From Kytococcus schroeteri (GTDB lineage Bacteria; Actinomycetota; Actinomycetes; Actinomycetales; Dermatophilaceae), in the NCBI RefSeq assembly GCF_002847825.1, contig NZ_PKIZ01000019.1, positions 1 to 31,098 on the forward strand: a stretch of 31,098 bases of DNA, written 5' to 3'. Under the pieces are notes generated by a model that ran no database searches, was not told the DNA's origin, and was given only the letters and a program-made list of their open reading frames with translations. Position numbers and translations under genes: made by a program. Positions 1-31,098 of the stretch are shown here, piece by piece (positions within the stretch are counted from its first letter, which is position 1; every line of letters begins with the position of its first letter).

Positions 1-54
1 CCCCCATCATCAGGGGACCTCGACCCCTACCTCGACCCGGTCACACCACCACTG

Positions 55-642
55 CTACACCCTCAGATCGGAAGAGCCCTGAACCCCCACCAAGAACTTT
101 CCCCGCCCGGAGGGCGTGACCCTGGCCTCATCCTTCATGGCCAAGGGAAGTCGATCGGCACGCTGCCCCTTGCTCTCGAACTCCTCCACCGTCTCCGCAA
201 TCCGCTGACACTGTTCACAGGAGGGCGCCGAGAACTCGTCAATCACCCCCGCCTGCGGGTATCGGAACAGGTGGTTGATCGACTCGACGTACCAGCGGGC
301 GAAGGCCTCGGCGCCCTCGGCGGTGTTCTCCTTCGCCGCGGCCGGCATCACCGGCGGAGCCGGAGTCTCACCGTCGGGCGTGCTGGGCTGCGGCGACGTC
401 GGCGCACCCGACCCGCCGGACGGCGACGCATCACCCGAGCCACCCCCACTCGGCTCGCTCGAGCCGGGCGAGCCAAGTGCGGTCGTGCCGCTCGGCGACG
501 ACACCGGCGCGGAGGTCTCCACCGCATCAGGCGTGGTCGACGATGAGCCACCCCCCTCCGCATCGGAGGAGCACGCCCCCAGGAACAAGGCCCCGCACAG
601 GGCGAGCACGGCGGTCTTCACGGGCAACGAACCAGCGGGCAT
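55..642 (-). CDS. DUF6318-like lipoprotein, 3' end doubtful
   Basis: Predicted secreted lipoprotein of 195 aa as read. The ATG at 642 is chosen because it begins a signal peptide with a lipobox ending LGAC (Cys24), with GGGAG about 8 nt upstream on the minus strand. Residues about 25-105 are a Ser/Gly/Pro/Thr-rich spacer. From about residue 112 the sequence (AEAFARWYVESINHLFRY, then a CxxC motif, CEQC) resembles the actinobacterial DUF6318 lipoproteins, whose function is unknown. In that family, as I recall it, a further beta-rich segment of several dozen residues follows; here the frame ends soon after the CxxC region, exactly where an Illumina-adapter-identical 13-mer occurs (65-77). The last ~8 codons and the stop may therefore be artefactual. 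The lipoprotein call is secure; the family is likely. Confidence 0.7.
   Translation of the reverse strand: MPAGSLPVKTAVLALCGALFLGACSSDAEGGGSSSTTPDAVETSAPVSSPSGTTALGSPGSSEPSGGGSGDASPSGGSGAPTSPQPSTPDGETPAPPVMPAAAKENTAEGAEAFARWYVESINHLFRYPQAGVIDEFSAPSCEQCQRIAETVEEFESKGQRADRLPLAMKDEARVTPSGRGKFLVGVQGSSDLRV
65..77. other. 13-mer identical to Illumina adapter stem
   Basis: The plus strand reads AGATCGGAAGAGC, the exact 13-nt start shared by both Illumina TruSeq read-through adapters. The next bases (CCTGAACCCC) also resemble the continuing adapter (CTGAACTCC) with about six bases missing. It sits 64 nt from the window start, inside the 3' end of the lipoprotein gene, which stops prematurely there. 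Sequence 1-64 may therefore be wrongly joined. A chance match is possible. Confidence 0.5.
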
Positions 643-834
643 GAGGGGTCTCCCGGTGCGACGAAGGGCAACACCGGCACCTTGGCACAGCACGCCACCC
701 CACCGGCAGGGTTTTCCACAGGATCCCGATAACGATTCCCCCAAGACACGTCGACGGCCCACGCGCGCCACGTGTCCACAGGTGCACCCCTTCCGCTCCC
801 ACCACCAGCCACTCGTCCACATGTTCGCTCACTG

Positions 835-866
835 TTGCACCTTGATTGGATCATCTGTACGATGAT
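835..866 (+). promoter_or_regulatory. Promoter with overlapping inverted repeat, upstream of HNH gene
   Basis: TTGCAC (835-840) and TACGAT (858-863) are separated by exactly 17 nt, a plausible sigma-70-type promoter about 40 nt before the ATG at 906. An inverted repeat, ATCATC-N5-GATGAT (850-866), covers the -10 box, the position expected of a repressor operator. The local AT content is higher than in the surroundings. The regulator is unknown. Confidence 0.5.
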
Positions 867-905
867 GACTGTCGTCGAGGTGGACCAGACACGAAGGGAG
901 GGGAC

Positions 906-2441
906 ATGGCCACACCGATCGAACTCGCAGGGCCCGCGCCCCTCGAAGCGCTCGAAGCCGCCTTCGAGGCAGCCCGCACCGCGGACGAGGCCGTGATGCG
1001 GGCCCTGGCAGAACTGGGCACCACCGGGGTGGATCTCGAACGCGCGCAGCTCGCCTGGGTGGTGGAGCAGAGCACCGTGCTGGCGAACCGCGGCGACCGC
1101 ATCCGCACGCGCAGCATGGACGTGGTGCGCGGAGCGCGAGAGTCCGGACGGTCGGTGCACACCGACGACGGCCAGTTCGCCGGGCGCGCGGCCCAGAGGG
1201 ACGCGCGCGACGCGAGTCGCGACCGCAAGCTCGCGCACGCCCTCGGCAACGCGATGCCGGGTGGCCCGCTGCCCCACCCGGGTGCCGGCCTCGTGCCGGT
1301 CCAGAGCCCTGGTGTCCACGGGGCGGGCGCGACCCCGGACCGCTCCGCCGCGGTGCCCGGGCCAACGGATGCTGCACCCGCTGCGCGCTACCCACTGCTC
1401 GCGGACGCCTTCGACCAGGGACTGCTCAGCCACCGTCACGCCGTGATCGTGGTGGACGCACTCGACGGGCTCCCCGAAGGAACGCCCGAAGCTGACGTGG
1501 CTCGTCTGGAGGCGCACCTCGTGGCCCTGGCCCAGCGCCGGTCCCCCAGTAGGTTGCGGGTTGAGGCCCGCCGGGCACCGGAGGTGCTGGGGATCGACGT
1601 GCGTCGGGTGGACGAGCACGAGAACACACAGGTCCTCGCGGAGGAGACAGCCGCGCTGGACGCCGCGTCGTTCTGGATGAAGGACAACCAGGACGGCACG
1701 TGGTTCGGCCAGTTCGTGCTGCCTGAGCTGCAGGCCCACATGCTCAAGAAGGCCCTGGAGTGCCTGGCCTCGCCGCGTCGACGCAACCGCCCCCAGAGCG
1801 CTACCGGCGGTGCTGCGACCAGTGCAGCCAGCGGGAGCACCGGGGACGGCGGGTCGCGCCACCGGGAGCTGGAACGACGCAACGAGCAGGGGCGCGCCCT
1901 GGCCGAGCTCGTCGACCACCTGCCCACCGACCATCTGGGCACCAAGACCAACGCCATCCTGCTGGTGCGCACAGACCTCGAGACCCTGCGCGGCGAAACC
2001 GACCGGGCCGGCGTCACCGAGTCCGGCGCGGTCGTCTCCGCCGAGCAGGTGCGACGGCTGGCCAGCCAGGCCGGGATCGTGCCGGCAGTGATGGGAGGAG
2101 CCGGGCAGCTGACCGACCTCGGCCAGCAGCGGCGGTTCTTCAGCGAGGTGCAGCGTTCGGCGTTGGCGTTGAAGTACTCCCACTGCGCGGAGGAGGACTG
2201 TGACCGGCCCTTCGCCTGGACGGAGATCCATCACGCCGACCCGTGGGCACCCGTCCGGGGACCGAGCGGGCAGGTGCTCCATCCGGGTGGCGGACCGACG
2301 GACCTCGCCAACGGGATCCCGCTGTGCGGCAGACATCACCGGCTGCTGGACGACAGACGACGGACCCACACGATCGAACGGGACGAGCACGGCGTGGCCA
2401 CGGTGCGCTTCGCGTGGCGGACGGAGGGGTCGACATGGTGA
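906..2441 (+). CDS. DUF222 / HNH endonuclease-domain protein
   Basis: A 511-aa member of the abundant actinobacterial DUF222 plus HNH family (related to the mycobacterial 13E12 repeat proteins). The ATG at 906 is preceded by GGGAGGGG about 5 nt upstream, which favours it over an in-frame ATG at 846. The DUF222 helical region fills roughly residues 20-330, interrupted by a Pro/Gly/Ala-rich low-complexity stretch near residues 115-160. The C-terminal HNH domain has Cys427, Cys432, the TEIHH motif (His442-His443), the LANGIPLC motif and a CGRHH motif (Cys474, His477-His478), so the zinc and nuclease residues look intact. The family is thought to cleave or bind DNA, but its biological role is not established. 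It stands alone, divergent from the lipoprotein gene and convergent with paaN. Confidence 0.9.
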   Translation: MATPIELAGPAPLEALEAAFEAARTADEAVMRALAELGTTGVDLERAQLAWVVEQSTVLANRGDRIRTRSMDVVRGARESGRSVHTDDGQFAGRAAQRDARDASRDRKLAHALGNAMPGGPLPHPGAGLVPVQSPGVHGAGATPDRSAAVPGPTDAAPAARYPLLADAFDQGLLSHRHAVIVVDALDGLPEGTPEADVARLEAHLVALAQRRSPSRLRVEARRAPEVLGIDVRRVDEHENTQVLAEETAALDAASFWMKDNQDGTWFGQFVLPELQAHMLKKALECLASPRRRNRPQSATGGAATSAASGSTGDGGSRHRELERRNEQGRALAELVDHLPTDHLGTKTNAILLVRTDLETLRGETDRAGVTESGAVVSAEQVRRLASQAGIVPAVMGGAGQLTDLGQQRRFFSEVQRSALALKYSHCAEEDCDRPFAWTEIHHADPWAPVRGPSGQVLHPGGGPTDLANGIPLCGRHHRLLDDRRRTHTIERDEHGVATVRFAWRTEGSTW

Positions 2442-2587
2442 GCCGACGGCTGAGGGAGCGGTGCGCCCAGGCGCCGAGCACCACCACGGCCCGCCACCGG
2501 CAGGTGCCGGGGACGGGCCGAGGCGGACGCGAGGATCTCCGGGACGCCATGGGGCGGGATCACCGCCCGGCGCACGCGGGTGCCGCG

Positions 2588-4330
2588 TCAGACGTGGCGG
2601 CGCGTGGTCACCACACGGAAACGGTTGCTCACGAACGCGGCGTCCGCGTAGGCGGCGTTCGCGGCCGGGTTGGCCCCCGTGCCGTGGAAGTCGCTGAACG
2701 CGGCCGTCTGGTTCACGAAGATCTGGCCCATGAGGTTCTCGCTCAGGGCCACGCCGGCATCCGCAGCGGCCTCGCGGGAGTCGGCCAGAACGCCCTCGTC
2801 CGTGGAGTACACGGCCATGGTCATGGCGCCGTGCTCCTGGATGGTGTCGCGCGCGATCTGCAGGGACTGCTCGGTGGACTCGGTGCGGATGACGAAGACC
2901 ACCGGCCCGAAGCACTCCTGCGTGTAGGCGTCCTGCTTGTCGGCGTCGAGCAGGATGATGCCCGGCGTGCGCACGACCGCGTCGGGGAAGGTGGGGTGCT
3001 CGACCTCTCGCGGGGCCAGGACGACCTCGCCGCCGAGGCGATCGGCCAGGCCGGCGAAGTCGTTGGCGCGGGCACGGACGTCGTCGTTGACCGTGGCGCC
3101 GAGGATCTCGACGGCCTTGGCGTCCTCCTTGTTGAAGGCCGTGATGGCCTTGCCCAGGGAGGTGGCGAACTCCTCGGCGGTCAGCTCGCCGTCCGGGGTC
3201 GCGATGCCGGTGGCCTTGGCGTACACGTTCTGCGGCGCGGTGCACATCTGGCCGGAGTACAGCGAGAACGAGAAGGCCAGGTTGCCGGTGGCTGCGCGCA
3301 GGTCGGAGAACGAGTCCACGACGACCGTGTTGATGCCGGCCTTCTCGGTGTAGACGAGCTTGCCCGCCGACGCGGCCTCGGTCTCGAGCCAGTGACCGAA
3401 GCCCGGGCCGCCGGTGTAGTCGATGATCCTGACGGCCGGGTCCAGGGCCAGGTCCTTGGCGAGGGTGCCGCCCTGCTCCTCCGGGGCGAGCTGCACCAGG
3501 GCCGGGTCGAAGCCGGCCTCGGCCAGCACCTCACGGGCCACCTCCACGGTGATGGCCAGCGGCAGGATCGCCATCGGGTGCGGCTTCACGACCACGGCGT
3601 TGCCGGTGGCCAGCGAGGCGAAGATGCCCGGGTAGGCGTTCCAGGTGGGGAAGGTGTTGCAGCCGATGACCAGGCCCACCCCGCGACCGATGACGCGGTA
3701 GTCCTTCTGCATGCGGATCGGCTCGCCCTTGGCAGGCTTCTCCCAGACCACCGACTCGGGCACCTTGCGCTGCTCGGCCAGGGCGACCGTCACGGCCTCC
3801 AGGGCGCGGTCCAGTGCGTGCGGGCCTCCGGCCTGGAAGGCCATGACGAACGGCTGGCCCGAGGTGTGCATGACCGCGTGGGCCATCTCGAACGGGCGGG
3901 CGGCGATGCGGTCGATCACCTCGACACAGACAGCGGCGCGGGCCTCGGCGCCGGCATCGCGCCAGGCCTTCTGCGCAGCCGTGGCGGCCTGCATGGCGGC
4001 GGCCACGTCGAGCTGCGGGTAGGTGACGCCCAGCTCCGGGCCGTACGGGGACCTCTCCGCACCCACCCACGCACCGGTGGTCGGCTGCGACGACAGCGAC
4101 TCGAACGTCGTGCCGAGCGTCTCCTGGTGGGCCTTGAGGCCCGTGGGGGCGGCGTCCTCGCCGTGGACCTTCGGGGAGGGCGACTCGGGGTAACGGCTGT
4201 GGAAGGAACGGGCCTCCAGGGCGGCCGTGGCCTCGGACAGGGCCTCGCGGTGCTTCTCCACGAGCGCCTGCGCCGCGGCCGGGACCTGGGGCGGGGTGGT
4301 GGAGGAGGGCTGCACGGTCGTCTCAGTCAT
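2588..4330 (-). CDS. paaN: Phenylacetate degradation aldehyde dehydrogenase PaaN
   Basis: A 580-aa aldehyde-dehydrogenase-superfamily protein of the PaaN type. In the aerobic phenylacetyl-CoA pathway the related PaaZ aldehyde dehydrogenase domain oxidises the semialdehyde made when the oxepin-CoA ring is opened; PaaN lacks the fused MaoC-like hydratase domain of PaaZ, as here. The sequence has VIGCNTFPTWNAYPG and VVVKPHP in the cofactor-binding half, and the catalytic Cys363 in SGQMCTAPQN. The usual ELGGK segment is replaced by EKAGIN, a PaaN-type feature. The ATG at 4330 is chosen because the protein before it is low-complexity translation of the divergent promoter region. It is transcribed away from paaH, sharing a 135-bp intergenic region with two palindromes. 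Confidence 0.88.
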   Translation of the reverse strand: MTETTVQPSSTTPPQVPAAAQALVEKHREALSEATAALEARSFHSRYPESPSPKVHGEDAAPTGLKAHQETLGTTFESLSSQPTTGAWVGAERSPYGPELGVTYPQLDVAAAMQAATAAQKAWRDAGAEARAAVCVEVIDRIAARPFEMAHAVMHTSGQPFVMAFQAGGPHALDRALEAVTVALAEQRKVPESVVWEKPAKGEPIRMQKDYRVIGRGVGLVIGCNTFPTWNAYPGIFASLATGNAVVVKPHPMAILPLAITVEVAREVLAEAGFDPALVQLAPEEQGGTLAKDLALDPAVRIIDYTGGPGFGHWLETEAASAGKLVYTEKAGINTVVVDSFSDLRAATGNLAFSFSLYSGQMCTAPQNVYAKATGIATPDGELTAEEFATSLGKAITAFNKEDAKAVEILGATVNDDVRARANDFAGLADRLGGEVVLAPREVEHPTFPDAVVRTPGIILLDADKQDAYTQECFGPVVFVIRTESTEQSLQIARDTIQEHGAMTMAVYSTDEGVLADSREAAADAGVALSENLMGQIFVNQTAAFSDFHGTGANPAANAAYADAAFVSNRFRVVTTRRHV

Positions 4331-4345
4331 ACCCGTAGCGTAGTG

Positions 4346-4369
4346 ACGTGGCACACGTCCGGTGACCGG
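4346..4369. promoter_or_regulatory. Paired palindromes in paaN-paaH divergent region
   Basis: Two perfect inverted repeats lie side by side: ACGTG-gca-CACGT (4346-4358) and CCGGT-g-ACCGG (4359-4369). They lie 15 nt upstream of paaN and 96 nt upstream of paaH, well placed to control both. Phenylacetate clusters are commonly controlled by a TetR- or GntR-family PaaR/PaaX repressor, but no regulator gene is in the window, so assigning one would be a guess. Confidence 0.35.
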
Positions 4370-4465
4370 TGTCAGCCGCTGCACGACAGACACCACCCCG
4401 GCCGCCACGCAGACCACGAGCAGGACGTCCACGACCACACCCACGACCACGACCACGAGGCGGAC

Positions 4466-5752
4466 ATGACCCAGACCCCCCAGCCCTCCGGCACGCCCAG
4501 CACCCCCGACGCGCTGCCGCCCGTCGCCGTCGTCGGCGCCGGGTCGATGGGGGCCGGCATCGCCCAAGTGGCCGCCCAGGCCGGACACGACGTGCACTTG
4601 GTGGACGTGCGCCCCGGCGCCGCCGCCGAGGCCGTGGAGCGGTTGACGTCCACCCTCCGCAAGCTCGCAGGCAAGGGCAAGATCACCGCGGACGCTGCTG
4701 AGGAGGCCATCGGCCACTTCGTGGTGGGCCCCGCCGCGGACGGGGATCTGACCGCCCTGCCACCGATGGGCCTGGTGATCGAGGCCGCCGTGGAGCGCCT
4801 CGACGTGAAGCAGGACATCTTCCGCACGCTCGGTTCCCACCAGCCCGCCGAGACCCTGCTGGCGAGCAACACCTCCAGCCTGGACATCGCCGCCATCGCC
4901 GAGGGTGTGGACGAGCCGGGCCGCGTGATCGGCCTGCACTTCTTCAACCCGCCGCCGCTCATGAAGCTCGTGGAGGTGGTGCGCGGCGGGAACTCCTCCC
5001 CCCAGGCACTGGACCGCGCCACCGCGCTGGTGCGGTCGTGGGGCAAGACGCCCGTGCGGTGCACGTCCACACCCGGGTTCATCGTCAACCGGGTGGCCCG
5101 GCCGTTCTACGGCGAGGCCCAGCGGATGGCGCAGCGCGGCTCGGCCAGCCCGGCCGACCTGGACCTGGCCCTCACGCGGTACGCCGGGTTCGCGATGGGG
5201 CCCTTCCGACTGACCGACCTCATCGGGCAGGACGTGAACTACGCGGTCGGAGAGAGCGTCTGGGAGCAGACCGACCGCGACCCGCGTTACGAGCCGACCG
5301 CCTACCAGAAGGACCTCGTGGACGCCGGCACGCTCGGCCGCAAGTCCGGCCGCGGCGTCTACGCCTACGGCGAGGACGGCGCACCCCAGGACGCCGAGGG
5401 CGACGAGTTCGCGGCCCGCGCGCTGGCCACCGGACCGGTGGAGTCGAACGTCGTGGCCCGCACGCTCTCGATGCTGGTGAACGAGGCCGTCGACCTGGTC
5501 CACCGTGGTGAGGCCACCCGCGAGGACGTGGACACCGCCATGAGGCTGGGCACGAACTACCCCAAGGGGCCGTTCGAGTGGCTCGACGAGCTGGGTGCAG
5601 CCACCGTGCTGGAGAACCTGCGCGTCATGGACGCCGCGTACCCGGGTGGGCGCTACCGGCCGAGCGAGGCCCTCGTGGCGCTCGTCGAGGGCGCGGTCGA
5701 GGACGGCGAGGCGCACACGCAGAAGCAGAACGCGAGGGGAGACGACGCATGA
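4466..5752 (+). CDS. paaH: 3-hydroxyacyl-CoA dehydrogenase PaaH
   Basis: A 428-aa NAD-dependent 3-hydroxyacyl-CoA dehydrogenase, expected to oxidise 3-hydroxyadipyl-CoA to 3-oxoadipyl-CoA in lower phenylacetate catabolism. A Rossmann motif G24-x-G26-xx-G29 (VVGAGSMGAGIAQ) is followed by the family motif GLHFFNPPPLMKLVEVV, with the likely catalytic His158. Two C-terminal 3HCDH helical units follow (about residues 205-300 and 325-415), the PaaH/FadB-like duplicated arrangement rather than the ~285-aa short form. The ATG at 4466 has GAGG about 5 nt upstream. The frame is open further upstream through a His/Asp-rich stretch produced by CACGAC repeats, which I exclude. Its stop overlaps the paaI start (ATGA). 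Confidence 0.88.
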   Translation: MTQTPQPSGTPSTPDALPPVAVVGAGSMGAGIAQVAAQAGHDVHLVDVRPGAAAEAVERLTSTLRKLAGKGKITADAAEEAIGHFVVGPAADGDLTALPPMGLVIEAAVERLDVKQDIFRTLGSHQPAETLLASNTSSLDIAAIAEGVDEPGRVIGLHFFNPPPLMKLVEVVRGGNSSPQALDRATALVRSWGKTPVRCTSTPGFIVNRVARPFYGEAQRMAQRGSASPADLDLALTRYAGFAMGPFRLTDLIGQDVNYAVGESVWEQTDRDPRYEPTAYQKDLVDAGTLGRKSGRGVYAYGEDGAPQDAEGDEFAARALATGPVESNVVARTLSMLVNEAVDLVHRGEATREDVDTAMRLGTNYPKGPFEWLDELGAATVLENLRVMDAAYPGGRYRPSEALVALVEGAVEDGEAHTQKQNARGDDA

Positions 5753-6294
5753 CCTGGCACGACGGACTGCGCGACACCGCCACCGACGGCACCGACCTCG
5801 CCCACGTGCGCCGCATGTGGGAGACCGACGGGGCGTCGCGGCACATGGGCATCGACGTGCTCGAGGTCGACCGCGTGGACGGCCTGGGCCGCAGTGTGGC
5901 CCGGATGACGATCACCGAGTCGATGGTGAACGGCCACGGCACGACGCACGGAGGCATGGTGTTCGTGTTCTGCGACAGCATCTTCGCGCTGACCTGCAAC
6001 AGCAGCGGGACCACCACGGTGGCGGCCCACTGCGACATCGACTTCCTGGCGCCCACGCGGCTCGGGGACGTGCTCGTGGGCGTGGGGACCGAGCGGTTCA
6101 CATGGGGTCGCAGCGGCATGACCGACGTCGTGGTCCGCAAGGCTCCCGAGGGACACCCGCTGACGCAGGCCGGTGGGGGCGAAGGGGCAGGGGCGGAGAG
6201 TGAGGACGGCACCGGTGGCGTGCCCACGGACCTCGAGGAGTGGCCGGTCGTGGCGGTGTTCACCGGACGGAGCCGGGCACTGCCGGGGCGGTGA
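5749..6294 (+). CDS. paaI: Hotdog-fold acyl-CoA thioesterase PaaI
   Basis: A 181-aa PaaI-type thioesterase that hydrolyses phenylacetyl-CoA or ring-hydroxylated CoA by-products, proposed to recycle CoA when the pathway stalls. The hotdog motif NGHGTTHGGMVFVFCD contains the HGG turn and the catalytic acid (Asp76 by alignment with PaaI). The TTVAAHCDIDFLAPT strand and terminal VVAVFTGRSR strand are typical. The protein is longer than usual (~140-150 aa) because of a Gly/Glu-rich insertion, about residues 132-165, between the last two beta strands, probably a surface loop. The ATG overlaps the paaH stop by 4 nt, indicating translational coupling. A hairpin follows the stop. Confidence 0.88.
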   Translation: MTWHDGLRDTATDGTDLAHVRRMWETDGASRHMGIDVLEVDRVDGLGRSVARMTITESMVNGHGTTHGGMVFVFCDSIFALTCNSSGTTTVAAHCDIDFLAPTRLGDVLVGVGTERFTWGRSGMTDVVVRKAPEGHPLTQAGGGEGAGAESEDGTGGVPTDLEEWPVVAVFTGRSRALPGR

Positions 6295-6300
6295 GATGAA

Positions 6301-6333
6301 CGGCCCGGTCGGCGAGGAACACCGGCCGGGCCG
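6301..6333 (+). terminator. Hairpin after paaI
   Basis: CGGCCCGG (6301-6308) pairs perfectly with CCGGGCCG (6326-6333), and an inner CGG/CCG pair extends the stem across a bulge. It lies 6 nt after the paaI stop. There is no U-tract, as is usual in high-GC actinomycetes, so termination efficiency is uncertain. Confidence 0.45.
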
Positions 6334-6382
6334 ACGGACGCCCGCGGGCGGTGCGGAGACCACGGGAAGACGGACGCCCGCG
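6333..6382 (+). repeat. 14-bp direct repeat at left edge of efeO relic
   Basis: GACGGACGCCCGCG occurs at 6333-6346 and again at 6369-6382, 36 nt apart. The second copy lies exactly where recognisable EfeO sequence begins (GKTDAREADV). This fits a deletion or recombination scar that removed the 5' part of efeO. Confidence 0.5.
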
Positions 6383-6936
6383 AGGCCGACGTCGAGGAGG
6401 GCACCGCCTGGACCGGCTGGCACGTGGCCGAGAAGGACCTGTGGGCCCCGGATGCCAAGGCCAACGGCGGCACGAAGTACGAGCCCCTCACCGACGCCGA
6501 GCGCGCGAAGATCGCCGACAAGCTGGTCAAGGACACCGAGACCCTCCACGACCGCACCCGGACGATGGACTTCACCGCCGACCAGATCTCCAACGGCGCC
6601 AAGGGCCTGCTCGACGAGGTGGCCACCGGCAAGGTGACCGGCGAGGAGGAGATCTGGAGCCACACCGACCTGTACGACTTCCAGGCCAACGTGGACGGCG
6701 CGAAGGTGGCCTACGAGAACCTCAAGCCGCTGCTGGAGAAGAAGGACCCGGAGCTCTCGGGCACCATCGCCAAGCGCTTCGACGCCCTGCAGGCCCTGCT
6801 CGACGAGCACCGCCAGGGCAAGGACGGCTTCGCCTCGTACACCGACCTCTCCGAGGCCGACGTCAAGAAGTTGTCCGATGCCGTGAACGCCCTGAGCGAG
6901 CCCCTCTCGCAGATGACGCCGGCGGTGCTCAAGTGA
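6361..6936 (+). pseudogene. efeO: efeO relic: C-terminal imelysin-like part
   Basis: The frame 6361-6936 encodes about 191 aa matching the C-terminal part of EfeO, the periplasmic/lipoprotein M75 (imelysin-like) component of the EfeUOB iron transporter. It begins GKTDAREADV, continues with TAWTGWHVAEKDLW, which keeps the family HxxE motif (His-Val-Ala-Glu, 6421-6432), and ends normally (LSQMTPAVLK, stop 6934-6936). The signal peptide, cupredoxin-like domain and first imelysin helices are absent. The frame stays open upstream only through non-homologous sequence back to the paaI stop, with no good start; a GTG at 6424 would split the HxxE motif. Codon use still looks coding, so decay is recent or a truncated product is made. 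A functional stand-alone protein seems unlikely without a secretion signal. Confidence 0.75.
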
Positions 6937-7169
6937 CGCCCGAGGACGACCCGCGCGCCGCGTGGATGGCCGGCGGCTCCTGCCTAGTGGCGCGCAGCAT
7001 CGCGATGGTCATCGAGACCTGGGACCGTGCCCCGCTGCGCGAGCAGGAGACCATCGTGGGCCGCACGCGCGAGGCCGGGGCGCCGATGTCGGGCGGCGAG
7101 GAGTTCACCGAGCCGGACTTCGCCGCCACCGGGCGCGACGAGCGCACCCCCATCGGCCCGCGCATGTGA
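6933..7169 (+). pseudogene. efeB: efeB relic: internal Dyp-peroxidase fragment
   Basis: About 78 codons starting at a GTG that overlaps the efeO-relic stop (GTGA). The sequence DPRAAWMAGGSCLVARSI, then WDRAPLREQETIVGRT and GAPMSGGEEFTEPDFA, matches the middle of EfeB, the Tat-secreted Dyp-type haem peroxidase of the EfeUOB system. The N-terminal Tat signal and GxxDG region are missing, and the frame ends just before the segment carrying the proximal haem histidine. It cannot bind haem as a peroxidase. Joined head-to-tail to the efeO relic, it indicates collapse of an ancestral efeO-efeB pair by internal deletions. Confidence 0.75.
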
Positions 7170-7188
7170 CCGGGGGCACACTGAGGCG

Positions 7189-8556
7189 ATGAGCACCACG
7201 CCCCCGAATCCGCCCTCGCCCTCCTCGACCGCCGCCCAGCCCACCGGCCTCCCCCGGGTCGACGAGCGGCCCGACCTCTACGACGAGGCCGAGACCTGGT
7301 CGGTGGACCGGATGCGCGCCCACCAGCTGGAGCGCCTGCAGTGGTCGGTGCGGCACGCCTACGAGAACGTGCCGCACTACCGCCGGGCCCTGGACTCCGT
7401 CGGCGCCACCCCGGACGACCTCCGCGAGCTCTCGGACCTCGCCAGGCTGCCGTTCACGGCCAAGGCCGACCTGCGCGAGAACTACCCCTTCGGCATGTTC
7501 GCCGTGCCCCGCGAGCAGGTGGTGCGCGTGCACGCCTCGTCGGGCACCACCGGCCGCCCCACCGTGGTGGGCTACACCCGCGAGGACCTGGACACCTGGG
7601 GCCAGGTGGTGGCCCGCTCGCTGCGCGCCGCCGGCGTGCGCCCCGGTGACATGCTGCAGAACAGCTACGGCTACGGCCTGTTCACCGGCGGCCTGGGCGC
7701 CCACTACGGCGCGGAGAAGCTCGGGTGCACCGTGGTGCCCATGTCCGGCGGGCAGACCGAGAAGCAGATCCAGCTCATCCAGGACTTCAGGCCCCGCGCC
7801 ATCACGGTGACGCCCAGCTACTTCCTGGCCATGCTCGACCAGATGGAGCTCATGCGCATCGACCCGCGCGAGACCTCTCTGGAGATCGGCGTCTTCGGCG
7901 CCGAGCCGTGGACCGAGGCGATGCGCCAGGAGATCCAGGAGCGCGCCGGCATGCACGCCACGGACATCTTCGGCCTCTCCGAGGTGATGGGGCCGGGCGT
8001 GGCCCAGGAGTGCGTGGAGACCAAGGACGGCCTGCACATCTGGGAGGACCACTTCTACCCCGAGGTGGTCAACCCCCTCACCGGCGAGCCGGTGGCCGAG
8101 GGGCAGGTGGGTGAGCTGGTGTTCACCTCGCTCTCCAAGCAGGCGATGCCGGTGCTGCGCTACCGCACGCGCGACCTCACCAAGCTGCTGCCGGGCACGG
8201 CCCGCCCGGGCATGCGCCGCATGGAGAAGGTCACCGGCCGCACCGACGACCTGATGATCGTGCGCGGCGTGAACGTGTACCCCACGCAGATCGAGGAGAT
8301 CGTGCTCGGCATCGAGGGGCTGACGCCGCACTTCCAGTGCATCCTCACCCGTCCGGGGCGCATGGACGAGCTGACGGTCACCATCGAGGCGCAGCCCGAC
8401 GTGGCGGAGCACCTGTACGACCACCTGGCGGGCGTGGTGCAGCACGAGGTGAAGAACCGCATCGGCACCACGGCCCGCGTGGTGGTGGGCGGCGTGGGCA
8501 CCATCGAGCGGTCGGTGGGCAAGGCGCGGCGCATCGTGGACCAGCGCAACGGCTGA
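7189..8556 (+). CDS. paaK: Phenylacetate-CoA ligase PaaK
   Basis: A 455-aa AMP-forming ligase that activates phenylacetate to phenylacetyl-CoA, the entry step of the pathway, in the cytoplasm. The adenylation-family P-loop HASSGTTGRP lies at residues 115-124, followed by YGYGLFTGGLGAHYGAEKLG, typical of PaaK. The hinge region TGRTDDLMIVRGVNVYP and the C-terminal catalytic lysine (SVGKARR, Lys445) are present. The N-terminal ~25 residues are a Pro/Ser-rich extension beyond the usual start. The ATG at 7189 has a weak GAGG about 4 nt upstream. It is separated from paaH-paaI by the efe relics, so it probably has its own promoter within or upstream of them. A strong hairpin follows. Confidence 0.92.
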   Translation: MSTTPPNPPSPSSTAAQPTGLPRVDERPDLYDEAETWSVDRMRAHQLERLQWSVRHAYENVPHYRRALDSVGATPDDLRELSDLARLPFTAKADLRENYPFGMFAVPREQVVRVHASSGTTGRPTVVGYTREDLDTWGQVVARSLRAAGVRPGDMLQNSYGYGLFTGGLGAHYGAEKLGCTVVPMSGGQTEKQIQLIQDFRPRAITVTPSYFLAMLDQMELMRIDPRETSLEIGVFGAEPWTEAMRQEIQERAGMHATDIFGLSEVMGPGVAQECVETKDGLHIWEDHFYPEVVNPLTGEPVAEGQVGELVFTSLSKQAMPVLRYRTRDLTKLLPGTARPGMRRMEKVTGRTDDLMIVRGVNVYPTQIEEIVLGIEGLTPHFQCILTRPGRMDELTVTIEAQPDVAEHLYDHLAGVVQHEVKNRIGTTARVVVGGVGTIERSVGKARRIVDQRNG

Positions 8557-8595
8557 GACGGGGCGCGCGGGACCCGAGGGGCCAGGGTGCCGAGG

Positions 8596-8624
8596 GGGGT
8601 GGGTGCAGAGGGTGCACCCACCCC
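8596..8624 (+). terminator. Hairpin after paaK
   Basis: A perfect 12-bp stem (GGGGTGGGTGCA, 8596-8607, with its complement at 8613-8624) closes a 5-nt GAGGG loop, 40 nt after the paaK stop. No U-tract follows. It is the strongest terminator-like hairpin in the window and separates the paa genes from the cyd genes. Confidence 0.65.
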
Positions 8625-8661
8625 GCTGCGATGTGGTGAGGTGGGCCTGTGCTACGGCGCA

Positions 8662-8681
8662 ACTACGAAGCGGCGTAGTAT
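8662..8681 (+). promoter_or_regulatory. Inverted repeat over -10-like box upstream of cydA
   Basis: ACTACG-N6-CGTAGT (8662-8679) overlaps a -10-like TAGTAT (8676-8681), about 80 nt before the cydA ATG. A further CTACG lies at 8652-8656. The ACTAC/GTAGT arms are the same as those of staphylococcal BlaI/MecI operators, although the gap between them is 8 rather than 4 nt. With a blaI-like gene downstream of cydDC, this is a candidate BlaI operator controlling cydABDC. That link is inference. Confidence 0.45.
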
Positions 8682-8759
8682 TTGATCGTCAACAGGTCGC
8701 TCGGAGATCCCGATCGCACCGGCCGACCCCTTGGGCCCACTACCTCTGCGGGAGCAGAC

Positions 8760-10196
8760 ATGGATGCACTCGAACTCGCCCGGTGGCAGTTCGGTATCAC
8801 CACCGTCTACCACTTCTTCTTCGTCCCCATCACCATCGGCCTGAGCTTCGTCGTCGCGCTCATGCAGACCCTCTGGATCCGCACGCGCCACGAGGACTGG
8901 CTCCGCCTCAGCAAGTTCTTCGGCAAGCTCTTCACCATCAACTTCGCGCTCGGCCTGGTCACCGGCATCGTGCAGGAGTTCCAGTTCGGCATGAACTGGT
9001 CGGACTACTCCCGCTTCGTCGGCGACATCTTCGGCGCCCCACTGGCCATCGAGGCCCTCCTGGCCTTCTTCCTGGAGTCGACCTTCCTCGGCCTGTGGCT
9101 CTTCGGCTGGGGACGCATCCCCGAGGCGCTGCACAACGCGGCCATCTGGCTGGTGCACATCGGCACCCTGCTGAGCGCCTACTTCATCCTGGCCGCCAAC
9201 TCGTTCATGCAGAACCCGGTGGGCTACCGCAACAACCCGGAGACCGGGCGCGCCGAGCTCGTGGACTTCTGGGCCGTGCTCACCAACCCGGTGCAGCTCG
9301 TGACCTTCCCCCACGTGGCCACGGCCGCCTACGCCACCGGCGCCGGCCTCGTGGTCGCCGTGGCCGTGTGGCACCTGTGGCGCAAGAAGTTCCCGGCCGA
9401 CGAGGGCATGTACCGCAAGGGCGCCCGCCTGGGCGCCTGGATCATGCTCGTCGCCTCGCTCGGCGTGGTCGTCACCGGCGACGTGCAGGGCAAGATCATG
9501 ACCGACGTGCAGCCCATGAAGATGGCCGCCGCCGAGGCCCTCTACGACACCGAGGACTCCTGCGCCTCCTTCTCGATCCTCACCATCGGCACCCCCGACG
9601 GCGAGCACGAGAAGTTCGCCATCACCGTGCCCTGCGTGCTGAGCTTCCTGGCCACCGGCGACGTCGACGGCAAGGTCGAGGGCATCAACCAGCTGCAGGA
9701 GGAGTACGCCAAGGTCTATGGCGGCTCCGGCGACCCGCTGCTGGAGGTCCGCGACTACCGGCCCAACATCATGGTGACCTACTGGTCCTTCCGCTACATG
9801 ATGGGCGCCGGAGCCCTGGGCATGCTCGCCGCGGCCGCCGTGCTGTGGGGCACCCGTGGCGGTCGCTCCCTCACCAGCCGCTGGTGGTACCCGGCCGCCC
9901 TGGCCGCCCTGTTCGGGCCGCTGCTGGGCAACAGCTTCGGCTGGATCTTCACCGAGATGGGCCGCCAGCCGTGGGTGGTGTTCGGCCTCATGAACACCGA
10001 GGACGGCGTGAGCCCCGGCGTGGGCGCCGCCGAGGTGCTCACCTCGATGGTCGTCTTCACCCTGCTCTACGGCGCGCTGGCCGTCATCGAGGTGAAGCTC
10101 ATGCTCCGCTACGCCTCCGCCGGCGCCGAGCACGCGGACGCCGGGAAGGCGCAGCGCATGACCGCCGACGACGAACCGCACGTGTTCGCCTACTGA
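8760..10196 (+). CDS. cydA: Cytochrome bd ubiquinol oxidase subunit I
   Basis: A 478-aa membrane subunit that carries haems b558, b595 and d and oxidises quinol while reducing O2 to water. The N-terminus WQFGITTVYHFFFVPIT contains the conserved haem-ligand His18. IEALLAFFLESTFLG carries the conserved glutamates equivalent to E. coli Glu99 and Glu107, and FPHVATAAYATG a further conserved His. The quinol-site motif GRQPW is at residues 401-405. The Q-loop region is short, as in actinobacterial and Firmicutes enzymes. The ATG at 8760 has GGGAG about 6 nt upstream and gives the canonical start; an in-frame upstream ATG at 8682 adds non-homologous residues. It is first in the cydA-cydB-cydDC operon, with a 32-nt gap to cydB. 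Confidence 0.97.
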   Translation: MDALELARWQFGITTVYHFFFVPITIGLSFVVALMQTLWIRTRHEDWLRLSKFFGKLFTINFALGLVTGIVQEFQFGMNWSDYSRFVGDIFGAPLAIEALLAFFLESTFLGLWLFGWGRIPEALHNAAIWLVHIGTLLSAYFILAANSFMQNPVGYRNNPETGRAELVDFWAVLTNPVQLVTFPHVATAAYATGAGLVVAVAVWHLWRKKFPADEGMYRKGARLGAWIMLVASLGVVVTGDVQGKIMTDVQPMKMAAAEALYDTEDSCASFSILTIGTPDGEHEKFAITVPCVLSFLATGDVDGKVEGINQLQEEYAKVYGGSGDPLLEVRDYRPNIMVTYWSFRYMMGAGALGMLAAAAVLWGTRGGRSLTSRWWYPAALAALFGPLLGNSFGWIFTEMGRQPWVVFGLMNTEDGVSPGVGAAEVLTSMVVFTLLYGALAVIEVKLMLRYASAGAEHADAGKAQRMTADDEPHVFAY

Positions 10197-10228
10197 GCCA
10201 CGAGACCTACGGGAGACACGGAATCGTC

Positions 10229-11338
10229 ATGGAACTGTCCATCATCTGGTTCGTCCTCATCGCCGTCCTGTGGATCGGCTACTTCGTCCTGGAGGGCTTC
10301 GACTACGGCGTGGGCATGCTCGTGCCCGTGCTGGGGCGCGATGCCGACCCGGCCACCGCGGAGCGCCGCCGGCGCACCGTCATCAACACCATCGGCCCGC
10401 ACTGGGACGGCAACGAGGTGTGGCTGCTGACCGCCGGTGGCGCCACCTTCGCGGCCTTCCCGCACTGGTACGCCACCCTGTTCAGCGGGTTCTACCTGCC
10501 GCTGCTGCTCATCCTCGTGGGCCTCATCCTGCGCGGCATGGCACTGGAGTACCGCCACAAGGAGGACTCCGGCACCTGGCGCTCGCGCTGGGACGTCGCC
10601 CTCGTGGTCGGCTCGTTCGTGCCGGCGCTGCTGTGGGGCGTGGCGTTCACCAACATCGTGGTGGGCGTGCCGATCGACGCCGACATGGAGTACACCGGCA
10701 CCCTGTGGACGCTGCTCAACCCGCTGGCGCTGCTGGGCGGCCTGGCCACGCTGACGGTCTTCCTCACCCACGGCGCGCTGTTCGTGGCGCTGAAGACCAC
10801 CGGCGACGTGCGGCACGACGCCCGCGGCATCGCCCTCAGGGTGGGGCTGGTGGCGGCCGTGCTCACCGTGGCCTGGACCGTGCTGGTGATGCTGCAGACC
10901 GGCAACACCGCCAGCTGGGTGCTGCTGGTGGCCGGTCTGCTGGCCTTCGTGGCCGCCCTGGCCCTGGTGGCCACGGCCCAGAAGCAGGGGCGCGACGCGG
11001 CGCACGAGGCCCTGGCCGGCCGGGAGAAGGGCGCCTTCTGGTGCAGCTTCCTGGCCATCGCCCTGGTGGTGGCCGCGCTGTTCACCGCCCTGTTCCCCGA
11101 CGTGATGCCGTCCACCACGGACGCGGCCTTCTCGCTCACGCACGAGAACGCCTCGGCCACGGACTACACGCTCGGCATCATGACCGTCGTGGCGCTGGTG
11201 CTCACCCCGGTGGTGCTGCTCTACCAGGGCTACACCTACTGGGTGTTCCGCAAGCGCATCAGCACCGCGAACATCCCCGACCCGAAGGCCTACGGCACCG
11301 AGGCCACCCGCCCCCTCGAGGGAGCCCACCGGGCCTGA
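10229..11338 (+). CDS. cydB: Cytochrome bd ubiquinol oxidase subunit II
   Basis: A 369-aa multi-spanning partner of CydA in the bd oxidase complex. The start MELSIIWFVLIAVLWIGYFVLEGFDYG is canonical for CydB, where the conserved EGFDYG turn follows the first helix. HWDGNEVWLLTAGG is the second diagnostic motif. About eight to nine hydrophobic helices follow, ending in a charged tail. The only SD-like sequence, GGGAG, lies about 13 nt upstream, a poor spacing, so translation may depend on coupling to cydA. cydDC starts 10 nt after its stop. Confidence 0.96.
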   Translation: MELSIIWFVLIAVLWIGYFVLEGFDYGVGMLVPVLGRDADPATAERRRRTVINTIGPHWDGNEVWLLTAGGATFAAFPHWYATLFSGFYLPLLLILVGLILRGMALEYRHKEDSGTWRSRWDVALVVGSFVPALLWGVAFTNIVVGVPIDADMEYTGTLWTLLNPLALLGGLATLTVFLTHGALFVALKTTGDVRHDARGIALRVGLVAAVLTVAWTVLVMLQTGNTASWVLLVAGLLAFVAALALVATAQKQGRDAAHEALAGREKGAFWCSFLAIALVVAALFTALFPDVMPSTTDAAFSLTHENASATDYTLGIMTVVALVLTPVVLLYQGYTYWVFRKRISTANIPDPKAYGTEATRPLEGAHRA

Positions 11339-11348
11339 GAATGACCCC

Positions 11349-14300
11349 GTGAAGCCCTTCGACCCGCGACTGCTGCGCCTCCTCCCCACCGCACGGAAGG
11401 AGGTCGCAGCAGTCGCGCTTCCCGTGGTGCTGCAGGGCGTGGTGGCCGTGCTGCAGGCGCTGGCCGTGGCGTGGCTGGCCACCTCGGTGGTGGCTGCGGC
11501 CTACCGGGGCGCCACCGGGCAGCCGGTGCCGCCCGGCATCGGGCCGGGGGTGGCCGCGCCGTCGCTGGGCCACCTGGGGCCGATGGGGGCGGGCACCGAC
11601 CTGCTCGTCCCCGCGCTGGCGGTGGCCGGGCTGCTGGCGGCACGCGGCCTGCTGGCCGGGTGGGTGCACCGCCGGGCGGCCGTGGCGGGGGCGCGGGTCA
11701 CCGGGGCGCTGCGCGAGGCCCTGGCCCGGCGGTGGCTGGACGGCGGGCCGGGGCGCTCGGCCACGCGGCTCACGGCCGGCGTGGGGCAGGTGGAGCCGTA
11801 CGTGGCCAGCTACCTGCCCTCGCTCGTGGCCGCGGGTGCGGTGCCGGTGCTGGTGGTGGCGGCGCTGGCGTGGGTGGACCTGTCCAGCGCCGTGGTGGTG
11901 CTGCTGACGCTGCCGCTGCTGCCGGTGTTCGCGGCCCTCATCGGGCAGGCCACGGCCGCCGAGACAGACCGCCGCTGGCGCGCCCTGGACGCCCTGGCCG
12001 GGCACTTCCTGGACGTGATGCGCGGGCTGCCCACGCTGGTGGCCCTGGGCCGGGCGGAGCGGCAGGTGCGCAGCATCGAGGAGGTGGGGCAGGCCCACCG
12101 GCGGGCCACGGTGCGCACGCTGCGCACGGCCTTCCTCACCACGGCGGCCATGGAGCTGCTCTCCACCATCTCGGTGGCCATCGTGGCCGTGTTCGTGGGG
12201 CTGCGGCTGGCGCACGGCGAGCTGGGTCTGATGGTGGGACTGGCCGCCATCCTGCTGGCGCCGGAGGCGTACTGGCCGGTGCGGCGCGTGGGGGCGGACT
12301 TCCACAGCGCGGCCGACGGGGCGCAGACGCTGGAGGAGGTGCTTCCGCTGCTCGAGGGGGACGCGGCCGGGCGCGCGCCGGCGGTCGGGGGTGCGCGCGA
12401 CGGCGTGCGGGCGGCGGGCGTGCGGTTTGCCCACGCACAGGGTCCCGCCATCGAGCTGCCGGACGGGTGGGGGCTGCCCGGGCGGGGGCTGGTGGCGGTC
12501 ACCGGTCCGTCGGGCTCGGGCAAGTCGACGCTGCTGTGGCTGCTGGCCGGGCTGCTGGACCCGGCGACCGGACGCGTGGAGGCACCGCGCACGCACCTGG
12601 TGACGCAGCGGCCCTTCCTGCCCCGCGGCGACGTGGAGGATGCGCTGCGACTGGTGCCGGCTGCTGCCGCGGCGCCGTGCGAGGAGCTGGCCGCCGTGCT
12701 GGATCGGGTGGGCCTGCTCGAGGTGGTGGAGGCGCTGCCGCAGGGGTGGTCCACGCCGCTCGGTGACGACGGGCAGGGGCTCTCCGCCGGCGAGCGCGCC
12801 CGGCTGGGGCTGGCCCGTGCGCTGCTCGACGACGCCCCGGTGCTGCTGCTCGACGAGCCGACCGCCCACCTCGACGCCGACACCGCCGCCGTGGTGCACC
12901 GCGTGCTGCGCGAGGAGTCCGCCCACCGGCTGGTGGTGGCCGTGACGCACCGCGACGCCCTGGCCGCGGTGGCCGACCTGCAGGTCCGCGTGGCCGACGG
13001 GCGCGTGGGCGCCCCCGTGGCCCAGGCGCCGGCGCCCCAGCCCGCCCCGCGCAGAGATCCGTCTGCGGTCCAGAGGTACGCCTCCCGGCCCGGACCTCTG
13101 GACCAGAACCGGACATCTGCGGGCGCGCAGGCCACGCCGGGCGCGCAGGCCGGCCCGTCCACACCCCCCGGCCGGCCCCGCATCGTGCGGCCGACGCCGC
13201 AGCTGTGGCGCGCCGCCCTCGTGGGGGCCCTGTCCTCGATGGCGGGCGTCGCCCTGACGGCCACGTCCGGCTGGCTCATCGTGCGGGCCTGGGAGCAGCC
13301 GATCGTCCTGCTGCTCATGGTGGCCATCGTGGGGGTGCGCACCTTCGGCATCGCCCGGCCGGTGCTGCGCTACGCCGAGCGCCTGGACAGCCACGACGTG
13401 GCCCTGGACCAGCTGGTGGGCCGCCGCGCGGAGACCTACCGCCGCCTCGTGCCGCTCACCCCCGCCCGCCTGGGCCAGCGTGGCCGCGCCCGGGTGCTCA
13501 CCGGGGTGGTGGCCGACCTCGACGACGTGGTGATGGCCACCGTCCGCTGGTGGGTGCCGACGGTGGGCGCCCTGGCCACGGGCCTCGTCGCCGCTGCCCT
13601 GCTGGCCGTGCCCTCCCCCGTGGTGGGGCTGCTCGTGGCCGCGCAGACCGGGCTGGTGGTGGCCGGCGCCGCGTGGGCGGAGCGCCGCACCGCCGGCACG
13701 CAGGCCGCCGAGCTGGCCGCCCGCGAGCGCACCTGGGAGGCCGCCCACACGCTGGCCGACCGCTGCGACGAGGTGCGCGCCGTGGGCGCCGGCCCCACCC
13801 TGCTGCGCGCCCTCACCGAGGCCGAGGCCGCCGTGGCCCGCCACGTGGGGCGCCGCGCCCTGGCGCAGGGGCTGGTGCGCGCCGGCAGCTGGGTGCTGGC
13901 GGGGCTGGTGGTGGCCGTGGCCGCGTGGGGGGCGCCGTCCACCGGGCTCGGCGGGCCGCTCACCGCGCTGCTCGTGCTCACCCCGCTGGCCCTGGCCGAC
14001 GTGCTGGCCGGCGTGCCCGATGCCGCGAGCGCCCACGCCCGTGCCCGGGTGGCCGCCGACCGTGTGGAGGCCCTGCTGGCGCAGGAGCCGGCCGTGGCGC
14101 AGGCGGGGGACGCGCCGGCGAGGACGACGCAGCCCGACCCAACGCAGCCCGACGCGGGCCGACCCGACCCCGCGCAGCCCGTCTCCGCCCGCCCGCACCT
14201 CCGTCTGGAGGGCCTCTCCGCCCGCTGGACCCCGCAGGCCGAGGAGACCCTCCGTGGCCTCGACCTGGACCTGCCGCCCGACCGCCGCATCGCCCTGACC

Positions 14301-14843
14301 GGTCCCAGCGGCTCCGGCAAGTCCACCGCCCTGGCCGTGCTGGCCCGCCACCTGGACCCCTCGGCCGGCCGCTCCACCCAGGACGGCCACGACGTGCTCG
14401 ACCTGCCCCTGGCCACCACCCGCGCCGCCGTGGCCTTCCAGGACGACTCGCCCCACGTGTTCGCCTCGTCGCTGCGCGAGAACCTGCGTGCCGCCCGCCC
14501 GGGTGCCGACGACGCCGTGCTCACCGACGCCCTGCAGCGCGCCGGGCTGGGCCCCTTCCTCGCCGACCTGCCCGACGGCCTGGACACGATGCTGGGCGCC
14601 GGCCACCGCGCGGTGAGCGGCGGCGAGCAGGCCCGCATCGGCCTGGCACGGGTGCTGCTGGGCGACCGGCCGGTGGTGCTGCTCGACGAGCCGGTGGCGC
14701 ACCTGGACGGGCCCACCGCGTCGGCCGTGATGGACGAGCTGGGCGCGGCCACCCGGGATCGCTCCGTGGTGCTGGTGAGCCACCGCGAGGAGGGCCGCGA
14801 CTGGTGCGACGCCACCGTGCGGCTCGAGCGCGCGGCCGGGTGA
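11349..14843 (+). CDS. cydDC: Fused CydD-CydC thiol-reductant ABC exporter
   Basis: A 1164-aa natural fusion of CydD and CydC, the heterodimeric ABC exporter required for bd oxidase assembly, exporting or handling cysteine/glutathione or haem-related thiols. Each half has an ABC transmembrane region followed by an ATPase: the first has Walker A GPSGSGKST at residue 386, signature LSAGERARLG and Walker B VLLLDEPTAHLD; the second has Walker A GPSGSGKST at residue 985, signature VSGGEQARIG and VVLLDEPVAHLD. Fused CydDC proteins are known in other actinomycetes. Start GTG 11349. The inter-half linker (about residues 555-615) is Ala/Pro/Gln-rich and holds a long inverted repeat. A second linker before the C-terminal ATPase has tandem QPDP-like units. 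Confidence 0.95.
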   Translation: MKPFDPRLLRLLPTARKEVAAVALPVVLQGVVAVLQALAVAWLATSVVAAAYRGATGQPVPPGIGPGVAAPSLGHLGPMGAGTDLLVPALAVAGLLAARGLLAGWVHRRAAVAGARVTGALREALARRWLDGGPGRSATRLTAGVGQVEPYVASYLPSLVAAGAVPVLVVAALAWVDLSSAVVVLLTLPLLPVFAALIGQATAAETDRRWRALDALAGHFLDVMRGLPTLVALGRAERQVRSIEEVGQAHRRATVRTLRTAFLTTAAMELLSTISVAIVAVFVGLRLAHGELGLMVGLAAILLAPEAYWPVRRVGADFHSAADGAQTLEEVLPLLEGDAAGRAPAVGGARDGVRAAGVRFAHAQGPAIELPDGWGLPGRGLVAVTGPSGSGKSTLLWLLAGLLDPATGRVEAPRTHLVTQRPFLPRGDVEDALRLVPAAAAAPCEELAAVLDRVGLLEVVEALPQGWSTPLGDDGQGLSAGERARLGLARALLDDAPVLLLDEPTAHLDADTAAVVHRVLREESAHRLVVAVTHRDALAAVADLQVRVADGRVGAPVAQAPAPQPAPRRDPSAVQRYASRPGPLDQNRTSAGAQATPGAQAGPSTPPGRPRIVRPTPQLWRAALVGALSSMAGVALTATSGWLIVRAWEQPIVLLLMVAIVGVRTFGIARPVLRYAERLDSHDVALDQLVGRRAETYRRLVPLTPARLGQRGRARVLTGVVADLDDVVMATVRWWVPTVGALATGLVAAALLAVPSPVVGLLVAAQTGLVVAGAAWAERRTAGTQAAELAARERTWEAAHTLADRCDEVRAVGAGPTLLRALTEAEAAVARHVGRRALAQGLVRAGSWVLAGLVVAVAAWGAPSTGLGGPLTALLVLTPLALADVLAGVPDAASAHARARVAADRVEALLAQEPAVAQAGDAPARTTQPDPTQPDAGRPDPAQPVSARPHLRLEGLSARWTPQAEETLRGLDLDLPPDRRIALTGPSGSGKSTALAVLARHLDPSAGRSTQDGHDVLDLPLATTRAAVAFQDDSPHVFASSLRENLRAARPGADDAVLTDALQRAGLGPFLADLPDGLDTMLGAGHRAVSGGEQARIGLARVLLGDRPVVLLDEPVAHLDGPTASAVMDELGAATRDRSVVLVSHREEGRDWCDATVRLERAAG
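13051..13120. repeat. REP/RPE-like imperfect inverted repeat in cydDC linker
   Basis: Two 27-nt arms (13051-13077 and 13094-13120) match at 21 of 27 positions as an inverted repeat around a 16-nt loop. The inner 11 bp (GGTCCAGAGGT with its complement) are perfect. The element lies in frame, encoding about residues 568-591, exactly in the disordered linker between the two fused transporter halves. This is the kind of place where palindromic repeat elements are tolerated in a coding gene. I found no second copy in the window, so its status as a dispersed repeat is unproven. Confidence 0.5.
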
Positions 14844-14863
14844 CGCACCACCCCCTGCCACAC

Positions 14864-14892
14864 CTACGACGGCCGGGCGTACTATGCACAGT
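14864..14892 (+). promoter_or_regulatory. Putative blaI promoter/operator
   Basis: A -10-like TACTAT (14880-14885) overlaps a near-perfect 12-bp palindrome, ACTATGCACAGT (14881-14892, 5 of 6 pairs). Just upstream is CTACGACG (14864-14871), an 8-mer that reappears in each arm of the 40-bp palindrome before the M56 gene. This suggests autoregulation by the encoded BlaI-type repressor. The site is in the 88-nt gap between cydDC and blaI. Confidence 0.4.
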
Positions 14893-14931
14893 CGTGGCCA
14901 ACCGGCCCGTCGACCACCGGGGAGAGCTGAC

Positions 14932-15327
14932 ATGTCGAACACCGCATCGGGTCTGGGCGATCTCGAGCAGGCCATCATGGACCACCTGTGGGACCACGAG
15001 GCCCCGCAGCCCACGGGCTTCACCGTGCGCGACGTCCACGAGACGCTCGGCGCCGCCCGCGACATCGCCTACACCACCGTGATGACGGTGATGGACCGCC
15101 TGAGCCGCAAGGGCTTCCTCGACCGCACCAAGCAGGGCCGCGCCTACGCCTACAACCCCGCCACCAGCCGCGAGGGCTTCGTGGCCCGACTCATGTCCGA
15201 GACCCTCGGTGAGCTGCGCCCCACCGACCGCCGCGCCGCCGTGCTGGCCTTCGTGGACGACGCGGGCGCCGAGGACGTGGACGCCCTCCGCGAGGCCCTG
15301 GCCCGCCTGGAGTCCGCCGCCGACTGA
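14932..15327 (+). CDS. blaI: BlaI/MecI/CopY-family transcriptional repressor
   Basis: A 131-aa winged-helix repressor. The sequence LEQAIMDHLWDHE, then FTVRDVHETL and IAYTTVMTVMDRLSRKGFLDR, is the classic BlaI/MecI DNA-binding domain, followed by RAYAYNPATSRE and a C-terminal dimerisation helix region. Members bind inverted repeats as dimers and are inactivated by proteolysis linked to an M56 membrane sensor, such as the one encoded immediately downstream. The ATG at 14932 has GGGGAG about 7 nt upstream. It lies 88 nt after cydDC on the same strand, with no obvious terminator, and no beta-lactamase gene is nearby. The context suggests control of the bd oxidase genes and of itself, but the target is not shown by sequence alone. 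In M. tuberculosis the BlaI regulon is reported to include ATP synthase genes as well as blaC. Confidence 0.9.
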   Translation: MSNTASGLGDLEQAIMDHLWDHEAPQPTGFTVRDVHETLGAARDIAYTTVMTVMDRLSRKGFLDRTKQGRAYAYNPATSREGFVARLMSETLGELRPTDRRAAVLAFVDDAGAEDVDALREALARLESAAD

Positions 15328-15344
15328 CCGGCCCAACCTGGACC

Positions 15345-15384
15345 GCTACGACGCCGTGCACCCCGGGGTGCACGGCGTCGTAGC
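15345..15384. repeat. Perfect 40-bp palindrome abutting M56 start codon
   Basis: A 20-nt arm starting GCTACGACG and ending CACCCC (15345-15364) is followed with no spacer by its exact complement (15365-15384). The next base is the A of the M56 ATG at 15385. The arms contain CTACGACG, shared with the blaI upstream region, and GTGCAC. It could be a BlaI operator, a very stable mRNA hairpin hiding the start, or a terminator/attenuator between blaI and the peptidase gene. There is no U-tract and no ordinary ribosome-binding site between it and the start. Confidence 0.75.
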
Positions 15385-16236
15385 ATGCGTGCGATGTCCC
15401 CCACCCTGGTGCTCGCAGCACTGGCCGTGCTGCTCACCCTGGGCACCCCCGTCCTGCTCCCCCTGCTCACCGGCCTCCGCGCCACCCCAGCCGCGGGGCT
15501 CCTGCTGTGGCAGGGCAGCGCCGTCGGCGGCCTGGCCTCCATCGTGCTGCTGCCCCTGGTGGCCGCCCACGAGTTCGGTGGCCTGTTCACCACCGACGAC
15601 GGCGTGCACCCCGGTGTGGTGGTGGGCGCGGCCCTGCTCTCGGCGGTGCTCGTGGCCCGGCTGCTGCTGGCCGCCCACCTGGTGGGCACGGACCTGCGCG
15701 CCCTGCGCCGCCGCCACCGCGAGGCCGTGGACCTGCTCGACCCCCGCCACGGCGTGCGCGACCGGCTGCGCGTCATCGACGCCGACGCCCCCGTGGCCTG
15801 GTGCCTGCCGGGGCGCCGCGCCCGCATCGTGATGTCGCGCCCGGTGGTGGAGGGGCTGAGCCAGCTCCAGCTGCACGGGGTGTACTGCCACGAGCGCGAG
15901 CACCTGCGCCGCCGCCACGACCTGGTGCGCGAGTTCTTCAGCGTCATGGACGCCGCCGTGCCCGCCCCGTTGCGCCACCCGCGGGCCCTGGCCGAGGTGG
16001 AGCTGCTGGTGGAGCTGCTCGCCGACCGCGCCGGCGCCCGGGAGGTGGGGGCGGTGACGATGGGGCAGGCGCTGGCCCGCGTGAGCACCGGCAGCGCCTC
16101 GGCGGTGGCGCGGATCGACGCCCTCGCCGGGGTGGGGCGCACCCACCCGCTGCGGGCCGCGCTGGTGGCGGTGGCGGCCGGGGCACTGGCGGTGGCCCCC
16201 GCACTGGTGGCCGCCGGAACCCTGCTGCCCACCTGA
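15385..16236 (+). CDS. M56-family membrane zinc metallopeptidase (BlaR-like)
   Basis: A 283-aa membrane protein with hydrophobic segments near residues 4-30, 36-58, 78-104 and 256-280. The zinc-peptidase motif HEREH (His169, Glu170, His173) lies in VYCHEREHLRRRHD on the cytoplasmic loop, as in the M56 peptidases BlaR1 and MecR1. The penicillin-binding sensor domain of BlaR1 is absent, so the inducing signal cannot be a beta-lactam bound by such a domain and is unknown. An ELLADRAG segment supplies a likely third zinc ligand region. The start is ATG 15385 or ATG 15394; neither has an SD outside the palindrome, so a leaderless transcript is possible. It pairs with the upstream blaI-type gene. 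Confidence 0.88.
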   Translation: MRAMSPTLVLAALAVLLTLGTPVLLPLLTGLRATPAAGLLLWQGSAVGGLASIVLLPLVAAHEFGGLFTTDDGVHPGVVVGAALLSAVLVARLLLAAHLVGTDLRALRRRHREAVDLLDPRHGVRDRLRVIDADAPVAWCLPGRRARIVMSRPVVEGLSQLQLHGVYCHEREHLRRRHDLVREFFSVMDAAVPAPLRHPRALAEVELLVELLADRAGAREVGAVTMGQALARVSTGSASAVARIDALAGVGRTHPLRAALVAVAAGALAVAPALVAAGTLLPT

Positions 16237-16247
16237 GCGGCTCGCCG

Positions 16248-16263
16248 GGCCCGGCCCCGGGCC
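16248..16263. terminator. Short GC hairpin after M56 gene
   Basis: GGCCCGG (16248-16254) and CCGGGCC (16257-16263) can pair with a 2-nt loop, 12 nt after the M56 stop. An alternative self-complementary fold of CCGGGCCCGG competes. There is no U-tract, so it is a weak candidate. Confidence 0.3.
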
Positions 16264-16358
16264 GACGTCTAGGCTGTGGCCATTGATCGCGGCCCCTCCC
16301 CGGGTGCCCGTGGTTGCTGACCGAGTGATCGACCCCGAGACGCGTTGGAGGAAACCGC

Positions 16359-17651
16359 ATGGGCGAGTGGGGAGCACTGGAGTGGATCGTCGCCGTCGTG
16401 CTGCTGGCACTGGTGGTGGGGATCGTCTGGTTCATGACCCAGGGCGGGGCGGTCCAGGACCGCCTCTCGCGCCGGGGCGAGGACTACCCGGAGATCGACG
16501 AGCACGACAGGCTGGACGACTTCGGCCGGGACGCCGACGAGGACGAGCTCGAGGGGGGCGCCCGCCCGGCGGCCCGCCGCACCACGGCGTCCGCCCAGCC
16601 GGCGACGTCGGGCACGGCCGGCAGGCGCGGCAAGGGCACCCGGGCCGCCGCCACGGCCGGCACGTCCGGCGCGTCCGGCGCGGCTGCCGACGAGGTGGTG
16701 GGGCACGAGCCCACCGACCTGTTCGACCAGGACTCCGACGACGACACCCAGGTGGTGGACATCGCCGACCTGCCGGACACCGCCGACGGCGCGCACGCGC
16801 TGGGTGACGACGAGGCCGTCGAGCGCGACGAGGACAAGGACCGCGAGGCCGCCCCGGCCGCCGTGCACACCCTCGAGGACGAGGGCGACGAGTCCGACGC
16901 CACGACCGACTCCGAGACCGAGCTGCGCACCGTCGACGGCACGGACACCACCGTGCGCAGCACCACCGTGGACGAGCACACCGACGGCCCGCGCGACGCC
17001 GTGGTGCAGGACCCCGACGGCGCCCTGACCGATCTCGACCCGGACGACGAGATCACCGTGGCCGGCGAGCACGACCACGCCGCGGCCCCGCTGGCCGACA
17101 CCGACCCCGACGACGACCCGAGCGACATCGAGGCCGGCACCAGCACCGACCCGGGCGAGCTGCACAGCATCGAGGCCGAGGACGCCGACGACATCGAGTT
17201 CCCGGACTACCGCGAGCCCGGCACCGAGGACGCGCAGGACGAGGAGCTCACCGACTTCGTGGGCCCCGGCGGTGACGACGACACCCTGCCGGCCGACACC
17301 ACCGGTCAGGACGTGCCCACCACCGCCGGCGGCGACGACGACCTGGTCTCCGACGAGGACGACTGGGACGACGTGCAGCCCACCGACGAGCGCGAGGCCG
17401 TGGAGCCCGGCACCGTGGACGCCCCCGAGGCCGACTTCCCCGAGGACGACCAGCTGCCCGACGTGGCCCCGTCCACCTGGGGCACCGAGGACGACGCCGC
17501 CGAGGGCGAGGAGCCGGTCGCGGCCGACCCGGAGGACGCCTCCCCGGTGGTGGCCACCTCCACCCAGGAGTGGCTGGGCCGCGGCGAGCTGCCGGCCGGC
17601 ATGGACGCCGACGAGCTGGACCCGTACTCCGACTGGCAGGAGCGCCGCTGA
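16359..17651 (+). CDS. Membrane-anchored, highly acidic disordered protein, unknown function
   Basis: 430 aa. The ATG at 16359 has a strong GGAGG 7 nt upstream. Residues about 8-26 form one hydrophobic helix (WIVAVVLLALVVGIVWFM), followed by a short positively charged patch (RLSRRG). The rest has no globular pattern: about 30% of all residues are Asp or Glu (roughly 128 of 430), mixed with Ala, Thr, Pro and Gly. A basic Ala/Thr/Gly island at about residues 68-107 (RRTTASA, RRGKGTR) breaks the acidity. The C-terminus (WLGRGELPAGMDADELDPYSDWQERR region) is less repetitive and looks like a conserved tail. The likely topology is N-terminal anchor with a cytoplasmic acidic tail, by the positive-inside rule. 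I do not recognise a family. The gene stands alone between two hairpins. Confidence 0.85.
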   Translation: MGEWGALEWIVAVVLLALVVGIVWFMTQGGAVQDRLSRRGEDYPEIDEHDRLDDFGRDADEDELEGGARPAARRTTASAQPATSGTAGRRGKGTRAAATAGTSGASGAAADEVVGHEPTDLFDQDSDDDTQVVDIADLPDTADGAHALGDDEAVERDEDKDREAAPAAVHTLEDEGDESDATTDSETELRTVDGTDTTVRSTTVDEHTDGPRDAVVQDPDGALTDLDPDDEITVAGEHDHAAAPLADTDPDDDPSDIEAGTSTDPGELHSIEAEDADDIEFPDYREPGTEDAQDEELTDFVGPGGDDDTLPADTTGQDVPTTAGGDDDLVSDEDDWDDVQPTDEREAVEPGTVDAPEADFPEDDQLPDVAPSTWGTEDDAAEGEEPVAADPEDASPVVATSTQEWLGRGELPAGMDADELDPYSDWQERR

Positions 17652-17672
17652 GGCAGCCCCCGCCCCACCCGC

Positions 17673-17710
17673 GCCGAGCCCGTGCCCCCTCAGGGGGGTG
17701 CGGGCTCGGC
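17673..17710. terminator. Hairpin between acidic-protein gene and purB
   Basis: GCCGAGCCCG (17673-17682) pairs perfectly with CGGGCTCGGC (17701-17710), and an inner C-rich/G-rich pair extends the stem. It lies 21 nt after the stop at 17651 and 40 nt before purB. There is no U-tract. Confidence 0.55.
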
Positions 17711-17750
17711 GGCGTCCCGGGGCACTCGGCGCCCCTGCGAGAATGCGGCC

Positions 17751-19199
17751 ATGGTCGATCTCTCCACGCTGCAGCCCGCCCTCGCCCTCGGCCCGCTCGA
17801 CGGCCGCTACCGCCGCCAGGCCGCCCCGCTGGTGGACCACCTCTCGGAGGCCGCCCTCAACCGCATGCGCCTGCACGTGGAGGTGGAGTGGGTGCTGCAC
17901 CTGACCGACGCGCGGGTGTTCGACGGCATCGAGCCGTTCACCGACGAGGAGCGCGCGGCCCTGCGCAGCATCATCACGGACTTCGACGGCGAGGACATCG
18001 CGGCGCTGGCGGAGATCGAGAAGGAGACCGTCCACGACGTCAAGGCCGTGGAGTACCACCTCAAGAAGCACCTGGCGGAGGTGCTGGCCGGCCGTGGCGA
18101 GGACCAGGTGGCCCGGATGACCGAGCTGGTGCACTTCGCCTGCACCAGCGAGGACGTGAACAACCTGTCCTACGCGCTCATGATCCAGGGGGCCGTCCAG
18201 CAGGTGTGGCTGCCCGCCGCATCGGGCGTGGTCGACCAGCTGGCCGCGATGGCGCGCGACCTGCGCGACGTGCCGCTGCTCAGCCGCACCCACGGCCAGA
18301 CCGCCACGCCGAGCACCATGGGCAAGGAGCTGGCCGTGCTCGCCCACCGCCTGGGCCGGCAGGTGCGCCGCATCGAGGGCACCGAGTACCTGGGCAAGAT
18401 CAACGGCGCCACCGGCACCTACGGGGCGCACGTGGTGGCCGTGCCCGGCGCCGACTGGGTGGAGCTCTCGCGCACCTTCGTGGAGCGCCTGGGGCTGGAC
18501 TGGAACCCGCTGACCACGCAGATCGAGAGCCACGACTGGCAGGCCGAGGTGTACGCCGACGTGGCGCGCTTCAACCGCGTGCTGCACAACCTCTGCACGG
18601 ACGTGTGGACCTACATCTCGATGGCGTACTTCGCCCAGGTGCGCGGGCAGGGCACGGTCGGGTCCTCGACCATGCCGCACAAGGTGAACCCCATCCGCTT
18701 CGAGAACGCCGAGGCGAACCTCGAGGTGAGCAACGCGCTGCTCGACGTGCTGGCCTCCACGCTGGTGACCAGCCGCCTGCAGCGCGACCTCACGGACTCC
18801 TCCATGCAGCGCAACATCGGGGTGGCGCTGGGCCACTCGATGCTGGCGCTGGACAATGTGCGCAAGGGCCTGGACGGGCTGGACGCCGTGCCGGAGCAGA
18901 TGGCCAAGGACCTCGACGCCAACTGGGAGGTGCTGGGCGAGCCGGTGCAGTCCACGATGCGCGCGCTGGCCGCCCAGGGCGTGCCCGGCATGGAGCAGCC
19001 GTACGAGCGCCTCAAGGAGCTGACCCGCGGCCGCCGCGTGGACGGCGACGCGATGCGGGAGTTCATCCGCGGGCTGGGCCTGCCGGCCGAGGACGAGGAG
19101 CGCCTGGTGGAGCTCACGCCGGCCACGTACACGGGCCTGGCCTCGCAGCTGGTGGACCGCCTGGTGACGCCGAGCGAGGCCGCCGGGCGCGAGGGCTGA
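17751..19199 (+). CDS. purB: Adenylosuccinate lyase
   Basis: A 482-aa cytoplasmic enzyme of the fumarase/aspartase superfamily that acts twice in purine synthesis, splitting SAICAR to AICAR and adenylosuccinate to AMP, releasing fumarate each time. The superfamily signature SSTMPHKVNP is at residues 305-314, within the flexible catalytic loop. The conserved segments TSEDVNNLSYALM and SRTHGQTATPSTMGKE (catalytic His) are intact. The start LSTLQPALALGPLDGRYR and overall length fit the E. coli-type PurB. The ATG at 17751 lacks a clear SD. It ends 12 nt before the convergent bioN stop. Confidence 0.97.
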   Translation: MVDLSTLQPALALGPLDGRYRRQAAPLVDHLSEAALNRMRLHVEVEWVLHLTDARVFDGIEPFTDEERAALRSIITDFDGEDIAALAEIEKETVHDVKAVEYHLKKHLAEVLAGRGEDQVARMTELVHFACTSEDVNNLSYALMIQGAVQQVWLPAASGVVDQLAAMARDLRDVPLLSRTHGQTATPSTMGKELAVLAHRLGRQVRRIEGTEYLGKINGATGTYGAHVVAVPGADWVELSRTFVERLGLDWNPLTTQIESHDWQAEVYADVARFNRVLHNLCTDVWTYISMAYFAQVRGQGTVGSSTMPHKVNPIRFENAEANLEVSNALLDVLASTLVTSRLQRDLTDSSMQRNIGVALGHSMLALDNVRKGLDGLDAVPEQMAKDLDANWEVLGEPVQSTMRALAAQGVPGMEQPYERLKELTRGRRVDGDAMREFIRGLGLPAEDEERLVELTPATYTGLASQLVDRLVTPSEAAGREG

Positions 19200-19211
19200 G
19201 CGGCGGGCCGC

Positions 19212-19862
19212 TCAGCCGCGGCGGGGTGCGCCACGGCCACGCCCCCGGCCCCGCCGGCCGCCGGCCGGCTCGTAGCCGCGGGCCAGCAGGGCGTCGGCGA
19301 GCATCTCCGAGGCCCGCACGGCCCGCACCACCACCGGGATGGCGAAGCTCCGCACCGAGAGCGGACGCCCCCGGGCGATGCGGGCCTCGTTGGCCTGCTG
19401 CGCCGCATCGACCATGAGCGGCACCGACCGCACGGCCAGCGAGAGCACCAGCGCCCAGTGGTCGGTGTCGACCCCCAGCCGGCGCAGCGGCCGCAGGGCG
19501 CGCTCCAGCACGGCGAGCACCTGGGCCACGGGCGTGGTGAGCGAGACCGCCCAGGCCAGCAGCACGGCCGCCCCCACCCGGCCCACGGCCCGCAGGGCGG
19601 TCACGCCGTCCACGAGCCACCACTGCACCAGGCCGAGCACCACCAGCAGCACGACCACCGCCCGCATCGGGCCGCGCAGGGCGCTCCACGGCAGCCGCGC
19701 GCTGGCCAGTACCAGCACGGCCACGGCGAGCGCCGCCATCGCCAGGGGCCACGTGCCGATGACGTACATGCCCACCGTGGCCACGGCCAGCCCGCCGAGC
19801 TTCCACGCCGCGGGCAGGCGGTGCAGCCAGGAGTCCCCCGGCACCGCGATGCCGATGCTCAC
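19212..19862 (-). CDS. bioN: ECF transporter T component, biotin type (BioN)
   Basis: A 216-aa membrane protein with about five hydrophobic helices. The two Ala-Arg-Gly motifs that couple EcfT proteins to their ATPases are visible in the C-terminal cytoplasmic helices (ARIARGRPL and DALLARGYEP). The tail is an Arg/Gly-rich low-complexity stretch. The start is GTG at 19862, which overlaps the bioM stop by 4 nt (GTGA), indicating translational coupling. Together with the upstream ATPase and BioY it forms a three-gene biotin uptake system. It is slightly shorter than group II EcfT proteins, as is usual for BioN. Confidence 0.88.
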   Translation of the reverse strand: MSIGIAVPGDSWLHRLPAAWKLGGLAVATVGMYVIGTWPLAMAALAVAVLVLASARLPWSALRGPMRAVVVLLVVLGLVQWWLVDGVTALRAVGRVGAAVLLAWAVSLTTPVAQVLAVLERALRPLRRLGVDTDHWALVLSLAVRSVPLMVDAAQQANEARIARGRPLSVRSFAIPVVVRAVRASEMLADALLARGYEPAGGRRGRGRGRGAPRRG

Positions 19863-20548
19863 GCCATGAGCCGCTCGTAGAAGGCGATGGCCGCCTCGGG
19901 CCGGTCATCGCAGACCACGCGCCCCTCGTCGAGCACGACGACGCGGTCGAAGCCCTCCAGTAGGTCCAGGTGGTGGGTCACCATGACCACCTGCTGCGGC
20001 AGGGCCATGAGCTCGGCACCGATGCGGCGGCGGTTGCGCAGGTCGAGCAGCGTGGTGGGCTCGTCGGCCACCAGCACACTCGGGCCGGCCATGAGCACGG
20101 CGGACAGCGCGAGCAGCTGCTTCTGCCCGCCGGAGAGCAGGTGACAGGGGTGGTCGGCGTGGCCCCGCAGCCCGGCGCGCTCGAGCGCGGCGTCCACCGC
20201 CTCGGCCCGCTGGGCGGCCGACCACCCGCGGTGCCGCGCGGAGAACTCGAGGTCCTCGCGCACCGTGGGCATGACCACCTGGTGGTCGGGGTCGCTGAAG
20301 AGGAAGCCCACCTCGCGGCGCACCCGGCGGGCGTGGCGGCGCACGTCGAGGCCGTTGACCTCCACCCGCCCGGTGGTGGGCCGCTCCAGCCCGATGACGC
20401 AGCGTGCCAGGGTGCTCTTGCCCGACCCATTGGCCCCGATGAGGGCGACGCGGTGCTCGGTGAGCTCCAGCGAGACGCCGTCCAGCGCCCGACGGCCCTG
20501 ACGGTCGAGGGTCACCCCCTCGAACCGGATGCCGCCGCCGGGGGCCAC
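19859..20548 (-). CDS. bioM: ECF transporter ATPase, biotin type (BioM)
   Basis: A 229-aa ABC ATPase that powers biotin import. It has Walker A GANGSGKST, Q-loop region LFSDPDHQVVMPTVREDL, signature LSGGQKQLLALSAVLM, Walker B VLVADEPTTLLD and the switch His in VTHHLD. FSDPDHQ is the Q-loop style typical of ECF ATPases (EcfA). The start is taken as GTG at 20548, 5 nt after the bioY stop; no SD is visible, so coupling to bioY is likely. An in-frame open stretch upstream overlaps bioY and is a shadow. Its stop overlaps the bioN start. Confidence 0.9.
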   Translation of the reverse strand: MAPGGGIRFEGVTLDRQGRRALDGVSLELTEHRVALIGANGSGKSTLARCVIGLERPTTGRVEVNGLDVRRHARRVRREVGFLFSDPDHQVVMPTVREDLEFSARHRGWSAAQRAEAVDAALERAGLRGHADHPCHLLSGGQKQLLALSAVLMAGPSVLVADEPTTLLDLRNRRRIGAELMALPQQVVMVTHHLDLLEGFDRVVVLDEGRVVCDDRPEAAIAFYERLMA

Positions 20549-20553
20549 GGGTG

Positions 20554-21216
20554 TCAGCGGCGCGCCGGGTCGGCCGGCAGCGAGCCGGGCAGGGCACGCG
20601 CCACGGCGGCGACCACCACGGCGGCCAGGGCGGCCTTGAGCAGGTCGCCGGGCACGAACACCGCGGCACCCAGCTGCCAGGCCTTGTCCCACGGCATGCC
20701 GGTGGCCAGCTTGAGCCACGGCACGCCCACGGCGTAGTTCAGCGGCACCCCGGCCAGGCCGGCCACGAACAGCCACAGCCCCACCATCCGGCCGCCGCGG
20801 CGCAGGGCCACGCGGGAGAGCAGGCCGATCACCACGGCGCCCAGCACGAAGCCCACGAGGTACCCGCCGGTCGGGCCGGTGAGCACCCCCAGGCCGCCCG
20901 CACCCCCGCTGGCCACGGGCAGTCCGATGGCGATGAGCGCCAGATACACCAGCACCGCGGCAGCGCCGGCCCAGGGGCCGAGCGCCAGCGCCGTCAGCGT
21001 CACGCCGAGGGTCTGCAGGGTCACCGGCACCTGCCCCCCGAAGAGCATCAGCCCCGGCACCACCGCCAGCGCCGCGATGAGGGCGGCGAACACCGCCACC
21101 TGCGCCCCGGTGCGCACGGTGGACTCGCCGCGCTCGTCGTCGCGGCCGTCACGGTCGTGGGGGGCGTTCCCGTGCAGCGCCTCGTCGGGCAGCAGCATGT
21201 CGGCCTGGGTGTTCAT
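20554..21216 (-). CDS. bioY: Biotin-binding S component BioY
   Basis: A 220-aa substrate-binding membrane subunit. After a hydrophilic N-terminal extension of about 38 residues rich in Asp/Arg/Glu, the sequence has six hydrophobic helices. The BioY hallmarks FGGQVPVTLQTLGVTL, GPTGGYLVGF and VPLNYAVGVPWL are present; these segments line the biotin site in known BioY structures. The ATG at 21216 has GGGAG about 5 nt upstream. It is first in bioY-bioM-bioN, divergent from the ATPase-like gene across 111 bp. Confidence 0.93.
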   Translation of the reverse strand: MNTQADMLLPDEALHGNAPHDRDGRDDERGESTVRTGAQVAVFAALIAALAVVPGLMLFGGQVPVTLQTLGVTLTALALGPWAGAAAVLVYLALIAIGLPVASGGAGGLGVLTGPTGGYLVGFVLGAVVIGLLSRVALRRGGRMVGLWLFVAGLAGVPLNYAVGVPWLKLATGMPWDKAWQLGAAVFVPGDLLKAALAAVVVAAVARALPGSLPADPARR

Positions 21217-21235
21217 GGGGTCTCCCGTCAGCGTG

Positions 21236-21262
21236 TGTGCGGGCGACATTCCATCACGCACA
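21236..21262. promoter_or_regulatory. Inverted repeat upstream of bioY
   Basis: TGTGCG (21236-21241) and CGCACA (21257-21262) form a perfect inverted repeat with a 15-nt gap, about 20 nt upstream of bioY. The spacing of the half-sites (21 bp centre to centre) would suit a dimeric repressor. It does not match a biotin-regulator consensus I can state with confidence. Confidence 0.25.
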
Positions 21263-21312
21263 GGCGGTCCCCGGCCCCCGCGCCCGGGACCCCGGCCGTC
21301 GCCCCGCCCCAG

Positions 21313-21318
21313 TACCGT
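21313..21318 (+). promoter_or_regulatory. -10-like box, leaderless start of P-type ATPase-like gene
   Basis: TACCGT lies 9 nt before the ATG at 21328, and no SD precedes that ATG. This fits a leaderless transcript starting at or next to the start codon. No -35 is evident. Confidence 0.3.
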
Positions 21319-21327
21319 TGCCCCATC

Positions 21328-23364
21328 ATGGCCACCTCCCCCGCACCCGCTCCCGAGGCCGGGACGACCCCCGCGACGACCCGCCGCATCGCGCCGGAGC
21401 CCGGGCCCACCCCCGGAGGCCGCGGCGTGTCCGCCCGTCGGGTGCGTACGGCCCTCCCGGCGCTGGCCCCGGTGCTGCTCACGGTGGCGGCGTGGACGTC
21501 CTCCGTGGCGGGTGGCCCCACGGCCCTGCTCGTGGCCTGCGCCCTGCTGGCCTGGTTCGCCGTGCGCCGCACCGCGGTCCGCGAGCTGCGCTCCTGGCGC
21601 TCCGTGCTCTGGCTGCCCGTCGTGGCCGCGGTGGTCTCGGCCGCCCACGCCGCCACCGAGGTGGCCGACGGCGGCCTCGGCACGCCCCTGGTGGCCACCA
21701 CCGCCGCCGCGGCGCTGGTGGGCCTCGTGCCGTGGCTGGTGCACCGGGCCCGCGCCGGTCTGGTGCTGCGCCTGCTGGCCGCCCGTCGCACGCTGGGGGT
21801 GGTGGCCACCCGCATCGTGGAGCGGGACGGCGCCCGCCGCCGCGTCCGCGTGCCCCGCGCGGCCCTGCGCCCCGGTGACGAGGTGCTCGTGCGCGCCGGC
21901 GAGGTGGTGCCCGCCGACCTGCGCGTGACCGACGGCGAGGGCATGGTCACCCTGGAGCGCCTCACCACCCGCGCCGACGCCCACCCCGTGGTGCCCGGCG
22001 ACGTGGTGGTGGCCGGTGCCGTGCCGCGCCGCAGCCTGGTGGGCACCGTGGTGCGCGCGGGCGACGACACCGCCATCGCCCGGGTGCTGCGCCCCGCCCT
22101 CGATGCCGTGCGCCCCACGCCGGGCCCGGTGCTGCCCGTACCCGCCGACCCGCACGGCTCGGCGCCCGGGGCGCCCACGCTGCCCATCCACCGCACCACC
22201 GACTCCGTGGCGCGCTGGGCGGTGCCGATCGTGCTGGCCGTGGCCCTGGTGGCCGGGCTGGCCCACGGCCTGCCGCACGGCGCGGCCGACGGCGCCCGCG
22301 TGGCCACCGCCGTGCTGCTGGCCGCCAGCCCCGCCGCCGCCCTCGTGGCCGTCACCAGCGCCTTGGGGGCCAGCCGCCTCCGCGGCGCCCTGCTGGGCCT
22401 GCGCATGAAGGGCACCCGCCCGCTGCGCTCGGCCCGCGACATCGACCTGGCCCTGGTGGACCCGTCCTCGGCCATCGCCACCGGCCACCCGCGCCTGGTG
22501 GAGGTGCTGCCCATGAAGGGCCTGGACCCCGACGCCGCCCTGCTGGCCGCGGTCTCCGTGGCGCAGGACGTGGACGGCCCCATCCCCCGCGCCCTGGCCA
22601 GCGCCGCCCGTGCCCGGAACATGACCCCGCGCGCCGTGAGCGGGCAGAGCGTGGCCGGTGGCCGCCTCTCGGCGCTCATCAAGGACATGGAGGTGACGGT
22701 GGGCGCCGAGGACGCGTTCGAGGCCGTGCCGCCCACCCTGCGCCCGGAGCCCGACGACGACGCGCTGGTGACCTACGTGGGCTGGGGTGGGCGCCCCACC
22801 GCGATGCTGCGCTTCCGCGACCGCCTGCGCCCCGGGGCCGCCGACGAGGTGCAGCGCCTGCTGCGCGCCGACGTGGTGCCCCACCTCATGTGCTCCGAGC
22901 CGGCCGCCGTCGCCCGCCGCATGGCCGACCGGGTGGGCGTGCACGCCTCGGAGGTGACCGGCGGGCTCGACGACGCCGGCCGCGTGGCCCTGGTGGCCGA
23001 GATGCTCGACGAGGGCCACCGGGTGGCGCTGCTGACCCGCGACACCCCCGACCCGGCGGCCGAGCAGGCCGACCTGGTGATCGCCTCCACCTGGTCGGAC
23101 GCGCACAACCGGGAGCTCGCCCAGGTGGAGACCGTGCGCCCGGAGATGGCCGCCATCGCCGATGCGGTGAGCCTCACCCGGCACACCGGCGCCGTGGTGG
23201 GTCAGAACGTGATGCTGGTGGCGGCCTACCACGCCATCGTGCTGGTGCCGGTGGTGGCCGGGTGGGTGGTGGCCCCCGCCGCGGCGCTGCTCTCGCTGGT
23301 GCCGCTGGCCGGTGTGCTGGCCGGCAGCCACCGCATCTCGTTGGGTACCGGCAGCGCCGTCTGA
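21328..23364 (+). CDS. Degenerate P1B-type ATPase-like protein (pseudo-ATPase)
   Basis: 678 aa with the layout of a P1B heavy-metal ATPase: four N-terminal hydrophobic helices (about 45-160), actuator-like domain (RPGDEVLVRAGEVVPADL, about 178-260), helices 5-6, a P/N-like region (370-595), and two C-terminal helices. All hallmark motifs are changed. TGE of the actuator is Thr213-Thr214-Arg215. The membrane CPC is Ser334-Pro335-Ala336. DKTGT is Asp378-Pro379-Ser380-Ser381-Ala382, keeping the Asp but losing the Lys and both Thr. The P1B HP motif is DGPIP, the TGD motif MCSE (521-524), and GDGxND is lost near Thr570-Pro574. The flanking ATGHPRLVEV and EQADLVIA segments fix the alignment. The frame is intact with normal codon use, so it is a maintained gene. 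ATP-driven transport is not expected. It is divergent from bioY. Confidence 0.8.
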   Translation: MATSPAPAPEAGTTPATTRRIAPEPGPTPGGRGVSARRVRTALPALAPVLLTVAAWTSSVAGGPTALLVACALLAWFAVRRTAVRELRSWRSVLWLPVVAAVVSAAHAATEVADGGLGTPLVATTAAAALVGLVPWLVHRARAGLVLRLLAARRTLGVVATRIVERDGARRRVRVPRAALRPGDEVLVRAGEVVPADLRVTDGEGMVTLERLTTRADAHPVVPGDVVVAGAVPRRSLVGTVVRAGDDTAIARVLRPALDAVRPTPGPVLPVPADPHGSAPGAPTLPIHRTTDSVARWAVPIVLAVALVAGLAHGLPHGAADGARVATAVLLAASPAAALVAVTSALGASRLRGALLGLRMKGTRPLRSARDIDLALVDPSSAIATGHPRLVEVLPMKGLDPDAALLAAVSVAQDVDGPIPRALASAARARNMTPRAVSGQSVAGGRLSALIKDMEVTVGAEDAFEAVPPTLRPEPDDDALVTYVGWGGRPTAMLRFRDRLRPGAADEVQRLLRADVVPHLMCSEPAAVARRMADRVGVHASEVTGGLDDAGRVALVAEMLDEGHRVALLTRDTPDPAAEQADLVIASTWSDAHNRELAQVETVRPEMAAIADAVSLTRHTGAVVGQNVMLVAAYHAIVLVPVVAGWVVAPAAALLSLVPLAGVLAGSHRISLGTGSAV

Positions 23365-23373
23365 GCGGGGGCC

Positions 23374-23778
23374 TCAGAGCCTCACCAGGGGCACGGTCAC
23401 GCACTCGCGGTGCGGCCCCGGTCCACTCCACCCGATCCCCGTGGCGGGGGCCTCGAAACCCGGCGCCTCCTGCAGCACGGTGCAGATGTCCGACGCGAGG
23501 TCACGCATCCGACCATGCACGACAGCAGCAGCGTCCAAGGGCGCCCGCCCTGGGTCAGTGACCGTTCGGGGGATCACGTTGGTCAGACCACACTCCGAGT
23601 AGCCGTACACCCCGGTCAGTCCGTGCCGCGTGTAGACGACCTGCAGGCAGTCCGCCAGCTCGTCGAGGCGGACGCGGAGGATGTCTATCTCCTCGGCCAG
23701 GTGCCGCTCGCGCACGAACGTCCGCAGGAACTCCAGCAGGACGTCGCGAGGGGTCAGCGGGCTAGCGTCACAGGCCAT
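23374..23778 (-). CDS. Hypothetical protein
   Basis: 134 aa, no family recognised. The N-terminal 55 residues look alpha-helical and amphipathic (PRDVLLEFLRTFVRERHL, EEIDILRVRLDELADC). The middle has a short Tyr/Gly/Thr-rich stretch, and the C-terminal third has no signal peptide or membrane helix. Third-codon GC appears lower than in its neighbours, which hints at more recent acquisition. The ATG at 23778 lies inside the end of the upstream small-membrane-protein gene (11-nt overlap), so the two are probably co-translated. It is convergent with the ATPase-like gene, 9 nt apart. Confidence 0.6.
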   Translation of the reverse strand: MACDASPLTPRDVLLEFLRTFVRERHLAEEIDILRVRLDELADCLQVVYTRHGLTGVYGYSECGLTNVIPRTVTDPGRAPLDAAAVVHGRMRDLASDICTVLQEAPGFEAPATGIGWSGPGPHRECVTVPLVRL

Positions 23779-24070
23779 CGCCGTCCTCGTCCTCCGCCGG
23801 CGGCTCCGCCCGGGAGATCACGCCCACCGCCCAGAGGACCGTGCCCCCGACGACCGCCGCCACCGACAGCACCAGCACCGCGTCACCCACCGGGCGCCAC
23901 CCGCCGTCGGCCAGGTCGAGCAGCGCGCAGACGAGCGCGACGACGGAGAAGGCGAGCAGCAGCCCCAGAGCCACCAAGCCGACCAACCACCAGGTGCGGC
24001 GCCCGCCGCCCCGGGGCGGGACGGCCCCCGGCACCACGGTCTCGTGTCCGTCCACGTCGGGGGTCTGCAC
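23768..24070 (-). CDS. Small two-helix membrane protein
   Basis: 100 aa starting at GTG 24070. Two hydrophobic helices (about residues 27-50 and 60-85) are separated by a short loop (DLADGGWRPVG). The N-terminal cytoplasmic-like segment is Pro/Gly/Arg-rich and the C-terminus is acidic (EPPAEDEDGDGL). No family is recognised. It starts 34 nt after the VOC-protein stop and overlaps the downstream hypothetical gene by 11 nt. A small membrane protein coupled to a small soluble protein may act together, but nothing in the sequence shows how. Confidence 0.6.
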   Translation of the reverse strand: MQTPDVDGHETVVPGAVPPRGGGRRTWWLVGLVALGLLLAFSVVALVCALLDLADGGWRPVGDAVLVLSVAAVVGGTVLWAVGVISRAEPPAEDEDGDGL

Positions 24071-24104
24071 GGTCTGCCCAGTCGAGTGCCGGGTGCGGGT
24101 CGGC

Positions 24105-24758
24105 TCAGATGGTCACCGGCCCGTTGGCCGTCTCGAAGGTCACCGACATCAGGCCCGGGGTGCCGTGCGGGGCCACGAAGTCGAACTCCACGTCCGGCTC
24201 CCAGTCGTCACGGTCCACGCCCGGCACACCGGAGAGACCCAGCCACTCGCGCACCCGGTCGGGGTCGCCCGCCAGCTGCAGGCGGGCCAGGCGCACGTCG
24301 GAGGCGCCGCGCTCGGAGGGGTGCAGCTGGCCCTCGTCCCAGCGCAGGAAGAAGGGCAGCTGCGGGTCGGCGATGAGCCCCTTCACGCCGATCTGGCGCC
24401 AGGTGAGCTCCGTGCCGTCGGGGCGGTGGCGGTTGCCCATCACCGAGTCGCGACCGAGGCGCTCCTCCACCGGGGCGAGGTCGTCCATGGCCACCACCCA
24501 GCCGAGCCAGCCACCGCCGGCCTCGCTGCGGGCCTTCACGGCCTGGCCGAAGGGCACCTTGTCGGTCACCGGGTGCTGCAGCGGCTCGACCACCTCGAGG
24601 AAGCGGCCACCGGTCAGCGGCAGCACCATGTTGCGGGTGCCGAAGCGCGGGTGGTGCCCGCCGTCGACGACCTCGATGCCGAGCGCCTCACCCAGACGGG
24701 CGGCGGTGGCGTCCAGGCCCTCGGGGCCGGCGGCGAAGGCGACGTGGTCGATGCGCAT
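24105..24758 (-). CDS. VOC-superfamily (glyoxalase-like) protein
   Basis: 217 aa. The start MRIDHVAFAAGPEGLDATAARLGEALG is the typical first beta-alpha unit of a vicinal-oxygen-chelate (glyoxalase-like) fold, with a potential metal-ligand His5. NMVLPLTGGRFLEVVEPL (with Glu) gives the paired strand, and a second, more diverged half follows (VRLARLQLAGDPDRVREWLG, then VEFDFVAPHGTPGL). It resembles the Glyoxalase_3-like proteins common in actinobacteria, whose substrates are mostly unknown. The ATG at 24758 has no SD. It lies 53 nt downstream of the trmH-like gene in the same direction. Confidence 0.8.
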   Translation of the reverse strand: MRIDHVAFAAGPEGLDATAARLGEALGIEVVDGGHHPRFGTRNMVLPLTGGRFLEVVEPLQHPVTDKVPFGQAVKARSEAGGGWLGWVVAMDDLAPVEERLGRDSVMGNRHRPDGTELTWRQIGVKGLIADPQLPFFLRWDEGQLHPSERGASDVRLARLQLAGDPDRVREWLGLSGVPGVDRDDWEPDVEFDFVAPHGTPGLMSVTFETANGPVTI

Positions 24759-24811
24759 GGCGACATGGTGCCACGCGGCAGTGGCGCACCCCACATCGCC
24801 CCGGGGGTTGG

Positions 24812-25621
24812 TCACGCGCCGCGCTGGCGCACCACCTCGAAGAGCACGATGGCCGCGCTCGTGGCGACGTTGAGCGAGTTGGCGCGCCCCACCATCGGGA
24901 TGCGCACGCGCACACCGGCGTCCATCGCCGCGTCCGTCAGGCCCGTCTTCTCGGCGCCCACGGCCACGGCCACCGGGCCGGTGCAGTCCACGTCGGTGTG
25001 CAGGCGCTCGGTGTGCGGGGTGGCCGCGAGCAGCTCCACGCCCCGCGCGCGCAGGAAGTCCAGCACCTCCGCGGTCGGCGCAGTGGCCACCGGCACGGAG
25101 AACACGGTGCCCTTGGAGCCGCGCACCACGTTGGGGTTGCCCCAGTCGGTCACCGGGTCGGCGGCGATGACGGCGTGCACCCCCGCCGCGTCGGCGGTAC
25201 GCAGGATGGCGCCCAGGTTGCCGGGCTTCTCCAGCCCCTCGGCCACCAGGTACAGCGCGGGACCCTCGGGCTCCGGCAGGTCGGCCAGGGCCACGCCGGG
25301 GGTGGGCACCACGGCCAGGAAGCCGTCCGGCCCCTCCCGGTAGGCGGCCTTCTCGAACACCGCCCGGCTCAGGGTCACGATGCCGGCGCCCCGCTCGGCG
25401 GCGGTGTCCACCACGTGCCGCTGGGCGGCCGGGTCGGCCATGAGCTCGTCGCACAGGTACAGCTCGCGGGGCCGCACGCCGGCCTCCAGGGCCAGCTCCA
25501 GCTCCTCGAAACCCTCCAGCAGGGTGCTGCCGGTCTGCTCGCGCACACGGCGGCGGCGCAGGTCGCGCAGCGCCTTGACGCGCGGGTTGGCCGGGCTCGT
25601 GATGTGCAGCGGTGCGGTCAT
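24812..25621 (-). CDS. TrmH/SpoU-family RNA 2'-O-methyltransferase
   Basis: 269 aa. An N-terminal substrate-binding-like domain (ITSPANPRVKALRDL, then LLEGFEELELALEAG) precedes the SPOUT catalytic domain. The three SpoU motifs are present: EGLEKPGNLGAILRTADAAG, then VAVGAEKTGLTD, then IPMVGRANSLNVATSAAIVL, which form the deep-trefoil-knot AdoMet site. The enzyme methylates ribose 2'-OH in tRNA or rRNA; the exact target cannot be read from sequence. Its ATG (25621-25619) shares one base with the stop of the HAD gene (TGATG), so it is translationally coupled in the serS operon. Confidence 0.9.
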   Translation of the reverse strand: MTAPLHITSPANPRVKALRDLRRRRVREQTGSTLLEGFEELELALEAGVRPRELYLCDELMADPAAQRHVVDTAAERGAGIVTLSRAVFEKAAYREGPDGFLAVVPTPGVALADLPEPEGPALYLVAEGLEKPGNLGAILRTADAAGVHAVIAADPVTDWGNPNVVRGSKGTVFSVPVATAPTAEVLDFLRARGVELLAATPHTERLHTDVDCTGPVAVAVGAEKTGLTDAAMDAGVRVRIPMVGRANSLNVATSAAIVLFEVVRQRGA

Positions 25622-26541
25622 CAGACGGGCCCCGGGGTGGCCGAGGCGTCGTGCTCCGTCGCCGCGTCCGGGGTCTGCCGCGCCACCACCGGCAGCGCGG
25701 CCTCCACGCCCTCCAGGGTGCGCAGCAGTTGTGCCAGGCCGTGCTCCTCGACGGTGCCGGTCACCTCGTCGGCGGCGGCCTTCACCTCGTCGGGGGCCTG
25801 CCCCATCGCCACGCCGCGGGCCGCCCAGTCGAGCATCTCCAGGTCGTTGCGCTGGTCGCCCACGGCCACGGTGTCGCACGGCTCCACACCCAGCGCGCGG
25901 CGCACCTGCTCCAGCCCGGACGCCTTGGACACGCCCTCGGGCGTGAGGTCCAGCCACGCCGTGTAGCCCACCGACCAGTTGACCCCGTGCAGGCCGATGC
26001 GGTCGAGCGCCTCGAGGAACTCCTCCTCGGTGCTGCCCGGGTCGTGGAAGGTCAGGCGCGTCACCGGCTCGGAGCCCAGCTCCTCCCAGGTGGCCAGGGT
26101 CAACTCGCCCTGCAGCGCCTCCTCGGGGAAGCCCTCGATGATGCGGTGCCCCACCCCGATGACCTCGGCGGCCACGTAGGCCCCCGGCAGGTGCTGGCGC
26201 AGCAGCTCCAGCGCCGGCGCGGGGTCGAAGGTGACCACCTCCAGCAGCTCGTAGCCCTCGTCGGCCGCCGGGTCGATGCGCAGCAGCACCGCCCCGTTGG
26301 AGCACACCAGGTAGGCGTCGCGCAGCCCCAGCTCACGGGCCAACGGCAGGGTGGCCCGCAGGGTGCGCCCGGTGGCGACGACCACGGTGTGCCCGGCCGC
26401 CGAGGTGGCACGCACGGCATCGCGTACCGGGGGGTGCAGCACGCTGGAGTAGTCGATGGTGGTGCCGTCCAGGTCCAGGCACACCATCTGCGGGCGGCTG
26501 GCCCGCCCCACCTCCGGCAGGTCCGCCGCGGCGCCGGTCAT
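25621..26541 (-). CDS. HAD-superfamily (Cof-type) phosphatase
   Basis: 306 aa. Motif [14 protein letters not shown], supplies the nucleophile Asp23 and Asp25; motif II is VVVATGRT and motif [15 protein letters not shown]. The cap between motifs II and III is of the C2 (Cof) type. Proteins of this group dephosphorylate sugar phosphates and other small phospho-metabolites. A HAD gene following serS is a common arrangement in actinobacteria, but the physiological substrate is not known to me. The ATG at 26541 overlaps the serS stop (ATGA). The last ~25 residues ([17 protein letters not shown] region) are a disordered tail. Confidence 0.88.
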
Positions 26542-27818
26542 CGGGCGATCGGCTCGAGGACCTCGAGGCCCCCCAGGTAGGGCTGCATCGCGGCCGGCAC
26601 CCGCACGGAGCCGTCGGCCTGCTGGTGGTTCTCCAGGATGGCCACGAGCCAGCGCGTGGTGGCCAGCGTGCCGTTGAGGGTGGCCACCACCTGCGTGCCC
26701 TTGCCCCCCGCCACCCGCTCGCGGGTGCGCAGGCGCCGCGCCTGGAAGGTGGTGCAGTTGGAGGTGGACGTGAGCTCCCGGTAGGTGCCCTGGGTGGGCA
26801 CCCACGCCTCGCAGTCGAACTTGCGCGCGGCCGGGCCGCCCAGGTCACCGGCGGCCACGTCGATGACGCGGTAGGGCAGCTCCATCGCGCCCAGCATCTC
26901 CTGCTCCAGGGCCAGCAGCCTCTCGTGCTCGGCCTCGGCCTCCTCGGCGGTGCAGTAGACGAACATCTCCAGCTTGTTGAACTGGTGCACGCGGATGATG
27001 CCGCGGGTGTCCTTGCCGTGGCTGCCGGCCTCGCGGCGGTAGCAGGTGGACCAGCCGGCGTAGCGGCGCGCGCCGCCCGAGAGGTCGAGGATCTCGTCGG
27101 CGTGGTAGCCGGCCAGGGCCACCTCGGAGGTGCCGGTGAGGTACTGGTCGTCGTCGCGCAGGCGGTAGACCTCGTCTTCGTGGGCGTCGATGAAGCCCGC
27201 GCCGGCCATGACGTCGGTGTTCACCAGGGTGGGGGTGATCATCGGCGTGAAGCCGTGCTTCAGCGCCAGGTCGAGGGCCATGTTCATCATGGCGATCTCG
27301 AGGCGCGCCCCGATGCCGGTGAGGAAGTAGAAGCGCGCACCGGAGACCTTGGCGCCGCGCTCCATGTCGATGGCGCCGAGCAGCTCGCCGAGCTCGAGGT
27401 GGTCGCGGGGCTCGAAGCCCTCCGCGGCGAAGTCGCGCGGGGTGCCGACGGTCTGCAGGGTGTCGAAGTCGTCCTCGCCGCCGGCGGGCACCTGCGGCTT
27501 GACGATGTTGCCGATGCTGCGCAGCAGGCGCTGGGCCTCGGCGGCCAGCTCGTTCGCCTCGGCCTCCAGGGCCTTCACGCGGGCGGCCATCTCCTTGCCC
27601 TGCGCGGCCAGCTCGGCCTTCTGCTCCGCGGGCGCCTGGGCGATCTGCTTGCCGAAGACCTTCTGCTCGGCCCGCAGCGCCTCGAACTCGGCCTGCTTGG
27701 AGCGGGATCGCGCCTCCACCTCCAGGACGCGGTCCACCACGGACTCGTCCTCACCTCGGGTGCGCTGGCTGGCGCGCACGACGTCGGGGTTCTCGCGGAG
27801 CTCTCGGATGTCGATCAC
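26538..27818 (-). CDS. serS: Seryl-tRNA synthetase
   Basis: A 426-aa class II aminoacyl-tRNA synthetase that charges tRNA-Ser (and tRNA-Sec where present). The N-terminal long antiparallel coiled coil that grips the variable arm of tRNA-Ser is seen at about residues 28-100 (Glu/Ala/Lys/Arg-rich). The catalytic domain has the TxE loop [10 protein letters not shown], motif 2 ([15 protein letters not shown]) and motif 3 ([18 protein letters not shown]). The start is GTG at 27818 with a TAGTCT -10-like box 7 nt upstream and no SD, so the transcript may be leaderless. It is first of a coupled serS-HAD-trmH operon. Confidence 0.97.
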
Positions 27819-27825
27819 GATCCCA

Positions 27826-27831
27826 AGACTA
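27826..27831 (-). promoter_or_regulatory. -10-like box, leaderless serS start
   Basis: On the minus strand TAGTCT ends 7 nt before the serS GTG, placing the expected transcription start on the start codon itself. No convincing -35 is visible. This fits the TANNNT pattern of actinobacterial leaderless genes. Confidence 0.4.
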
Positions 27832-27895
27832 CGAGACCGCCACGGCGTACCGTGGGCACCCGCGAGCAGCGCACCCGACGCACCAGGAGGTCACC

Positions 27896-28930
27896 GTGAG
27901 CAGGACCCCCACCCCCACGGAACCGTCCACCCCCGCCGGGCGCGACGGCACCGGCCGACGCCGCGTCGGGTTCGTCATCAACCCGATCAAGTTCGACGAC
28001 CTCCGGGCCGTGCGTGAGGAGGCCGACACCGTCTGCCACATCCTCGGCTGGGACGCCCCGCTGTGGCGCGAGACCACCGAGGAGGACCCCGGCGCCGGCC
28101 AGGCCCGCGAGCTGCTCGAGGCCGGCTGCGACCTCGTCGTGCCCATCGGCGGCGACGGCACCGTGCGCACCGTGGCCAGCCAGCTGGTGGGCACCGAGGT
28201 GCCCCTGGGCCTGGTGCCCGGCGGCACCGGCAACCTGCTGGTGCGCAACCTGGACCTGCCCTTCCTCTCCCGCCGGCAGGCCCTGCGCATCGCGCTCACC
28301 GGCGACGAGCGCCGCATCGACGTGGGGCAGGTGCGCTGGTGGGACACCGACGGCGGGGTGCACGAGGACGTCTTCCTGGTGATGGCCGGCGTGGGCATGG
28401 ACGCCGACGTCATGGAGACCACCGACGACGACGTGAAGAAGCGCATGGGCTGGCTGGCCTACCTGGCCTCCGCGGTGCGCCACGGTGGCGACAAGCCCGT
28501 GCCCGCCCGGTTCCGCGTGGACGACTCCGAGCCCGTGTCCGCCAAGGTGCGCAGCGTGGTGTTCGGCAACGTGGGCAAGCTGCAGGGCGGGGTGGCCGTG
28601 CTGCCGGAGGCCCGCATCGACGACGGGCAGCTGGACACCTTCGTGGTCTCCCCGCGCGGCGTCACCGGCTGGGCCGGCGTGGTGGCCGCGGTGGCCACGC
28701 GGGGGCGCCTGGGCGGGGAGAACGCCGGCTACTGGCAGAGCAGCACCATCGACGTGGAGCTGGGCGAGCCCACCCGCGCCCAGCTGGACGGCGACGGCAT
28801 CGGGCACGTGACCCGCATCGCCGGGCGGATCCTCCCCGGGGCGCTCATCGTGCGGGTGCGCGGCAAGGGCGCCACCTCCTGGCGCAGCACGCGCTCGGAC
28901 CACGCGGAGGGATGGCTGCTCGGCGGCTGA
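27896..28930 (+). CDS. Diacylglycerol kinase-family lipid kinase
   Basis: A 344-aa cytoplasmic or membrane-associated lipid kinase. It has the DAGK catalytic signature VVPIGGDGTVRTVASQL (Gly85-Gly86-Asp87-Gly88-Thr89), then VPLGLVPGGTGNLLVRNL, both nucleotide-binding motifs of the DgkB/YegS/LCB5 superfamily. VAVLPEARIDDGQLDTFVVSP and a final QLDGDGIGHV (usually QxDGE) complete the C-terminal beta-sandwich. Members phosphorylate diacylglycerol, sphingoid bases or related lipids; the substrate here is unknown. The GTG at 27896 has a perfect AGGAGG (27885-27890) 5 nt upstream, the best SD in the window. Divergent from serS across 77 bp. Confidence 0.9.
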   Translation: MSRTPTPTEPSTPAGRDGTGRRRVGFVINPIKFDDLRAVREEADTVCHILGWDAPLWRETTEEDPGAGQARELLEAGCDLVVPIGGDGTVRTVASQLVGTEVPLGLVPGGTGNLLVRNLDLPFLSRRQALRIALTGDERRIDVGQVRWWDTDGGVHEDVFLVMAGVGMDADVMETTDDDVKKRMGWLAYLASAVRHGGDKPVPARFRVDDSEPVSAKVRSVVFGNVGKLQGGVAVLPEARIDDGQLDTFVVSPRGVTGWAGVVAAVATRGRLGGENAGYWQSSTIDVELGEPTRAQLDGDGIGHVTRIAGRILPGALIVRVRGKGATSWRSTRSDHAEGWLLGG

Positions 28931-29012
28931 GGGCGCGCCCCCTCCCGGCAGTGCCCCCGCCTGCTCCCGCCCCGGCCACGCCTCCGGGTCTCCCCGTCAG
29001 CGGGTCTCGGCG

Positions 29013-30197
29013 TCAGCGGCGGGCCTGACGCAGCGGCCGCACCGCCTCGGTGGCCGGCGACTCCGCCTCCAGCCCGCGGGCGGCGGCCACGGCCTGCGCC
29101 TCCTCGTCGGTGAGCGCGGTGGTGCCGCGGCCCTCGGTGACCGACTTGGCGTAGGTCTGCGAGTGGGCACGGCCGTTGAGGCTGGTGATGACCAGGCCGT
29201 CGCCCACGCCGTCGAGCAGCGCCACCGAGAAGGACATGCGGCCCCCCATGTCGCCGAAGGCGTCGTAGCGCACCAGGGCCACCTCGGTGAGGGCGGAGGT
29301 GGTGGAGTGCTCGAGGCGCTTGAGGCGCTGGTCGAGATTGTCGGCGTTGCCCGAGAGCTGTCGCAGGGCCTGGTCGAGACCCTCGGTGCGCTCGGTGATC
29401 TGGCTGGCACCCCCCTCGAGGCGCTCGACGCGGGCGCCGTGCTCCTCCATCGAGCCGCCGAGGGCCCCCAGGCGCTCGTCCACGGCGGTCACGCGCGTGC
29501 CGTGCTCGGAGGTGGTGCGCTCCAGCTGGTCCACGATGTCGGCCACGCCCCCCAGGCCGCGGTCGAGCGTGTCCAGGCGGGACCGGTCGGCGGTCTGCTC
29601 CTCGCCGAGGGCGGCGCGGCGGGCCTCCAGCTGCTCCACCTCGGCGGACAGCTCGGCCAGGCGCTCGTGCACCTCGGCCACGGTGCGCCCCACGCGCTCG
29701 TCCAGGTCCGAGACCTTGCCGTCCACGCGCTTCTCCATGGCCTCCACGGAGGCGGTCATGCGCTGCAGGTTCTGCGTGGCGTCGCTGTGCACCCGCTTGA
29801 TGGACCGCGTGTCCGTGGACGCCTGCTGCTGCACCTTGCCGAAGCCCTCGCTGACCCCCTTCATCTCGCCCTTGAGGCGCTCCACCTCAGCACGCATGGC
29901 GGACAGGGACTTCTCTTGGCGGGAGGCGGCGCGGTCCAGGGCGCGCTTCAGGGTCACGGAGTCCACTCCGGTGCGCACGGCCGGCGCGGTGTAGCGGCGC
30001 GCCTGGCCCTGGCGGCTCGACATCGACCGGCGCTGGGAGCCCCCGCCGCCGGTGGCGCCGGCCAGCACACGGGCCGAGATGAAGCGGTGCCGGCGCAGCG
30101 AGCTGACCTGCACGGCCAGCCACAGTCCGACGAGCAGGGCGAGCACCGCGCACACGACGGCGGCGATCAGCAGGGAACTCTGGACGGGCTCTGGCAC
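29013..30197 (-). CDS. DUF4446-domain membrane protein with long coiled coil
   Basis: 394 aa. One hydrophobic helix at about residues 6-29 (SSLLIAAVVCAVLALLVG) is followed by a basic Gly/Ser/Arg patch (to about 75). A long Glu/Lys/Arg/Leu-rich coiled coil (about 80-315) follows, with regular heptad-like spacing. The C-terminal part matches the DUF4446 domain, with EVALVRYDAFGDMGG, then MSFSVALLDG and DGLVITSLNGRAHSQTYAK. Usual DUF4446 proteins are ~160-170 aa with a short linker, so the ~240-residue coil is a large expansion. Function unknown. The GTG at 30197 is chosen because a TATCCT box lies 6 nt upstream; GTG 30203 is an alternative. Confidence 0.85.
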   Translation of the reverse strand: MPEPVQSSLLIAAVVCAVLALLVGLWLAVQVSSLRRHRFISARVLAGATGGGGSQRRSMSSRQGQARRYTAPAVRTGVDSVTLKRALDRAASRQEKSLSAMRAEVERLKGEMKGVSEGFGKVQQQASTDTRSIKRVHSDATQNLQRMTASVEAMEKRVDGKVSDLDERVGRTVAEVHERLAELSAEVEQLEARRAALGEEQTADRSRLDTLDRGLGGVADIVDQLERTTSEHGTRVTAVDERLGALGGSMEEHGARVERLEGGASQITERTEGLDQALRQLSGNADNLDQRLKRLEHSTTSALTEVALVRYDAFGDMGGRMSFSVALLDGVGDGLVITSLNGRAHSQTYAKSVTEGRGTTALTDEEAQAVAAARGLEAESPATEAVRPLRQARR

Positions 30198-30203
30198 CCG
30201 CAC

Positions 30204-30209
30204 AGGATA
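30204..30209 (-). promoter_or_regulatory. -10-like box, leaderless DUF4446 start
   Basis: TATCCT on the minus strand lies 6 nt before GTG 30197, with no SD in between. This suggests a leaderless transcript and argues for GTG 30197 over GTG 30203. Confidence 0.35.
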
Positions 30210-30271
30210 CGCAGGTGGCCCCGCCGCAGCAGGTGCGCCGGGATGTCGGTGCGTCCGGGCACCATGGGGGC

Positions 30272-30712
30272 ATGAGCACCCCCCGCTTCCCCGTGGCCGC
30301 CTTCCTCGAGTCCGACGAACCCCTGGCCGTGGTGCCCCTGGCCGAGGCCGAGGAGGCTGCCGCCGGCGCCCGCATCGCCGACTGGGCGGTGGCGCTGGGC
30401 GCGAGCCCCGACGGCAGCTCCGTGCGCACCCTGCAGGCCGGCCTGGCCGAGAGCCTCGACCTGCCCGGCAACGCTGCCACCAACCTGGACGCGCTGGCCG
30501 ACACGCTGCGCGACCTGCCCGACCGCGCCGAGGGAGGGGCCGGGACCCTGCTGGTCTGGACGCCCGCCGAGGGGCTGGGGCTCGAGGACGACGGGCTGGG
30601 CACTCTGCTGCAGCTGCTGCTCGATGTGGTGGACGACATAGGGCGGGCGCGTCTCGCCGTGCTGGTGGCCAGCGACACCGTGGCCCGCCAGATCGAGGAG
30701 GACGAGGCGTGA
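30272..30712 (+). CDS. Barstar-like ribonuclease inhibitor
   Basis: A 146-aa acidic cytoplasmic protein. The segment LAESLDLPGNAATNLDALADTLRDLP matches the barstar fold core (helix, then W/Y-rich loop and N-[LW]-D-A-L helix), with LLQLLLDVVDDIG as the final helix. Barstar proteins bind the active site of barnase-type RNases with very high affinity, using acidic residues. The gene directly overlaps, by GTGA, the start of a guanyl-specific RNase gene, which strongly supports the call. The inhibitor comes first, so it would be made before the enzyme. The ATG at 30272 is preceded by a G-rich stretch (GGGGG) at very short spacing. Confidence 0.85.
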   Translation: MSTPRFPVAAFLESDEPLAVVPLAEAEEAAAGARIADWAVALGASPDGSSVRTLQAGLAESLDLPGNAATNLDALADTLRDLPDRAEGGAGTLLVWTPAEGLGLEDDGLGTLLQLLLDVVDDIGRARLAVLVASDTVARQIEEDEA

Positions 30713-31098
30713 GCCCCCGCATCGGGCCGGGCGGGGTGAGCCACGGCGCGCCGCGGGGACGCGGGCGCTCGCGGCTGCTGCTGCGGTTGGTCTTCCTGCT
30801 GGCCATGGCCGCTGCCGTCGTCTGGGGCGGTGGTGGGCTGTTCGGCCGGTCCGGTGACGGAGGTGGATCGGGCGAGGACGGCCACCCGAAGCCTCCCCCG
30901 GCCACCGGGTCGGACGGGTCCAGCTCGGCCGACCCGCGGCCGCGGGGACCGGCCAGCAGCACCGCCGGGGCCCCGGGCGCGAGCGGCCTGCCCCGGTGCG
31001 TCGAGGGCGAGCTGACCGCCGAGGCGCACGACGTCATCGAGACCATCACCGACGGCGGGGAGTTCGAGTACCCCGGCAAGGACGGCAGCACCTTCGGC
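30709..31098 (+). CDS. Secreted/anchored guanyl-specific RNase (barnase/RNase Sa family), 3'-truncated by window
   Basis: The visible 130 codons begin at GTG 30709 overlapping the barstar stop. A basic N-terminus (RGRGRSR) and one hydrophobic helix (LLLRLVFLLAMAAAVVW) form a signal anchor, followed by a Gly/Ser/Pro/Asp-rich linker of about 55 residues. From about residue 92 the sequence (CVEGELTAEAHDVIETI, then DGGEFEYPGKDGSTFG) aligns with the start of Streptomyces RNase Sa (LPPEA..TL..I...GPFPY..DG..F). The catalytic Glu and His lie beyond the window. Function if intact: extracellular cleavage of RNA after guanosine. Confidence 0.8.
   Translation, partial: MSPRIGPGGVSHGAPRGRGRSRLLLRLVFLLAMAAAVVWGGGGLFGRSGDGGGSGEDGHPKPPPATGSDGSSSADPRPRGPASSTAGAPGASGLPRCVEGELTAEAHDVIETITDGGEFEYPGKDGSTFG

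What the first reader, a model, noticed from the sequence alone, without database searches (positions are those of the whole stretch)
21328..23364. A maintained pseudo-P1B-ATPase with every catalytic motif replaced
The protein keeps the P1B domain order and flanking sequence, but TGE, CPC, DKTGT, HP, TGD and GDGxND are all substituted (Thr213-Thr214-Arg215; Ser334-Pro335-Ala336; Asp378-Pro-Ser-Ser-Ala; and so on). The 678-codon frame is intact and its base usage matches active neighbours, so selection appears to maintain it. P-type pseudo-ATPases without any catalytic motif are little described. It could serve as a membrane scaffold, a metal or ligand sensor, or a partner of a real ATPase. It sits divergent from a biotin importer.
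Basis: partly seen in the sequence, partly recalled or inferred. Interest (0 to 1): 0.72.

Follow-up and report, generated by a model that had tools for sequence, protein, structure and literature searches.

The report
A conserved disarmed copper pump
This bacterium carries a protein built like a copper-exporting pump in which the metal-binding and ATP-driven motifs have been replaced, and related species keep it under selection, so it probably now works as a fixed membrane platform rather than as a pump.

Summary
Frame 21328-23364(+) encodes a 678-aa P1B-type ATPase homologue with TGE, CPC, DKTGT, HP, TGD and GDGxND all replaced. It is a family: six further 90%-clusters, 60-89% identical, also lack the motifs; the four named ones are Kytococcus. 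Of 50 more distant hits, 49 keep DKTGT and GDGxND. In a neutral simulation matched to the observed divergence, 1 of 600 runs stayed stop-free in all seven lineages, and conservation is far patchier than neutral. By profile score the nearest active relatives are Cu-ATPases of Ornithinimicrobium-like Micrococcales; the tree neither places nor excludes this. Against seven such pumps, ion-path helices M1/M2 are looser (0.55 v 0.81 pairwise identity) and the pseudo-phosphorylation domain tighter (0.90/0.86 v 0.76/0.74). D378 and D575 remain; Arg replaces the Glu of TGE and the first Asp of GDGxND in 7 of 7. No membrane Cys or Met is invariant. Best reading: a pseudo-pump whose cytosolic P domain is a docking or regulatory platform; partner unknown. 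No link to the divergent biotin importer was shown. Closest parallel: human TMEM94/ERMA, of disputed activity.

The parts
21328..23364 (+). pseudo-P1B-ATPase gene, 678 aa plus stop
21778..22107 (+). actuator (A) domain, residues 151-260 (approximate)
   Evidence: PF00122 at 163-259; model strands 159-243
21964..21972 (+). TGE replaced by T-T-R (residues 213-215); Arg215 in 7 of 7
22327..22335 (+). CPC metal site replaced by S-P-A (residues 334-336), 7 of 7
22378..22527 (+). pseudo-phosphorylation (P) domain, first part, residues 351-400; most conserved block (36 of 50 invariant)
22459..22473 (+). DKTGT replaced by D-P-S-S-A (residues 378-382); Asp378 kept
22528..22782 (+). N domain, residues 401-485 (approximate)
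22576..22581 (+). HP of the nucleotide pocket replaced by G-P (residues 417-418)
22783..23145 (+). pseudo-phosphorylation (P) domain, second part, residues 486-606 (approximate)
22891..22899 (+). TGD replaced by C-S-E (residues 522-524); Cys522 is the only Cys among the invariant columns
22981..22983 (+). HAD-motif Lys replaced by Arg552, 7 of 7
23035..23052 (+). GDGxND replaced by T-R-D-T-P-D (residues 570-575); Arg571 and Asp575 in 7 of 7
23227..23232 (+). M5 Tyr-Asn of most Cu pumps is Tyr634-His635, 7 of 7
20554..21216 (-). BioY biotin S component, divergent neighbour (start at 21216 is my reading), with BioM- and BioN-like genes behind it; context only
   Evidence: PF02632 E 1.3e-38, on 20554-21231
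21217..21327 (.). divergent intergenic region, 111 bp if BioY starts at 21216

Best explanation
It is a genus-level pseudo-pump. A P1B-1 (Cu+) ATPase, probably of the kind found in Ornithinimicrobium-like Micrococcales, lost its metal-binding N-terminal domain, its transmembrane copper site and its phosphorylation chemistry, but kept the whole fold, and was then kept by selection in Kytococcus. The protein most likely sits in the membrane as a non-cycling anchor whose cytosolic pseudo-P domain is the working surface: it docks a partner protein or a ligand. Arginines at the places of the TGE glutamate and of the first aspartate of GDGxND could pair with the retained Asp378 and hold the head in one state. 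Shown: homology, loss of motifs, conservation, and the shift of constraint from the ion path to the P domain. Modelled: the fold. Inferred: no pumping, the docking role, the arginine lock. Unknown: the partner.
Against: No partner, expression or biochemical datum. The replaced motif columns are not more constrained than the average column: of 46 columns at least 90% conserved in 39 active-type pumps, 13 are kept, 15 switched and invariant, 18 variable, and 15 of the 33 changed ones (45%) is close to the protein-wide 292 of 678 (43%). So a new active site at the old place is not indicated. The total of 292 invariant columns is only modestly above the matched neutral 258 +/- 12 (maximum 305). 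The model leans on canonical rows: with only the 7 family members it is poor (pLDDT 52.8). The best tree does not itself put the family inside the copper clade: its branch is very long and attaches near the base. The grouping with the Ornithinimicrobium-type pumps is merely not rejected (AU p 0.124), and for the A domain alone other pumps score higher (36.6 v 28.8 bits). Two catalytic acids remain.
Confidence: 0.5

Rival explanations
1. It is a regulatory subunit of a real P1B-ATPase of the same cell: it forms a hetero-oligomer with an active pump, or competes for its chaperone, and tunes metal export.
For: Pseudoenzymes can regulate active paralogues (an example seen as a listing with the start of its abstract: PMC5201418, activation by a dead paralogue). 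The P domain is unusually conserved.
Against: No active P1B of Kytococcus is known to me from these calls: none is named among the 120 best relatives of P0049, most of which bear no or a cut-off name, and no Kytococcus genome was reachable. The chaperone-facing parts are lost or loose (no HMA domain by Pfam; M1/M2 0.55).
Confidence: 0.2
2. It still pumps or flips something by non-canonical chemistry, as one group claims for ERMA/TMEM94 with DKQGI, GSSANL and no TGES.
For: Asp378, Asp575, Ser380, Glu524 and Arg552 could be read as mild substitutes. The ERMA paper reports ATP-dependent transport lost in D427N (PMC13322241, passages). The opposing letter found micromolar binding of AMPPCP to TMEM94 and does not rule out autoinhibition (PMC12134183).
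Against: The Lys of DKTGT is Pro, the first Asp of GDGxND is Arg, TGE's Glu is Arg, HP is GP, and the nucleotide-pocket glycines vary. No transmembrane Cys/Met ligand set remains.
Confidence: 0.1
3. It belongs to biotin uptake: a membrane partner of the divergent BioY importer.
For: Divergent neighbour with a shared upstream region of about 110 bp.
Against: Divergent placement alone is weak. Conservation of the pairing could not be tested, and ECF biotin importers need no such part (recalled, general knowledge).
Confidence: 0.05
4. It is a decaying pseudogene without function.
For: Loss of every catalytic motif.
Against: Full-length in all 7 clusters down to 60% identity, with blocks of near-complete conservation that neutral simulation does not give.
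Confidence: 0.02

Closest known systems
P1B-1 (Cu+) ATPases, CopA/CtpB type (7r0g, 3rfu; Ornithinimicrobium-type clade P0049, P0060-P0178)
   Different: No HMA metal-binding domain found, CPC to SPA, M5 N to H, all catalytic motifs replaced.
TMEM94 / ERMA (human), a P-type-like protein of disputed activity
   Same: P-type head and membrane part with an Asp at the acceptor place, TGES absent, GDGxND replaced (PMC12134183 whole text; PMC13322241 passages).
   Different: Human, ten helices, most like SPCA in structure. Keeps the Lys of DKxG, which here is Pro. Not a metal P1B pump.
P0050, a JGI protein of unstated organism (583 aa, labelled P-type Cu+ transporter)
   Same: P1B descendant that has lost DKTGT (DRAGT), TGD (TAD) and GDGxND.
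   Different: Keeps CPC and HP and has lost most of its A domain; sits with P0053, an active-type pump. An apparently separate loss.

Membership tests
P1B-type ATPase (by descent and fold) | 8 membrane helices with A, P and N domains in P1B order | tested here: met
P1B-type ATPase (as an active pump) | DKTGT phosphorylation motif | tested here: not met
   DPSS(A/G) in 7 of 7; Asp kept
P1B-type ATPase (as an active pump) | TGE dephosphorylation motif | tested here: not met
   Glu to Arg215 in 7 of 7
P1B-type ATPase (as an active pump) | CPx metal site in M4 | tested here: not met
   SPA in 7 of 7
P1B-type ATPase (as an active pump) | HP in the N domain | tested here: not met
   GP in 7 of 7
P1B-type ATPase (as an active pump) | TGD and GDGxND hinge motifs | tested here: not met
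   C(A/S)E and (T/A)R(D/A)(T/G)(P/R)D
P1B-type ATPase (as an active pump) | ATP hydrolysis and metal transport | not testable with these tools
   needs the purified protein
Pseudoenzyme (maintained, catalytically deficient homologue) | homologous fold without the catalytic motifs, intact and conserved among species | tested here: met
Pseudoenzyme (maintained, catalytically deficient homologue) | absence of activity | not testable with these tools
   inferred from sequence alone
Biotin uptake (BioY importer) component | conserved linkage with bioY | not tested
   no genome of a relative could be reached

The most novel reading that the evidence does not exclude
A bacterial genus has turned a copper-exporting P1B-ATPase into a dedicated non-transporting membrane platform: selection has moved off the ion path and onto the former phosphorylation domain, which now binds a partner or a ligand, with arginines standing where the catalytic Glu and the Mg2+-binding Asp stood.
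Probability: 0.5. Interest if true: 0.68.

Novelty: new variant of a known kind. Interest (0 to 1): 0.55.

Why it matters
Pseudokinases and pseudophosphatases have a literature of their own (listing), but pseudo-P-type ATPases seem hardly discussed: in the held open-licence library no paper holds 'pseudo-ATPase' or 'pseudoenzyme' together with 'P-type ATPase'; subscription journals are mostly not held. The one candidate I met, TMEM94/ERMA, is under dispute. A small family with all six motifs replaced, one member of which is still named 'Copper-transporting P-type ATPase' in a database (P0005), gives a clean test of whether the P-type fold can be kept for something other than pumping. It also warns against annotating metal export from overall similarity.

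Tried and rejected
Decay: made unlikely by neutral simulation. A first run used the branch lengths and turned out too divergent (three printed runs: 0.45-0.50 identity to the most distant lineage, observed 0.60); it gave 0 of 600 stop-free runs and 144 +/- 10 invariant columns. A rerun scaled to the observed identities (scale 0.6) gave 1 of 600 and 258 +/- 12 invariant columns (maximum 305) against 292, so the count of invariant columns is only weak evidence; the uneven spread between blocks (0.70 observed, at most 0.44 simulated) is the better one. At scales 0.5 and 0.7 the stop-free runs were 4 and 0 of 600. Point changes only, no indels.

A wider family beyond Kytococcus: two protein searches (each scored only the roughly 8,000 candidates sharing most words), a viral-contig scan (27 stretches, none a relative) and plasmids (225 records, none covering 80% of the query, 40 rows seen) showed no other member. 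Absence elsewhere is not proven.

Genome neighbourhood, dN/dS and the set of active P1B pumps in Kytococcus: not obtained. No whole genome is held for the window.

Fold from the family alone: poor (pLDDT 52.8), so the good model rests on 40 other P1B rows in the alignment.

A new catalytic site at the old place: replaced columns are no more invariant than the average column.

Promoter and terminator scan 20400-24100: nothing found. The K. sedentarius genome paper (PMC3035214) has no occurrence of copper, ATPase, biotin, cation transport or metal in its main text. Further paper searches were seen as listings only and showed no title on a pseudo-P-type pump; one search listed 15 of 86 papers, and the titles shown were about semiconductors and electronic materials.

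Full report
What is there. The + frame 21328-23364 encodes 678 residues. In this 74% G+C window an open frame says little: a 925-aa frame is open on the opposite strand. The homology decides. Pfam sees the A domain only. NCBIfam's heavy-metal ATPase model matches at E 5.9e-41 but at 141 bits against a cut-off of 346. PDB copper ATPases match; the best, 3rfu, over residues 124-663. Neighbouring frames that I tested are ordinary genes by Pfam: CbiQ-like (BioN-like), ABC ATPase (BioM-like) and BioY on the minus strand, adenylosuccinate lyase, a glyoxalase-like protein, a SpoU methylase, a HAD hydrolase, a seryl-tRNA synthetase and a diacylglycerol-kinase-like protein; three tested near it (16359-17651 +, 23374-23778 -, 23768-24070 -) have no match.

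The motifs. Counted column by column on an alignment of 7 family members and 40 of the 50 other P1B hits (39 that keep DKTGT and GDGxND, plus P0050): TGE has become (T/S)(T/H/G)R, CPC SPA, DKTGT DPSS(A/G), HP GP, TGD C(A/S)E, the HAD-motif Lys Arg552, and GDGxND (T/A)R(D/A)(T/G)(P/R)D. Asp378 and Asp575 stay in 7 of 7. Two invariant changes reverse charge: Glu to Arg215 (TGE) and Asp to Arg571 (the first Asp of GDGxND, which in active pumps helps hold Mg2+; recalled, general knowledge). The alignment of the last motif could be off by one residue. In the membrane the M5 Asn is His635, and no Cys or Met is invariant in any of the eight helices. The Gly-x-Gly of the nucleotide pocket varies within the family. 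Copper transport and ATP use are therefore unlikely, but this is inference.

The family. One search lists 46 proteins. One (P0003) is the window protein itself, six more (P0004-P0009) are 60-89% identical, and the other 39 are distant P1B proteins at 25-42% identity. Of the six, four bear names and all four are Kytococcus: K. sedentarius twice, K. aerolatus, and Kytococcus sp. Marseille-QA3725. A search with the P/N region alone (18 proteins) gave the same seven and eleven others. The seven, and the window's own translation, lack DKTGT, TGE, TGD and GDGxxD anywhere. Of the 50 others from both searches (P0010-P0059), 49 carry DKTGT and GDGxND; the exception is P0050. Some of the 49 lack another motif string, for example TGE in P0015, P0018, P0034, P0047 and P0055. 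That the window itself is Kytococcus is inferred from this.

Selection. Neutral simulation of point changes along the family's tree, scaled to the observed identities, left all seven lineages stop-free in 1 of 600 runs (0 of 600 at the unscaled, too divergent branch lengths). The spread of invariance between 50-residue blocks reached at most 0.44 against 0.70 observed. The total of invariant columns (292) is only modestly above the matched neutral value (258 +/- 12, maximum 305), as it must be when overall identity is matched. dN/dS could not be run, for want of related DNA.

Origin. P0049, the strongest active-type hit (E 2.7e-24), opens a set of Cu-ATPases whose names are mostly Ornithinimicrobium, Serinicoccus, Ornithinicoccus and Arsenicicoccus (the 120 best of 7,996). 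118 of these 120 carry all six motif patterns used; P0158 looks chimeric and P0178 has GDGVSD. A profile of the seven pseudo-pumps scores 204.5 bits against this set and 118.4 against the best of the 49 others; N domain 64.0 against 28.9, but A domain 28.8 against 36.6. This pool is uneven (120 against 49). In the tree (49 rows: 7 family, 14 of the 120, 28 of the 49 others) the family hangs on a branch of about 3.5 changes per column and is not placed inside the set; holding it together with the set is not rejected (AU p 0.124). I take the copper-pump origin as likely, not shown.

Where the constraint lies. Against seven active-type pumps of that set chosen by me for similar divergence (0.65-0.83 identity to P0049; family 0.60-0.89 to the window protein), mean pairwise identity is: MA/MB 0.42 v 0.59, M1/M2 0.55 v 0.81, A 0.75 v 0.72, M3/M4 0.67 v 0.78, P 0.90 and 0.86 v 0.76 and 0.74, N 0.72 v 0.62, M5/M6 0.79 v 0.79. 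The constraint has shifted from most of the ion path to the former phosphorylation domain. It is one comparison of 7 with 7 and the pumps span several genera. It is the main reason for proposing a docking surface there. Against a refitted active site: of 46 columns at least 90% conserved in 39 active-type pumps, 13 are kept, 15 are switched yet invariant and 18 vary; 15 of 33 is about the protein's average (292 of 678).

What it works like. The nearest described parallel that I met is human TMEM94/ERMA. One cryo-EM letter (PMC12134183, whole text) found no ATPase activity, no Mg2+ binding and six nearly identical structures; it also found micromolar binding of AMPPCP and does not rule out autoinhibition. 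A later paper (PMC13322241, 12 of 18 places shown) describes DKQGI, GSSANL and no TGES, yet reports ATP-dependent Mg2+ uptake. The Kytococcus protein goes further from the motifs (Lys to Pro, Asp to Arg), but the dispute shows that sequence alone cannot settle inactivity. In a review of P-type ATPases (PMC10654040, 12 of 21 places shown for my terms) I saw no passage on pseudo-pumps.

Verdict. The finding is right and worth keeping: a maintained pseudo-P1B-ATPase family, seen here only in Kytococcus and unnamed close relatives. Membership in the P1B lineage by descent is met; membership as an active pump fails each sequence test made. Its function is inferred, its partner unknown, and the biotin neighbour is so far only a neighbour.

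Noticed in passing
P0050 (583 aa, JGI protein): A second, apparently independent pseudo-P1B: most of the A domain gone, DRAGT for DKTGT, TAD for TGD, no GDGxND, but CPC and HP kept; groups with the active-type P0053.
   Followed up: partly
window 21313-21330: TACCGT lies 9 nt before the ATG and no ribosome-binding site is evident, which would fit a leaderless transcript (my reading; untested).
   Followed up: no
window 23374-23778 (-): Convergent 134-aa frame without Pfam match and with lower third-position G+C (0.852) than the other genes measured.
   Followed up: no
window 8603-14843 (+): Cytochrome bd oxidase subunit II (PF02322) inside a 911-aa frame, followed by a 1164-aa frame that reads as two fused ABC half-transporters, which I take for a fused CydDC (CydDC is recalled, not searched).
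   Followed up: no
P0178: An otherwise active-looking Ornithinimicrobium P1B-ATPase (metagenome assembly) with GDGVSD in place of GDGxND.
   Followed up: no
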